Virus record (IMG/VR): IMGVR_UViG_3300032285_000220
Coordinates: 1-53,919 of that record
From: a virus
DNA: 53,919 nt
Direction: 5' to 3' (one strand)
Shown: piece by piece, positions 1-53,919 of the stretch
Numbering within the stretch: position 1 is the stretch's first letter
How the letters are laid out: the number at the start of each line of letters is the position of its first letter
Notes under the pieces: model-generated
Told to the model about the DNA's origin: nothing
The model's input: the letters and a program-made list of their open reading frames with translations, nothing else
Databases searched by the model: none
Position numbers and translations under genes: made by a program

Positions 1-690
1 GCTCGATACAATCATCAAACTATCGCTCTTGGCTTCAGCTTAACTGAAGAAGCTGTAGAAGATAACTTGTATGACACATTATCAGCTCGTTACACAAAAG
101 CTTTAGCTCGCGCTATGGCTTACACAAAACAAGTTAAAGCAGCTGCAGTATTAAACAATGGCTTCAACACTTCCGGTCAATACAACGGTGGTGATGGCGT
201 TTCATTATTTAACACAGCTCATCCACTTGTTTCTGGCGGTACAAACAGCAACACTCAATCAACTCCAACAGACTTGAACGAAACTTCATTGGAAAATGCA
301 GTTATTCAAATCGCAGCTTGGACTGATGAGCGTGGTCTCTTGATCGCTGCTCAACCACGTAAATTAGTTGTTCCACCAGCATTGCAATTCGTTGCAACTC
401 GCTTGTTAGAAACTGAATTACGTGTGTCAACAGCTGACAATGATATCAATGCAATTAAGAATAATGGTTCTATCCCAGAAGGTTACGCAATTAACCACTT
501 CTTAACAGATAGCAACGCTTACTTCTTAACAACTGATGTTCCTAACGGCATGAAGCACTTTGAACGTACTCCATTGTCTACATCTATGGATGGTGACTTT
601 GATACAGGTAACGTTCGTTACAAAGCTCGTGAACGTTATTCATTCGGTTGGTCAGATCCTCTCGGTATGTGGGGTTCACCAGGTGCTTAA
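1..690 (+). CDS. Major capsid protein, 3' part (gpT/HK97-fold type)
   Basis: Open from the first base of the window, so the N-terminal part lies upstream; 229 codons are visible. The product would be the main head shell subunit. Visible family-typical stretches are LFNTAHPLVSGGT, DERGLLIAAQPRKLVVPP, a TDSNAYFLTTDVPNG segment and the C-terminal RYKARERYSFGWSDP. These match what I know of Mu gpT-like HK97-fold capsid proteins common in aquatic phages. Codon choice is regular and highly biased, as expected for an abundant protein. A strong terminator follows directly. The family call is from recalled motifs, not a search. Confidence 0.85.
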   Translation, partial: ARYNHQTIALGFSLTEEAVEDNLYDTLSARYTKALARAMAYTKQVKAAAVLNNGFNTSGQYNGGDGVSLFNTAHPLVSGGTNSNTQSTPTDLNETSLENAVIQIAAWTDERGLLIAAQPRKLVVPPALQFVATRLLETELRVSTADNDINAIKNNGSIPEGYAINHFLTDSNAYFLTTDVPNGMKHFERTPLSTSMDGDFDTGNVRYKARERYSFGWSDPLGMWGSPGA

Positions 691-717
691 TTAGCAACTG
701 GCTACGTACTATTAAGA

Positions 718-749
718 GGGCTTGCTTAAAACGCAGGCCCTTTTTCTTT
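718..749 (+). terminator. Intrinsic terminator after the capsid gene
   Basis: Arms GGGCTTGC (718-725) and GCAGGCCC (733-740) form an 8 bp stem with one G-U pair and a 7-base loop, followed by TTTTTCTTT. It sits 28 bases after the capsid stop codon. Confidence 0.85.
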
Positions 750-757
750 ATAAAATA

Positions 758-766
758 TGATATAAT
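758..766 (+). promoter_or_regulatory. Extended -10 promoter after the capsid terminator
   Basis: TG (758-759), A, then a perfect TATAAT (761-766). The expected -35 position falls in the terminator T-tract and does not resemble TTGACA, so this would be a -35-independent extended -10 site. It would restart transcription for the gene at 886 with a leader of about 110 bases. Confidence 0.6.
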
Positions 767-801
767 GCTTGCAAATAGTATCTATTCAGGTATTATTTGG
801 G

Positions 802-860
802 AATCCGGGTTACCCGGTTTATTAGACTGTCCCGGCAGACGCATAAAAGACTAATGAACC
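802..860 (+). other. Possible structured RNA leader
   Basis: Between promoter and start codon there is a perfect 5 bp hairpin CCGGG-TTA-CCCGG (805-817). A second foldable unit follows, in which TTAGACT (822-828) can pair with AGACTAA (848-854) around a GC-rich interior (CTG 827-829 with CAG 836-838). It is far more GC-rich and structured than the surrounding DNA and contains no credible gene. Function unknown; it could protect the transcript or control translation. Confidence 0.4.
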
Positions 861-885
861 TAACTTTTTATGAAGGAAAATAATT

Positions 886-1365
886 ATGTCAAGAACCACG
901 TTCTCAGGCCCAGTCAAATCTGGTACTAACCGTTACTCTCCATACTACAATGCAGGTACAACAGTATTAGCTCAAAGTACAGCTTTTGCTTTTACAGCTG
1001 CAGGTACAACAACTAATACACTTTATATACCTAATGCAAGTCAAATTTTAAGCATTACATTTGATACTACAACAGCATTTACAGGTGGTACAGGTGCTGT
1101 TACAGTTGGTAATGTTGCATCAGGTACTCAATATGCTTCATCTACAACAGTTACTTCAGGTGGTCGTACAACTCCAACATTTACAGCTGCTCAATTAACA
1201 GCTATGTTATCAACTCCAGTTGATGTAGCAGCAGTGAATAGCCAACAAGCATGTTCAACTATTGCAGTAACCGCCGTTGCAGGTACAGGCGTAACAGCAG
1301 GTAATTTAGTAGTTACAGTTACATATATTCAATCTGATGATCGTTCAGCATTTGGTCAACAATAA
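886..1365 (+). CDS. Putative head decoration or minor structural protein
   Basis: 159 residues, beginning MSRTTFSGPVKSGTNRYSP, rich in Thr, Ala, Gly and Val with alternating beta-type sequence and almost no charge. No catalytic motif. Position directly after the capsid gene, with its own promoter and terminator, suggests a highly expressed virion component such as a head decoration protein. That role is inferred from position and composition. The start is preceded by the Shine-Dalgarno-like GAAGGAAAA. Confidence 0.6.
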   Translation: MSRTTFSGPVKSGTNRYSPYYNAGTTVLAQSTAFAFTAAGTTTNTLYIPNASQILSITFDTTTAFTGGTGAVTVGNVASGTQYASSTTVTSGGRTTPTFTAAQLTAMLSTPVDVAAVNSQQACSTIAVTAVAGTGVTAGNLVVTVTYIQSDDRSAFGQQ

Positions 1366-1372
1366 TTAGTCT

Positions 1373-1395
1373 AGGGGGGTTCGCCCCCCTTTCTT
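1373..1395 (+). terminator. Intrinsic terminator with UUCG loop
   Basis: Arms AGGGGGG (1373-1379) and CCCCCCT (1384-1390) close a TTCG tetraloop, followed by TTCTT. It isolates the 886-1365 gene as a single transcription unit between two terminators. Confidence 0.85.
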
Positions 1396-1415
1396 AAACA
1401 CAAAGGAGATTAATT

Positions 1416-1925
1416 ATGATGCAATATGATGTAAAACAAGGCCATTTAGATCAAAGCGGCTACTATGTAAAATATCCGGTACGCGTTAAAGGCGTATCAT
1501 TTACAGGTACAGCTTCTGCTGGATATCTAATTCTATTTGATACCTTATCAACCCCAGTATCTGCTTCTGTAACCTATGCTCGTTCTGGTACTACTGTAAC
1601 TGTTACTAAGGTAGCTCACGGTTTAAATACTGGTGATAGTATAGGCATACATTTTGAAGCTGGCACAGGTGGTATAGCTACTGATGGTACATATGTTATT
1701 ACTAAAACAGGCGCAGATACATTTACTTTAACTGATATTAATACAGGTACTATTACAGGCGGTACAGCTATTTATGCACTTGGTAGATGGTTAATGACAT
1801 ATCAATCAACAGCTGGCGATACTTATAATAACGTACCTTTTATTCCAGGTGAAGGTGTTTATGCGCAAAATGGCGTATACGGTTACTTATCTAATGTAGA
1901 CGCAGCACAAATATTCTATGGCTAA
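1416..1925 (+). CDS. Putative virion structural protein
   Basis: 169 residues with a good ribosome site (AAAGGAG) seven bases before the ATG. The middle part (about residues 52-105) reads RSGTTVTVTKVAHGLNTGDSI followed by TDGTYVITKTGADTFTL. I recognise this short beta-rich repeat from many phage tail and capsid proteins, where it has an Ig-like or 'FCCH'-like fold. N-terminal MMQYDVKQGHLDQSGY is typical of proteins found next to capsid genes in aquatic phages. Possibly a capsid fibre or decoration protein; the exact role is unknown. Confidence 0.6.
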   Translation: MMQYDVKQGHLDQSGYYVKYPVRVKGVSFTGTASAGYLILFDTLSTPVSASVTYARSGTTVTVTKVAHGLNTGDSIGIHFEAGTGGIATDGTYVITKTGADTFTLTDINTGTITGGTAIYALGRWLMTYQSTAGDTYNNVPFIPGEGVYAQNGVYGYLSNVDAAQIFYG

Positions 1926-2181
1926 TAAGAAAAAAGGTCCTAGCTTAGCAGTTGGACGTGGTGAGAAGCTCCCTGTGTCTAAAGGCGCAGGTCTTACCGC
2001 TAAAGGACGTGCTAAATATAATGCAGCAACAGGATCAAATTTAAAGGCTCCTCAACCACAAGGTGGACCTCGTAAGAAGTCATTTTGTGCAAGGATGTCT
2101 GGAATGCCTGGTCCTATGAAAGATGAAAAAGGTAGACCCACTCGTAAGGCTGCTTCTTTAAAAAGGTGGAATTGTAAATGA
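1918..2181 (+). CDS. Small basic DUF6321-type protein
   Basis: 87 residues, Lys/Arg/Gly-rich, with the signature SKGAGLTAKGRAKYN, the block GPRKKSFCARMSGMPGPMKD and a terminal RKAASLKRWNC. I recognise this as the DUF6321 pattern, widespread in podovirus-like aquatic phages and of unknown function. It overlaps the upstream gene by eight bases (ATGGCTAA), which suggests coupled translation. The strong positive charge would suit nucleic-acid binding inside the capsid, but that is inference. Confidence 0.75.
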   Translation: MANKKKGPSLAVGRGEKLPVSKGAGLTAKGRAKYNAATGSNLKAPQPQGGPRKKSFCARMSGMPGPMKDEKGRPTRKAASLKRWNCK

Positions 2182-2369
2182 TAAAACAAATAAATGATGT
2201 TAACGAACATACAAAGCATCTTATTGATGGCGCTTCTATTGCTACTGTTATGGGAACGCTAATGAATTGGTTACCAGCAGTCGCTGCACTATTTTCAATC
2301 GTATGGACAGCTATTCGTATATATGAAACTAAAACTGTTCAAAAATGGTTAAAAAAAGATGCCGAGTAA
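2178..2369 (+). CDS. Small membrane protein, T7-type holin candidate
   Basis: 63 residues with one clear hydrophobic segment (about residues 25-47, MGTLMNWLPAVAALFSIVWT) followed by a positive tail ending KWLKKDAE. Size, layout and the IRIYET...VQKWL ending resemble small class II phage holins of the T7 kind, which permeabilise the inner membrane at lysis. It overlaps its upstream neighbour by ATGA. A second holin candidate lies at 22145-22630 beside the lysozyme, so this one may have a different timing or a related role. Confidence 0.6.
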   Translation: MIKQINDVNEHTKHLIDGASIATVMGTLMNWLPAVAALFSIVWTAIRIYETKTVQKWLKKDAE

Positions 2370-2739
2370 ATCAAAAGCACAACATAATTTAATGGCAGCT
2401 GCGGCTCACAACCCAGCATTTGCTAAGAAGGTCGGTGTTCCTGTAAGTGTCGCTCAGGAATTTAACAAAGCGGACAAAGGTAAAAAATTTGGGAGTGGTG
2501 GTATGGCTAAATCAGACATGAAAGAAGATTCAAAAATGGACATGGCTCAAGACAAAGCTATGATTAAATCAGCAATCAAACAGCATGATGACCAATTACA
2601 TGGTGGTAAAAAAACAACTTTAAAATTAGCTAAAGGTGGTTCAGCTTCATCACGTGCTGATGGATGTGCTACTAAAGGTAAAACAAAAGGTACTATTATC
2701 TCCATGTGTGGTGGCGGTATGTATAAAAAAGGTAAATAA
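2359..2739 (+). CDS. Lys/Gly-rich protein with DGC-TKGKTKG tail motif
   Basis: 126 residues. The N-terminus (MPSKSKAQHNLMAAAAHN, then PVSVAQEFNKADKGKKF) is a short module common in aquatic phage genomes and resembles DUF3008. The middle is Lys/Asp-rich and probably disordered. The C-terminus carries LAKGGSASSRADGCATKGKT followed by KGTII, a motif shared with the next gene and with the one at 4819. It overlaps the preceding gene by 11 bases. The function is not known. Virion association is suggested only by location among head and connector genes. Confidence 0.6.
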   Translation: MPSKSKAQHNLMAAAAHNPAFAKKVGVPVSVAQEFNKADKGKKFGSGGMAKSDMKEDSKMDMAQDKAMIKSAIKQHDDQLHGGKKTTLKLAKGGSASSRADGCATKGKTKGTIISMCGGGMYKKGK

Positions 2740-2741
2740 AT

Positions 2742-2987
2742 ATGGATAAAGACGCTGAAAAAAGATATGAAAATCTAACGCCAAAAGAAAAATATGATTC
2801 AGCTATTGAAGCGGATAAAGCTCCTTGGAATCCATTAAAAGCTGCAAAAGAAATGATAGTAGAAAAGATTTCTCCTAAAAAAGAAGAAATGAAACCTGTT
2901 AAAAAAATGGCTAAAGGTGGCATGACTGCTTCTAAACGTGCTGATGGTTGTTGCACTAAAGGTAAAACTAAAGGAAGGATTGTTTAA
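2742..2987 (+). CDS. Small Lys-rich protein with repeated C-terminal motif
   Basis: 81 residues. Charged, probably helical N-terminal part (MDKDAEKRYENLTPKEKYD) and a C-terminal MAKGGMTASKRADGCCTKGK ending TKGRIV, nearly the same tail as the gene before it. The shared tail attached to unrelated N-termini suggests a transferable targeting or binding peptide. No known enzymatic motif. It is followed two bases later by the next small gene. Confidence 0.6.
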   Translation: MDKDAEKRYENLTPKEKYDSAIEADKAPWNPLKAAKEMIVEKISPKKEEMKPVKKMAKGGMTASKRADGCCTKGKTKGRIV

Positions 2988-2989
2988 TC

Positions 2990-3166
2990 ATGGCAGAAAA
3001 ATGGATTCAAAAAGCAATATCAAAACCAGGATCATTAAAAAAATCACTTGGTGTTAAAAAAGGTGAAAAAATTCCAGCTGGTAAATTAGCTAAAGCTGCT
3101 AAATCAAAAGGTAAAATGGGTCAACGAGCTCGTTTAGCTGAAACTTTAAAAGGTCTTAAAAAATAA
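2990..3166 (+). CDS. Small basic protein, 58 residues
   Basis: Found by reading the gap: ATG at 2990 and TAA at 3164-3166, which also supplies the first A of the next ATG (TAATG). The protein starts MAEKWIQKAISKPGSLKKSL and continues GVKKGEKIPAGKLAKAAKSK, ending RARLAETLKGLKK. I recognise the KIPA-KLAKAAKS-RARLAETLK pattern from many phage genomes, where it is a conserved small protein of unknown function. About one third of residues are Lys or Arg, so nucleic-acid binding is plausible. Confidence 0.75.
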   Translation: MAEKWIQKAISKPGSLKKSLGVKKGEKIPAGKLAKAAKSKGKMGQRARLAETLKGLKK

Positions 3167-3426
3167 TGAGACCTTCACGTGGTATGGGCGCTATAAAGAA
3201 AACTAAAATTCCTAGTGCTACTGAAAATACTATGCCTAAAGGCAAGGTTAAAGCTCGTCGTGATAACACAGACTTTACTCAGTTTAAAGAAGGTGGACCT
3301 GTAGGACTTTATGCAAATATAAATGCTCGTAAGAAAAAGGGAATATCTAGATCTAAATCAAAATCAACAATAGACCCTAAAGCATATGCAAATATGAAAG
3401 CAGGCTTCCCTAAAGGTAAAAAATAA
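3166..3426 (+). CDS. Small basic phage protein
   Basis: 86 residues, very basic. The central FKEGGPVGLYANINARKKK and the following ISRSKSKSTIDPKAY pattern recur in podovirus-like aquatic phages. It carries a copy of the short x-GG-hydrophobic motif also seen in the ejected proteins (GGPVGLY). TAATG overlaps on both sides place it in a tight run with the 58-residue gene upstream and the connector gene downstream. Function unknown. Confidence 0.6.
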   Translation: MRPSRGMGAIKKTKIPSATENTMPKGKVKARRDNTDFTQFKEGGPVGLYANINARKKKGISRSKSKSTIDPKAYANMKAGFPKGKK

Positions 3427-4367
3427 TGGTAGATAGAACCTCAGGTGTAAGTACCTTTAATTTAGATTTAAATAATCTAGTTGAAGACGCATTTGAAAGA
3501 TGTGGTCAAGAACTTCGTACAGGTTATGATTTAAGAACCGCAAGGCGCTCCCTTAATATTATGACTGCTGAATGGGCCAATCGTGGTATTAACTTGTGGA
3601 CTGTAGAACCTGGTCAAATTACGTTAAACCAAAATCAAATTATGTATGCATTGCCTACTGATACAGTAGACTTGCTTGATATGGTGACACGTACTCAAAC
3701 CGGTGTAAACCAGCAAGATATTAATATTAATCGTATTAGCGAGTCAACCTATATTACAATACCTAATAAAAATGCTACAGGTCGTCCTATTCAAGTTTGG
3801 ATTAATAGACAAAGTGGTCAGGAAAACCCTACTAATATTCTTTTAAAACAAACTTTAACTGCTACTGCATCAACAGCAGCTAATCCACAAACAATTACTT
3901 TATCAAGTACAGTAGGTTTAGCTCAATTTGGATTTATTAAAATTGGTGAAGAAACAATTCAGTATGGCGGAGTAAGCGGTAATACAATTACAGGATGTAT
4001 TAGAGCAGTTAATAATACAACACTAGCTACCCATGCAATTGATGACAAAATTTATGTACAAAATTTACCTACAGTAAATGTATGGCCTGCTCCAGATCAA
4101 AGTAATTTTTACACGTTTGTGTATTACAGATTAAGACGAATTCAAGACGCAGGTAATGGAGTAACTGTAGAAGATATTCCATTTAGATTTATTCCATGCA
4201 TGGTTGCAGGATTAGCTTATTATTTAAGCCTTAAATTACCAGGTGCTGAAATGAGAATTGAAATGTTAAAAGCCGCATATGAGGAAGCATTTCAGTTAGC
4301 AGCTGATGAAGATAGAGAAAAAGCATCTGTTAGGTTTGTACCTAGAGACTCTTTCTATTATTTTTAG
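3426..4367 (+). CDS. Putative head-to-tail connector/adaptor protein
   Basis: 313 residues. The N-terminus (LNNLVEDAFERCGQELRTGY, then RTARRSLNIMTAEWANRGIN) and the C-terminal helical region (YYLSLKLPGAEMRIEMLKAA) match the general build of gp11/tail-tubular-A-like or P22 gp4-like proteins, which sit under the portal and join the tail to the head. The middle (about residues 145-210) is an inserted beta-rich segment. The placement between capsid-proximal genes and a second adaptor at 5244 supports the call. The assignment is by architecture and recalled similarity. Confidence 0.65.
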   Translation: MVDRTSGVSTFNLDLNNLVEDAFERCGQELRTGYDLRTARRSLNIMTAEWANRGINLWTVEPGQITLNQNQIMYALPTDTVDLLDMVTRTQTGVNQQDININRISESTYITIPNKNATGRPIQVWINRQSGQENPTNILLKQTLTATASTAANPQTITLSSTVGLAQFGFIKIGEETIQYGGVSGNTITGCIRAVNNTTLATHAIDDKIYVQNLPTVNVWPAPDQSNFYTFVYYRLRRIQDAGNGVTVEDIPFRFIPCMVAGLAYYLSLKLPGAEMRIEMLKAAYEEAFQLAADEDREKASVRFVPRDSFYYF

Positions 4368-4375
4368 GAATTTAA

Positions 4376-4807
4376 ATGCCTATTAAATATGCTAGTGGTA
4401 AAAACTCTATTGCCCAATGCGATAGATGTAATTTTAGATATCCACTAAAACAACTAAGACGCTTAGTAATTAAGACAAAAAATGTTAATATACTGGTATG
4501 TCCTGAATGCTGGGAACCGGATCAGCCACAATTATCACTAGGTTTATACCCAGTTAATGATCCGCAAGCAATACGTAATCCAAGACCTGATAGTCCTAGT
4601 TATTATCAATCAGGTTTAAATGGATTACAAATAACGGAACAAACTGGTCCAGGAGTGGATTCAACAGGTGTTCCAATGGGTGGAAGTAGAATAATTCAAT
4701 GGGGCTGGCAGCCAGTAGGTGGAGCTAGTTTTTTTGATGCAGCATTAACACCAAATTATTTGGTTGCAACAGGCGTAGTAGCAAATGTAACAGTAACAAC
4801 AACATAA
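4376..4807 (+). CDS. Zinc-ribbon structural protein
   Basis: 143 residues. Four cysteines at 15, 18, 42 and 45 in two CxxC pairs (CDRC and CPEC) form a probable zinc ribbon at the N-terminus. The rest is Gly/Pro/Thr-rich and lacks catalytic signatures. The sequence KQLRRLVIKTKNVNILVCPE followed by CWEPDQPQL is familiar from conserved proteins next to connector genes in aquatic podovirus-like genomes. A structural or assembly role is likely but unproven. Confidence 0.65.
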   Translation: MPIKYASGKNSIAQCDRCNFRYPLKQLRRLVIKTKNVNILVCPECWEPDQPQLSLGLYPVNDPQAIRNPRPDSPSYYQSGLNGLQITEQTGPGVDSTGVPMGGSRIIQWGWQPVGGASFFDAALTPNYLVATGVVANVTVTTT

Positions 4808-4818
4808 GGAGAAATAAC

Positions 4819-5013
4819 ATGGCATTTAGAAAAGCAGCTGACGGTATTACCAAACAAGGTAAAACTAAAGGTAAAAATTTAGGTGATGATGGAGCTAAAG
4901 TTGGTATTCAAACAGGCCCAAAATCAAGTGGTAGCAAAGGTGGTAAAACTAATGCTGACATGAAAAAAATGGGTCGAGGATTAGCTAAAATTGCAGCACA
5001 GAAAAAAGGATAA
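4819..5013 (+). CDS. Small Lys/Gly-rich protein
   Basis: 64 residues, starting FRKAADGITKQGKTKGKNLG after the initiator Met. The ADG-x-TKQGKTKG stretch is a third version of the tail motif of the genes at 2359 and 2742, here at the N-terminus. Lys and Gly make up much of the protein and it is probably disordered. An AAGGAG ribosome site precedes the start. Function unknown. Confidence 0.6.
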   Translation: MAFRKAADGITKQGKTKGKNLGDDGAKVGIQTGPKSSGSKGGKTNADMKKMGRGLAKIAAQKKG

Positions 5014-5018
5014 TAATC

Positions 5019-5240
5019 ATGGCAGAATACAAACAACCTATCGTTGTGCCTAATGCTGATATTGAGTTTTCTCAAGATCCAAACAAATTAAAAGCTCAAC
5101 AACTTAATCATGGTACTGGCAGACAACGTGTTAGTGCAGGTGATCCTGGTTCTAAAGCAATTAATAGACATGGTGAAATGAAAATTCGCGGTACAGGTGC
5201 AGCTACAAAAGGTGTTAAAAGTCGCGGTCCGATGGCGTAA
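5019..5240 (+). CDS. Small conserved phage protein
   Basis: 73 residues, beginning MAEYKQPIVVPNADIEFSQD and ending with a Gly/Lys-rich tail (RGTGAATKGVKSRGPMA). No recognised domain. It lies five bases after the previous stop and three before the adaptor gene, in the run of small genes between the two connector proteins. The tail again has the T-K-G type motif. Function unknown. Confidence 0.6.
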   Translation: MAEYKQPIVVPNADIEFSQDPNKLKAQQLNHGTGRQRVSAGDPGSKAINRHGEMKIRGTGAATKGVKSRGPMA

Positions 5241-5243
5241 TAC

Positions 5244-5879
5244 ATGAATTATTCGCAGCTAGTTACAGAGATACAGAACTATACAGAGAACCAGTTCACG
5301 ACTGATGTAGTAAATACGTTTATTACTCAAGCTGAACAAAGGATCTATAATACAGTTCAATTACCGGCATTACGTAAGAATGTCACAGGCACAACTACAG
5401 CTGGTAATAAGTATCTAGCTATGCCTACTAATTGGTTAGCTACGTTTAGCTTAGCGATTATTAATGGGGCTAATGAGTATACCTATCTTTTAAATAAAGA
5501 TGTAAACTTTATTAGACAGTCTTATCCAGATACGGATTCTGACTTTTATGGAACCCCTGCTTATTATGCAGTGTTTGATCAGAACTCATTTATTATGGGA
5601 CCTACTCCAGACGCTTCATACGCAGTTGAGCTTCATTATTTTTATTATCCTGAGTCTATTACAACTGCAGGTACATCTTGGTTAGGTGATAATTTTAGTT
5701 CTACATTATTATATGGCTCATTATTAGAAGCTTATACTTACATGAAGGGCGAAGCAGATGTAATGGCTAATTATAAAGCTAGATACGATGAAGCTATGGT
5801 TCTATTGAAACAACTTTCAGACGGCAAAGATAGACAAGATGCATATAGGAGTGGGCAGGTTAGATACCCAGTTAAATAA
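5244..5879 (+). CDS. Adaptor protein of the SU10 adaptor type
   Basis: 211 residues. Recognisable blocks are FITQAEQRIYNTVQLPALRK, LAMPTNWLATFSLAI, the LLNKDVNFIRQSYP helix, VELHYFYYPESITT and the C-terminal LLEAYTYMKGEADVM. I know this pattern as the adaptor family that includes the phage SU10 adaptor, which binds below the portal and forms the top of a short tail. It ends with TAATG into the next gene. This is one of the firmer structural assignments here and supports a podovirus-like virion. Confidence 0.75.
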   Translation: MNYSQLVTEIQNYTENQFTTDVVNTFITQAEQRIYNTVQLPALRKNVTGTTTAGNKYLAMPTNWLATFSLAIINGANEYTYLLNKDVNFIRQSYPDTDSDFYGTPAYYAVFDQNSFIMGPTPDASYAVELHYFYYPESITTAGTSWLGDNFSSTLLYGSLLEAYTYMKGEADVMANYKARYDEAMVLLKQLSDGKDRQDAYRSGQVRYPVK

Positions 5880-6307
5880 TGGCAATAGGACAAACCCAAA
5901 CTACTATATTTAAACTTAATTTGTTAAAGGCACTAGAGAACTTTAATGCTGGTACTCCTTATACATATAAAATAGCGCTTTATACAGCAAATGCTACTTT
6001 AAACGAAACAACAACTGCTTATACTACAGAAGGTGAAATTACTGGTACTGGATATACTGCAGGTGGAAAGACTTTAACAATAACAGGGTTGGGAAGTGAT
6101 ACGACTAACAATACAGCATATGTATCATTTTTAGATGTAACTTGGAACCCTGCAAATTTTACTACTGCTGGAGCTTTGATATATAATAGCACTACAAATG
6201 CGGCTGTCTGTATATTAAATTTTGGTAGTGATAAAACCGCAAAAAGTACATTTACAATAACATTTCCATCAGCAACCTCAACCACTGCTGTATTAAGAAT
6301 TAATTAA
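5879..6307 (+). CDS. Virion/tail-associated protein
   Basis: 142 residues, Thr/Asn/Ala-rich and beta-type, with the conserved-looking FKLNLLKALENFNAGTPYTY, YKIALYTANATLNE and WNPANFTTAGALIYN blocks. I recognise these as recurring in phage genomes just before fibre genes. It may be a tail or fibre-attachment protein. No enzymatic motif is visible. Followed 10 bases later by another structural gene. Confidence 0.6.
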   Translation: MAIGQTQTTIFKLNLLKALENFNAGTPYTYKIALYTANATLNETTTAYTTEGEITGTGYTAGGKTLTITGLGSDTTNNTAYVSFLDVTWNPANFTTAGALIYNSTTNAAVCILNFGSDKTAKSTFTITFPSATSTTAVLRIN

Positions 6308-6317
6308 GGAGTCAATT

Positions 6318-6929
6318 ATGAATCAAAGAGAACAAGGCGGATTTGGCGATCAAGCTACCATTACTTTAAATGCTGGTGCGAATGCTAATGAAACTGTAGG
6401 TATTGAAGGCGTTTACAAAGTTGAATGCCGTGATGCAGCAGGTAATTTAAAATGGGAAGAATCATTTCCTAACCTAGTAAACGCTGGTGGTAAAGAGTTA
6501 ATGTTAAATACATTACTTGTAACTGCTTCAGGTTACACAAGAGTGGGTCCATATTTAGGTTTAATTTCAGGTGCTTCACCAACATTTACAGCTGCTGATA
6601 CAATGACATCACACGCTGGATGGACAGAATTTACTAACTACACAGTAGGTGGTTCAGCAGTACGAGGTACAGCTACATTTAGCTCATCAACTTCATCTGG
6701 CTCAACACCAACTAATGTAACAACATGTGCAGCAGCTGCGATTACTTACACTATTACAGGTGGCGGTGGTACAGTAGGCGGTTGTTTCTTAGTAACAGGT
6801 ACTGGTGCTTCAAGTGCACAATCTAATACTGGTGGTACATTGTATTCTGCAGGTGCATTTACAACAGCTAAAATTACAACAGCTGGCGATACAGTTTCAG
6901 TTACATACTCTACAACTGCAACAAGCTAA
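6318..6929 (+). CDS. Virion/tail-associated protein
   Basis: 203 residues. The N-terminal third (VYKVECRDAAGNLKWEESFP and VNAGGKELMLNTLL) looks like a small folded domain of the kind seen in phage structural proteins. The rest is low-complexity Thr/Gly/Ser beta-type sequence with almost no charged residues. AAGGAGTCAATT gives a good ribosome site. It is probably a virion surface component that leads into the fibre genes; its role is inferred from context. Confidence 0.55.
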   Translation: MNQREQGGFGDQATITLNAGANANETVGIEGVYKVECRDAAGNLKWEESFPNLVNAGGKELMLNTLLVTASGYTRVGPYLGLISGASPTFTAADTMTSHAGWTEFTNYTVGGSAVRGTATFSSSTSSGSTPTNVTTCAAAAITYTITGGGGTVGGCFLVTGTGASSAQSNTGGTLYSAGAFTTAKITTAGDTVSVTYSTTATS

Positions 6930-6938
6930 GGAGCTTAA

Positions 6939-8066
6939 ATGGCTCTCGTAGTCAAGGATCGGGTACAGGAAAACACCACCACGAGTGGTACGGGTACGCT
7001 TACGCTATCAGGCGCAGTACCTGGGTATCAGACCTTTTCCTCTGCAATAGGTAACGGCAATACTACTTTCTATACTATCTACGATAACGTAGCTCAAAGT
7101 TGGGAAGTAGGTATTGGTACTGTCGGTGCTGGTACTTTAGCTCGTACAACTGTTTTATCTTCTTCTGCTGGTGGTACAACTAAGATTACTTTGGCTGGTA
7201 ATACAGCTTCTGTATTTTGTACATATCCTGCGGAACAATCAGTAAACCTTGACGCTTCAAACAATGTCTCTCCATTAGGTACAATCGCTTCTGGTACTTG
7301 GCAAGGTACAACTGTAGGTGTTGCTTATGGCGGTACAGGAGTTACTGCATCCTCTGGTGCTAACTCTGTAATGTTAAGAGACGCTAATCAAAACGTAGCT
7401 GTTAATAGATTAAATCAAACAAGCAACACAATCACAGCTTCAGGCGGTACTACAACATTAACTGCTGCATCTGCATTTAGCCAAATATTAAATGGCACAG
7501 GTGGGCAAACATTTAGATTACCTGACGCCACTACACTTACCAATACTACAACATTTGAATTTAACAATAATGCTACTGGCACTTTAACAATTGTTGATAA
7601 TGCGAGTGGACCTGTGGGCACAATATCTTCAGGTGGTGCAGCAGCAATTGCTTTATTATCTAATGGTACTGTAGGTGGCACATGGGACGTTCATGCGTAT
7701 ATTCCTGAGAATGTTACTTGGGGTACAAATTCATTAGTTTTAGGTTCAACTGTTATTACAGGCGGAACATGGAATGGAGGTACAATAGGAACTGCTTATG
7801 GAGGTACCGGATTAACCTCTTTCTCTGCAGCTAATTATGCGTTATACTCTACATCATCAAGCACGTTAGTTGCTGGAACTTTACCCATAGCAGCGGGCGG
7901 TACAGGACAAACAACAGCAAATACTGCGTTTAATGCATTAGCACCAAGTCAATCCACGAATAGTGGTAAATATTTAACCACAGATGGCACCAATACTTCA
8001 TGGGCTACTGTAAGTGCAGGTGATCCTACTGGTACTGCATTATTCTTATCAACAATGTTAGGCTAA
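6939..8066 (+). CDS. Tail-fibre-like protein with YGGTG repeats
   Basis: 375 residues. Contains the fibre signature GTWQGTTVGVAYGGTGVTAS (about residue 121 on), repeated as GTWNGGTIGTAYGGTGLTSF (about 279), and a third, shorter AAGGTGQTTANTAFNAL. Such repeats form beta-helical shafts in trimeric tail fibres. The N-terminal VVKDRVQENTTTSGTGTLTL is also seen in fibre-type proteins. Likely a receptor-binding fibre or a fibre shaft, with specificity set by the many genes that follow. Confidence 0.75.
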   Translation: MALVVKDRVQENTTTSGTGTLTLSGAVPGYQTFSSAIGNGNTTFYTIYDNVAQSWEVGIGTVGAGTLARTTVLSSSAGGTTKITLAGNTASVFCTYPAEQSVNLDASNNVSPLGTIASGTWQGTTVGVAYGGTGVTASSGANSVMLRDANQNVAVNRLNQTSNTITASGGTTTLTAASAFSQILNGTGGQTFRLPDATTLTNTTTFEFNNNATGTLTIVDNASGPVGTISSGGAAAIALLSNGTVGGTWDVHAYIPENVTWGTNSLVLGSTVITGGTWNGGTIGTAYGGTGLTSFSAANYALYSTSSSTLVAGTLPIAAGGTGQTTANTAFNALAPSQSTNSGKYLTTDGTNTSWATVSAGDPTGTALFLSTMLG

Positions 8067-8069
8067 ATT

Positions 8070-8393
8070 ATGGCATATACCAATACCTCATATGTATCAA
8101 GAAACGTAGGCACATCGCCTGTATCGTTAACTACTGTAGCTTCCGCTACTACTGCTACGCTGACTAGCTTTGTTGTAGCTAATACAACTACTTCTCCTAT
8201 TACTTGTGATGTTTATGTGACTCGTTCAGCATCTAACTACTACATTGTAAAAGGTGCAACAGTACCTGTAGGTGGCTCATTAGAAGTCATGCAAGGTAAT
8301 AGAATTGTTTTAATTGCAAGTGATTCATTAAGTGTAGTAACAAGCACTGCAGCTTCTGCAGATGTAATAGCATCGGTATTATTAGCGACCTAA
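8070..8393 (+). CDS. Small beta-rich structural protein
   Basis: 107 residues with no charged cluster, Ser/Thr/Val-rich, with VRNVGTSPVSLTTV-like strands and a GGSLEVMQGNRIVLIASDSL segment. The pattern is familiar from small accessory proteins in fibre loci. It lies three bases after one fibre-like gene and one base before another. No enzymatic motif. Probable fibre accessory or minor virion protein. Confidence 0.55.
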   Translation: MAYTNTSYVSRNVGTSPVSLTTVASATTATLTSFVVANTTTSPITCDVYVTRSASNYYIVKGATVPVGGSLEVMQGNRIVLIASDSLSVVTSTAASADVIASVLLAT

Positions 8394-8394
8394 T

Positions 8395-9402
8395 ATGGCA
8401 TTCATTGGAAATACAAATATAACCCAAAGTTTTACACCAGCCATTGATTACTTCAGTGGTAATGGTTCTTCTACGGCATTTACTTTATCACGCCCAGTAG
8501 CTTCTGTTGCACAAGTACAAGTTCATATTGATAACGTAGCTCAAAATCCTTCAACAGCTTATACCGTATCTGGCAATACCATAACATTCACAAGTGCACC
8601 ATTAAGTGGCACTAACAATATTTATGTTTACTACACAAGTCCTATTACTCAAGTTATTCAGCCAAGTCAAGGTACTGTAGGAACTTCTCAATTAAATACA
8701 ACAGGAACTGCTTCATCGTCTACGTATCTTCGTGGCGATATGGCTTGGTCTACAATAGATGCATTACCAAGTCAATCTGGGAATAGTGGAAAATATCTAA
8801 CTACTAATGGATCAACAGCTTCATGGGGCAGTACGACAGGCTCAGGTAATGTTGTTTTAGCAACAAGCCCTACATTAGTTACACCCACTATTTCTGGTAA
8901 TGTAACTGGATTAACATCAGCTAGTTTGCCAACAGGCTCTGTATTACAAGTAGTAAGTACAACTAAGTCTGATACTTGGTCAGCATCATTACCAAACTGG
9001 GCAGATATTACTGGTATGTCTTTATCAATTACGCCATCAAGTGCATCAAATAAAATACTCGTCATAGTTAATTTATCATTTATGGTGACTGACGGTGCTG
9101 CTCATGGTTATAGACTAGTAAGAAATTCTACTCCCATCTCTATTGCTGATGCAGCGGGTTCTAGACCTTTGTTTTCTGGTATGGTACAAGATGGTAATAT
9201 TAATACAAGTTTTATATTAAACTCAGCCACAACTTATTTAGATTCGCCAGCAACAACATCTGCTACTACGTATAAATTACAAGCGTTCGCTACATATTCA
9301 GCTGCCATGTTTTATGTAAATTTATCAGCTGCAGATAGAAATGCTTCACAATATGATGGTAGAACTGTATCATCAATTACAGCTATGGAGATAAAAGGAT
9401 AA
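8395..9402 (+). CDS. Tail-fibre-like protein
   Basis: 335 residues. The N-terminal FSGNGSSTAFTLSRPVASVA followed by VQVHIDNVAQNPSTAYTVSG is a module I recognise from phage fibres. The middle carries LPSQSGNSGKYLTTNGSTAS, also present near the C-terminus of the 6939 gene (PSQSTNSGKYLTTDGTN). The C-terminal half is a separate beta-rich domain (from about residue 180) that may bind receptor. Ends with TAATG into the next gene. Confidence 0.7.
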   Translation: MAFIGNTNITQSFTPAIDYFSGNGSSTAFTLSRPVASVAQVQVHIDNVAQNPSTAYTVSGNTITFTSAPLSGTNNIYVYYTSPITQVIQPSQGTVGTSQLNTTGTASSSTYLRGDMAWSTIDALPSQSGNSGKYLTTNGSTASWGSTTGSGNVVLATSPTLVTPTISGNVTGLTSASLPTGSVLQVVSTTKSDTWSASLPNWADITGMSLSITPSSASNKILVIVNLSFMVTDGAAHGYRLVRNSTPISIADAAGSRPLFSGMVQDGNINTSFILNSATTYLDSPATTSATTYKLQAFATYSAAMFYVNLSAADRNASQYDGRTVSSITAMEIKG

Positions 9403-9677
9403 TGAACCATAAAGCTATATATAAACTATATCCACAAGTAGTCATGGTAGATGACACTGCCGGTGCATTTGATAAAGACGGAAATGAAGTTGAAATTGAT
9501 TTAGAGTTAGTAAATGCTTGGATTGATCCGGAGGCATATAAATACAAAAGATCTGCAGAATATCCATCTATTCAAGACCAACTTGATATGCAATATTGGG
9601 ATAAAATAAACGGAACCAATAATTGGGAAGCATTAATTACAGAACTAAAAGAAAAGTATCCAAAAGGAGTTAGATAA
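9402..9677 (+). CDS. Small fibre-locus protein, XkdW-like
   Basis: 91 residues. The sequence IYKLYPQVVMVDDTAGAFDK, the block YKRSAEYPSIQDQLDMQYWD, and the ending ELKEKYPKGVR match the XkdW-like small proteins found beside tail fibres, whose function is unsettled (accessory or chaperone-like). It shares the initial YKLY with the 12504 small protein. TAATG overlap upstream; the next gene starts directly after its stop. Confidence 0.65.
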   Translation: MNHKAIYKLYPQVVMVDDTAGAFDKDGNEVEIDLELVNAWIDPEAYKYKRSAEYPSIQDQLDMQYWDKINGTNNWEALITELKEKYPKGVR

Positions 9678-9959
9678 ATGGCACATTTTGCAAAAGTAGT
9701 AGACGGTAAGGTTACACAGGTCATCGTGGCTGAACCAGAATTTTTTGATACATTCGTAGATTCAAGTCCTGGCACTTGGTTACAAACTTCATATAATACT
9801 CATGGTAATCAACACCCAGAAGATAGACCTTTAAGAGGTAACTATGCTGGTATTGGTTATACATATGATTCAGTGAATGATGTATTCTACGCACCAAAAC
9901 CAAGTGACACAGCAGTGTTAAACGAAACAACATGGTTATGGGAAGAACCTGAGGCTTAA
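9678..9959 (+). CDS. Small fibre-associated protein
   Basis: 93 residues. FAKVVDGKVTQVIVAEPEFF, GTWLQTSYNTHGNQHP and the GIGYTYDSVNDVFYAPKP block are well known from T4-like cyanophages and other aquatic phages, where the protein is of unknown function and sits near tail genes. The ending NETTWLWEEPE is also typical. Probably a virion or fibre accessory protein. Confidence 0.65.
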   Translation: MAHFAKVVDGKVTQVIVAEPEFFDTFVDSSPGTWLQTSYNTHGNQHPEDRPLRGNYAGIGYTYDSVNDVFYAPKPSDTAVLNETTWLWEEPEA

Positions 9960-9961
9960 TA

Positions 9962-10990
9962 ATGCCAATTAGTCAAATCATCACTAACAGTATTGCATCG
10001 GGACAAACAATTACCAACCCAACCATTTCTGGGTATATGAATCTTCCAACTTGGACAACAGCTACACGTCCCTCAAGTCCTGTTGCAGGAACTCAAGGTT
10101 ATAACACAACCACTGGAACCGTAGAATATTATTCAAGTGTAGATAGTGCATGGCATACAGTATCAAATGTATCTACAGGACCTTATTCAGCAGATTATTT
10201 AGTTGTAGCAGGTGGCGGTGCTGGAGGATCTCAAGAATCTGGCGGTGGTGGCGGTGCTGGTGGTCTATTAACAGGTACAGCTACGTTAACTGCAGGAGTA
10301 GTATATACAGCTACAGTAGGTGCTGGAGGTGCTGGATCAAGCAGTGGAGCTGTAAGAAATAATGGGTCAAATTCTGTATTAAGTGGAACAGGAATAACTA
10401 CAGTAACTTGTATTGGTGGTGGAGCTGGTGGTAATCAAAGCAATACTCCTCCTGGAAACTCTGGTGGTTCTGGAGGTGGATGCTCATATGCGTCTGGCGG
10501 GTCAGCTGGTGGATCTGGCACTACAGGACAAGGTTATGCTGGAGGTAGTCATACAGGAAATGCATATGGGTGTGGAGCAGGGGGTGGAGGATCATCATCT
10601 GTAGGTGTGAATGCAACTACAAACTCAGGTGCAAATGGTGGGTCAGGAACTTCATCTTCTATTACTGGTTCAGCAGTATCTTATGCAGGTGGTGGAGGTG
10701 GTGGTTCTAACGGAGGAACGACAGGTGTAGGTACAGGACAAGCTGGCGGTGGTAATGGTGCTTATAATGGAGGAGCACAGGCTGGTTCAGCTACTGCAAA
10801 TAGTGGTTCTGGTGGTGGCGGAGCAGGTTATACACCAACTGCAACATCAGGTTCAGGTGGTTCAGGTGTTGTTATTTTATCAATTCCTACATCAAGATAC
10901 ACAGGTACAACTACAGGTTCACCAACAATTACAACAAGCGGTTCTAATACAATTATTAAATTTACATCTTCTGGAACATATACAGCATGA
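9962..10990 (+). CDS. Gly-rich receptor-binding-type protein, copy 1
   Basis: 342 residues. N-terminal LPTWTTATRPSSPVAGTQGY module, then from about residue 78 a long polyglycine region with many GGGGGAGG-like runs, then the terminal NTIIKFTSSGTYTA. Glycine-rich sandwiches of this kind form the receptor-binding heads of T-even gp38-type adhesins. This is an analogy, not a demonstrated homology. A shorter paralogue lies at 12671-13525 with the same N-terminal and C-terminal modules. Confidence 0.65.
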   Translation: MPISQIITNSIASGQTITNPTISGYMNLPTWTTATRPSSPVAGTQGYNTTTGTVEYYSSVDSAWHTVSNVSTGPYSADYLVVAGGGAGGSQESGGGGGAGGLLTGTATLTAGVVYTATVGAGGAGSSSGAVRNNGSNSVLSGTGITTVTCIGGGAGGNQSNTPPGNSGGSGGGCSYASGGSAGGSGTTGQGYAGGSHTGNAYGCGAGGGGSSSVGVNATTNSGANGGSGTSSSITGSAVSYAGGGGGGSNGGTTGVGTGQAGGGNGAYNGGAQAGSATANSGSGGGGAGYTPTATSGSGGSGVVILSIPTSRYTGTTTGSPTITTSGSNTIIKFTSSGTYTA

Positions 10991-12507
10991 GTTATATAGG
11001 TAACAGCCCAATATCACAAGCATTTGTCACAGACCAATTTAGTGGTACTGGGTCTCAAACTGCGTTCACAATGTCAGTGGCTCCGGCTAATACTGCGTCA
11101 TGTATCGTGGCTGTATCTGGTGTTCTTCAAGACCCAAGTACTTACTCAGTATCAGGCACAACCCTAACATTCTCAGTAGCGCCACCAACTGGTACGGGAA
11201 ATATCTCCGTGCGCTATTTAGGCATTCCTGCAACAGGAGTGACCACAACAGCCTATAGAACGGTAACAGAATTCACAGCAACAGCATCACAAACTACATT
11301 CACACCACCTTCATACACAGTTGGCTTCTTAAATGTATATAGAAACGGTGTCTTACTAGGTTCAGCTGATTACACAGCATCAAACGGAACAACAGTAGTA
11401 TTAGCTACAGGATGTATCGTAGGAGACTTAGTCACTACAGAATCATTCTTAGTATCATCAGTGCTTAATGCTATACCTAATACAACAGGATCTATATCAA
11501 GTAGTAACTTACCTGCTGGTTTAACAATTACTACACCAACTTTAACTTCACCAGCTATTACAGGAACACCGACTGTAGGTGGACAAAACCTTACACCATA
11601 TACAATGAAGAATAGGTTTATTAATGGAGGTATGGCTATTTCTCAAAGAAACGGAACTTCAAGTGCTTCATTTTCTGCTGGTGCTATTACATATGGCGTA
11701 GATAGATTCTTTTTATATCCAACTGGAGCAGCGGTTACTGGACAACAAGTTACAGGAACAAATACAGGAACAGGATATGCTTTTAGAATTACTGGTGCAA
11801 CTGGAAATACTGCTTGTAACTTTTCTCAAAGAATTGAAAATTTAAACACATTAGATTTAAATAGTACATCAGTAACTATAAGCTTTAAAGCATATGCCTC
11901 TACATCAATTAGTAATATACAAGTAGCGGCATTTTGTGGCACTTCTGCAAATACTGGATATGGATCAGGAAGCAATGCTTTTTCTTCAATATTTTCTTTA
12001 TCTTCTGGATTAAATACCATATCTCAAACAATTACTTTACCTGCTACAGCATCTAATGGATTTGAATTGGCAATAGGATTTGGTTCTGGTATAGGTAATG
12101 GAGTTACAGTTGATATATCAAATGTTCAACTAGAAGTAGGTTCATACGCAACTCCTTTTGAGTGGAGACCTTATGGTATGGAGTTACAGTTGTGTCAGAG
12201 GTATTTGCCAGCTTTTGGAGGAAATGGTACTGGTGGTGAATATTTTGGATATAGTTACACTACAAATGGTTCTGTTATATTTTTCCCATTTCCAGTATTG
12301 GCAAGAACAGCACCTACATCATTGACTACTACAGGTACCTTTACTGGTTATAATGCTGCTAATTCATCATCGTCAGCTACATTTGGATTTAATACTGCAG
12401 ATTCATTATGTGCATCAGTAATATCCAACTTTACTTCTACATCAGGAACTCCATCAAGAGTTAATTTGGGAGCAGGAAGAGTATTTTTTAATGGATGTGA
12501 ACTATGA
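10987..12507 (+). CDS. Tail-fibre protein, module copy 1
   Basis: 506 residues, started by an ATGA overlap. The N-terminus (FSGTGSQTAFTMSVAPANTA) resembles that of the 8395 gene. A second fibre module begins at about residue 94. From about 208 comes the widespread fibre domain starting KNRFINGGMAISQRNGTSS and including the VQLEVGSYATPFEWRPYGME, LCQRY hallmark; a variable C-terminal domain follows. The KNRxINGxM...TPFExR...CQRY domain recurs in the gene at 15146. Confidence 0.75.
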   Translation: MSYIGNSPISQAFVTDQFSGTGSQTAFTMSVAPANTASCIVAVSGVLQDPSTYSVSGTTLTFSVAPPTGTGNISVRYLGIPATGVTTTAYRTVTEFTATASQTTFTPPSYTVGFLNVYRNGVLLGSADYTASNGTTVVLATGCIVGDLVTTESFLVSSVLNAIPNTTGSISSSNLPAGLTITTPTLTSPAITGTPTVGGQNLTPYTMKNRFINGGMAISQRNGTSSASFSAGAITYGVDRFFLYPTGAAVTGQQVTGTNTGTGYAFRITGATGNTACNFSQRIENLNTLDLNSTSVTISFKAYASTSISNIQVAAFCGTSANTGYGSGSNAFSSIFSLSSGLNTISQTITLPATASNGFELAIGFGSGIGNGVTVDISNVQLEVGSYATPFEWRPYGMELQLCQRYLPAFGGNGTGGEYFGYSYTTNGSVIFFPFPVLARTAPTSLTTTGTFTGYNAANSSSSATFGFNTADSLCASVISNFTSTSGTPSRVNLGAGRVFFNGCEL

Positions 12508-12674
12508 TTTATAAACTATACAAAACACTTAATAATCAAGATGCAGCTATTGGTACTAATGAAGATGGCTCAACAGTAAGTTTTTTATTTGACGAAGATA
12601 ACACCGATTACCAACAATATTTAAAATGGTTAGAAGCAGGTAATGAACCTTTACCAGCAGAGGAAACACAATGA
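12504..12674 (+). CDS. Small fibre-module protein, 56 residues, copy 1
   Basis: Found by reading the gap between two fibre genes: ATG overlaps the upstream stop (ATGA), and its own TGA overlaps the next ATG (ATGA). The sequence starts MIYKLYKTLNNQDAAIG and ends DYQQYLKWLEAGNEPLPAEE. The ending is nearly identical to that of the small gene at 16250 (DYQAYLKWVSEGNEPLPADE), and both follow fibre genes with the same domain. It may be a fibre accessory or folding helper. Confidence 0.8.
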   Translation: MIYKLYKTLNNQDAAIGTNEDGSTVSFLFDEDNTDYQQYLKWLEAGNEPLPAEETQ

Positions 12675-13525
12675 CAAGAGCCGTAAACGTATCATCTTTT
12701 ACACCTACATCTTGGACAACAGCAACCCGTCCAGCTTCGCCTAATACGGGGCAGATGGGATATAACACAACAACAAATGCGATGGAGTATTATAATGGGT
12801 CAACTTGGAATGGATTAGGTTCAAACTCATACGCTTATGCAGCTACAGTTTTAACTGTGGGTGGTGGAGGTGGCTCTACTGGTGGTACTGGAGGAGTTAA
12901 TTATGGTGCAGGTGGTGCTGGTGGTGTATTAAGATCATCAAGTATAAACTTAATTTTAGGTACAGTTTATACAGCTACTGTAGGCGCAGGTGGAACAGGT
13001 ACAACTTCTGGAACTCCTCAATCTGGAGGAACATCATCATTTACAGGGGCTACAAGCGCTACAGGTGGTAATGGTGCAGCAAGTTCAAGTTTTGCTGGAG
13101 GCAGTAATGCTGATTATTCTGGAGCAGCTGGACCTGGAGGAACTGCTTCAGGTGGTGGTGCTGGTGCTGGGGCTAATGGATCTAGTTCAACTGGTGGAGC
13201 GGGAGCAGCATCGTCTATTACAGGATCTTCGATAACATATGGAGGCGGCGGTGGTGGTATCATTGGAGGTGCTGGAGGCGCTGGAGGCGCTGGAGGTGGA
13301 GGTGCAGGTAATGGTTCAGGTGCTGGAACGAATGGTACAACGAATTTAGGTGGAGGCGCTGGAGGTTCAGCTTCTGGTACATTTGCAAATGGTGGATCAG
13401 GTGTAGTGATTATTTCTGTCCCAACAGCATCTTATTCAGGCACAACTACAGGAAGCCCAACCGTGACAACATCAGGAAGTAATACTATAATTAAGTTCAC
13501 AAGCTCAGGATCATATACAGCATAA
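12671..13525 (+). CDS. Gly-rich receptor-binding-type protein, copy 2
   Basis: 284 residues and paralogous to the gene at 9962: the same WTTATRPxSP...GYNTTT N-terminal module, a polyglycine centre (about residues 60-240, GGGGGIIGGAGGAGGAGGGG) and the same NTIIKFTSSGSYTA end. The centre differs strongly from copy 1 while the ends are conserved, as expected for diversifying receptor-binding surfaces. Joined to the 56-residue gene by ATGA. Confidence 0.65.
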   Translation: MTRAVNVSSFTPTSWTTATRPASPNTGQMGYNTTTNAMEYYNGSTWNGLGSNSYAYAATVLTVGGGGGSTGGTGGVNYGAGGAGGVLRSSSINLILGTVYTATVGAGGTGTTSGTPQSGGTSSFTGATSATGGNGAASSSFAGGSNADYSGAAGPGGTASGGGAGAGANGSSSTGGAGAASSITGSSITYGGGGGGIIGGAGGAGGAGGGGAGNGSGAGTNGTTNLGGGAGGSASGTFANGGSGVVIISVPTASYSGTTTGSPTVTTSGSNTIIKFTSSGSYTA

Positions 13526-13534
13526 GGATAAACT

Positions 13535-13747
13535 ATGGCATTAACTAAAGTACAAGCAGCAATGATAGGTGGAACAGCGGGCACTCAAGCCTTTGCTCCA
13601 GGCGTACCTATTTATGAAAATACTTTATCTATATCTACAAGTTACACAATTTCATCAGGTTCTTCAGCCATGTCTGTAGGTCCTATAACAATTAATTCAG
13701 GTGTGGCAGTGACTGTACCTGCAGGGAGCAAGTGGGCGGTATTATGA
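13535..13747 (+). CDS. Small fibre-locus protein
   Basis: 70 residues, ALTKVQAAMIGGTAGTQAFA at the start and a beta-type body (ISTSYTISSGSSAMSVGPIT). The TKVQAAMIGG start is a common short N-terminal peptide of phage fibre proteins. AAGGATAA precedes the ATG. The next gene overlaps its stop by ATGA. It could be a detached fibre N-terminal module. Confidence 0.55.
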   Translation: MALTKVQAAMIGGTAGTQAFAPGVPIYENTLSISTSYTISSGSSAMSVGPITINSGVAVTVPAGSKWAVL

Positions 13748-14301
13748 GTTCAATTACACTTAATGGCGATATTTCAGGACAAGCTATAATTCAGGCTCCA
13801 AGTGTAGCAGGTACTCCTACGCTTACACTTCCTACAACAAGTGGTACTTTTTTAACAACAGCTAATACATTTGCAAATAGTGGTGGGCCTACATTTAGTG
13901 CATATCCAAGTGGTGTTCAGTCAATACCAAATTTAACATGGACTAAATTAGCTTTTCAAGTAGAAGAATGGGATACAGCAAACTGTTTTGATAATACTAC
14001 TAATTATAGATTTACACCTAATGTAGCTGGATATTACCAACTTAATGGTGGAGTTCAATGGTCTGGTGCAACATTTGCTGGTGAGAACGGAATACAATTT
14101 TATAAAAATGGTAGTGGATGGAAAACTACCCAAGATTTAAACGCAGCTGCTTATGGTGTTTCAGGCTCATGTTTAGTTTATTTAAATGGCACAACTGATT
14201 ATGTTGAGATGTATGTTATCCAAGGTTCAGGTGGAGCTAAAAATACCTATGCTGGAACACAATCTACATTTTTCCAAGCAGCAATGATTAGGGGAGCATA
14301 A
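13744..14301 (+). CDS. C1q-like fibre/head-fibre protein
   Basis: 185 residues. I place the start at the ATG at 13744 (ATGA overlap) rather than an in-frame GTG at 13732. After a fibre-type linker (TLTLPTTSGTFLTTANTF), the C-terminal 130 residues read FSAYPSGVQSIPNLTWTKLA, a FTPNVAGYYQLNGGVQW strand region, then QFYKNGSGW and a final TFFQAAMIRGA. This is the layout of C1q/TNF-like jelly-roll domains, which trimerise and bind ligands. Probably a receptor-binding tip. Confidence 0.65.
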   Translation: MSSITLNGDISGQAIIQAPSVAGTPTLTLPTTSGTFLTTANTFANSGGPTFSAYPSGVQSIPNLTWTKLAFQVEEWDTANCFDNTTNYRFTPNVAGYYQLNGGVQWSGATFAGENGIQFYKNGSGWKTTQDLNAAAYGVSGSCLVYLNGTTDYVEMYVIQGSGGAKNTYAGTQSTFFQAAMIRGA

Positions 14302-15146
14302 TGGCATCAACGATTAACGCAACAACAAGTTCAGGCATAGTTACCACAGCGGATAACACAGGTTCATTACAGCTTCAAACAACAGGTACAACTGCGCTTA
14401 CTGTTGATACATCACAGAATGTAAGTATTGGCACATTATCAAGTAATGGAAGATTAACCGTTCAATCTGCAGGAACAAGCACTACTGCAGGAGCAAATAT
14501 AGTTGCAAGATTTCAAACCAATGGATCTGGTTACGATTCTTCTATTCAATTTTCAGACAATGTAGCCAATTCTGCTGTCATAAGTATGACAAGTGGGGCG
14601 TTAAACTTTATATCTAATGGTGTTCAATATGCAAAAATAGACTCTAGTGGTAGAGTGTTAATTAATACTACAAGTACAACTGGTGGTGGTGTTACTGCGG
14701 GATTAATGAATTTAGTATCTTCAGCAGATTTTGGTATCGTATTAAGTATGCCATCTGGCAATTATCAAGCAATGAGATTTGTAGATGGAACTACAGCTGT
14801 TGGTTCTATTAATTTAACAACATCTTCTACAACTTACGGAACTTCATCTGATTACAGATTAAAAGAAAACATTGCACCAATGACAGGTGCATTGGATAAA
14901 GTGGCACAACTTAAACCTGTTATATATACATGGAAAGCAGATAATACTACAGGTCAAGGTTTTATTGCTCATGAACTTCAAGAAATTATACCAGATGCAG
15001 TTGTGGGTGAAAAAGATGCAGTCAATGAAGATGGTTCTATAAGACCACAAAGTATAGATACATCATTCCTAGTAGCAACTCTAACAGCCGCCATTCAAGA
15101 ACTAAAAGCAGAATTAGATGAATTAAAAGCAAAGGTAGGTAAATAA
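14301..15146 (+). CDS. Fibre/spike protein with S74 self-cleaving chaperone
   Basis: 281 residues. Residues 1-175 are a beta-rich fibre body (LTVDTSQNVSIGTLSSNGR). From about 182 the protein has the peptidase S74 (endosialidase intramolecular chaperone) domain: the SDYRLKENI motif at 183-191 with the Ser-Asp-x-Arg-x-Lys catalytic core, GQGFIAHELQEIIPDAVVGE (218-237), and a C-terminal coiled coil (AAIQELKAELDELKAKVG). In this family the chaperone helps trimer folding and then cuts itself off before Ser183. TAATG overlaps at both ends. Confidence 0.85.
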   Translation: MASTINATTSSGIVTTADNTGSLQLQTTGTTALTVDTSQNVSIGTLSSNGRLTVQSAGTSTTAGANIVARFQTNGSGYDSSIQFSDNVANSAVISMTSGALNFISNGVQYAKIDSSGRVLINTTSTTGGGVTAGLMNLVSSADFGIVLSMPSGNYQAMRFVDGTTAVGSINLTTSSTTYGTSSDYRLKENIAPMTGALDKVAQLKPVIYTWKADNTTGQGFIAHELQEIIPDAVVGEKDAVNEDGSIRPQSIDTSFLVATLTAAIQELKAELDELKAKVGK

Positions 15147-16249
15147 TGTCTCTTATCATTGACGGAACCAATGGCGTTACCTTTAACGACTCATCTCTAC
15201 AAGGAGCTGCAGCGTCACCTTATGTGCTAAAGAACCGTATTATAAATGGTGACATGAGGATAGACCAAAGAAATGCTGGTGCATCGACAACTCCTACTTT
15301 AGATCAAACATATACTTTAGATAGATGGGCTGCTGGTTTAAGTGCTGGTTCAAAATATAGCGTGCAACAAAATGCAGGTTCTGTAACGCCTCCATCTGGA
15401 TTTACTAATTATTTAGGTGTAACTTCTTTATCTTCTTATACAGTTGGTGCATCTGATTATTTTTATATTAATCAAAGAATTGAAGGATATAATGTTTCTG
15501 ATTTAGCTTACGGAACTGCATCAGCAAAAACAATAACACTTTCATTTTGGGTTCGTAGCTCTCTTACAGGAACATTTGGTGGTTCTGTTTTTAACGCAAA
15601 TAGTAGTTATACTTATCCATTTACATATACCATATTAGCAGCTAATACATGGGAACAAAAGTCAATAACTATTGCTGGAGATACTGCACGCGCTTTAGCA
15701 ACAACAAATGGTCTTGGTTTTTTAGTTTCATTTGGATTAGGAGCTGGTTCTACTTATAGTGCAACTGCTGGTTCTTGGCAATCAGGGCTTTTTGTTTCAG
15801 CTACAGGTGCAACATCAGTCGTAGGCACTAACGGAGCTACCTTCTACATCACAGGTGTACAACTAGAAATAGGCACATCAGCAACACCGTTTGAACGCAG
15901 ACTTTATAATCAAGAATTGGCTAATTGTCAGAGGTATTATTGGAAAAATATAGTAACAGTAGCAAATGCAGGATTTGGACTTGTGGGGGCTTTTAGCAGT
16001 ACAACAACTTTATATTGCTCTATTCAATACCCTGTTCCAATGAGAACAGCTCCAACTATAACACAATCAGGAACTAGTATAGCAAATGGAGCTGTGGGTT
16101 CTGTGGTAACAAGTATTCCAGGAGCAACTATAGGAGCTAATGGAGCAGTGATTGGATTTACTGCTGGAGCATCATTTACAATAGGACAAGGTGGATATGT
16201 ATATGGACCAACAATTGGTAATTATGTAGATTACACAGCGGAGTTATAA
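15146..16249 (+). CDS. Tail-fibre protein, module copy 2
   Basis: 367 residues. It begins SLIIDGTNGVTFNDSSLQGA, a common fibre N-terminal module, followed at about residue 28 by KNRIINGDMRIDQRNAGAS and at about 235-265 by VQLEIGTSATPFERRLYNQE and CQRYY. This is the same domain as residues 208-400 of the gene at 10987, followed by a variable C-terminal domain. A small gene with the GNEPLPA ending follows directly, as with copy 1. Confidence 0.75.
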   Translation: MSLIIDGTNGVTFNDSSLQGAAASPYVLKNRIINGDMRIDQRNAGASTTPTLDQTYTLDRWAAGLSAGSKYSVQQNAGSVTPPSGFTNYLGVTSLSSYTVGASDYFYINQRIEGYNVSDLAYGTASAKTITLSFWVRSSLTGTFGGSVFNANSSYTYPFTYTILAANTWEQKSITIAGDTARALATTNGLGFLVSFGLGAGSTYSATAGSWQSGLFVSATGATSVVGTNGATFYITGVQLEIGTSATPFERRLYNQELANCQRYYWKNIVTVANAGFGLVGAFSSTTTLYCSIQYPVPMRTAPTITQSGTSIANGAVGSVVTSIPGATIGANGAVIGFTAGASFTIGQGGYVYGPTIGNYVDYTAEL

Positions 16250-16411
16250 ATGTATAAACTAATTAAAGACCATCCAATTTTTGGGAGTGCTAATTCTATT
16301 ATTAGGACTACAGATGGTGCATCTATCCCATTTGACCCAGCTAACACAGACTACCAAGCCTACCTAAAATGGGTAAGTGAAGGCAATGAACCTTTACCTG
16401 CGGACGAATAA
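16250..16411 (+). CDS. Small fibre-module protein, 53 residues, copy 2
   Basis: Found by reading the gap: ATG at 16250 directly after the upstream stop; its TAA overlaps the next ATG (TAATG). It starts MYKLIKDHPIFGSANSIIRT and ends DYQAYLKWVSEGNEPLPADE. Paralogue of the 12504 gene. The retained pairing of fibre gene plus small gene in two places argues for a joint function in fibre assembly, which is inference. Confidence 0.8.
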   Translation: MYKLIKDHPIFGSANSIIRTTDGASIPFDPANTDYQAYLKWVSEGNEPLPADE

Positions 16412-17319
16412 TGTTTGGATACGCTGCCTTTGCTCAACCACCTTTTGCATCTCTTGCGGGAACAGCATACAGCCTATCTTTAACTGAAAATATTAATATG
16501 GCTGATACAAGTAGCCAAGTGTGGGCGTTTAACCCATCAATTACTGAGAATGTTGTGATGAACGACATTAATGCTCCAGCAGGTCAGTTCTATGGATTGA
16601 TTAACGAAGTTATTACTATGGCAGATACACCAACTATATCTGCTCAATTTGCAACAAACTTAACTGAAAATTCAGTTTTAAACGACACACCAACTATAGC
16701 AGCAGGATTCGCACAAAGCGTTACTGAAAACTCTAACTTAGCTGATACATCAACTCAGTACTTTGCAGCGTTAGAAGACCGAGTAGAACCATTTACAATG
16801 AACGATGTAAGAAGCATAGCAGCACAGTTCTTAGCTAGTTTAAATGAAAATAGTAACTTAAATGATACACCAAGTATAGCTGCGCAATTTGCACAAAGCG
16901 TAGTAGAAAACGTTAATCTAAATGACGCCAACACAGCATTTGCAGGGTTTGTAGCAAGTCAAGCTGAAAATATAACCATGGCTGATGTAGAAACTATTGT
17001 CTCTATATTCTTGTTTAATATTGTAGAAAACTTTAATCCCGCAGATAGCAACACAGTTAGCACTAATTACAACATATCTATTATTGAAAACTCTAACCCT
17101 CAAGATGTCTATTCTGTAAGAGCAGATTTAAACTTCACTATAGATGAAGTCTTTACAATGTTAGATAAGATTTGCTACAACGGCTGGTTTAAGATTGACG
17201 ATAGTCAAACAGCTTCTTGGTCTGTAGTTGCAGGTCCTGCTACAGCGGGCTGGGTTGATATAAATGATGGGCAAACACCAAGTTGGGGCGCAATTGATAC
17301 CTCGCAATCATGCAGTTAA
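16411..17319 (+). CDS. Protein of about 12 ENxxxxD repeats
   Basis: 302 residues. After a short head (MFGYAAFAQPPFASLAG) there are about twelve repeats of roughly 20-23 residues of the form LTENSVLNDTPTIAAGFAQS, each with a Glu-Asn or similar pair followed by Asp. The C-terminus has two copies of a W-x-x-I-x-D-x-Q-T-x-S-W motif (GWFKIDDSQTASW and GWVDINDGQTPSW). A long, regular, acidic solenoid or shaft is likely. The regular Asp positions may bind calcium, which is speculation. Confidence 0.6.
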   Translation: MFGYAAFAQPPFASLAGTAYSLSLTENINMADTSSQVWAFNPSITENVVMNDINAPAGQFYGLINEVITMADTPTISAQFATNLTENSVLNDTPTIAAGFAQSVTENSNLADTSTQYFAALEDRVEPFTMNDVRSIAAQFLASLNENSNLNDTPSIAAQFAQSVVENVNLNDANTAFAGFVASQAENITMADVETIVSIFLFNIVENFNPADSNTVSTNYNISIIENSNPQDVYSVRADLNFTIDEVFTMLDKICYNGWFKIDDSQTASWSVVAGPATAGWVDINDGQTPSWGAIDTSQSCS

Positions 17320-17321
17320 TG

Positions 17322-17327
17322 TATAAT
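17322..17327 (+). promoter_or_regulatory. Possible -10 promoter element
   Basis: A perfect TATAAT in the 35-base gap between two fibre genes, with T and G directly in front. A TTGATA at 17294-17299 is 22 bases upstream, too far for a normal spacer. Weak candidate for an internal late promoter. Confidence 0.3.
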
Positions 17328-17354
17328 ACGGATAACTAAAATAAAGGATTTATT

Positions 17355-18455
17355 ATGGCAAGTACCTATTCAAACCTCAAGATAGAACTTATTGGTACAG
17401 GTGACCAGTCTGGTACCTGGGGGGTAACTACAAATACAAATTTAGGCACAGCGATTGAAGAAGCGATTACAGGATCAGCTGACGTTACTTTTGCAAGTGC
17501 TGATGTTACTTTAACCCTATCTAATACCAATACTTCTCAAACTGCTCGTAACTTACGTTTAAACTTAGTAGGTACAGTAGGTGCTGCTCAAAACTTAATT
17601 GTTCCTAATATTGAAAAGCAATACATTGTTAATAATACTTTAGGCTACGATATTACAATTAAGAATTCAACTGGCACAGGTGTTGCAGTTCCTGCCGGTA
17701 AATCTATGATTGTATTTAATACAGGTACAAACGTAGTTGAAGTAGTCACAGCTCTAGCAACAGGCACAGTGATTCCAGTAGCTAACGGTGGTACTGGCGT
17801 TACAACATCCACAGGTACAGGCAGCGTTGTACTAAGTGCAAGCCCAACTTTAACAGGCACACCTCTAGCTCCAACAGCAACACCTGGTACTAACACAACT
17901 CAAATTGCAACAACTGCATTCGTACAAAACGTAGCTGGATCTTTAGGAACATTATCTTCACAAAATGCTAACGCTGTAGCTATTACAGGCGGCGCTATAA
18001 ACGGTACTACAGTAGGCACTACTACTGCAGCTGCGGGTGCATTTACTTCATTGTCTGCAAATAGCGTTACATCATTAGGTGAAACAACAACTGTATCAGC
18101 AACTGCTGCAACAGGTACAATTAATTATGACGTTATTACACAAGGTCTTCTCTACTACACATCAAATGCGATTGCTAATTGGACTGTGAATTTTAGAGGA
18201 AATAGCTTAACAACGTTAAATACGTTAATGGCTGTTGGCGAAACAAGAACAGTAACTTTCTTAGTCACACAAGGTTCTGTGGCATACTATAACACTGCAG
18301 TAACTGTAGATGGAGTTTCTGTAACACCTAAATGGCAAGGGGGTTCAGCACCAACTTCAGGCAATACATCAGGTATTGATGTGTATACGTACAGCATTAT
18401 TAAAACAGCATCAGCTACATTTACAGTATTAGCATCACAAACACAGTTTAAATAG
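17355..18455 (+). CDS. Tail-fibre protein
   Basis: 366 residues. The N-terminus, STYSNLKIELIGTGDQSGTW and then TTNTNLGTAIEEAITG, is a highly recognisable conserved fibre module of many aquatic phages. The middle has PVANGGTGVTTSTGTGSVVL and the TPLAPTATPGTNTTQIATTA pattern typical of fibre shafts, then a beta-rich C-terminal domain from about residue 240. The AAAGGATTTATT start context supports the ATG at 17355. Confidence 0.75.
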   Translation: MASTYSNLKIELIGTGDQSGTWGVTTNTNLGTAIEEAITGSADVTFASADVTLTLSNTNTSQTARNLRLNLVGTVGAAQNLIVPNIEKQYIVNNTLGYDITIKNSTGTGVAVPAGKSMIVFNTGTNVVEVVTALATGTVIPVANGGTGVTTSTGTGSVVLSASPTLTGTPLAPTATPGTNTTQIATTAFVQNVAGSLGTLSSQNANAVAITGGAINGTTVGTTTAAAGAFTSLSANSVTSLGETTTVSATAATGTINYDVITQGLLYYTSNAIANWTVNFRGNSLTTLNTLMAVGETRTVTFLVTQGSVAYYNTAVTVDGVSVTPKWQGGSAPTSGNTSGIDVYTYSIIKTASATFTVLASQTQFK

Positions 18456-18464
18456 GACTAGTTA

Positions 18465-20264
18465 ATGCCTTTAAATATAACTACAGGTACGATGTCTGCA
18501 CGTGGTTTTGGGATTGTTACTCGAAACTACTATAATTTATCGTTAACAATTTCATCTAATACAACTAGTTATAATGTAAGAACTGCAGCATTAGCTGCTG
18601 GATGGACAGGTAATAATCCTCTAAATTTAACTTTAACTATTAATTCTGGTGTTACAGTATCAGGTACAGGTAACGGTACTTCTGCAGCTTTATTACTTAC
18701 AAGCTTAGTTCCTAAATCAGTTATTACTATTAACAACAATGGTACTATTGTAGGTAGTGCTGGTTCTGCTGGTTATAAAACTTCTAACTCAGGTGCAGAA
18801 AGTTATCCTGGTAACTACACAGGTTCATTTGTAACTCCTACTTTCCCTAACAACTATGGCGGCACAGGTTATCCAACAGGTCCAGGTGCTGGTGGTTCCT
18901 CTCCTGGTTACAACTATTTCTCAGGCGGTACATCACCTAGTGCTGGATCAGGTACTGCTGGTGGTTCTGCTATTTATCTTGCGTCAAATGTTTATTTAGT
19001 AATTAATAATAGTGCTACAGGTATAGTTACAGGTGGCGGTGGCGGTGCTGGTGGACAAGCAGGTAATAATGCTGGTGGTGGTTCTGGTGGTAATGGCGGA
19101 TATTGTATTGAAGAAACAGGCCCACATCAAGCTGTCATTGCTAATAATATAGCTGGTGGTATTATAGCTTCAGGTGGTGGTGGCTCTCCTGGATGGGGTA
19201 ATAGATATGAAGGTGACGGTGTTGGTGGTCGTCCAGGTAATAACGGAATTATTTATCAATTAAATAATGCTAACTATGGAGCTGTTGGAATATCACCAGG
19301 TTTAGCTACAAATAATACAAGCACAACATTAATTAATACAACAGGTCAATTTACATTATCAACTGCAAGTACTGCGGCATTACTTTTCTTATCAAGTACA
19401 ACATGGGTTGCTCCTCCAGGAATTACATCTATATCAGTAACAGCAGGTGCGGCAGGTGGTGGACAAGGTGGTAATTATTTTGATACAGGTCAAACATTAA
19501 GAATAGGTGCTGCAGGTACAGCGGGTCAAGTTGTAGCAGGTACAGTTGCAGTTACACCAGGTCAAACATATACAATTACTATAGGATCAGGTGGTGGATT
19601 TGGTCGAGATAGTTTTTATAGTGCTGTTGGCGGTGCTGGTGGAGCAGGTTATGCTAGTGGTACTTCAGGTACTGCAAATGGTAATGGTTCAGGTGGTGGC
19701 GGTGGCGGTGCAACTGCATTTATATTAAATACTACTGCATTGGTAGTAGCAGCTGGCGGAGCTGGAGGTACAGCTTCAAATGGAACTGGTGGTGGTGGCG
19801 GAGCTGGTGGAGGTTCTAATGTTATACCTTCCGGAGGTTCAGCAACTTTAGGATCTAATGGTGGCGCGGCTTCATCTATAGCTTCCGTTTATAGTGGATC
19901 ATATTCTAATGGTGGAGGTGCAGGACCGCTACAAACAATTCAAACTGCTATCTCAACAACCTATCCATATTTAGCAGATTCATTAGGTGCTGTTACAGGT
20001 GGGGGTAATGACTGGAACTTCCCTATGATTTTATCTGCAGGCACTCTTTTATGGGCAGCAGGTGGTTCAGGTACATTTGTAGATTCAGCTTATTCAACAC
20101 CATATACTACTTTAAATAGCGGTGGATTCTCTATGGGTAGAACTGTATCTGGTATTAACTTTGCTACAGGTGCTACACAAGGTAACGGCGGATCAAGTTA
20201 TAACTTCTATTTCGGATTCACCTACAATAATGGTGGTAATGGATATCTAACTATTACGTATTAA
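18465..20264 (+). CDS. Large Gly-rich adhesin-type protein
   Basis: 599 residues. N-terminal PLNITTGTMSARGFGIVTRN module, then a beta-helix-like region (LTINSGVTVSGTGNGTSAAL), then two polyglycine regions (about residues 139-270 and 330-520) rich in GGGGAGG runs. The architecture is that of glycine-rich phage adhesins such as T-even gp38, with polyglycine sandwiches forming the receptor-binding surface (analogy only). It is the last gene of the fibre region and probably a terminal tip protein. Confidence 0.6.
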   Translation: MPLNITTGTMSARGFGIVTRNYYNLSLTISSNTTSYNVRTAALAAGWTGNNPLNLTLTINSGVTVSGTGNGTSAALLLTSLVPKSVITINNNGTIVGSAGSAGYKTSNSGAESYPGNYTGSFVTPTFPNNYGGTGYPTGPGAGGSSPGYNYFSGGTSPSAGSGTAGGSAIYLASNVYLVINNSATGIVTGGGGGAGGQAGNNAGGGSGGNGGYCIEETGPHQAVIANNIAGGIIASGGGGSPGWGNRYEGDGVGGRPGNNGIIYQLNNANYGAVGISPGLATNNTSTTLINTTGQFTLSTASTAALLFLSSTTWVAPPGITSISVTAGAAGGGQGGNYFDTGQTLRIGAAGTAGQVVAGTVAVTPGQTYTITIGSGGGFGRDSFYSAVGGAGGAGYASGTSGTANGNGSGGGGGGATAFILNTTALVVAAGGAGGTASNGTGGGGGAGGGSNVIPSGGSATLGSNGGAASSIASVYSGSYSNGGGAGPLQTIQTAISTTYPYLADSLGAVTGGGNDWNFPMILSAGTLLWAAGGSGTFVDSAYSTPYTTLNSGGFSMGRTVSGINFATGATQGNGGSSYNFYFGFTYNNGGNGYLTITY

Positions 20265-20272
20265 GGATTTAT

Positions 20273-20740
20273 ATGAAAAAATTAATTATATTTTTAGTAG
20301 CTTTGTTTTTGATGGGTTGCACCATGTACACTTGGGCTGACACCACTGTAATTCAAAATAAAGGTATGCCAGTACAAAGTGCTATGGCACCAAGTATGTC
20401 TGCGTTCTCACAAGATGTTTGTGCAGTACCAGTTAGTGGTGCGGGTAACTTTGGTGTTGTATCAGTATCAGGCGGTACAGTTATGCTAGATCAAAACTGC
20501 GTTAAAATTAAGTTAGCAAAAACATTAAATGATTTAGGACTTAAAGTGGCTGCAGTATCTGTGCTATGCCAAGATCCAACTGTGTGGGATGCTATGGAAA
20601 TGAGTGGGTCACCTTGCCCTATGGGTGGTGCTGTAGGTGCTGCTGCTAAGAAAGCTTGGTTCACTAAGTATCCTGAAAGGTTTAAAAAATTATATGGCGA
20701 GGATTATAATATTCCTGCTTTGCCTCCTACTAAGGAATAA
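20273..20740 (+). CDS. Exported protein, possible lipoprotein
   Basis: 155 residues. Signal peptide MKKLIIFLVALFLMG followed by Cys16; the lipobox (LMGC) has an unusual Met at -2, so ordinary cleavage after TWA is an alternative. The mature part has several Cys and blocks (FSQDVCAVPVSGAGNFGVVS, LDQNCVKIKLAKTLNDLGLK, then VAAVSVLCQD) that I recall from aquatic phage proteins of unknown function. Its place beside the holin and lysozyme makes an envelope role at lysis or a host-surface change possible. Confidence 0.65.
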   Translation: MKKLIIFLVALFLMGCTMYTWADTTVIQNKGMPVQSAMAPSMSAFSQDVCAVPVSGAGNFGVVSVSGGTVMLDQNCVKIKLAKTLNDLGLKVAAVSVLCQDPTVWDAMEMSGSPCPMGGAVGAAAKKAWFTKYPERFKKLYGEDYNIPALPPTKE

Positions 20741-21884
20741 TGCATATGCATATTGTTACGCGAATCAGTGGGCGAGTTATGGGCCTGTATTCTCAAGTCT
20801 TGGCGTTACTCAAGGCACTACTATGCAAGCTTGTCAACAACTTGCGTGCCAAATATATCCAGGTATTCCAGAGTGTGGCATGTTTTTACAACCAGCCTGC
20901 TCAAATCAAACTGAGTATCAGTCGCTTAGTTGCCAACCTCATTATTCAGGCGCAGTTAATCAAAGCAGGACTTATACATGTTCTTCACAGAGTTGGGGAC
21001 CTTGGACAACAACTTCTAACAATTGCACACCAGATCCTCCAACGTGTCAAAGCTCTTTTTCAACGAGGACACTAAGTTGCCAACCGCATTTTTCAGGACT
21101 TATATCACAGACAAATACGGTAACGTGTCCAGACCCGTATGGATCTCCTGTAGAAACAGGGTACATAACTACATCAAATTCATGCGCACCCGATCCGGCT
21201 ACGTGCAGTCCATCAGTGCAAACTCAGTCAGTAGCATGTCCAGTGGGTTACAATGGTACAATAATACAAAATCGTTCTTCAAGTTGCTCGGATCCATATG
21301 GTTCGCCAACATGGACATCATGGTCGACAACGTCAGATACTTGCACGATGACAGCGACGAACTTAAACAACCCAACATCGCCAATAAGTCCGATCAGTCC
21401 AACGAATCCGAACTCGGTGATAAGCAAGTCAATGGCGACTGTGGAATCTGTAACGGTACAAGACCTAACTGCTACTGCACCTACCCCATCAACAACAAGT
21501 GTGGATACACCAAAATCAGAAAGTCAATCTGGGACAGCAACGACTTCAACAAGTCAACAGGCAAACGGTACTACGACGACATCGGGTACCGATAAGAAAG
21601 AAAATATAAAAGCCCCAGACGTACCAAAGGGCAAAGATTTAGTACCAGGATTTGGCATAGTAATGTCTATGCAGCTTTTAAACTCAGGCTACAACCTGCA
21701 GCAAGAACAAATGAAAGAATATATTAATTTAATACAGGAACAAGAATATGGACAACAACAAAACATACTCCTTGAATTTATCAGCGCAAATGATACTGGG
21801 AATTCTATTTTCAATACTAGTGCCATTAGGTGGCGCGGTTTACTACGGGATAACCCTCTTCAACGATTTGACCTCGACGATTGA
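20694..21884 (+). CDS. Secreted Cys-rich repeat protein
   Basis: 396 residues from the ATG at 20694, which gives a clean signal peptide (MARIIIFLLCLLLRNNAYA). An in-frame start at 20637 would spoil it. Three repeats of about 45-50 residues follow, each with the pattern S-x-x-C-x-x-x-Y/F-x-G, then T-C, then a W/G-x-x-TTS-x-x-C ending, with CTPDPPTC-type linkers. A Ser/Thr/Pro-rich stretch and a Gln-rich C-terminus follow. It overlaps the gene before by 47 bases and the gene after by 137 bases in another frame. Codon use (TCG, CCG, ACG) differs from its neighbours, suggesting recent acquisition. Function unknown; a fibre or host-surface protein is possible. Confidence 0.65.
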   Translation: MARIIIFLLCLLLRNNAYAYCYANQWASYGPVFSSLGVTQGTTMQACQQLACQIYPGIPECGMFLQPACSNQTEYQSLSCQPHYSGAVNQSRTYTCSSQSWGPWTTTSNNCTPDPPTCQSSFSTRTLSCQPHFSGLISQTNTVTCPDPYGSPVETGYITTSNSCAPDPATCSPSVQTQSVACPVGYNGTIIQNRSSSCSDPYGSPTWTSWSTTSDTCTMTATNLNNPTSPISPISPTNPNSVISKSMATVESVTVQDLTATAPTPSTTSVDTPKSESQSGTATTSTSQQANGTTTTSGTDKKENIKAPDVPKGKDLVPGFGIVMSMQLLNSGYNLQQEQMKEYINLIQEQEYGQQQNILLEFISANDTGNSIFNTSAIRWRGLLRDNPLQRFDLDD

Positions 21885-22143
21885 GGAAGTAAAAAAGATG
21901 AGCTCAGTTGAGACTCGCATCGTAGTATTAGAAGATAGATCTAAATCAGTAGAACGTCAATTAGTTGATGTGATGATGTCTAACAATAGATCTCTTGAAA
22001 AAGCTAATGAAGCTTATGGTAAAGCCATTGAAGCAAACAGTGTTGCTAAAAGTACTGCAGATAAAGTTGTAGATACCGTAACTAATGTTAAAGACGAAAT
22101 GAAACAATTAAGAAAGGCAATGGTTAATCCATTGAATAACTAA
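21748..22143 (+). CDS. Membrane protein with coiled coil, possible inner spanin
   Basis: 131 residues. One hydrophobic segment near the N-terminus (about residues 13-38, MILGILFSILVPLGGAVYYG), then a long coiled coil (about 42-125). This layout and the position just before the holin and lysozyme fit an inner-membrane spanin or a lysis regulator. No sequence match to a known spanin is claimed. The first 137 bases overlap the 3' end of the upstream gene in a different frame. Confidence 0.55.
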   Translation: MDNNKTYSLNLSAQMILGILFSILVPLGGAVYYGITLFNDLTSTIEEVKKMSSVETRIVVLEDRSKSVERQLVDVMMSNNRSLEKANEAYGKAIEANSVAKSTADKVVDTVTNVKDEMKQLRKAMVNPLNN

Positions 22144-22144
22144 T

Positions 22145-22630
22145 ATGCTATCTATACTATCATCTATATTAGGCTTTGCTACAGCAGGTCTACCTAGCAT
22201 ACTAGGTTTCTTCCAACAAAAGGGGGATCAAAAACATGAAAAAGAAATGGCTCAGTTGCAAATGCAACAACAAATGGCTATGGCTGAGAAAGGTTTTCAA
22301 TCTCAAGAAAAACAAGCTGAAATTGCTTTGGAGGGTACATATGCAGAAACATTTGCTCAAGAACGTCAAGCTTTGTATGAACACGATGCTAAATTGGTGC
22401 ATGATGCTGCACCTTGGGTTAGAACTCTTAATGCCTCTGTCCGTCCTCTTGTTGCTTTCATTTTTGTAGGCTTATTATTATTTGTAGATATTGGCGGTTT
22501 TATTTGGGCAGTTAAAACTGTAGGCTTTAGTGCAGAAGCTATGGATGTAATCTTCTCTAATGATGAAATGGCAATTGTATCATCCATTATTGGATTTTAC
22601 TTTGGCGCTAGAACTTGGGAAAAGAAATAA
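22145..22630 (+). CDS. Holin, GTA-type three-TM family
   Basis: 161 residues. An amphipathic or hydrophobic N-terminus (LSILSSILGFATAGLPSILG), a Gln/Glu-rich helical hairpin (about 25-75), then hydrophobic segments at about 99-121 and 138-155. The WVRTLNASVRPLVAFIFVGL and SSIIGFYFGARTWEK blocks match the 'holin of 3TMs' family first seen in gene transfer agents. It would open the inner membrane for the lysozyme encoded directly downstream. Confidence 0.75.
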   Translation: MLSILSSILGFATAGLPSILGFFQQKGDQKHEKEMAQLQMQQQMAMAEKGFQSQEKQAEIALEGTYAETFAQERQALYEHDAKLVHDAAPWVRTLNASVRPLVAFIFVGLLLFVDIGGFIWAVKTVGFSAEAMDVIFSNDEMAIVSSIIGFYFGARTWEKK

Positions 22631-23080
22631 GTGAATGTATCAAAAGCTGGTATTGCTCTTATCAAACATCATGAAGGCGTTCGTAATAGGCCTTACCGTG
22701 ACTGTATTGGGCTTTGGACTGTGGGTGTTGGTCATCTCATCGGGGATGGTAAATCATTGCCTGAATCTTGGAACAAGACTTTTACAACGGAGGAAGTAGA
22801 TGCAATTCTTAGAACCGATTTACGTCGCTTCGAGCTTGGAGTATCTAAGATGTTACCTAACGTGCCTCTTAGACAGTGTGAGTTCGATTGCCTTGTATCT
22901 TTTGCCTTTAACGTTGGCTTGGGTACATTTCAGCGGTCAACACTCCGTCAGGCGCTTCTTCGCGGGGATAAAACGCAAGCTATGGAATCGTTAGTGAAAT
23001 ATTGCCGTGCAGGTGGTAAAATAGTCAAAGGATTACAAACTCGTCGTTTGGACGAAAAAGCTCTTTTTGAAGGTAAATAA
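22631..23080 (+). CDS. GH24 lysozyme (endolysin)
   Basis: 149 residues, starting at a GTG directly after the holin stop. The GH24 catalytic triad pattern E-8x-D-5x-T is present as Glu15, Asp24 and Thr30 in HHEGVRNRPYRDCIGLWTVG. DCLVSFAFNVGLGTFQRSTL is the second hallmark. It cleaves peptidoglycan between MurNAc and GlcNAc. There is no signal peptide or SAR anchor, so it should depend on the holin. Length is normal for P22- or T4-type lysozymes. Confidence 0.9.
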   Translation: MNVSKAGIALIKHHEGVRNRPYRDCIGLWTVGVGHLIGDGKSLPESWNKTFTTEEVDAILRTDLRRFELGVSKMLPNVPLRQCEFDCLVSFAFNVGLGTFQRSTLRQALLRGDKTQAMESLVKYCRAGGKIVKGLQTRRLDEKALFEGK

Positions 23081-25068
23081 TGCCATTAAGTAAATTAGTA
23101 TTCAAACCAGGTATTAATAAAGATCAGACTAACTATGCATCTGAGGGTGGATGGTATTCAATGCAGTTGGCTAGATTTAGATCAGGCTTTCCTGAAAAGT
23201 TTGGTGGCTGGACTGTATCTAATTTAAATAGATATACGGATTCTGCGCGTGGTATTTTTTCTTGGTCTACAACTGATGGAGCTAATCTTTTAGGGATTGG
23301 TACTAACTCTAGAATTTATGTAGGTGCAGGTACAACACTTTATGACATTACACCTATTCGTACAACTTACACTCACGCCACAACGCCTACTACTGATAAT
23401 TGTATAGGTACTACAAATGGTTCTAAATCTGTAACTGTTACTATTATAGGACATGGTGCTACAGTAGCTACATGGATAGATCTTAGTGGTATTGTAGGTA
23501 CAGGTTCTCCACAAAAAATTGGTGGAATTCCAATTACTGAAATGAATACTTCAGTACAAATTACAGAAGTTATTGATTCAAATTCATTTAAATTTCTTGC
23601 TACCACAACTGCTACATCCACTACAACAGGACAAGGTGGTACAGCAATTACTGCAGTGTTTTATATGAACGCAGGATATCCAGTTACAACAGCTGGTTAT
23701 GGTTGGGGTACATCAACTTGGGGTCGATCAACTTGGGGTTCAGGATCTACTATTCCTATCTTTGCACCTGTACGATTAGTGTTTATGGATAAGTTTAATA
23801 ATGATTTATTATTCAATACTCAATATGATACTGTATCAGGAGTTGGGGGAGATATTTATTACTGGGTATATAATACTTCATTCAGTTATAAAGCTGTATT
23901 ATTAAGTTCATTACCCGGTGCAGTAGCTGTACCTCAAAAAGTTCAAAAGATTTTATTTGCACCTCAAGGATATTTATTTGCTTTTGGTTGCACTAATTAT
24001 GATCCAACCGCACCTGCACCTGATTACTTAGGATCATACGACCCATTACTTATTCGTTGGTCTAATGTTGATCCAGATATTGGTCCTGAACCTGAAAACT
24101 GGGAACCTACTCTTCTTAATACTGCAGGATTTTTAAGATTACAATCGGGTTCAAGAATTGTTACTGCAATTAATACACGACAAGAAACACTTGTATTTAC
24201 TAACTTATCTCTTACTTCTATTCAATTTTTAGGTACAAACGAAGTATTTGGGTTACAAGAATTATCACATAACATTTCTATCATTGGTCCAAATGCAGTG
24301 GTAGGTTCTAATAATATTACTTATTGGATGGGGCGTGATAGATTCTATACATACTCTGGTCGTGTAGATACTTTACCTTGTACATTACGTCAATATATAT
24401 TTACTGATCTTAACTATACACAAAGTGCGCTTATTTTTTCAGGTATCAATAATAAATTTACAGAAGTTATTTGGTTCTATCCTTCAGAAAACTCTAGTGA
24501 AATTAATCGTTATGTTGTATTTAATTACCTTGAAAACATTTGGTATTATGGTCAACTAGAAAGAACTGCATGGATTGATTCTGGCGTATTTAATAACCCT
24601 GTTGGATTAGATAATGGCTGGGTATACCAACATGAAAATGGTACTGATGATGGACAACCATTAGGCGCACCTCCATTACCTATTACATCTTATATTCAAT
24701 CTGCTGATGTTGATATTGATGACGGAGATAAATACATGTTATTACGTCGTGTTATTCCCGATGTTAACTTTGTGGGTTCTGAAACAGCTAATCCTGTAAC
24801 GGGTGCTGCAATAGTACCACAAGCTACTATTACTGTAGGCGTACGTAATTTTCCAGGAGCTTCAGTATCAACTACGAATGAAGAAGGTCAAACAACCGCT
24901 GCTGATGTAGTTACTGCTACAGCAACAATTGACCAATATACAAACCAAGTATTTATTCGTGCAAGAGGTCGTCAAATGAGTTTTAAAATTTCATCTGATA
25001 CAATAGGTACTCAATGGCAACTAGGTTTACCAAGAGTTGATGCAAGACCCGATGGAACGAGAAACTAA
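23080..25068 (+). CDS. Putative tail nozzle / large tail tube protein
   Basis: 662 residues, beginning PLSKLVFKPGINKDQTNYAS and EGGWYSMQLARFRSGFPEKF, with a repetitive beta-propeller-like body (IRWSNVDPDIGPEPENWEPT, YWMGRDRFYTYSGRVDTLPC) and a C-terminal FIRARGRQMSFKISSDTIGT. These features fit large tail proteins of podoviruses comparable in role to T7 gp12 or P22 gp10. A beta-rich insert near residues 105-190 (TTNGSKSVTVTIIGHGATV) is probably a separate surface domain. TAATG overlaps both neighbours. Confidence 0.65.
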   Translation: MPLSKLVFKPGINKDQTNYASEGGWYSMQLARFRSGFPEKFGGWTVSNLNRYTDSARGIFSWSTTDGANLLGIGTNSRIYVGAGTTLYDITPIRTTYTHATTPTTDNCIGTTNGSKSVTVTIIGHGATVATWIDLSGIVGTGSPQKIGGIPITEMNTSVQITEVIDSNSFKFLATTTATSTTTGQGGTAITAVFYMNAGYPVTTAGYGWGTSTWGRSTWGSGSTIPIFAPVRLVFMDKFNNDLLFNTQYDTVSGVGGDIYYWVYNTSFSYKAVLLSSLPGAVAVPQKVQKILFAPQGYLFAFGCTNYDPTAPAPDYLGSYDPLLIRWSNVDPDIGPEPENWEPTLLNTAGFLRLQSGSRIVTAINTRQETLVFTNLSLTSIQFLGTNEVFGLQELSHNISIIGPNAVVGSNNITYWMGRDRFYTYSGRVDTLPCTLRQYIFTDLNYTQSALIFSGINNKFTEVIWFYPSENSSEINRYVVFNYLENIWYYGQLERTAWIDSGVFNNPVGLDNGWVYQHENGTDDGQPLGAPPLPITSYIQSADVDIDDGDKYMLLRRVIPDVNFVGSETANPVTGAAIVPQATITVGVRNFPGASVSTTNEEGQTTAADVVTATATIDQYTNQVFIRARGRQMSFKISSDTIGTQWQLGLPRVDARPDGTRN

Positions 25069-25739
25069 TGTCTAATAATAATATTGCAAATGTAAAAGCG
25101 CCTAAAGCTCCTAACTTACCTATTCCAACAATTTCATATAGCCAAACATATTTTGAAGTTTTAACTAATGTACTTCGTTTATATTTTAATCAGCTTGATA
25201 AGTACACAGCAGCTTTAACCACCCCTGATATTGGATATTATTTAAATCAACCTTATGGGGGTTTTTCTGATAATACAACACAAACTATAGCAGTTATTAA
25301 TACAGCTCAAGCTATAACATTTAATACAACTGATATTAGTGATGGGCCGCAGTTTACTGGAGGTCAACCTGATATTTATATTGATCCCGTGCATACATCT
25401 AGAATAGTTATTCTATATCCTGGTGTTTATAACTTTCAATTTTCTTTGCAGATAGAAAGTACTAATGCAAGTGCTAAGACTGTATATGTATGGCCTCGTC
25501 TAAATGGTATAAATCCAGGCGTAAGTAATTCTGCAACAAAAATAACTTTATCAGGTAGTAATAGTTTTCAAGTATTAGCTTGGAACTTTGTTTTAGAAAC
25601 ATTTGTATCAGGTGAATATTTTGAGTTGTTATGGGCAGCCGATAGTCTTAATGTACGATTAGTAGCTGATCCTGCACCCGCTGCTTATTGCCCTGCAATT
25701 CCATCAGCAATTTTAACGGTAACACACGCATCTGCGTAA
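25068..25739 (+). CDS. Jelly-roll structural protein
   Basis: 223 residues. The N-terminal helix (YFEVLTNVLRLYFNQLDKYT) is followed by a beta-sandwich reading VILYPGVYNFQFSLQIESTN, VWPRLNGINPGVSNSATKIT, VLAWNFVLETFVSGEYFELL and a final PAIPSAILTVTHAS. I recognise this as a C1q/TNF-like fold common in phage fibre-type proteins. The position after the nozzle suggests a component attached to the tail tip. Confidence 0.6.
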   Translation: MSNNNIANVKAPKAPNLPIPTISYSQTYFEVLTNVLRLYFNQLDKYTAALTTPDIGYYLNQPYGGFSDNTTQTIAVINTAQAITFNTTDISDGPQFTGGQPDIYIDPVHTSRIVILYPGVYNFQFSLQIESTNASAKTVYVWPRLNGINPGVSNSATKITLSGSNSFQVLAWNFVLETFVSGEYFELLWAADSLNVRLVADPAPAAYCPAIPSAILTVTHASA

Positions 25740-25745
25740 GATTTA

Positions 25746-25754
25746 TGATATTAT
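25746..25754 (+). promoter_or_regulatory. Possible extended -10 promoter
   Basis: TG, A, then TATTAT (25749-25754) in the 40-base gap before the ejection-protein genes. The local string TATGATATTAT is almost the same as TATGATATAAT at 756-766. No good -35. A candidate internal promoter for the 25.8-36 kb genes. Confidence 0.35.
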
Positions 25755-25779
25755 TAGACAAAATTAAGGACTTTTCTTT

Positions 25780-27465
25780 ATGGCATATCAATCACCCCAA
25801 GGTTTAGCATCATTAGGTCGCAATGGCGACTCAATGCTTGTTCACATGAGCCCTTCAGAAGTAGCTGGACTTCAAGGTTTAGCTATGGCACAGGGTGGTT
25901 CATTAACTGTAAACCCACATACAGGTCTTCCAGAAGCATTTAGTTTAGGTGGTTTCTTTAAATCATTACTCCCTACAGTAGTAGGTGGCATTGCTTCTAT
26001 GATTCCTGGGTTACAATTTGCCTCATATCCTATGCTTACAGGTATTTTAGCTGGTTCTGCTACAGGGGCTTTAACAAACAAAAATAAATTATTAGGTGCT
26101 GTAACTGGTGGCTTAGGTGGTTATAGCGGTGCTGGTATCATGAATGCAGCTAAAGCTGCAGGTGCTGCAATGCCAGGTGCTACTGAAGCTGCTAACATAG
26201 CTTCTAATACTCCATATCAAGGTGGTTGGGTAAATCCTGAAACTGCTACAGGTGCTGGTTTTGGAGGTTCTGCAACTACAGGTGCTGACTTAGCTCAAAA
26301 TAATGCTATTCTAAATAATGCTACCTCTTCAGGTATGGTTAATTCAGGTATTTCTGGAGCCTCTGCAGGTACTGATATTGAAAAAGCATTGGCTCAAGGT
26401 AGACCGATTGGTATGGCTAATATTAATAACTATACTGCTTCAGTTAAACCAGATATTACTTTTGGTCAAAATATGTCACAAGCAGGTCAAGGTGCTCTAG
26501 GCGCTGTTACAGGTAATCAAGCTGCATTAGACGCATATACTAAAGCTATTGGTGCTGAGTCTGCTATGGGTGCTTTAGGTAAAACAGCATTACCATTTGC
26601 AGGTGCAGCTGTTACAGGTGGTTTAGAACCATCTGATTTATATGGTACACCTGTTCAAACATCATCTAAAGAAGAAAAATATGATCCTTATTCAAGATTA
26701 AATCTAGGTAATGACACAGGCCTTCGTTTAGTTGCTAAAGGTGGAGAAATTAAATCATACGCTTTAGGTGGTCCTGTAGGTAATCCATCAGTAGCAGGGG
26801 GTTTATCTGATTTATACAACAGACCTGAGGGCCAAACACTAGAAAACATTTCACAAGATGGTTATGGTATTGGCAGATTAAACACATTAGCTGAACAAGA
26901 ATCTTTACAGAATGCCAAAACATTAGGATATGCAGAAGGTGGTATAGCTGATTTACAATTAAAAGACCCATCTGCAACACCAGAACAAGGAGTTACCCCT
27001 GAAGCATCAGTAATGAATGAAGCTGTTAAAACACAAGCACATGAAAATGAAATGAATAAGCTAGGTCTTAATGCTTTAGGTGCTAATATGCCTACTAATA
27101 ATTATGCGCCTGGTTCATTAGCTACTATTGCTAACGCTATGAAAAATCAACCTGTAGCTCCTGAAGCAGCTTTTGTACAAAATTTAACAGCGGCTAGAAC
27201 GGGTTATGCTAGAGGCGGTTATTTAGATGGCGCTGGTGATGGCATGAGTGATTCAATTCCTGCTACAATAGAAGGTAAACAACCTGCTCGTTTAGCAGAT
27301 GGTGAGTTTGTAATCCCTGCAGATGTAGTAAGTCATATTGGTAATGGCTCTACTAAAGCAGGCTCAAAACGTTTATACTCTATGTTAGACAGAGTTAGAA
27401 AAGCAAGAACTGGTCATACTAAACAAGGTAAACAAATTAAACCTGAAAAATACATGCCTGCATGA
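25780..27465 (+). CDS. Virion internal/ejection-type protein
   Basis: 561 residues, Ala/Gly-rich, with a hydrophobic helical region (about 50-110, LPTVVGGIASMIPGL). The C-terminal 100 residues carry ARLADGEFVIPADVVSHIGN and GSKRLYSMLDRVRKARTGHT, a block familiar from many aquatic podovirus-like genomes. Several short GG motifs are scattered (AKGGEIKSYALGGPVG, YAEGGIADL, YARGGYLDGAGDG). It is first in the run of four genes that ends with the 1908-residue protein, and is likely packaged and released into the cell. This role is inferred. Confidence 0.6.
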   Translation: MAYQSPQGLASLGRNGDSMLVHMSPSEVAGLQGLAMAQGGSLTVNPHTGLPEAFSLGGFFKSLLPTVVGGIASMIPGLQFASYPMLTGILAGSATGALTNKNKLLGAVTGGLGGYSGAGIMNAAKAAGAAMPGATEAANIASNTPYQGGWVNPETATGAGFGGSATTGADLAQNNAILNNATSSGMVNSGISGASAGTDIEKALAQGRPIGMANINNYTASVKPDITFGQNMSQAGQGALGAVTGNQAALDAYTKAIGAESAMGALGKTALPFAGAAVTGGLEPSDLYGTPVQTSSKEEKYDPYSRLNLGNDTGLRLVAKGGEIKSYALGGPVGNPSVAGGLSDLYNRPEGQTLENISQDGYGIGRLNTLAEQESLQNAKTLGYAEGGIADLQLKDPSATPEQGVTPEASVMNEAVKTQAHENEMNKLGLNALGANMPTNNYAPGSLATIANAMKNQPVAPEAAFVQNLTAARTGYARGGYLDGAGDGMSDSIPATIEGKQPARLADGEFVIPADVVSHIGNGSTKAGSKRLYSMLDRVRKARTGHTKQGKQIKPEKYMPA

Positions 27466-27875
27466 ATACAGTTAAAGTAGTAGCACCAAACTTTATATAT
27501 GATGTTTGGAATGATGTTGAAAGTTATTTAAACGCTTCAATTAACGTAAGCGGTGGTGACTTTACATTAGACCAATTAAAATTTAGTTTGGGAAGGGGCG
27601 AACAAACGCTTTTAGTTTCAGTTAATGAACAAAATAAAATTAACGGAGCTATGACCGTAGAGTTTACTAATCTCCCTAATGACAGAGTTATGTTTATAAC
27701 TGCATTAGGTGGTAATGGAATTGTGAATGATGAAACGTTTAGCCAAGTAGAATCATGGGCTAAATCGCAAGGTGCTACCAAAGCAAGCGCATGGGCACAA
27801 GAAACTCAAGCAAGACTTTATAAAATAAAAGCAAACTTTAATACCGTTAGAATGGTTGTGGAGAAAGACTTATGA
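27462..27875 (+). CDS. GNAT-fold-like protein in the ejection cluster
   Basis: 137 residues. The sequence LLVSVNEQNKINGAMTVEFT, the MFITALGGNGIV strand-loop, and KSQGATKASAWAQETQARLY resemble a compact GNAT acetyltransferase fold and recur in aquatic phages next to internal virion proteins. The usual acetyl-CoA loop (Q/R-x-x-G-x-G/A) is not clear, so it may be a non-catalytic structural version. ATGA overlaps on both sides couple it to its neighbours. Confidence 0.55.
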   Translation: MNTVKVVAPNFIYDVWNDVESYLNASINVSGGDFTLDQLKFSLGRGEQTLLVSVNEQNKINGAMTVEFTNLPNDRVMFITALGGNGIVNDETFSQVESWAKSQGATKASAWAQETQARLYKIKANFNTVRMVVEKDL

Positions 27876-28978
27876 AATTAATTAACTTATTTAATTGGGT
27901 GACTTCTTTAGTAGAGTCATTCACATTTTATGGTGGTGGTAACTCTGGTGGCGGAGGTGGTAATACTACATCTACTTCTTACTCTACTAACTTACCTGAA
28001 TATGCTAAGCCATACTATGAAGAGTTAATGAAGCAATCTGCGAAGCAGGTTTATACTACAGATTCTTCAGGTACAGTAACAGGTGTTCAACCTATGACCA
28101 CTTATTCAGGTGAACGTGTAGCAGGCTTTACTCCAGGTCAAACTGCTCTACAAGCTGAAACAATGGGTTTAAAAACGCCAGGTGAATTTGGTGCGTCTTC
28201 CGCAGGGTTAACCGCAGGACAATCTATGGGTTATGGTGCAGGGGCTGCTGGTTTGGGTCAAGCTTTTGGTTATACTCCTACAACATATACTGCAGGTACT
28301 TTTGGTGCTCCAGCGGCAGCGGCTTATATGTCTCCATATCAAACAGCAGTTACAGATATTGCGGTTCGTGAAGCTGAAAGAAAAGCAGCATTAGATAAAT
28401 CTGCTGGTGCTTTAGGGGCTATTGGTCGAGGTACCTTTGGCGGTGCTCGTCAAGCATTATTACAAGCTGAACAAGGTCGTAATGCTATGCAAACAATTGG
28501 TGACATTAGAGCTAAAGGTCAAGAATCAGCATTTCAAAATGCTCAAGCACAATTTGAACGAGATCGTGCAGCTCAAATGCAAGCAGCTCAATTATCACAA
28601 CAAGGTCAACAATATGCAGCTGGTTTAGGTAAAGATGTAGGTCTTGCTGGTTTAGCTGCTGGTATTGATACTTCAGGTAAACTTGGTGCTCTAGGTACTG
28701 CACAACAAACTGCTAACCTAGAACGATTAAAAGCTCAAGCTGCTACTGAAGGTGAAAAACAAGCACTACAACAACAAATTGATGATATGAAATATCAACA
28801 ATTCCAGGAAGCTCAAAACTATCCTAAGTCACAAGTTGAGTGGCTCAGTAATATTCTTCGTGGTAATGCAGGTGCTTTGGGTTCAACTCAGGTACAATAT
28901 ACTCCACAACCAAGTACAGCATCACAGATAGCCAGCTTAGGTTTATCTGGTCTTGCTCTTTCTAAAGCTTTATCATAG
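27872..28978 (+). CDS. Virion internal/ejection-type protein
   Basis: 368 residues. After a Gly/Ser-rich head (GGGNSGGGGGNTTSTSYSTN) the protein is mostly helical and Ala/Gln-rich. It includes YMSPYQTAVTDIAVREAERK, a GRGTFGGARQALLQAEQGRN block and a long Gln/Ala helix (about 215-320). These match helical proteins thought to line the podovirus ejection channel, as T7 gp14 and gp15 do. That is an analogy in layout, not a proven homology. Confidence 0.6.
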   Translation: MKLINLFNWVTSLVESFTFYGGGNSGGGGGNTTSTSYSTNLPEYAKPYYEELMKQSAKQVYTTDSSGTVTGVQPMTTYSGERVAGFTPGQTALQAETMGLKTPGEFGASSAGLTAGQSMGYGAGAAGLGQAFGYTPTTYTAGTFGAPAAAAYMSPYQTAVTDIAVREAERKAALDKSAGALGAIGRGTFGGARQALLQAEQGRNAMQTIGDIRAKGQESAFQNAQAQFERDRAAQMQAAQLSQQGQQYAAGLGKDVGLAGLAAGIDTSGKLGALGTAQQTANLERLKAQAATEGEKQALQQQIDDMKYQQFQEAQNYPKSQVEWLSNILRGNAGALGSTQVQYTPQPSTASQIASLGLSGLALSKALS

Positions 28979-28987
28979 GATAGATAT

Positions 28988-30322
28988 ATGTATAGTAAAT
29001 CTCATGTAGGTGGCATTGATTTAAATAGAGCTCTCAATGATTTAGTTCAAGCAGGACTAAGAGATCCTAATATACTTTTAAAGTATAGTCAAAATCCTCC
29101 ACCAGAATATGGTGCTAACGGTAAAATGTTAGTTAGCTTAGCAGCTAATGCTGTTGCTCGTGATAAACAAGCCGCTAAAACTATGCAGCCTACTCCTACT
29201 AAAACTGTTGCAGAACAAGTTAATAATAAATTAGCTGCTGCTACTCAACCGCAAGGTATTGCTGGTTTAACTAATCAAGCTCCTCCTACAGAAGCAGGTA
29301 TTAATACTCCACCAGCGGAACCAGCACCTCAATCTATGGATGGTGGCGTTGCTTCATTACCTGTTGATGAAGGTATGTATAATGAACAAAATTATGTAGG
29401 TGGTGGTATTGTTTCATTTGCTAAAGCTGGTCGTGTAGAAGCACCCGAAGATTATAATTACAAATATGGTTATGAATCTTATTATGATCAACCAACAGCA
29501 GCTTTAATGGAAGTACCTACAGTTCCTACTGATGAAGATTTAAAAACACAAACCCTTGCTCTTAAAAAAGGTTTTGTAGATCCTAATTTTTATGGCACTC
29601 AAGAAAAAACATTAGCTGATCAAACAGCACAAGATGTTGCTGAATCTAAAAAAATGGGTCAAGCAGATATTTATATGGCTTTAGCTGAAGGCTTTGGTAC
29701 TACTCCTGGTGGTTTATTAAAAGGCGCCACTGCAGCGGGAATTAAAGCACGCCCTGCTATTATGGAAATGAATAAAAACATTCTAGCTGCTAAACGTTCA
29801 AACCGTGATGCTATTAATAAACTTAATCAAGCTAAATATGCTGAATCTGTGGGTGACTTTAAAACAGCTATGGAACTTAGACAATCTGCTCAAAAAGATG
29901 CTTTTGAAGCTAAGAAAACTAATGCTACTCTTGAAACACAAATTGGAGTTGCACGTGCTAAAAATAAAGGTACTAAAGGTACTGATTTAGCAAAACTTAG
30001 ACGTGATATTGATAAACTAGCAGTAGAAGATTTTGAAAAGACTCATGGTGTAGGTTCATTTAATACTTTATTTATGAAGAATAAAGCTAAGTACTTAGAT
30101 GAATTTAATGCTCTTCGTAGACAACACGAAGACTATATACTTGGTGGTATTTCTGCTGATCCTACCAAAGAACAAACTAAGTTTAATGCTACTCAACCTT
30201 TAAGAGCTGCATCCAATAAAGGTAAAATAGTAAAAGCACCTAACGGTAAATCCTATAGACAAGTGGGCCCTAATCAATATGAACCTTTAGGTTCAGAGGA
30301 CGAAGAAGACGACAATGGCTAA
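28988..30322 (+). CDS. Virion internal/ejection-type protein
   Basis: 444 residues. N-terminal HVGGIDLNRALNDLVQAGLR, a Pro/Ala-rich linker with the GG motif VGGGIVSFAKAGRV (about 137-150), a helical central part (ADIYMALAEGFGTTPGGLLK) and a charged helical C-terminus ending in an acidic EDEEDDNG tail. It overlaps the giant gene by eight bases (ATGGCTAA), the same overlap sequence as at 1918. Probably co-packaged with the giant protein. Confidence 0.6.
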   Translation: MYSKSHVGGIDLNRALNDLVQAGLRDPNILLKYSQNPPPEYGANGKMLVSLAANAVARDKQAAKTMQPTPTKTVAEQVNNKLAAATQPQGIAGLTNQAPPTEAGINTPPAEPAPQSMDGGVASLPVDEGMYNEQNYVGGGIVSFAKAGRVEAPEDYNYKYGYESYYDQPTAALMEVPTVPTDEDLKTQTLALKKGFVDPNFYGTQEKTLADQTAQDVAESKKMGQADIYMALAEGFGTTPGGLLKGATAAGIKARPAIMEMNKNILAAKRSNRDAINKLNQAKYAESVGDFKTAMELRQSAQKDAFEAKKTNATLETQIGVARAKNKGTKGTDLAKLRRDIDKLAVEDFEKTHGVGSFNTLFMKNKAKYLDEFNALRRQHEDYILGGISADPTKEQTKFNATQPLRAASNKGKIVKAPNGKSYRQVGPNQYEPLGSEDEEDDNG

Positions 30323-33300
30323 ATATTACACTGCTGAAGAGCTAGGGCTCAATCAAAGCAGTGAAGATCAAGAACCTGTTTCAAACAAGAAATATTTTAC
30401 TGCTGAAGAAATAGGCCTTACTCCTCAAAAAGAAGAAAAGCCTAAAGAAACTAAAAAGTTTTTAACAGCTGAAGATATTGGGTTACCTCCTGAAGAAGCT
30501 CCAAAAGAAACTACTAAAGAAGAATTAACACCTCCTACAAAACCTTCTGGTTGGACTAGAAGACTTCTTGGTGATCAAGCAGTTACATTAGCACAAGGTG
30601 CTGTTGGCCTTAGACAAATGATATCTGGAGTAGAAGATTTAATTAGCTTAGGTTATATTGGTAAAGCTAAAGATACTCTTCGTGATTTTTATAAAAGTCA
30701 TGGACTTCCTGTTCCCCCATCTGATGAAGATATTAGAACATCATTAGAAAATCTTAAATCTCCTCAACGATTATATAAAACTCAAGAAGCTGATATTGCA
30801 GCTCAAGAAGCGGCTAAAGGTAAGCCTTGGTATAAAGCGGTTCCAGCTGCTACATTAGAGTATGCTAAACGTCCTGAAGCAGCTCTTGATGTTGTAGAAC
30901 AATCTCTTCCATCTATGATTGGTAGTGAAGTTGCTATTGGTCGTAATTTATTACCTAAAGTATTTCCTAAATTAGGTGCTGTAAGTCGAAGCGCTATTTC
31001 TGAAGGTTCTGCTCAAGCTACATCAATGGCAGAACAAACACGTTTACAAAATGAAGATAAAGCTTTAACTCTTAAACAAGAAGCTGCATCTATTATAAGT
31101 GGTGTATTAACAGGAACTATGGGAGCTTTTGGGGGTAAGATTGCTCAAAAGTTAGGTTTAACTGATATTGATACTGTAATTGTAGGAGCTACAAGTAAAA
31201 CAGCTACAGCTGCAGAAAAGCAGGCAGCAAAAAGTGTATTAGCTCAAACTATTAAATCATCACTTGCTGAATCAACTTTAGAAGAACTTCCTCAATCTAT
31301 GCAAGAGCAAATTGCTCAAAACTATGCTACTGGTCGTCCATGGGATGAAGGCGTTGCAGAGGCTGGTGCAAAGGGACTTATTGCAGGTTTAGTAACTGCA
31401 GCTCCAATAACGGCTTACACTCAACATAAAGAAAATCAAGATATATATCAAAAGCAACGAGATGAACTTCATAAACAAACATTAGAAGAACAACAGAAAA
31501 AAGCTAATCCTACTCGCGATGCACAAATTAAAACTATATTTAAAGATTTAGATGAACAAGCAAAACAAACATTAGCGGAAAAACAAGCTGAAGCTGATAA
31601 ATTAAAATCAGCTCAACAAGCCCAAGTAGTTAACGAAGCTCAAGATTTGGAAAGTATGCCCGCTCCAGATCAAGGTATACTCACTGATACTACGTTAACT
31701 TCGTGGGGACTCAACAAAAACAGTAAAGCATATAAACAGTTAATTGGTAAAGACGTATCTACACCAGATGGCCGAAAGCTAATGGAGGATGCATTAGATG
31801 CACATACTGGTAAACTAAACGAACAAGCTGTAAGCACCTTTACAAATATTTTAGATCAGAAAGCTGAGGCAGCAAATGCAGGACTTGACACTGGAACAAC
31901 TACAATTAGCGATGCAATATCTGGAGGACAAAAATATGGAACTCCCGGAGGAACTCAAGGACGTTTCGGACCTACAACTAATATCAGTGGAAGTGTTGCT
32001 GGACTCACTCAAACTGGAGAAGAAACAAGCGACGATACATTAGCCGCTGAAGCAGAATCTAAATTATCTACAATCCCTGGATTCAAACGATTCTCTATTA
32101 AAAAAGCTGATGGCACAATATCTGAAGGTTGGACAAGAGATAATGCTACGGATATAGATGAACAGAAAGATGAAGAAGAAGCTAATGCTAATGAAGTTTT
32201 AAAAACTGAAGAAGACCTAGCACCTGACTTTAAAGTCACTCCTCAAAAAGTTAAAGCTGAAGAAGCTCCTGAAGTACCAACACAACAAAAGATAGGTAAA
32301 CAGTTAAAATCTCTTGATCCATCTAATCCTCTTATAGAAGGCCTATTAAATAATCAAGCTTCTGATGTAGAAATGGAAGAAGCTCAAAAAGCTATTAATG
32401 ATATTATTGCAGAACGTAAAGCTAAAAAAGTAGATCTTACTAAACCTTCAGAAATTGAAAGAGAAGAGTTTAATGTTGAAGATACTGATCTTGGTACCAA
32501 TCGTGAACTACAGCCTGAAGTAGTAGCATCAACAGCTAAAGCTAAAACATTAGGTCAAGCACTTAATATTATTCAAAATGAACATAGTGATAAAACAAGC
32601 GATGCTGAAAAGTCTATTATCAAAAAACTATTAAATATACCTAATCTAGTTCATACCAAATATCAAACAAAAACACTTAACAAATTTAAAAATACTAGAA
32701 TAGGTGGTACTTTTAATAGCCTTTTAAACAAAGTAACCTTAGATACTCAGTTTGGTAATGTTAAAGCGTTAATTCATGAAGCGGTACACTCAGCTACTGT
32801 TGCCGCCTTACGTAAAGCAGTCTATACAACACATCATGTAAACAAAAAGCTTAAGCAGGCTGGCATGAGTCCAGAAGATTATACTACTTCAGAACATGTA
32901 GGTAGAACTGAAGCTGGTAAACGTATGGTTAAAATATACAATGCTGCTTTGCAGAACTGGATGCAAAACGATAAAATTCTTAAACCGTATGGACTAAAAG
33001 ATATATTTGAGTTTACATCAGAAGCGTTATCTAATCCTGAGTTCCAAAAGTTTTTAGCAGATATACCTAGTGTTGAAGGTGGTAAAGCACAAATATCATC
33101 ACTATGGACAGACTTTGTAGAAGCAGTTAAGAAGCTTCTTAACCTAGGTGATATATCTAATACACTTCTAAATGATGTATTATCAGTTGCCCCTGAATTA
33201 ATGGAAGGTCCTAAAAAAGGTATTTTTGATAGGATTAGGGATGAAGCTTCGACAGCTGAATCCTTTGTCTATGAACAAAGAACTCAAGAAGAGATGGATC

Positions 33301-36041
33301 AACTACACGCTAGAACAGGTCAAACACGTAGACCTCGTCCTCCTAAACAAACTAAATTACAAAAGTTTGCAGCAGCTCCAATACAATCTACAGGTCAAGC
33401 AATCACTAACTTTAGAAAATGGGCATTCTCATTTGACTTTGCTGTAAATAAAAAGATACTTGATGCTATGAGAAAAGCGGGTGTTAGTATGACTGAACTA
33501 GCTAAAGCTCATATTGCATTAGAAATCTCACAAGCTTTACATGTTTCTGATATGGGAGATGCTTTCTTAGAAAGAGGTAATATAAGATTTGATCCTAGAA
33601 TATTTAAATTTTTAATTACTAACTCTAGATCTAGTATGAAAAATATTAGAGATAGAATTGATAAGTTAGCTAAGCAAAAGGGTATTGATCCTATAAAAAT
33701 GTTTGAGTATGCAAGCTCTGCATTTATTGCTAAACGTTCATTAGGTTTAAATCAACATAACGATAATCTTAAAACAGTCGTATTAAATCTTTTAAATAAA
33801 GGTAAACGTGCTGAAGCTGATGCTAGATTAAAAAGAGATTTTAAACTTGTTCATATGACTGATGCTGAAATAGAAGCAGGTTTAGAAATATTAAATGAAT
33901 ACCCTGAACTTAACGATGTCTTTGATATGTGGAATGATGTTCGTGCTAAGGTATTAAACTTTGCTAAAGACATGGGTTTATATGATACTTCAGGTGTAGA
34001 GCAACTATTAGAAATTATGGACTATGTTCCATTTAATCGTGTGTTTGAAGATGCAGAAGGCGAACGTCAAGTTGGTGGTAGAAAAGAATATACAAGAGGT
34101 TTACTTGATGCTGCCAGAGATCCTAAGTTTAAAGGTAGCTATAGAGAAATCAATAATGTGTTTGATAACATGGACAATTGGGTTAAATACATTATTAAAA
34201 AAGGTATTAATAATCACGCAGCTAAAACAAAGATTGATTTTTACAAACAATATATACCTGATGATATTAAAAAGACTACAGGTCAAAAACGTGGTCCTAA
34301 AGCTAATCCTAACTCAGTGCAGATTTGGGAAAATGTAATGGTTAATGGTGAGGAGAGAAATGTTCTTAACCGTTATGACTTCCAAGGTTTTGATGCAAAA
34401 GATATGGTTGATGGGTTTACAGGATTAGAACCTGCACTTATTAATGGCTTAAGAGATTATAGTGGTTATACGCATTGGTTAAGACAAAACATTGTTCTTT
34501 ATCCTTTATTCTCTCTATCACAAGTTTGTCAGGATACTCTTTCTGCTTTAACTTTATCAGGCGTTAAATATCCTATTATGCTGCCTTTACAAGTTATTAA
34601 AGAAATAGCTTTATCTCCTGTTGGATTAAGTCAAGCACGTAAAAGACTAAAAGAAGCTGTTATTGTAGGCGCACATGACTATTCAAAAGAATATGATCGC
34701 ATAGATAAATTAGCATCTGAAGATGGTAAGAAATACAAAACATGGAGAGCTATTAAGAAAGCTGCGCTATCACCTTTTACTGCTTTAGCTATGGGTTCTG
34801 ATAACGTTATTAGACAAGCTATCTATGCACAAACTATGTTAGAAACAAACAACGAAGCTTTAGCTATGCATAGAGCTGCAGAAATTATTAACTTTAGAAG
34901 AACAGGTTCAGGTCAAATAATTAACATTATGAGACAACTAGTTCCTTTCGTAGGTGCTAACTTACAAGCATTACATGTGTCTGGTGCTACTGTATTTGGT
35001 GAAGGTATTACTCCTGATACTAGATGGAACAACTTTAAACGTTTTGTATTAAATGGTTCTCAAGTCATGATTTTAACTTTGTTGTATTGTGCAATGATGA
35101 GTGACGATGATGACTATAAAAAACTAGATCCTGCGGAAAGAGATGGTTTCTTTATACTACCTGGTGGTTATAAGATTCCAATAAGAACTGACTTTAGTGG
35201 TTTATTCTTTAAAACATTTGCTGAACATTTATATCAAAGATTTATTGAACGTAGTGAAGATTCTAAAAAAATGAATAAAGCATTACAAGCAGGGTTAATT
35301 AAAGCTTTATCTATTCCTTCTGCTATGCCTGCTGTAACTAAACCTGCAGTAGAAGCAACTTTAAATTATAACTTCTATACTAAGAGACCTCTTATTGGTC
35401 AAAGTCAAGAAGGACTTGAACCTGAACTACAATATAGCCCAAAACATACTACTCAATTAGCTATGTTATTAGGTGAAAATTCAGGAGTATCTCCTCTTGT
35501 TTATGATAATGCTATCAGAGAATTATTAGGTTCTACTTCAGCAGTAATTAACTTTTTTACAGAAAATATGATTGCTGACATGAGAGGTGAAACTTTACCA
35601 GAGAAAACATTAAGAGAAAAATTATTAATGCTTCCTAACTTTAATTCATTTTTAGTTAAACAATATGGCACTCGTGAAATGAATGATTTATATGAATTAA
35701 ATGATGAAGTTAATAAAGCTTATCAATCATATAAGAAGTTTGAAAAACTAGCTGTTGATGAAAAAGGTCAAAAAGAATTTGAAGAATATATTAAATCAAA
35801 ACAAAATCTACTTGATTTACAACCATTAATGCAGGACATTTCACAACAATTAAAAATATTAAGAGATTATGAAAACCAAGTTATCACTGATAGTGCTATT
35901 AAAGGTCCTGAAAAACGTAAGATATTAAACGATATTGAAGAGCAAAGACGTGATATGTTGAAATATGAAGTTGATAGAGAAGATCAATCTAAAACTAGAA
36001 ATATTCAACAGTTAAGAGAACAAGCAGGATTTAACGAATAA
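30315..36041 (+). CDS. Giant 1908-residue polyvalent/internal virion protein
   Basis: The largest gene here. Residues 1-60 hold three copies of a short motif (YYTAEELGL, YFTAEEIGL, FLTAEDIGL) separated by acidic, Pro-rich linkers. A zinc-metallopeptidase-like HEAVH lies at 821-825, with a possible third ligand in FEFTSEALSNPEF about 80 residues later. The C-terminal part (about 1530-1750) contains PFVGANLQALHVSGATVFGE and LPGGYKIPIRTDFSGLFFKT, then LNYNFYTKRPLIGQ and SPLVYDNAIRELLG, which I recognise as LPD38, a domain of large polyvalent proteins. Such proteins are packaged and injected, acting in the first minutes of infection. A charged coiled coil closes the protein. Confidence 0.7.
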   Translation: MAKYYTAEELGLNQSSEDQEPVSNKKYFTAEEIGLTPQKEEKPKETKKFLTAEDIGLPPEEAPKETTKEELTPPTKPSGWTRRLLGDQAVTLAQGAVGLRQMISGVEDLISLGYIGKAKDTLRDFYKSHGLPVPPSDEDIRTSLENLKSPQRLYKTQEADIAAQEAAKGKPWYKAVPAATLEYAKRPEAALDVVEQSLPSMIGSEVAIGRNLLPKVFPKLGAVSRSAISEGSAQATSMAEQTRLQNEDKALTLKQEAASIISGVLTGTMGAFGGKIAQKLGLTDIDTVIVGATSKTATAAEKQAAKSVLAQTIKSSLAESTLEELPQSMQEQIAQNYATGRPWDEGVAEAGAKGLIAGLVTAAPITAYTQHKENQDIYQKQRDELHKQTLEEQQKKANPTRDAQIKTIFKDLDEQAKQTLAEKQAEADKLKSAQQAQVVNEAQDLESMPAPDQGILTDTTLTSWGLNKNSKAYKQLIGKDVSTPDGRKLMEDALDAHTGKLNEQAVSTFTNILDQKAEAANAGLDTGTTTISDAISGGQKYGTPGGTQGRFGPTTNISGSVAGLTQTGEETSDDTLAAEAESKLSTIPGFKRFSIKKADGTISEGWTRDNATDIDEQKDEEEANANEVLKTEEDLAPDFKVTPQKVKAEEAPEVPTQQKIGKQLKSLDPSNPLIEGLLNNQASDVEMEEAQKAINDIIAERKAKKVDLTKPSEIEREEFNVEDTDLGTNRELQPEVVASTAKAKTLGQALNIIQNEHSDKTSDAEKSIIKKLLNIPNLVHTKYQTKTLNKFKNTRIGGTFNSLLNKVTLDTQFGNVKALIHEAVHSATVAALRKAVYTTHHVNKKLKQAGMSPEDYTTSEHVGRTEAGKRMVKIYNAALQNWMQNDKILKPYGLKDIFEFTSEALSNPEFQKFLADIPSVEGGKAQISSLWTDFVEAVKKLLNLGDISNTLLNDVLSVAPELMEGPKKGIFDRIRDEASTAESFVYEQRTQEEMDQLHARTGQTRRPRPPKQTKLQKFAAAPIQSTGQAITNFRKWAFSFDFAVNKKILDAMRKAGVSMTELAKAHIALEISQALHVSDMGDAFLERGNIRFDPRIFKFLITNSRSSMKNIRDRIDKLAKQKGIDPIKMFEYASSAFIAKRSLGLNQHNDNLKTVVLNLLNKGKRAEADARLKRDFKLVHMTDAEIEAGLEILNEYPELNDVFDMWNDVRAKVLNFAKDMGLYDTSGVEQLLEIMDYVPFNRVFEDAEGERQVGGRKEYTRGLLDAARDPKFKGSYREINNVFDNMDNWVKYIIKKGINNHAAKTKIDFYKQYIPDDIKKTTGQKRGPKANPNSVQIWENVMVNGEERNVLNRYDFQGFDAKDMVDGFTGLEPALINGLRDYSGYTHWLRQNIVLYPLFSLSQVCQDTLSALTLSGVKYPIMLPLQVIKEIALSPVGLSQARKRLKEAVIVGAHDYSKEYDRIDKLASEDGKKYKTWRAIKKAALSPFTALAMGSDNVIRQAIYAQTMLETNNEALAMHRAAEIINFRRTGSGQIINIMRQLVPFVGANLQALHVSGATVFGEGITPDTRWNNFKRFVLNGSQVMILTLLYCAMMSDDDDYKKLDPAERDGFFILPGGYKIPIRTDFSGLFFKTFAEHLYQRFIERSEDSKKMNKALQAGLIKALSIPSAMPAVTKPAVEATLNYNFYTKRPLIGQSQEGLEPELQYSPKHTTQLAMLLGENSGVSPLVYDNAIRELLGSTSAVINFFTENMIADMRGETLPEKTLREKLLMLPNFNSFLVKQYGTREMNDLYELNDEVNKAYQSYKKFEKLAVDEKGQKEFEEYIKSKQNLLDLQPLMQDISQQLKILRDYENQVITDSAIKGPEKRKILNDIEEQRRDMLKYEVDREDQSKTRNIQQLREQAGFNE

Positions 36042-36236
36042 TTATAGTCGCCAGACTCGAATACCTTTAACACCATCTTCAATAACAACTTTGTGAACGA
36101 ACTGAAACTCTAGTCGTTCACTTTCTTTTTGGATAGCTTTAATAGCTGCCTCTGTATCAATAGCAGGTATAAAGATAGATGAGCCTGGTACAAACGCAGG
36201 CCAATCAATCTGATAATTTACGCCGTTAGTTAACAC
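36042..36236 (-). CDS. Small conserved phage protein
   Basis: 64 residues from a GTG at 36236 with GGATA upstream. An upstream TTG at 36281 would extend it by 15 residues but overlaps the primase gene by 56 bases, so I prefer GTG. The core reads YQIDWPAFVPGSSIFIPAID and ends VIEDGVKGIRVWRL, a pattern I recall from small proteins next to phage replication genes. It is the last gene of the leftward arm; its stop is directly adjacent to the stop of the giant plus-strand gene. Confidence 0.6.
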   Translation of the reverse strand: MLTNGVNYQIDWPAFVPGSSIFIPAIDTEAAIKAIQKESERLEFQFVHKVVIEDGVKGIRVWRL

Positions 36237-39072
36237 TTCGTGGTATATCCAATGGTAAGTCGTTAGTCTTAATTCCTTCAAAGGTAGAGTTATCTATCCA
36301 AATGCAGCGAACACCTGAACCGCTAATATCTAATCCTTTATGTAACACTTTAGAATCTCCTGATTTATACTTCAATACCTTATTATCTTTAAGCTTTTTA
36401 ATAAAATCCTCATAGTCTACGTTACCGAGGTCTTTTAAATATGAACGCATTATACCGCAAGGAATATAAATTGTATTAGTATCAGGCTCAATTCTGACTC
36501 GTAACTCATTGATTGGTTTCAATAAAGGAGCTTCTTGTAATCCTGTTCTTGCGTCTATAACACTGTTGATGACTAATGTATTTTTTAAGTTTTCATGTAA
36601 GAAGGTAGTCAATGTTTCCATAGCATCAAAATCACGAGCCTTAAGTTCTACTTTAGATTTATCTAATTCTAATTTAATAGCTTGTTTAACAGGTTCTAGG
36701 TTTATGTTATGGATACCTAACTGTTTAGCAATCTGTGCGCCTAAGAACACTGCAGCTAACGTAGCTGAATATTTGCGGTCTTCACCAGATATATTCCATG
36801 CCCTATCAATCTTCTCTTGAGTTTCTTTTAAAGCTATCTTAACTGCTTCAAGATTAGATATAACCCATTGAGCATAGATTTCACCTGCATGTCCATAGTT
36901 ATCAAACAATCTACCAAAGTAATCATCAGCTTCTTTTTTAGTTAAACTTGTATCTTTATCAATACGTAATTGTAAGAAACGAGCCATCTCACCTGAAGCT
37001 TTAGCATTTGATGAGAACATAACTGTTCTAAAATCTGTATTAGAAGAAACAACGCAAATTAGATTAAAGACTGTATCGTTTTGTCTTTCTTTATTTGTGC
37101 CACCACTACCCATACGATTTCTACCACGACCTGTAGACATGAATTTTAAAAACTCATGTAGTTGGTCAGGTGTTACTTTAGTAAACTCATCCACTGCTGC
37201 TGGTAAGTTATTCATATAACCCATACGATTAATAACAGAGTTTCCTGTATCACCCCATACTTGAATAAGTTTAGCTGATAGTTCAGGATTACCATATACG
37301 CTAGTCATGGCTTGTAATACTGTTGATTTGCCTTGACCTGACTCAGGATTATATAAGTTGATGACTGCTGATTTTTCTTTTGTTTTAAAAAATGGCATGA
37401 GTAATGAACCAAATGCACAAAAAAAACCAAATGCACGCAACTCCATACCAGGTCTTTCATAAACTGATATAGCCTTTTTCCATTCCTCATATGAACCTTT
37501 CTTTTGTAATGCTGGGTTCACATCATTTAAATCTTCAGATACAGGAACATACTTAATACCAAAGGCACTAATCTCACGATTACCTATAACAACTTTATTA
37601 TATATAGCATTCCAACCATATTGTTTATACATAGGTGTGGATGGTTTTTGTTTTTGATCAGCATCTACAACAGCTATGATGTAATCAATAACGTTATCTA
37701 ACTTCTTACCATTTCTAACAATACCTTTAGCAACTAAAATTTTTCTAGCTTCATCACGAGATAGTAGTTGAGTTAAAGGCGCAATAAATTCTTGGACACC
37801 TTCATGAGGTAAATGTAATTTAAACCAAGCACAGAAACCAATAGCATGATCATTTAATATTTCAACAAGATAGAAATCATAGTCATATACCATGATAGCT
37901 TCTTCATCTTCATCAGCTACAGTTTTATAAACGCCACCATTTTTTCCTCTAAAATAAGGGAATGGATAGTCAGGAATATGATAGGTTACCTCTTGACCTA
38001 GTTCTTCTGATTTAGCTTTAACAACATTATCTGCCCCTTTAGAACGTAGAATAACTCTACCTAATTCTATAGGAGATGTAATCTTACCTTTATGTTTACA
38101 TCCATCACAACCTTCAGAACGTAAGCCTTCAAATTGCCTACAAGTATGGGGTCCTGGAATAGCACTAGCTTTAGCTTCTGTTTTAGCATAGTCATAATCA
38201 GGATGATGTTTAGATATATTATGTATAGCAGCTTCAGAGTCTTCACAGTATGCTGCAATAGATAAACCTGATCTCCATAGAGGTTCTTCTACTGTTGCTT
38301 GTTTAGTCATAATATGAACTAGTTGAGCGCAGCCATCATCTTTACGGCAACGTTCAATAATCTTCATAAATTTAGATGAGTTGTTTCCTAGTATAGCTTT
38401 AGTAGCTTCATCTAATGGGCGTTTGGCTCTAGGTTTATCTGTAAGATGAATAGGAATAAGACTTGCTAATTCATCAAAAGGTGTAGGTGTGCCAACATTA
38501 AGCACAGTCACATCTTCAGGTTTAGCAATATCTTTATAGTTTTTTGTGCCAGGAACTCTTAAGATACGAGCCATATCAGCAGTGCAAGCACCATCAGCTT
38601 TAAGTCCATGTTTAGCACATAAGAACTTTAAGCCTTCAGCAACAGGTTGCCATATAGCTTTATCTACAGGTTCAGTAAAAGGCCAATAACAATGAATGCC
38701 TCTACCTGAATCTACAATAGTGGGTGCAGGAAGTTGTGTTGTATCTGTGAAAGAACGTAACGCTACTAACGCTGCGTCTTTAGTTTCATAGTCTTTCCAT
38801 TTGCGCTTCTTTGTATCAAAGCCACAGTCTATATCAAGCCATAGAATACGTTGTTCTTTAGCATTTGTTTTCTTGCGTTCTGTTGGTTCAATATATGTTG
38901 AACATGCAAAGTAAACATCTTGTTTATCTACTAGTAATTTATTTACTACTTCAATTGCTTCGTCTATGGAATTTATAAACTTAGGAACTACTACATTTTG
39001 TTGGTCTTTACCGAGGATACAATAATATCCTTGATCAGGCCATACTTGTTGTAAAAATTCTTTTGTTTGCAT
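36226..39072 (-). CDS. Primase-helicase fusion (AEP plus DUF927-type helicase)
   Basis: 948 residues. An archaeo-eukaryotic primase domain at the N-terminus shows LWLDIDCG (Asp80, Asp82) and VDSGRGIHCYWPF (SGRGIH at 122-127). A Cys cluster follows at about 311-326 (HTCRQFEG, then EGCDGCKHKG), likely zinc. The C-terminal half is a DUF927-like helicase ATPase: Walker A NPESGQGKSTV (about 577-587) and the Walker B-like LPAAVDEFTK. It would lay RNA or DNA primers and unwind the phage template at the fork. It lies downstream of the SSB and HTH genes, with DNA polymerase further upstream in the same arm. Confidence 0.8.
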   Translation of the reverse strand: MQTKEFLQQVWPDQGYYCILGKDQQNVVVPKFINSIDEAIEVVNKLLVDKQDVYFACSTYIEPTERKKTNAKEQRILWLDIDCGFDTKKRKWKDYETKDAALVALRSFTDTTQLPAPTIVDSGRGIHCYWPFTEPVDKAIWQPVAEGLKFLCAKHGLKADGACTADMARILRVPGTKNYKDIAKPEDVTVLNVGTPTPFDELASLIPIHLTDKPRAKRPLDEATKAILGNNSSKFMKIIERCRKDDGCAQLVHIMTKQATVEEPLWRSGLSIAAYCEDSEAAIHNISKHHPDYDYAKTEAKASAIPGPHTCRQFEGLRSEGCDGCKHKGKITSPIELGRVILRSKGADNVVKAKSEELGQEVTYHIPDYPFPYFRGKNGGVYKTVADEDEEAIMVYDYDFYLVEILNDHAIGFCAWFKLHLPHEGVQEFIAPLTQLLSRDEARKILVAKGIVRNGKKLDNVIDYIIAVVDADQKQKPSTPMYKQYGWNAIYNKVVIGNREISAFGIKYVPVSEDLNDVNPALQKKGSYEEWKKAISVYERPGMELRAFGFFCAFGSLLMPFFKTKEKSAVINLYNPESGQGKSTVLQAMTSVYGNPELSAKLIQVWGDTGNSVINRMGYMNNLPAAVDEFTKVTPDQLHEFLKFMSTGRGRNRMGSGGTNKERQNDTVFNLICVVSSNTDFRTVMFSSNAKASGEMARFLQLRIDKDTSLTKKEADDYFGRLFDNYGHAGEIYAQWVISNLEAVKIALKETQEKIDRAWNISGEDRKYSATLAAVFLGAQIAKQLGIHNINLEPVKQAIKLELDKSKVELKARDFDAMETLTTFLHENLKNTLVINSVIDARTGLQEAPLLKPINELRVRIEPDTNTIYIPCGIMRSYLKDLGNVDYEDFIKKLKDNKVLKYKSGDSKVLHKGLDISGSGVRCIWIDNSTFEGIKTNDLPLDIPRSVN

Positions 39073-39106
39073 TTTTCTCTCAAAATGTTGTGCTGCTTAA
39101 AATAGG

Positions 39107-39131
39107 TGGGGCATTATTTAGCTTTGCCCCA
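39107..39131 (-). other. Stem-loop between HTH and primase genes
   Basis: Perfect arms of seven bases, TGGGGCA (39107-39113) and TGCCCCA (39125-39131), with an 11-base loop. There is no T-run on the minus strand after it, so it may be a weak terminator or an attenuator that lowers primase expression relative to SSB. It lies 35 bases upstream of the primase start. Confidence 0.45.
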
Positions 39132-39137
39132 AAGCTT

Positions 39138-39365
39138 TTACTTGTTAAGATTAACAATCAATTCTTTAATCTTTTGGTCAAGTTTTCTAGATGGTTTTGC
39201 TTTACCCGAAAACCAATCATACACCGTTTGCCTCGAAACGTTAAGCGCTTTCGCTACTTGACTAGCAGGGTATTTTAGTGATATGCAGACCGCACCTAAT
39301 AATGTCCCTGTAGTCTCTTTAGCTTTAGCATTAGCTTCGATTACTACTTGGGAGTAACCACGCAT
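39138..39365 (-). CDS. HTH transcription regulator
   Basis: 75 residues from the ATG at 39365. A helix-turn-helix lies at about 32-55 (KYPASQVAKALNVSRQTVYD), followed by WFSGKAKPSRKLDQKIKELI. This is the Xre-like build seen in small phage repressors. It sits two bases after the SSB stop and before the primase. It is the only clear DNA-binding regulator in the replication cluster and a candidate for switching the leftward promoters. Confidence 0.75.
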   Translation of the reverse strand: MRGYSQVVIEANAKAKETTGTLLGAVCISLKYPASQVAKALNVSRQTVYDWFSGKAKPSRKLDQKIKELIVNLNK

Positions 39366-39367
39366 GA

Positions 39368-40279
39368 TTACGCCCAATCTGATACTAGATCATCTAAACT
39401 TACATCACCTTGATCTGCTTTAGGTGCTGGTTTAGGTGGAGGCGGTGCCACAGGTTTTTCTGCTGCACGAACTGTTGGTTCAGGAATTTCATCAATCACT
39501 TCAAGTGGTTTAGGACGTTGAATAGGTTGTTGTTTCTTTTGTTCAAACTCTTCACCATCTTCATCTTTGTTAATGTTTACTGATAATGTAATAGCACGTT
39601 TAGCTTCTTCTGAAGTTGACTTCGTGGCACATACTCCATACTCTTCATCATTAAGAATACGAATAGCTTTGAAACCAATCTTAGTGCTTGATGAATCTTC
39701 ATCAAAAGATACGCGTGATACAACAGACATTAAGTTTTGACCATTAGCACGAACGTAATCTGTATATTCATGTAATGGTTTACAATCTTTTGTGCCATTA
39801 CCAAAGATAGATTGAGCAGGTAAAGTCATTTGATAAACATCACCATTCATATCATCAGCACGAACTACAGCAATACGTCTACTAAAGCGACATGCTTTTG
39901 TTCCATTAGCGCCAGAACCTTTAATGTTTTGTGGGCATGACAAGCATGATGTAGCTTGTGGTTCTTGAACTGTTGGGTCTGGTGCTTGACTATCAGATGT
40001 CCAACATGTTGGAGGTGGCATCTTTTCACCAGGCACATATGCTTTAGAGAAATACATTCTGTGAACGTGTGGTGATGCATTAACAATAACTACATCGAGT
40101 GCGTCTTGATTTGACTTCTCAACTTCTTTACCGTTAACCATTAATCTAAATTTACCACCACGTATAGAAATACGTTTAGCAGTCGTTGAACTACCTGTGA
40201 TGTTAGCTGTAAAGCCATCATCTCTACGTGAAGTTGTTGCTACTGCGGTGCTACCAAATACGTCTAATTCGTTACTCAT
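39368..40279 (-). CDS. Single-stranded DNA-binding-type protein
   Basis: 303 residues. The folded part includes ISIRGGKFRLMVNGKEV, a HRMYFSKAYVPGEKMPPPTC block and the Cys pair CLSCPQN with a later KACRFSRR, which may hold zinc. The C-terminal third is a Pro/Lys-rich linker ending in an acidic DVSLDDLVSDWA tip, as in SSBs that recruit partners. Location between primase and other replication genes fits. A very strong AAGGAGG site sits in front of the ATG, suggesting high expression. The role is inferred from layout and recalled similarity. Confidence 0.65.
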   Translation of the reverse strand: MSNELDVFGSTAVATTSRRDDGFTANITGSSTTAKRISIRGGKFRLMVNGKEVEKSNQDALDVVIVNASPHVHRMYFSKAYVPGEKMPPPTCWTSDSQAPDPTVQEPQATSCLSCPQNIKGSGANGTKACRFSRRIAVVRADDMNGDVYQMTLPAQSIFGNGTKDCKPLHEYTDYVRANGQNLMSVVSRVSFDEDSSSTKIGFKAIRILNDEEYGVCATKSTSEEAKRAITLSVNINKDEDGEEFEQKKQQPIQRPKPLEVIDEIPEPTVRAAEKPVAPPPPKPAPKADQGDVSLDDLVSDWA

Positions 40280-40680
40280 ACTTCCTCCTTAGTTCTACTT
40301 TTAGTTATTCTTACTGTGTATTCACTTGTTGCTTGTAAACCTGGCGGTGCTTTGTCAGGATTCTGCTCTAAGTATTCTTTAATTGCTGATTGCACTAATC
40401 TTTTTTCAAAAAACTCAGGCAATTTATTTTCTAATATAAAGTCATACATACTAGGCCAATCGCTTGACCAATATCTAGTCTTTAATGTTCTTGATAGTGT
40501 TCCAACTTTAGTTTTCAAACTAGTTACGTTAAGTGTCCTACATGCTTCATTAAGTGCAAGATCAATCTTATCTTTTTGCACTTTAATATTTGTGATTTCA
40601 TTTTCTAACTCCTCAATCTTATCTCTCATGTTGACAGATGCCTGCATGAGTTTTTCTATCTTATTATCATCTAATTCCAT
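40276..40680 (-). CDS. Coiled-coil phage protein, first gene of the SSB operon
   Basis: 134 residues. The start is the ATG at 40680, which has AAAGGAGAG in front. Residues 1-55 form a coiled coil (NMRDKIEELENEITNIKVQK). Then comes SLKTKVGTLSRTLKTRYWSS and a WPSMYDFILENKLPEFFEKR domain, with NPDKAPPGLQATSEYTVRIT near the end. This pattern occurs beside SSB genes of many phages, function unknown. It is directly downstream of a strong promoter and overlaps the SSB gene by ATGA. Confidence 0.65.
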   Translation of the reverse strand: MELDDNKIEKLMQASVNMRDKIEELENEITNIKVQKDKIDLALNEACRTLNVTSLKTKVGTLSRTLKTRYWSSDWPSMYDFILENKLPEFFEKRLVQSAIKEYLEQNPDKAPPGLQATSEYTVRITKSRTKEEV

Positions 40681-40709
40681 ATTCTCTCCTTTCAAATCTT
40701 AAGGATAAC

Positions 40710-40737
40710 AGTATAACATACTTATTTACAATGTCAA
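40710..40737 (-). promoter_or_regulatory. Strong sigma70-type promoter for the SSB-primase operon
   Basis: Read on the minus strand: TTGACA (40737-40732), 16-base spacer, TATACT (40715-40710) with a TG at the extended -10 position. The transcript would start near 40703 and lead into the gene at 40680. The -35 overlaps the last codons and stop of the HNH gene. Confidence 0.8.
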
Positions 40738-41228
40738 CTTACTTTTCTTATTTCGTATAAATCTTTTCCATGGGTAGCTAATACCCATAGAGCAAAATTT
40801 ATGAGTTCTTTTGGGGTAGCACTACTTTTCATAGTATTAGCTTTGTTGCTTATTATGTGTATATTTCCCTGTATATAACCTTTAGTATTATCCATTCTGT
40901 CTATTGATGGTGAGTTAGTAGTAGGCCCTGTTTTACCTCCTTCTATACTTTCTTTTATAATAGGTATTCCTAATATAGGACAGACTAAAGGTATAACTAT
41001 ATCAGTAGGACTTATATCAAACTCAAGATTATTCTTTTTAGCTCTATGTCTAGTAGAATATATAATGGCTTTTTCGGGACTATTAGCTACTAACTTTCTT
41101 CTACTCGCTGCTTTTAATCCAGGGTGTTTTTTATGCCATGCATTTTGATAGGCATTATATTTAGCTCTATTTTTATCACGCCATTTTTTACAGTATTCTC
41201 TTTGTTCTTCTAATGATTTAAACCCCAT
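40734..41228 (-). CDS. HNH-type endonuclease, likely mobile
   Basis: 164 residues from the ATG at 41228 with GAGGAG upstream; it overlaps the helicase end by 11 bases. The C-terminal half has the HNH-like pattern with CPILGIPI, SPSIDRMDNTKGYIQGNIHI and ISNKANTMKSSATPKELINF. The N-terminus is basic and helical (EQREYCKKWRDKNRAKYNAY). This build is typical of free-standing homing-type endonucleases in phages. The insertion just before a strong promoter is compatible with mobility. Confidence 0.7.
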   Translation of the reverse strand: MGFKSLEEQREYCKKWRDKNRAKYNAYQNAWHKKHPGLKAASRRKLVANSPEKAIIYSTRHRAKKNNLEFDISPTDIVIPLVCPILGIPIIKESIEGGKTGPTTNSPSIDRMDNTKGYIQGNIHIISNKANTMKSSATPKELINFALWVLATHGKDLYEIRKVS

Positions 41229-42780
41229 CTGCAAACTCCTCTTTATACAGATCAACTAGTTTAGTATGCGTGTCGATTTTTCCCTGCAACATTTTATAAA
41301 TTTTTTGTTCAACGGGGGAACCTTGTAGGTGGACTACGGTCATCTTGTTTTTTTGTCCCGCCCTATCAACACGAGCGCAACATTGAATATATGTTTCAAC
41401 AGACATCACGGGTGACCAAAACACAACGACATTTGCTGCGTGGAGGGTAACGCCATGTGATGCAGCTTGAGGTTGGATCACCAATACTTGGGGGTCTTTC
41501 TTTTCTTGGAAATTTTTAAATATCTCTGAACGATTATTCATAGATACATCTCCATGTATTGCAGCGCATGTAATATGGTCTTTGTTTAACTCTCCCATAA
41601 TTTTTTCAATACTATGTCTGAATGGGCAAAAGATGAGAACTTTGTGGCTGGCTTCTTCTATGATTTCTTTAAGAGCAGTCATGCGGTTAGATATATCAAA
41701 CTCAATAATCTCTTGTGTATCTGAATAGATAGCACCTGCACTTACTTGTAGTAATTTAGTGAGCATAACCCCTGCATTGACCACAGTAATCTCTTCACCT
41801 GAAGCTTCCATATACATATCTTTTTTAAGCTTCTTATAATACTTATCTTGTTGTGGTGTGAGAGGAACTTCTCGAGTGGTATATAGAACGTCAGGTAAAT
41901 CCAAACATTCATCTTTGGTATATCGAATGGCAGGCTGTAATGTTTTAAATACAATATCCTGTGCATTAAATCTAGGCACCCAGGTGAACTGACTGACTTT
42001 TTGCATTACCATGTCCTTAAATGTTCCTGCATATTTCGGAACGGATGCGGGGTTCACAAGTCGAGCCAGTCCATATGCGTCAGCTGGTGATTGAGCAGCG
42101 GGTGTTCCTGTCATAAGCCATAACCATGTCTGAGGGGTAAGCACACGATTTAATGACTTCCAGCGACGTGTCGTGACAGTCTTGACATAGTTAGCCTCAT
42201 CGACAACTATTAAATCAAAACCGCCAGATTTAATTTCTTTCTCTACAATTTCTATGCCGTCATAGTTAATTATAACTACGTCTGTATTTTCTGCAAATAC
42301 TTTTTTTCTTTTCTCAGCACTACCATGAGCAATACCTACTGATCTATGCATAGCAGTTTTAAAGAAGTCTGTTTGCCATGCTGCTTGCATAATAGATAGA
42401 GGACATACTACAAGCATGCGTCTTATTTTACCTTGATTCATTAAGTAATCAGCTGCCCATATAACAGCAGATGTTTTACCCGTGCCTGCTTCACTTAAAC
42501 AATAAGCACGTCTATGTGCTGATAAGAATTCAGCTGTTGTTTTTTGATGATCAAACGGTTTATGAATACCTGGAAAGTTGTAGTCACGTGTTATAGGTGA
42601 CGGGGGGTTTTTAACTTTCATGTCTGATAATGTAAGCACTTCATCTAATCCCCAATTCACAGCAATTTGGGTTACACCATTATCATAAGATTTAAGAACC
42701 TTACTCTTAGGTATCTTATCTAAAATTAATTCAGGGCGTTTTGTATTTACAATCAACGCTTTATCTTTATATACTTCCAA
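41218..42780 (-). CDS. SNF2-type DNA helicase/translocase
   Basis: 520 residues, starting at a TTG with GGAGA seven bases upstream; no in-frame ATG exists before residue 54 and a stop lies just upstream. Superfamily 2 motifs in order: SEAGTGKTSA (96-105, Lys102), VVDEANYVK (DEAN at 194-197), LMTGTPAA, and near the C-terminus the motif VI CARVDRAGQKNK. It should remodel DNA or protein-DNA complexes during replication or recombination. Length is compact for the family, so it is only the ATPase core. Confidence 0.85.
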   Translation of the reverse strand: MEVYKDKALIVNTKRPELILDKIPKSKVLKSYDNGVTQIAVNWGLDEVLTLSDMKVKNPPSPITRDYNFPGIHKPFDHQKTTAEFLSAHRRAYCLSEAGTGKTSAVIWAADYLMNQGKIRRMLVVCPLSIMQAAWQTDFFKTAMHRSVGIAHGSAEKRKKVFAENTDVVIINYDGIEIVEKEIKSGGFDLIVVDEANYVKTVTTRRWKSLNRVLTPQTWLWLMTGTPAAQSPADAYGLARLVNPASVPKYAGTFKDMVMQKVSQFTWVPRFNAQDIVFKTLQPAIRYTKDECLDLPDVLYTTREVPLTPQQDKYYKKLKKDMYMEASGEEITVVNAGVMLTKLLQVSAGAIYSDTQEIIEFDISNRMTALKEIIEEASHKVLIFCPFRHSIEKIMGELNKDHITCAAIHGDVSMNNRSEIFKNFQEKKDPQVLVIQPQAASHGVTLHAANVVVFWSPVMSVETYIQCCARVDRAGQKNKMTVVHLQGSPVEQKIYKMLQGKIDTHTKLVDLYKEEFADGV

Positions 42781-42804
42781 TGCAATCTCCTAGTGATAAA
42801 AATA

Positions 42805-42887
42805 GACGCGCCACCGAGAGAGGTAGTGACGCGCCTACACTGCTAACACACAAAGTTTTTTATTATCATGAGGTCTCTGTTGTTAGC
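42805..42887. repeat. Repeat-rich gap upstream of the helicase gene
   Basis: The 146-base gap 42781-42926 holds no gene. It contains a direct repeat GACGCGCC (42805-42812 and 42828-42835), a small CACC/GGTAGTG foldback between them, and an inverted repeat GCTAACA (42842-42848) with TGTTAGC (42881-42887). It is more GC-rich than its surroundings. This could be a leader, a regulator site or part of an origin; nothing in it decides between these. Confidence 0.45.
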
Positions 42888-42926
42888 TGACGTGGTTTTG
42901 CCGCACTCACGCCTAGCGGTGATCTG

Positions 42927-43244
42927 TTACGTTTTATTCTTCTTACCTTCTTTAGCTTCTTTAGCTTTAATCTTTTTACTTGGAACATTTCTCTTTAAAG
43001 AATGATCGCTGTTTCTATCGTATGAGTCATTAAGATTTGCATCTACAACACGCATATTACTTGGAACATTCTTACCACCTTTACTTAAAGGAACGATATG
43101 ATCTACTGCCATTCCATCACCCTTATGAACTTTACCAGCTTTTAGCATCATTCGTCTAGCTTTATTTCTAGCTACACGTTTAGCTATTTGGTCAGGTTGT
43201 GACTTATATTCATTCTCTTTTTTATAATCTCTTTTAGTTGCCAT
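42927..43244 (-). CDS. Small HNH endonuclease
   Basis: 105 residues from the ATG at 43244 (TAATG overlap with the nuclease gene). Basic N-terminus (AKRVARNKARRMMLKAGKVH), then the HNH core VDHIVPLSKGGKNVPSNMRV with Asp48-His49 and Asn63, and a Lys-rich tail. The DHI-PLSKGG-N pattern is typical of small HNH nucleases, which in phages serve DNA processing or packaging. No CxxC zinc pairs are present. Confidence 0.75.
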   Translation of the reverse strand: MATKRDYKKENEYKSQPDQIAKRVARNKARRMMLKAGKVHKGDGMAVDHIVPLSKGGKNVPSNMRVVDANLNDSYDRNSDHSLKRNVPSKKIKAKEAKEGKKNKT

Positions 43245-43918
43245 TATTTTCCCCAATGTGAACATGATTGAACAGGGCAGAACTTCCTACATGCGAAGTT
43301 AGGGCTTGCATTGAAAACCCCTGTCTGATGGGCAGTGTCTATCCTATGCGTTATTTTACCCCATTCAGCAAACATTTCATCTACTTTGTCAACACTATAA
43401 TCTTCCTTTAATATCTCTTTACTTACCAAGAATACCAATCCAGACTTGACTTTTTGCATATCTGGGAAGTGTTTAAATATAGCTACACTAAACAACGATA
43501 GCTGTCTCGTATCGGCATACTGACTTGATTTGCCTGTTTTATAATCGATCAAGGTAGCTAACTTAGTCTCAGGGTTGATAACAAGTAAGTCAACAACACC
43601 ACGCCACCATACATTCGGTGCAAAGAAATCACAGGGTTGTAAGTCTTTAGTTAAGCCTAGCTTATACTCACAATATTTATCACCTGGAATTGCTATTAGC
43701 TTATCAAGCGTTGGCTTAAACATATCAAACTTCTCAGGCAGTGGAGTTGCGTTCTTAACGTATAACTCACAAGCTTTGTGAACTTCGTTGCCATAAAGGA
43801 AATGTTCTGTATTCGGGTCTTGCTTAATATCTTTAGCTACATACAGGTGATAATATTGCTTAGGACATTTCTCAAATGTAGTAGCACTTGAGTAAGACCA
43901 CGTTTTAAGTTCAGCCAT
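43244..43918 (-). CDS. PD-(D/E)XK nuclease, Cas4/RecB-like
   Basis: 224 residues. Motifs in order: SATTFEKCPKQYYHLY (Cys18), GNEVHKACELY (His47), GVVDLL (Asp110), LIDYKTGK (Asp125, Lys127) and RQLSLFS (Gln139). Three C-terminal cysteines (210, 214, 219, CRKFCPVQSC) with Cys18 would hold an iron-sulfur cluster, as in Cas4 and AddB nucleases. It likely trims DNA ends in recombination or degrades host DNA. No CRISPR genes are nearby. Confidence 0.85.
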   Translation of the reverse strand: MAELKTWSYSSATTFEKCPKQYYHLYVAKDIKQDPNTEHFLYGNEVHKACELYVKNATPLPEKFDMFKPTLDKLIAIPGDKYCEYKLGLTKDLQPCDFFAPNVWWRGVVDLLVINPETKLATLIDYKTGKSSQYADTRQLSLFSVAIFKHFPDMQKVKSGLVFLVSKEILKEDYSVDKVDEMFAEWGKITHRIDTAHQTGVFNASPNFACRKFCPVQSCSHWGK

Positions 43919-44093
43919 TTGTTTTCCTATGTAATTCTTTCATGATCTTTGCACGTTTCTTGCCTGTTGGTTCTGTCTTAGCAAGGGCTTCTTCTAACTG
44001 TTTGATTGTGTATGCTTTGTATTTAGGTCTATCATTATGGGTAAGCATAGGTTTATTATGCCGTCTACTTTTGTGTATCTGTTGTGTCGCCAT
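43911..44093 (-). CDS. Small basic protein
   Basis: 60 residues, basic, with YTIKQLEEALAKTEPTGKKR and IMKELHRKTNG. It overlaps the gene before by 29 bases and the nuclease after by eight, so all three are translated from crowded overlapping frames. GGTAGAAG lies upstream of the ATG. No known domain. The overlaps and the phage-like composition support a real gene; function unknown. Confidence 0.5.
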   Translation of the reverse strand: MATQQIHKSRRHNKPMLTHNDRPKYKAYTIKQLEEALAKTEPTGKKRAKIMKELHRKTNG

Positions 44094-44301
44094 CTTCTAC
44101 CCTTTCTACTTCACCTGTTGATTTATTAAGTTCGTATGTGTAGTGTAATCCATCGTTACCATTCTGACCTACTATATCAATACGAGATTCTTCTTTCTTT
44201 TTCTTACCAAAAATACGTTCAAAGTTTTCTTCAAACTGTTTACTGTTAGGTTTAGATTGTAACCAATCACCTGTGACATCATTTTGTGCAGTCTTTTTCA
44301 T
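44065..44301 (-). CDS. Small hypothetical protein
   Basis: 78 residues, charged, without recognised domain: QSKPNSKQFEENFERIFGKK then an Asp/Glu-rich tail (GEVERVEDGDTTDTQK). Starts by TAATG at the end of the polymerase gene, so translation is coupled to it. It could be a polymerase accessory peptide, but nothing beyond position says so. Confidence 0.55.
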   Translation of the reverse strand: MKKTAQNDVTGDWLQSKPNSKQFEENFERIFGKKKKEESRIDIVGQNGNDGLHYTYELNKSTGEVERVEDGDTTDTQK

Positions 44302-46127
44302 TATTTAGCATCCATGTAGTTATCACCAACACCTACTTCACAACCAAGTGGTAAGTCACTACACCAATTAGGTGCCGTAGTCATACACTTCTCAACGTAG
44401 GCTTTACATTCATCTACTTCGTTATCTTTACACAACATCACAAGTTCGTCATGGACTGTCATTACGACAGGATACCTTTTCGCTACTTGGATTAATTGTT
44501 CTGCAATTATATCACGAGCAAGGGATTGTATACAACGTTGAAATGTTTTAGATGGGTGTATATATTCAGGGATTAAAGTTCTTCCCATTAACTTATCATA
44601 TGCCCATGACTCACCTGTATCTGTCTTTAGTTTCCTTAAGTTAGGTAAGCCTAACAACATACCATTAGGTTTCATCATGCCTTCATAAGGGACACTAGAT
44701 ACTATCCCACCATTACCCATTGTATAGTGTTGACCTGCTCTTACTGACTCAAGCATAGTTCCTGCATCTTGCCATGCCTCAACCAATTCGGGATTAGCTT
44801 TACGATATGCATACACGATGTTCTTAACTTCTTGTATATCTTTTTCAACTCCACCTTGTTTTAAGATTGAGTGCATCTTGTTAGCACCTACACCATAAAT
44901 ACCTGATAAGTTTACTACCTTAAATATAAAGCGTAAGTCTTTAGATACTTCATCATAAGGTGTTCCTGTAATGTCTGCGGCAGATTGTTTATATAAATCA
45001 ATACCATCTTTAATCTGTTGTATCTTGCCATGTGATTGTGCAAACCAATAGGCTAACCTTAATTCAATATTACTAAGGTCTGAGGCTACTAATTTATAAC
45101 CTTTTGGCGCACATATAGCTCGTCTTAGCTCTGATGTTCTTGGTAAGTTTTGTAAGTTAATACCATCTACACCACTCCATCTATGAGATACCACTGCACC
45201 TGCATACTTCAATGGCACAGGTAGCTTACCTCTGTTGGCTATTTGAATAAAGTTCTCTGTTCTTGTTTCTTCAATTGTCGACTTGTTGCCGATACGCGCA
45301 GCCGCCAAAGCTTGAACGTATGGATTATCATGTTCCAATAGTTCTTTAAATCCTTCATCTGTTTTGGCAAACGCATAAGCTTCCTTTCCTGTAGTAGCAC
45401 TTATCTTTGTGGGGGGAGTAACCCCTTGTTCGATGAGGAGTTCTGCGAACTTAGGATTACTCATTAATAACTCTTTGTCTACTGAGACTGATGCTAGTAG
45501 CTTTTCTTTAGCTTCTTTAACTTCGTGGAGGTGACGTAGTAATAAACCTTTATTTAGTTCTAGCTTAGGTTCTGTAAACATACGGATAGTTAAATCAATA
45601 AGCTTCATCTCAGGTGCAGTAAACTTATCTTTTAACTCGGTGAATAATTCGTAGGTAAGTTCTACGTCATTAATACAATACTGACCATACTTAGCTAAGT
45701 CATTATGGGTAAAGTCTAATCGTCTTTTACCTAAGGCATCTAAAACTTCTGTGCCTTTCTCACCTAACTGATATAGTTGTGATAGGTTAGCTAATGATAC
45801 TGACTCTTTTAAACCATGTAGGATTTGAGCCATACTCATAGTATCGAATAAACCTAATGGGTGTATATCAAATATCCATGATAGGATTGCCGCATCAAAC
45901 CTCATGTTATGTCCTAACACAAAGTGTTCATGCATATTATATGAGTCTAGGAAAGCTTTGGTCTCAGCGTGTGTTCCTGTAAACCATTTAGTCACACCCT
46001 TATCTTTGACTGCTACACCTATAACTTCAAACTTTTCATCTCGTATATATTGCTCGGTAGTAAACTTCTTTAACCCATACTCTTTATCGTAGTATGTTTC
46101 AAAGTCAATCGTGATTAAGTTAGGCAT
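44301..46127 (-). CDS. Family A DNA polymerase with 3'-5' exonuclease
   Basis: 608 residues from the ATG at 46127, which has AAGGAAA in front; an upstream TTG-type start would overlap the previous gene more. Exonuclease motifs: ITIDFETYYD (Asp8, Glu10), VLGHNMRFDAAIL, and YCINDVELTYEL. Polymerase motifs: A, LVASDLSNIELRLAYWF (about residue 344); B, FKVVNLSGIYGVGANKM (about 400-415); C, VMTVHDELVML (about 555). It should copy the phage genome. The size is typical for phage PolA without a 5' nuclease domain. Confidence 0.92.
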   Translation of the reverse strand: MPNLITIDFETYYDKEYGLKKFTTEQYIRDEKFEVIGVAVKDKGVTKWFTGTHAETKAFLDSYNMHEHFVLGHNMRFDAAILSWIFDIHPLGLFDTMSMAQILHGLKESVSLANLSQLYQLGEKGTEVLDALGKRRLDFTHNDLAKYGQYCINDVELTYELFTELKDKFTAPEMKLIDLTIRMFTEPKLELNKGLLLRHLHEVKEAKEKLLASVSVDKELLMSNPKFAELLIEQGVTPPTKISATTGKEAYAFAKTDEGFKELLEHDNPYVQALAAARIGNKSTIEETRTENFIQIANRGKLPVPLKYAGAVVSHRWSGVDGINLQNLPRTSELRRAICAPKGYKLVASDLSNIELRLAYWFAQSHGKIQQIKDGIDLYKQSAADITGTPYDEVSKDLRFIFKVVNLSGIYGVGANKMHSILKQGGVEKDIQEVKNIVYAYRKANPELVEAWQDAGTMLESVRAGQHYTMGNGGIVSSVPYEGMMKPNGMLLGLPNLRKLKTDTGESWAYDKLMGRTLIPEYIHPSKTFQRCIQSLARDIIAEQLIQVAKRYPVVMTVHDELVMLCKDNEVDECKAYVEKCMTTAPNWCSDLPLGCEVGVGDNYMDAK

Positions 46128-46299
46128 TAGTTTCCTTTTCCTTTTCAAGTAAGCCTGCACCAAAAGCCATACCTAATTCATACCCCATTCTCCATGCTAT
46201 ATACATTTTCTCATCATCATATTTTAAAGATGCATAAGTAGGGCTTTGTAAAAAGAATCTCTCATACCATAATGTAAATGCTTCTTTATTTTCTATCAT
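46120..46299 (-). CDS. Small hypothetical protein, 59 residues
   Basis: Found by reading the gap: ATG at 46299-46297 (ATGA overlap with the upstream gene) and TAA at 46122-46120, overlapping the polymerase start by eight bases. The sequence begins MIENKEAFTLWYERFFLQSP and contains MYIAWRMGYELGMAFGAG. The W-x-x-G-Y-x-x-G-x pattern resembles short helical phage proteins. GTGAGGGGG provides the ribosome site. Function unknown. Confidence 0.75.
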   Translation of the reverse strand: MIENKEAFTLWYERFFLQSPTYASLKYDDEKMYIAWRMGYELGMAFGAGLLEKEKETNA

Positions 46300-46490
46300 T
46301 TCCCCCTCACTCTAGCTTTAACTGCATGCTCATAGATAGCCGCGATGTCAATTATCTCTTCTGATTTTAATCCTTTGGGTCTGATTTTAATAACACCATG
46401 ATGTATGGTTACGATAAGGTTGCGTTCACCACGATCAAAAGTCGTAGCAGACGTCTCCCTAATAGTGGGCTTCGTTGACTTTGTTGCCAT
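46296..46490 (-). CDS. Small hypothetical protein
   Basis: 64 residues, beta-type middle (RNLIVTIHHGVIKIRPKGLK) followed by a helix (EEIIDIAAIYEHAVKARVRG). AAAGGAGAGAG upstream gives a strong start. Overlaps the next gene by ATGA. It resembles small phage proteins placed before DNA polymerase genes; no function is recognised. Confidence 0.65.
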   Translation of the reverse strand: MATKSTKPTIRETSATTFDRGERNLIVTIHHGVIKIRPKGLKSEEIIDIAAIYEHAVKARVRGK

Positions 46491-46501
46491 ATCTCTCTCC
46501 T

Positions 46502-46699
46502 TTATTTGCGTCTATTGACGTGATAGTCCCAATCGTCAGCACAATCTTTGTCGCACCAACGTCTTGAGTCATTAAGTTTCGAGCCACAATTTAAACAGTG
46601 ACCAGTCCCTTCTAAATACTTAATACCTTCCATTTCCTTACGGCGAATGGCGTCTTCAAGTTCTATTCTATCCTGCGTTTTATCTGCATCATCTGACAT
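46502..46699 (-). CDS. Small zinc-ribbon protein
   Basis: 65 residues. An acidic helical N-terminus (DRIELEDAIRRKEMEGIKY) then four Cys at 35, 38, 49 and 53 (HCLNCGSKLNDSRRWCDKDC), a zinc ribbon of the type seen in small phage proteins, ending WDYHVNRRK. It may bind nucleic acid or a host protein. It overlaps the small membrane gene upstream by 11 bases. Confidence 0.75.
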   Translation of the reverse strand: MSDDADKTQDRIELEDAIRRKEMEGIKYLEGTGHCLNCGSKLNDSRRWCDKDCADDWDYHVNRRK

Positions 46700-46838
46700 A
46701 TTTAAGCTTTTGTAATACCAATCGAATTATGAATAAGTCTATCACTAAAGAAAAGACATAAGGTGCGTCTTCCTCTAGAAATTTAAGTTCTAAGCCTACC
46801 ATAACTCCTGATATTAACGCAAGCTGAAATATCCACAT
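46689..46838 (-). CDS. Small membrane protein, 49 residues
   Basis: Found in the gap 46700-46837: TAATG overlap with the stop of the DUF3310 gene, TGA at 46691-46689. It has a hydrophobic N-terminus (MWIFQLALISGVMVGLEL), a short acidic turn (FLEEDAP) and a second hydrophobic stretch (YVFSLVIDLFIIRLVLQ), so it is probably a two-pass hairpin in the inner membrane. Coupled translation and the amphipathic build support it. Function unknown. Confidence 0.65.
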   Translation of the reverse strand: MWIFQLALISGVMVGLELKFLEEDAPYVFSLVIDLFIIRLVLQKLKYVR

Positions 46839-47149
46839 TATTTAGATTTCACAGTCTGTTTCTCTACAAAAGATACTAACTCATTAACATACCATTGAGC
46901 CTTTTTCAAGTCCATTAATGTTGACTCTTTTAATCCTGCTCTTGACAAATACTTAATAGCAGTAAGACGTAAGTGTCCCGCAAACTCTTCAGGTGTTGAC
47001 TTAGCCTCCATATAGTCTATTGTTTCGATACCCCCGTGTGTGTAGTGTGGTGGATTATTAACCATATCTTTCATGTCTTCTCCTGCTCCTGTAAATTTGA
47101 CTGCATTTGAACCTGTGTAACTAGCTAAAATTGTTTTCATTCTTGTCAT
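46838..47149 (-). CDS. DUF3310 protein
   Basis: 103 residues from the ATG at 47149 (ATGA overlap with the VRR-NUC gene). A second in-frame ATG at 47074 with an excellent GGAGAAG site could be the main start, giving 78 residues. The domain reads NNPPHYTHGGIETIDYMEAK, then HLRLTAIKYLSRAGLKES and DLKKAQWYVNELV, the DUF3310 pattern, often labelled nucleotide kinase-like in phages without proof. It probably acts in nucleotide metabolism or host takeover. Confidence 0.8.
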   Translation of the reverse strand: MTRMKTILASYTGSNAVKFTGAGEDMKDMVNNPPHYTHGGIETIDYMEAKSTPEEFAGHLRLTAIKYLSRAGLKESTLMDLKKAQWYVNELVSFVEKQTVKSK

Positions 47150-47442
47150 ACTAAATCCAAATTCCTTTCTACTATTTCTAAATCGTTTTCGTTGACTACC
47201 CAAGCATGCCCACTATTGTTTCGTATAGCTTCAAGGTTTCTATGTTGCAATTCAGTAGGGCGATTGTTTCCTGCCTTACATTCTATAGCTACAAATTTAC
47301 CTCTAACACACGCAACAATATCAGGCACACCTATACTTGTGTAAGCACCTGCAATAGGAAAGAAGTAATAAACATTTCTTTCTTTTAACATCTTAACTAC
47401 TTGTTGCTTAACCCACTTTTCTTTTACAGGTGCTTTTTTCAT
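47146..47442 (-). CDS. VRR-NUC nuclease
   Basis: 98 residues, the usual size for phage stand-alone VRR-NUC enzymes. Catalytic PD-(D/E)XK residues: Asp41 in GVPDIVACV, Glu54 and Lys56 in VAIECKAG, and Gln66 in RPTELQ. These enzymes cut branched DNA structures in recombination and repair. ATGA overlaps both neighbours. Confidence 0.88.
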   Translation of the reverse strand: MKKAPVKEKWVKQQVVKMLKERNVYYFFPIAGAYTSIGVPDIVACVRGKFVAIECKAGNNRPTELQHRNLEAIRNNSGHAWVVNENDLEIVERNLDLV

Positions 47443-47747
47443 CTAGGTATCTCCATGATTAATTGCATGGCTCTTGCTTTCTTATTGTGGTATTCCATAT
47501 TCTTTTTAGTAAGAATTCTAAAGTCCATCTTAGAGTTCATGAGTGCTTGTATATTATTCATAGCCTCTTTATACTCTAGATACACTTCGTCTGTATCATC
47601 TTCTGCAATTACATAGAATTGACCATCTCTAATGCCAACATTCTTTATATATTTACCTACATCTACGAGTTTAAGGATAGCCATTTTCTCCTTATCCTCT
47701 TTAGATATATCGGGTGAGTTCTCATGCATCGCATGATATACTTTCAT
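47439..47747 (-). CDS. Hypothetical protein
   Basis: 102 residues, charged and mostly helical in its second half (YLEYKEAMNNIQALMNSKMD), with a predicted beta start (GIRDGQFYVIAEDDTDEV). No recognised domain. It overlaps the DUF3150 gene and the VRR-NUC gene by ATGA, so it is part of the same translated run. Confidence 0.6.
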   Translation of the reverse strand: MKVYHAMHENSPDISKEDKEKMAILKLVDVGKYIKNVGIRDGQFYVIAEDDTDEVYLEYKEAMNNIQALMNSKMDFRILTKKNMEYHNKKARAMQLIMEIPR

Positions 47748-48586
47748 ATGGTCTCCATAATTTGATTTACTTTGTTTAATACTACTGCTCTAGCACCTTG
47801 ACTTTCTCTCAAATCATCAGCTGTTACCCCTACTAGCAATCGTTCTAATTCTTGTCTTGCATTCTCTAGTTTAGGGTCGTTTGTTACATTAAGCTTAGTT
47901 AATAGATTTGTCAACTCTAATGCATTATCTACTAGACTATCTCTAAATATTTTCTTCTCCTCACCACCTAACCTATCAATCATATGTTCTAGGGTGTTAT
48001 GTAACCTAGACCATGCGTCTGACATAGCCATCTCAACACGACCTTCGTATGCTTTCTGATACTCTTGTTGCATCTCATTACGAATATCATCTGCGATGTC
48101 AACACGGAAGTCATTTGTTTCAGGCACAGGCATAATAGTATATCTCAAGTTAAACTTGTTTGCAATCTTATCAGCATCGGGATACTCTGTTCTATCAAAT
48201 AACTTACCTAATTTGAAAGCCATACCTTGAATGATATTAGGATACTCTTGTATAAACGTATTGATACGTGATTTAAACTCCGCCTCATACACACCAAGCT
48301 GATGTTTGTAATCAAAGAAGTTAGTCATAGGTAATAACCTTGTGCCTGTATCTGACCAAGGCAAAGTTTGCCTACCATGCCACTCTCGTATCTCACTCGC
48401 CAACTTAGTAATCTTGTCTAATTGGTCTGAACCTGCAAGGATATGTTTGTTATAGTTACCTGCCTTGATGGTTGTGTTTTTGTTTATATCAATTTCTTTG
48501 GACACATTTCTATCTAGTTTCCTAGCTGTCCATACTGATATGTTTAAGTCTATTAAGACTGCACTGCTTGCTATACTAATACTCAT
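47744..48586 (-). CDS. DUF3150 protein
   Basis: 280 residues from the ATG at 48586 with AAGGAGAA upstream. The N-terminus SSAVLIDLNISVWTARKLDR, then the TIKAGNYNKHILAGSDQLDK block and LPWSDTGTRLLPMTNFFDYK are DUF3150 hallmarks, followed by a long helical C-terminus. In phages and mobile elements DUF3150 genes often lie next to CobS-like MoxR ATPases and CobT-like VWA proteins, as here (49185 and 50351). It is probably the third partner of that machine; its target is unknown. Confidence 0.8.
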   Translation of the reverse strand: MSISIASSAVLIDLNISVWTARKLDRNVSKEIDINKNTTIKAGNYNKHILAGSDQLDKITKLASEIREWHGRQTLPWSDTGTRLLPMTNFFDYKHQLGVYEAEFKSRINTFIQEYPNIIQGMAFKLGKLFDRTEYPDADKIANKFNLRYTIMPVPETNDFRVDIADDIRNEMQQEYQKAYEGRVEMAMSDAWSRLHNTLEHMIDRLGGEEKKIFRDSLVDNALELTNLLTKLNVTNDPKLENARQELERLLVGVTADDLRESQGARAVVLNKVNQIMETI

Positions 48587-48596
48587 GTTGTTCTCC

Positions 48597-49124
48597 TTAA
48601 TAACTGTCTGCAAAATCTACAAAATCAACTTCCATTACACCTAATGTTCTATTTTGTAATTTAGTTAAAAACTCATCAAGTTCACCACTAATAAAGTTCT
48701 GTTGAACCATGACCTCTTTTAGTTGTTTTACATAATGCTTGTCATAAGCGTATGTTCTGAGTTCCCCTGTGGGTTCTTGCTTTGTTGCTTTTTCAATATC
48801 TGCTTCAATATGTTTTTGGTTATACGCATCGGCGTTAATTTTTGCTAACGACGCAACGCCTAATAATCTTTCAAAGAAAGGATGACCGTTGGGAATGTCG
48901 CTCCAGTTTGTCCACCAATTACCATATCTAAAGTGAGGCATGGGGTATTTCTTTAACAACCATTTAGCTACAATAGTTGTAGCTGAGTGGGTTCTTGGTA
49001 TGTTGCCATTACGTAAATATTTAATAATGTTTTTGATTTGCCTATCACTAAACAAATTAAAATCCATTTCTAATTTTACTGATTTTGTGTATTGTTGTAT
49101 CTCTTGTCTTAAGTATGTTGCCAC
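48597..49124 (-). CDS. Hypothetical protein between DUF3150 and VWA genes
   Basis: 175 residues. I choose the GTG at 49124: the in-frame ATG at 49139 is part of ATGAGGAGA, which is itself the ribosome site eight bases before the GTG. The protein is charged, with DRQIKNIIKYLRNGNIPRTH, YGNWWTNWSDIPNGHPFFER and an acidic end (VMEVDFVDFADS). It lies in the MoxR/VWA module, preceded by one of the three leader hairpins. No function is known. Confidence 0.65.
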   Translation of the reverse strand: MATYLRQEIQQYTKSVKLEMDFNLFSDRQIKNIIKYLRNGNIPRTHSATTIVAKWLLKKYPMPHFRYGNWWTNWSDIPNGHPFFERLLGVASLAKINADAYNQKHIEADIEKATKQEPTGELRTYAYDKHYVKQLKEVMVQQNFISGELDEFLTKLQNRTLGVMEVDFVDFADSY

Positions 49125-49145
49125 TTTATTTCTCCTCATTTAAAT

Positions 49146-49177
49146 GCGACAAGCGTATAACAATATACGATTGTCGC
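49146..49177 (-). promoter_or_regulatory. Leader hairpin, copy 1
   Basis: 32-base near-perfect dyad. On the minus strand the arms are GCGACAATCGTATA and TATACGCTTGTCGC around the loop TTGT, with a single mismatch. It ends 21 bases before the GTG start at 49124 and begins eight bases after the VWA gene stop. Same length, loop size and arms as at 51420 and 53106. Confidence 0.75.
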
Positions 49178-49184
49178 TTGGTTA

Positions 49185-50342
49185 TTAATCAATATGAATT
49201 GTCTTACCATGTGGTGATGTGATATGTTTGGTTGTGATAGCCCATAAGGTAGGATAATCCCAATTACCACCAAAGTCATTCTCTACATAACCATCTGTCA
49301 ATATAATGATAGCTTCGGGTTGAATGCGTTTATCTTTGATATAATCATTGACGCACCCAACTGTCGTGCCACCACCCCCTGCAGGTTTTGTTGTTTGAAC
49401 CAATGAGTGATAATCACCTTGATTGTATGTCTCATGTCCTGCAACACAGGTATCCCAATACAACAACTCTATACTTGATGGGGATACATCATCACATATA
49501 GCTACAACTTCTGTTAAGAACTCGTTGAGTTCCTTGTCACCAATAGAACCTGATGTGTCTATACCTACAACAATCTGTCCTATTGATTCACCAATCATGC
49601 TAGGCATATAGATGTCATGCCCAATGAAACGCTTGTGTGGTCGTTTCCATGATGTCTTATCTTTGTTCTTACATGTAGCCGTTACAAAGTCACGCAACTG
49701 CTCACGCCAATTAACCTTAGGTTCAAGTATTTCGTTGACACTTCGGTTCTTATTACCTTGCATCTTACCTCGTATGATTTCACCTTGTCGTAAGGCTTGG
49801 TCTATCTGCTTGGCTACTTCTTTCTTTTCCTCGTCAGATAAACTATCAGCACCTTCCCAATCATGTGAGTCATGTCCTTCACCTTGACCTTGACCACCAT
49901 TCTTTTCAGCATCTTTCATAATCTCATCAAAGATTTGTTTAGTAGTCATACCTTTATACTTCAAGTCAAAGAGAGCCGAGTCGGGTCGCTTGGTAACTTC
50001 ACCTTGTTCATCAGCTTCATGTATCGCATAGTTCACAACATAGTCAGCCGCCATGTTAGCTACCATAGGATTAATCTTCCATAGTTTCTTCCATAGGTTC
50101 ATATGTTGATATGCCTTGTGTAATGCCTCATGCAACACGACAAAGTTTAACTCCTTATCATCTAGTGTTTTGATGAAGTCTGTATTGTAGATAACATCAC
50201 GACCATTGGTGCAAGCCGTAGGTATATCCTCGTTAAACATCACCTTGCCCACCGATAACACACCTGCAAACATACAGAATTGTTTGCTACGCATTATCGC
50301 TATGTGGGACTTCGTGACTCTTTGTTCACTTGTTAGTGCCAT
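49185..50342 (-). CDS. VWA-domain protein with HExxH-like N-domain (CobT-like)
   Basis: 385 residues. The N-terminal domain has VVLHEALHKAYQH with His71-Glu72 and His75, as in the DUF2201 (VWA-like peptidase-related) family. A Gly/Gln-acid linker (about 148-160, GGQGQGEGHDSHD) leads to a VWA domain with the metal site IDTSGS (Asp262, Ser264, Ser266), plus GGGGTT and LTDGY later. With the MoxR ATPase upstream it forms a chelatase-like or RavA/ViaA-like pair. GAGGAT lies before the ATG, after an eight-base gap from the ATPase. Confidence 0.85.
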   Translation of the reverse strand: MALTSEQRVTKSHIAIMRSKQFCMFAGVLSVGKVMFNEDIPTACTNGRDVIYNTDFIKTLDDKELNFVVLHEALHKAYQHMNLWKKLWKINPMVANMAADYVVNYAIHEADEQGEVTKRPDSALFDLKYKGMTTKQIFDEIMKDAEKNGGQGQGEGHDSHDWEGADSLSDEEKKEVAKQIDQALRQGEIIRGKMQGNKNRSVNEILEPKVNWREQLRDFVTATCKNKDKTSWKRPHKRFIGHDIYMPSMIGESIGQIVVGIDTSGSIGDKELNEFLTEVVAICDDVSPSSIELLYWDTCVAGHETYNQGDYHSLVQTTKPAGGGGTTVGCVNDYIKDKRIQPEAIIILTDGYVENDFGGNWDYPTLWAITTKHITSPHGKTIHID

Positions 50343-50350
50343 ATATCCTC

Positions 50351-51397
50351 CTAGAAGTATTGGTTATTCTTAACTGCCCAATCAATGAATGACTTGTTCT
50401 GAGCCGCGACTGCCTTACGAGATGATGCCATGATGTTTACTGCAAACAAGGCTTGTATCTCCATAGGTAATCGTTGTAAGTATGTAAGCCACGCATCCAT
50501 ATGTTGCTCTGTGATTGTCATTAGTTCTCGCATGACTAGAATTACACGAGCCGCAGGGTCGCTTGGTAAGTTAGCTTTCTCAGGTTCTTTGTAAATACTT
50601 TCTTTAGTCGGTAAGCCATCAGCTAGACTAAAGTATGCTGACATATCACGAGCCGCTGACTCACCCAATGTGCCTGTGAGTGCAACCATAGTGGTATCTT
50701 CACCTAGTGTTGTTCTGTTCTTAACGATATGTGATGCCTTCTCTAATGAACGAGGGGATACGAAAGCCTCTTGTTGTTTGCGTGGATTGTAGATATACAT
50801 GTTCTCTTTCTGTGCTTCATCTGTATAACACGCTAGTGCATGAGGGAATTGTTTAACCCATGCTACAACCTCTGGTGCTATGTTGTTATCAATAGCCCAA
50901 CTAATCCATTCATCATCATTCGGATTACGCACAATGACTGCCGTCAATCTATTCTTGGCATGTGCTTTCATGGTATCGCCAACACCATCTGTTGTTAGAT
51001 TACCTGTTGAATACACGATAGAGTCGGGGTGAAACTTAACTGCACCTAATCGTCTCTCTAACATGACAGGCAATAACATATTCTTAACAGGCTCACTAGC
51101 TTTAGTTATCTCGTCTAGCATAATGATGACAGGCTTGTTATCATGGATAGCAAAGCGTTCATTCGGATAGAATGTTGTTGTCTTGCTCTCATGGTTCATA
51201 GCAGGCATAGCTAAGTCGCCTAAGTCTAAGTCTGCACAATCTATATACACAGGTGTGTGTTCTGGAAATCGTTTAGCTAACGACTTCAATATAGATGATT
51301 TACCAATGCCAGGTTGACCTTTGAGGTGAACCGTAACATCTTTACCTACTGTTGCAATTAATTCCTCTGCTTGTTTCAAACTTATTTCTTGTTGCAT
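50351..51397 (-). CDS. MoxR-family AAA+ ATPase (CobS-like)
   Basis: 348 residues. Walker A KGQPGIGKSS (GQPGIGKS at 27-34), Walker B IIMLDEITKA (Asp95, Glu96), sensor-like VYSTGNLTTDGVGDT and an arginine-finger region following (AKNRLTAVIV). MoxR ATPases act with VWA proteins to remodel or load metal into a target protein complex. The neighbouring VWA and DUF3150 genes complete the set. An AGGAGAGAG site precedes the ATG; one of the three leader hairpins lies 22 bases upstream. Confidence 0.85.
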   Translation of the reverse strand: MQQEISLKQAEELIATVGKDVTVHLKGQPGIGKSSILKSLAKRFPEHTPVYIDCADLDLGDLAMPAMNHESKTTTFYPNERFAIHDNKPVIIMLDEITKASEPVKNMLLPVMLERRLGAVKFHPDSIVYSTGNLTTDGVGDTMKAHAKNRLTAVIVRNPNDDEWISWAIDNNIAPEVVAWVKQFPHALACYTDEAQKENMYIYNPRKQQEAFVSPRSLEKASHIVKNRTTLGEDTTMVALTGTLGESAARDMSAYFSLADGLPTKESIYKEPEKANLPSDPAARVILVMRELMTITEQHMDAWLTYLQRLPMEIQALFAVNIMASSRKAVAAQNKSFIDWAVKNNQYF

Positions 51398-51419
51398 GAT
51401 ACTCTCTCCTTAATGTTAA

Positions 51420-51451
51420 GCGACATTGGTATATTTCTATACACTTGTCGC
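51420..51451 (-). promoter_or_regulatory. Leader hairpin, copy 2
   Basis: On the minus strand GCGACAAGTGTATA and TATACCAATGTCGC around GAAA. The outer six and inner five base pairs are conserved, with a 3x3 internal loop; the loop is a GNRA-type tetraloop. The TAG stop of the upstream 290-residue gene is inside the hairpin, so the element overlaps coding sequence. It ends 22 bases before the MoxR ATG. Confidence 0.75.
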
Positions 51452-52309
51452 AGGTTGAACTTCTACTAAAACTTGTGGGTTCTCTAACTTAATATTTTTA
51501 TCTAACCATCTTTTAATCATACCTATGTTGCAACGATAGCTATATCTACTATTACCTGTTGCACTAGCCCCAAGCCATATACTGCGTGAGCATTGTCTTA
51601 ACGCATAGTAATAGGATAGATATGTTTTATCTTCATCGGCAAATAAGTTAAGCATGCCTTCAATACCTTTAAATTGAGTTAATTCATTTACTTGTTTACT
51701 CAATGCTTCATCATGCTCTACACCTTCGTTGTTACTTAACTTCAACATGGTGTCTGCATACTTTAAGAACTTCTTATATGGTAGTCGCAACTCACGCATC
51801 TGCCTTGCATCAAACCTATACTTCACAGGTTTCTCAAACTGCTCGGGATACATTGGCTTGTTGTCATATGTTATGGCATACCAATCCCTTGCATTGATGT
51901 GATAGTCGTTTCTATCTAAACCAACAATACATTCAATCTGATTGTTCTTAACTAATGGACTTCGTGTAAATGGTGCAGGCACATATTTCTTATGGTCAAA
52001 CTCGTATATATACACACCACCTATATAGCTTAAAAAGTATTGCGTTGACCTTGATGGATAAGCACCTAGTGTTATCTCTTTGTGTGTAGGATAAAACCTT
52101 ACCAAGTCTGTGTCATAATAACCTGCGACATATACTTCAATGCCGTCTTGTATTTCTTGACGCAACCATTTCTCTTTCTCATATCTATCACCTAATCTAC
52201 GCACAGATTGGTTCTCACCTCTTACTGCTGTTCTGCTTTCAAATATATCTTTAGCATGTTTATAATCACTAATGCGTGGCATGTTATAAACATTAATATG
52301 AAATCCCAT
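51437..52309 (-). CDS. Hypothetical protein upstream of MoxR
   Basis: 290 residues. Blocks such as RRLGDRYEKEKWLRQEIQDG, YYDTDLVRFYPTHKEITLGA, YKKFLKYADTMLKLSNNEGV and YALRQCSRSIWLGASATGNS are similar to conserved proteins I have seen beside MoxR/VWA genes in aquatic phages, function unknown. GGGAGAATAAC precedes the ATG. The last codons and stop lie within leader hairpin copy 2. It may be a fourth partner of the module. Confidence 0.65.
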   Translation of the reverse strand: MGFHINVYNMPRISDYKHAKDIFESRTAVRGENQSVRRLGDRYEKEKWLRQEIQDGIEVYVAGYYDTDLVRFYPTHKEITLGAYPSRSTQYFLSYIGGVYIYEFDHKKYVPAPFTRSPLVKNNQIECIVGLDRNDYHINARDWYAITYDNKPMYPEQFEKPVKYRFDARQMRELRLPYKKFLKYADTMLKLSNNEGVEHDEALSKQVNELTQFKGIEGMLNLFADEDKTYLSYYYALRQCSRSIWLGASATGNSRYSYRCNIGMIKRWLDKNIKLENPQVLVEVQPATSV

Positions 52310-52310
52310 G

Positions 52311-52652
52311 TTATTCTCCCTCTTTCATGTCATAACCTCTGTTCATCCAACTTACAAACTTCATGTTCTCAAGCCAATCTTGTAGGCTAGGTATCCACCC
52401 ACCACAATCCTCTTTAACATGTTGTTCACCTATTAATCGTGTTGGAACTTCACGACCATCACTATTCACAATGAATAATCCGAATTGTCTTTCACATTCA
52501 AAGATACCTTGTGCATGATGTCGTATGGCTCTGTGTCTTGCGTCAGCAAAACATTCTTTGGTTGCATCAAACCAATCGTGTATTGGTTGATAGTCAGCTT
52601 CAACACCACCCCATTTCTTTACAGATGTTTTAGAATGATAATGTGTATTCAT
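52311..52652 (-). CDS. DUF6915-type protein
   Basis: 113 residues. The pattern HYHSKTSVKKWGGVEADYQP, IHDWFDATKECFADARHRAI, RHHAQGIFECERQFG and EQHVKEDCGGWIPSLQDWL is one I recognise as DUF6915, with many conserved His, Asp and Glu that could bind metal. Function unknown. TAATG overlap couples it to the gene before, one base separates it from the gene after. Confidence 0.75.
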   Translation of the reverse strand: MNTHYHSKTSVKKWGGVEADYQPIHDWFDATKECFADARHRAIRHHAQGIFECERQFGLFIVNSDGREVPTRLIGEQHVKEDCGGWIPSLQDWLENMKFVSWMNRGYDMKEGE

Positions 52653-53080
52653 TATTCTTCCTCCTCATCATTCAAATCATATTCATAATCTTCAGTCGTT
52701 CTGTGGTTGATACCCACATTTAACTTAATACTTGGAGGGGTATCTCTAAAGTCAATCGTTAGATTACCTTGACCTCCGTCATTGTTATACCAATCAAGCC
52801 CTGTGTTATCTAATGCACGACTGCATAAATCTTCTAATACATCTGCTAGCTTGGTTGGTTTTGACTCTGCTTGTTGACCACCATAAGTTAGTGATGTCCA
52901 CGCAATCATATCGTCTGGTATTTCAATATAATTGCCATCATTACCAGAGATATAAACACCATCAACTTGTCCATCATCACCACCCCCTTGAAACTCTACA
53001 ACTACTAGCTTTGCACCTAGCAGATTTAACTGCGTCAGTAGCGTTGTTTTTTCTTGCTCGTTTGCAAATATATTTTTCAC
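52652..53080 (-). CDS. DUF6878-type protein, first gene of the promoter-proximal operon
   Basis: 142 residues from the GTG at 53080. The in-frame ATG at 53095 belongs to ATGAGGAGA, which acts as the ribosome site, as at 49139. The blocks VVVEFQGGGDDGQVDGVYIS, LCSRALDNTGLDWYNNDGGQ and TIDFRDTPPSIKLNVGINHR fit the DUF6878 pattern, followed by a strongly acidic C-terminus (DYEYDLNDEEEE). Function unknown; the acidic tail would suit a protein-binding or DNA-mimic role, which is speculation. Confidence 0.7.
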   Translation of the reverse strand: MKNIFANEQEKTTLLTQLNLLGAKLVVVEFQGGGDDGQVDGVYISGNDGNYIEIPDDMIAWTSLTYGGQQAESKPTKLADVLEDLCSRALDNTGLDWYNNDGGQGNLTIDFRDTPPSIKLNVGINHRTTEDYEYDLNDEEEE

Positions 53081-53105
53081 GATAGTTCTCCTCATTAAAA
53101 AATAA

Positions 53106-53137
53106 ACGACAAGAGTATAAAGTTATACGATTGTCGC
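53106..53137 (-). promoter_or_regulatory. Leader hairpin, copy 3
   Basis: On the minus strand GCGACAATCGTATA and TATACTCTTGTCGT around ACTT. The outermost pair is G-T, which pairs as G-U in RNA but breaks the DNA symmetry. It lies about 31-62 bases into the predicted transcript from the 53175-53203 promoter and ends 25 bases before the GTG start. Confidence 0.75.
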
Positions 53138-53174
53138 TTGGTTGATAAAACACTTCTTCATTTCCTACAAACAT

Positions 53175-53203
53175 ATTATAGCATGATTACTTTACATTGT
53201 CAA
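53175..53203 (-). promoter_or_regulatory. Perfect consensus sigma70 promoter
   Basis: Minus strand: TTGACA (53203-53198), 17-base spacer, TATAAT (53180-53175), with TGC in the extended -10 position. Start predicted near 53168, giving a leader of about 88 bases. It should be among the strongest promoters here and would drive the DUF6878-DUF6915-MoxR-VWA-DUF3150 genes and probably further. Confidence 0.88.
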
Positions 53204-53221
53204 GTCATTGTCCAAAATTTT

Positions 53222-53422
53222 TTACTTACTTTTATGTGATGAATTAAGCCCTTTCAATAGTTCTAAATCAGTCACAACAATATAGTTTGACTTCGGCATA
53301 GGCACAATACAATGTTTATAATTGAGTGCATGTTTCTCACCACAACTTAAACAAGTCTTATAACCTAACTGATACCTAGCGTCAGCTATATCATCACCAC
53401 AATCAACGCATGAATAACTCAT
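53222..53422 (-). CDS. Small zinc-finger protein, C4 type
   Basis: 66 residues from the ATG at 53422. Cys5, Cys8, Cys24 and Cys27 (SCVDCGDDIADARYQLGYKT, then CLSCGEKH) form a four-Cys finger like those of TraR/DksA-type proteins, but without the long coiled coil. The C-terminus reads VPMPKSNYIVVTDLELLKGL. Such proteins are common and conserved in aquatic phages. It may modify host RNA polymerase, which is inference from the finger type. Confidence 0.7.
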   Translation of the reverse strand: MSYSCVDCGDDIADARYQLGYKTCLSCGEKHALNYKHCIVPMPKSNYIVVTDLELLKGLNSSHKSK

Positions 53423-53682
53423 GGCAACTCTTTCCAAAATAAAAACGCAACATACGCAAACATCATGGCGTAAATTGTCCATGTCATGTATGTTTCTTCG
53501 CTACGGTCATTTTCCGACTGTGTCGTATATGTCCCGCCCCAAGCGTCTCTTGCTGAACGAGGTGTAGGTAGTTCAAACCTGTCTGGTCTAAAGAATACAT
53601 AACCTTGTTTTGCGTTACGCGCAAATTTTCTGTGTTGCCATGTCTCAAATTTGCGTATTGATTTCTTTTGTTCTTTGTTCAT
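53419..53682 (-). CDS. Small membrane-anchored protein
   Basis: 87 residues from the ATG at 53682, which has AGGAGAG in front. A basic N-terminus (QKKSIRKFETWQHRKFARNA) and a C-terminal membrane segment (about 67-84, TWTIYAMMFAYVAFLFW) suggest a C-tail-anchored protein with a positively charged soluble part. ATGA overlap with the zinc-finger gene. Function unknown. Confidence 0.6.
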   Translation of the reverse strand: MNKEQKKSIRKFETWQHRKFARNAKQGYVFFRPDRFELPTPRSARDAWGGTYTTQSENDRSEETYMTWTIYAMMFAYVAFLFWKELP

Positions 53683-53848
53683 GTTCTCTCCTGTTAAGTT
53701 TAATAAGTCCTTGTTGTTCAAGGTATTTCAATCTGTGCCAATTAGTAATCAAAGCCACACATAGTTCTTTCTGTGTGATAGACGGATTACTCCGTAGTAT
53801 TTCGTTAACTTTGTGGGCTACCTTCCAATCATCTAACTTGGTATACAT
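53645..53848 (-). CDS. Small HTH-like protein
   Basis: 67 residues from the ATG at 53848 (TAATG overlap with the partial gene upstream); an ATG at 53860 is possible but has no spacing to a ribosome site. DDWKVAHKVNEILRSNPSIT then QKELCVALITNWHRLKYLEQ and QGLIKLNRRE have the rhythm of a winged helix. It overlaps the next gene by 38 bases. It could be a small early regulator. Confidence 0.45.
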   Translation of the reverse strand: MYTKLDDWKVAHKVNEILRSNPSITQKELCVALITNWHRLKYLEQQGLIKLNRREHEQRTKEINTQI

Positions 53849-53919
53849 TAGAATAAACATTCCCCCACTAATGCATATACATCTTCCTTAACTTCTTTAA
53901 TTACTTCTAGCTTGATGAC
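53848..53919 (-). CDS. 3' end of a further leftward gene (partial)
   Basis: An open frame enters from the right edge and ends with TAA at 53850-53848; the visible residues are VIKLEVIKEVKEDVYALVGE followed by CLF. The TAATG junction with the next start supports a real gene. Too little is visible for a function. Confidence 0.4.
   Translation of the reverse strand, partial: VIKLEVIKEVKEDVYALVGECLF

Follow-up and report, generated by a model that had tools for sequence, protein, structure and literature searches.

The locus described here raises the question of what three inverted repeats of identical geometry, each lying a short distance ahead of a start codon, do in the genome of an uncultured virus, whether they act as RNA or as DNA, and which protein, if any, recognizes them. 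The window, meaning the whole stretch of DNA analyzed, comprises 53,919 nucleotides (IMG/VR record IMGVR_UViG_3300032285_000220) and is an uncultured virus record that ends ~840 bases past the start of the DUF6878 gene. Based on simple gene calls, its relevant features are as follows.

48597..49124, minus strand: gene for fam5, a 175-aa protein, after copy 1; a dyad stands in front of it in many relatives
49146..49177, minus strand: dyad copy 1, GCGACA-AT-CGTATA-TTGT-TATACG-CT-TGTCGC, 21 nt before the GTG at 49124 of fam5 (175 aa)
49180..49183, minus strand: AACC 5' flank of copy 1 (directional motif)
49185..50342, minus strand: gene for a DUF2201 metallopeptidase-like/VWA protein, without a dyad of its own
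50351..51397, minus strand: gene for an AAA/MoxR-like ATPase (fam2; Pfam AAA_5, phrog_1297; N4 gp24-like)
51420..51451, minus strand: dyad copy 2, GCGACA-AG-TGTATA-GAAA-TATACC-AA-TGTCGC, 22 nt before the ATG at 51397 of the AAA ATPase gene (fam2)
51453..51456, minus strand: AACC 5' flank of copy 2
52652..53080, minus strand: gene for a DUF6878 protein (fam16), first gene after the promoter, with copy 3 in front
53106..53137, minus strand: dyad copy 3, GCGACA-AT-CGTATA-ACTT-TATACT-CT-TGTCGT, 25 nt before the GTG at 53080 (DUF6878, fam16)
53140..53143, minus strand: AACC 5' flank of copy 3
53175..53203, minus strand: predicted sigma-70 promoter, TTGACA-17-TATAAT, 12/12 matches, TG before the -10

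Dyads and genes of the window

The sequences, coordinates, and geometry that the original prediction gave for the three dyads, along with their distance of 21-25 bases to minus-strand start codons, were all confirmed, and each dyad is 32 bases long with a single geometry of 6+2/3+5/6+4 (outer arm, mismatch-prone linker, inner arm, spacer). The dyads had also been placed before the genes of a MoxR/VWA module, and this is correct for the AAA/MoxR-like gene but not for the VWA (DUF2201) gene, which has no dyad of its own; they precede the AAA gene, the gene that follows the VWA gene (fam5), and the first gene after the promoter (DUF6878). Copy 2 shares bases with the stop codon of the gene upstream of it, and copy 3 corresponds to approximately +31 to +62 of the predicted transcript, ~30 nt downstream of its predicted start. 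All three copies share the AACC 5' flank, a feature missed in the earlier reading.

The pattern GCGACA-N16..20-TGTCGC occurs twice in the window versus 0 times in 100 dinucleotide shuffles, and tolerating one mismatch adds copy 3 and one unrelated match. The exact dyad geometry pattern was found in 18 further IMG/VR stretches, several of them with 2-4 copies, and the window had no gathering-level match in Rfam. An intrinsic terminator was considered and rejected, in agreement with the earlier reading, as the window dyads have no T run and are absent from the list of terminator-like sites; T-rich 3' flanks are found at the dyads of some relatives.

Close DNA relatives of the early part of the window were not found in the phage collection, nor were relatives of the DUF6878 protein, and a search for AAA relatives among bacterial genomes returned one weak partial match only. 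The fam5 protein (48597-49124) is far more variable than most of its neighbors, with 39-44% identity in several otherwise similar genome pairs, and may be another candidate for a fast-evolving early gene. Elsewhere in the window, positions 30315-36041 encode a protein of 1908 aa that contains an LPD38 domain and partially matches phrog_30335.

Conservation of the dyad in relatives

To define the relatives, 62 AAA-protein homologs from viral contigs were picked by protein homology alone, and these yielded 47 distinct leaders. A dyad of 9-13 Watson-Crick pairs is present in at least 43 of the 47, and where an AAA leader has a dyad, 16-36 nt, mostly 19-23, separate its 3' end from the start codon. 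L050, L052, L056, and L059 are without a clear dyad. For L065 and L076, the automatically chosen best palindrome differs from the dyad read directly in the leader. The site of copy 2 is kept at its orthologous position in front of fam2, and dyads are retained at orthologous positions across 62-98% AAA identity. Between some phage lineages the stem sequence is nearly all different and the arms are still matched. In an alignment of 40 sequences (A1), both-side changes occur at all 12 pairs, a count that is illustrative because these sequences were chosen by pairing, whereas the 47 leaders were not. A covariance-model search, the kind of check that had been proposed, detected sites in 20 of 23 whole records, and these matches cluster in the early region. 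The dyad sites share descent, and counts of them are not independent. The earlier view of a real, conserved, start-associated repeat that is probably bound by a phage regulator is supported.

Across relatives, the dyads are two-fold symmetric, ~28-34 bp long, and variable in the loop. Their sequence is a property of the genome rather than of the gene, with a core-position similarity of 0.91 between genes within a genome versus 0.54 for the same gene between genomes. Many types exist, examples being GCGACA/GTATA (this window), GTGACA/GTTATA, GTCACA/TCATA, CGAACA/CTTACT, and GTTCYG/GCACT. Two types are found within one genome in G002, G009, and L045, and the type match is therefore not absolute. 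The AACC motif is on the 5' side of 80/107 early-gene sites and mirrored on the 3' side of 0/107, and it is present at 0/12 fam20 sites (see below for this family).

RNA element or DNA site

Under selection for RNA pairing, one-arm changes that leave a G-U pair are expected to be commoner than the strand-reversed A-C on the coding strand. One-arm deviations at 147 sites comprised 40 G-U versus 56 A-C, whereas a control hairpin from the same phages, located at the 5' end of fam20 transcripts, gave 18 G-U versus 1 A-C (Fisher p=1.9e-5 for the difference in ratio). Around fam20, moreover, the dyad is not limited to leaders: in G004, G005, and L072 it precedes the predicted -35 region, and in G007 and G022 it falls within the fam20 reading frame. 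The lack of a G-U preference, together with dyads located upstream of a -35 box or within coding sequence, favors a DNA operator. The G-T outer pair of copy 3 and the GNRA loop of copy 2 had been taken as signs of RNA, and this argument is not sustained by the strand counts, the unconserved loops, or the sites outside leaders; the dimer-bound DNA operator that the original prediction had left open fits better.

Several observations would nonetheless fit an RNA element, a transcribed hairpin just upstream of the ribosome footprint that would set the translation or stability of each early gene, either by binding a phage protein (perhaps fam20) or by being processed. The dyads fold stably, stand at a near-fixed distance from start codons, carry AACC on the coding strand only, have frequent mismatches between the outer and inner stems, and, in the pairing-selected set, show both-arm changes at all pairs. 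Some coupling between the arms does remain, with 26 both-arm changes at one position (17 identical) versus 9 expected under independence, an excess that RNA pairing would also produce. We nevertheless regard an RNA element as unlikely, given the G-U to A-C ratio compared with that of the true RNA hairpin, the positions upstream of -35 boxes or in coding sequence, and a stem sequence that is uniform within each genome beyond what pairing alone requires.

fam20 as the candidate partner of the dyads

The HTH protein encoded at 39138-39365, which had been put forward as the binder, was rejected as a type-specific one since it is nearly invariant across dyad types, with 98-100% identity between genomes of differing type. 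Protein distance was compared with dyad type for 47 protein families, with core-gene identity controlled and the sites of fam20 itself left out. The family designated fam20 ranks first of the 47 (partial Mantel 0.47, permutation p=0.0005), and among the pairs listed, a fam20 identity of at least 58% goes with a dyad similarity of at least 0.80 and an identity of at most 42% with a similarity of at most 0.65. This immediate-early family, ~200-250 aa in complete members and with a strong predicted promoter of its own, is absent from the window, its position being just beyond the end of this truncated record.

G002 and G016 are near-isogenic, with core proteins 98% identical, and 30 of their 32 shared families are at 84-100% identity, the others being fam16 (67%) and fam20 (43%). 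The two genomes differ in both inner arms at most of the sites they share. The AAA and fam12 sites differ mainly in that each inner arm has been replaced (TGCGTA vs GTATCA), their flanks being largely conserved; the type differs at the fam50 and fam20 sites as well, with flanks less similar, and the fam5 site is identical in both genomes. Similarly, G009 and G011 differ in dyad type, with fam20 at 25% and fam5 at 44% identity and most early genes at 80-100%. For 20/20 genomes with fam20, the sequence that best fits the dyad type of that genome is found between -126 and +119 relative to the fam20 start, mostly in the 5' UTR; 18 of these sites have no more than 3 mismatches, and those of G006 and L009 have 5. 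In G006, G005, and L063, some control windows score almost as high as the fam20 site.

These patterns bear on whether the dyads could be passive palindromic repeats, spread between intergenic regions by recombination and lacking any cognate protein. Copies are alike within a genome and mosaic genomes occur, as such spread would predict, but the retention of dyads at orthologous positions over 62-98% AAA identity, the in-situ exchange of inner arms before the AAA and fam12 genes, and the association with fam20 make this explanation very improbable.

It is the association with dyad type, rather than the fold, that points to DNA binding by fam20. Searches of Pfam and PHROG gave no match of note for the family and the phage collection gave none, its predicted structure is all-helical (pLDDT 84), and a fold search gave no significant structural match and recognized no DNA-binding fold. 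A resemblance to the KaiA C-terminal helical bundle was set aside, the best score (VIA Z 6.7) falling in the uninformative range of the tool, where other folds are possible. Between G002 and G016, identity falls to just 15% in the helix at residues 88-107, but region-wise correlations over all types did not single out this helix as a specificity region.

Several further features were noticed among the relatives. Most fam20 transcripts are predicted to open with a 5'-terminal RNA hairpin of 8-12 bp, often abutting the dyad (for example, L001 upstream of 2755, G010, and G011), and the tandem hairpins at the fam20 5' end recall put-like or stabilizing leaders. A G-rich tract such as GGGGTATGGGGTACGGGTAGG stands ahead of the -35 box in most of the fam20 promoters listed (e.g., L001 and G011). 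A separate long inverted repeat, AGATTAGAACC...GGTCTAATCT, is found ~30 nt before fam32 genes (L079:2525, L007:9107, L036:2813, and L054:3369).

A proposed model for early shut-off

Based on these sequence comparisons, our favored reading, to which we assign a probability of roughly 60%, is that the dyads are DNA operators for one sequence-specific phage protein, most likely fam20, that shuts early genes off. The observations behind the operator reading are the conservation and geometry of the dyads, their two-arm change between types and uniformity within genomes, the lack of a G-U preference, the association with fam20, and the sites near fam20 genes; from these we infer binding, dimerization, repression, and a block to elongation by fam20. 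The covariation of the dyads with the fast-changing fam20 suggests a lock-and-key switch that turns early genes off. Each half-site would consist of an outer (GCGACA) and an inner (GTATA) block 2-3 bp apart, with two half-sites facing one another across ~4 bp and a binder that is probably dimeric. Made first from an immediate-early gene with a strong promoter, fam20 would accumulate and then bind operators both at the starts of early units and before individual early genes (AAA, fam5, DUF6878, and others), where it would block RNA polymerase and turn the early genes off in a stoperator-like manner; its own synthesis would be held in check by a site close to the fam20 promoter, usually a weaker one.

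A plain DNA operator does not account for the near-constant distance to the start codon (mostly 18-25 nt) or for the strand-specific AACC. The operator sits just outside the ribosome footprint, where its transcribed palindrome would be expected to leave the Shine-Dalgarno sequence accessible, and keeping the palindrome outside this footprint may be the reason for the near-fixed distance.

The association between fam20 and dyad type would apply equally if fam20 bound these DNA sites for activation, antitermination, or replication/segregation (centromere-like). A promoter whose -10 looks weak has the site upstream of its -35 in G005 and L072, but most sites stand before early-gene starts and leave too little space for a promoter ahead of the gene, and we think a role of this kind rather improbable.

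If repression by fam20 is correct, it would define a regulator family for which no relatives are detected and an operator built as a two-block dyad that occurs in many natural specificity types; near-identical genomes would allow changes in the regulator to be compared directly with changes in the site. Phage type would then be predictable from sequence, the types would offer ready-made orthogonal operator-regulator pairs, and superinfection immunity outside lysogeny would become open to test. No match to the tyrosine integrase family PF00589 was found in 24 records, which may be incomplete (controls 14/14). More tentatively, and with the odds against it, the system may be a stoperator-like early shut-off whose many distinct specificity types are kept by diversifying selection in phages without a detectable tyrosine integrase, where a resident infection could silence the early genes of an incomer of the same type.

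Comparison with known phage systems

Repression of transcription by a phage protein has a precedent in a lytic phage, as T7 Gp5.7 is a 7-kDa winged-HTH-like protein that represses initiation at host-RNAP-dependent promoters, and fam20 is likewise proposed to repress transcription. Unlike Gp5.7, fam20 has no winged-HTH-like match, and dispersed operators are not mentioned in the summary of the work on Gp5.7 (PMC5569994).

Anatomically, the closest analogy is the ESAS repeats of Cluster K mycobacteriophages, which are imperfect inverted repeats upstream of non-structural gene starts with a subcluster-specific consensus, having 17-bp arms and spacers of mostly 4-13 bp and lying beside a 13-bp SAS in the RBS (PMC3203893). 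The dyads resemble them in being inverted repeats just upstream of starts with a genome-specific consensus. They differ in that the window has no SAS-like enrichment, the 13-bp SAS GGGATAGGAGCCC that sits at the RBS in Cluster K having one 3-mismatch match in the window versus 4.3 expected by chance.

Functionally, the nearest analogy is the stoperators of Cluster A mycobacteriophages, for which the L5 and TipsytheTRex repressors provide examples. The Cluster A sites are asymmetric and 13 bp long, and the repressor that binds them is a monomer carrying HTH and Stoperator domains, which halts elongation at the site; these phages are temperate, with an integrase or parABS, and maintain lysogeny (PMC9283540, PMC6550527). 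The sites described here are instead symmetric dyads of ~28-34 bp in the early region, and fam20 is a helical protein without detected relatives. The two systems are nevertheless alike in placing many sites in short intergenic regions, some of them close to the gene for the regulator, and in having a motif that is specific to the genome and varies with the repressor, here a putative one. A directional feature may be a further parallel, in that stoperators keep one orientation relative to transcription and the dyads, themselves orientation-free, have the AACC 5' flank.
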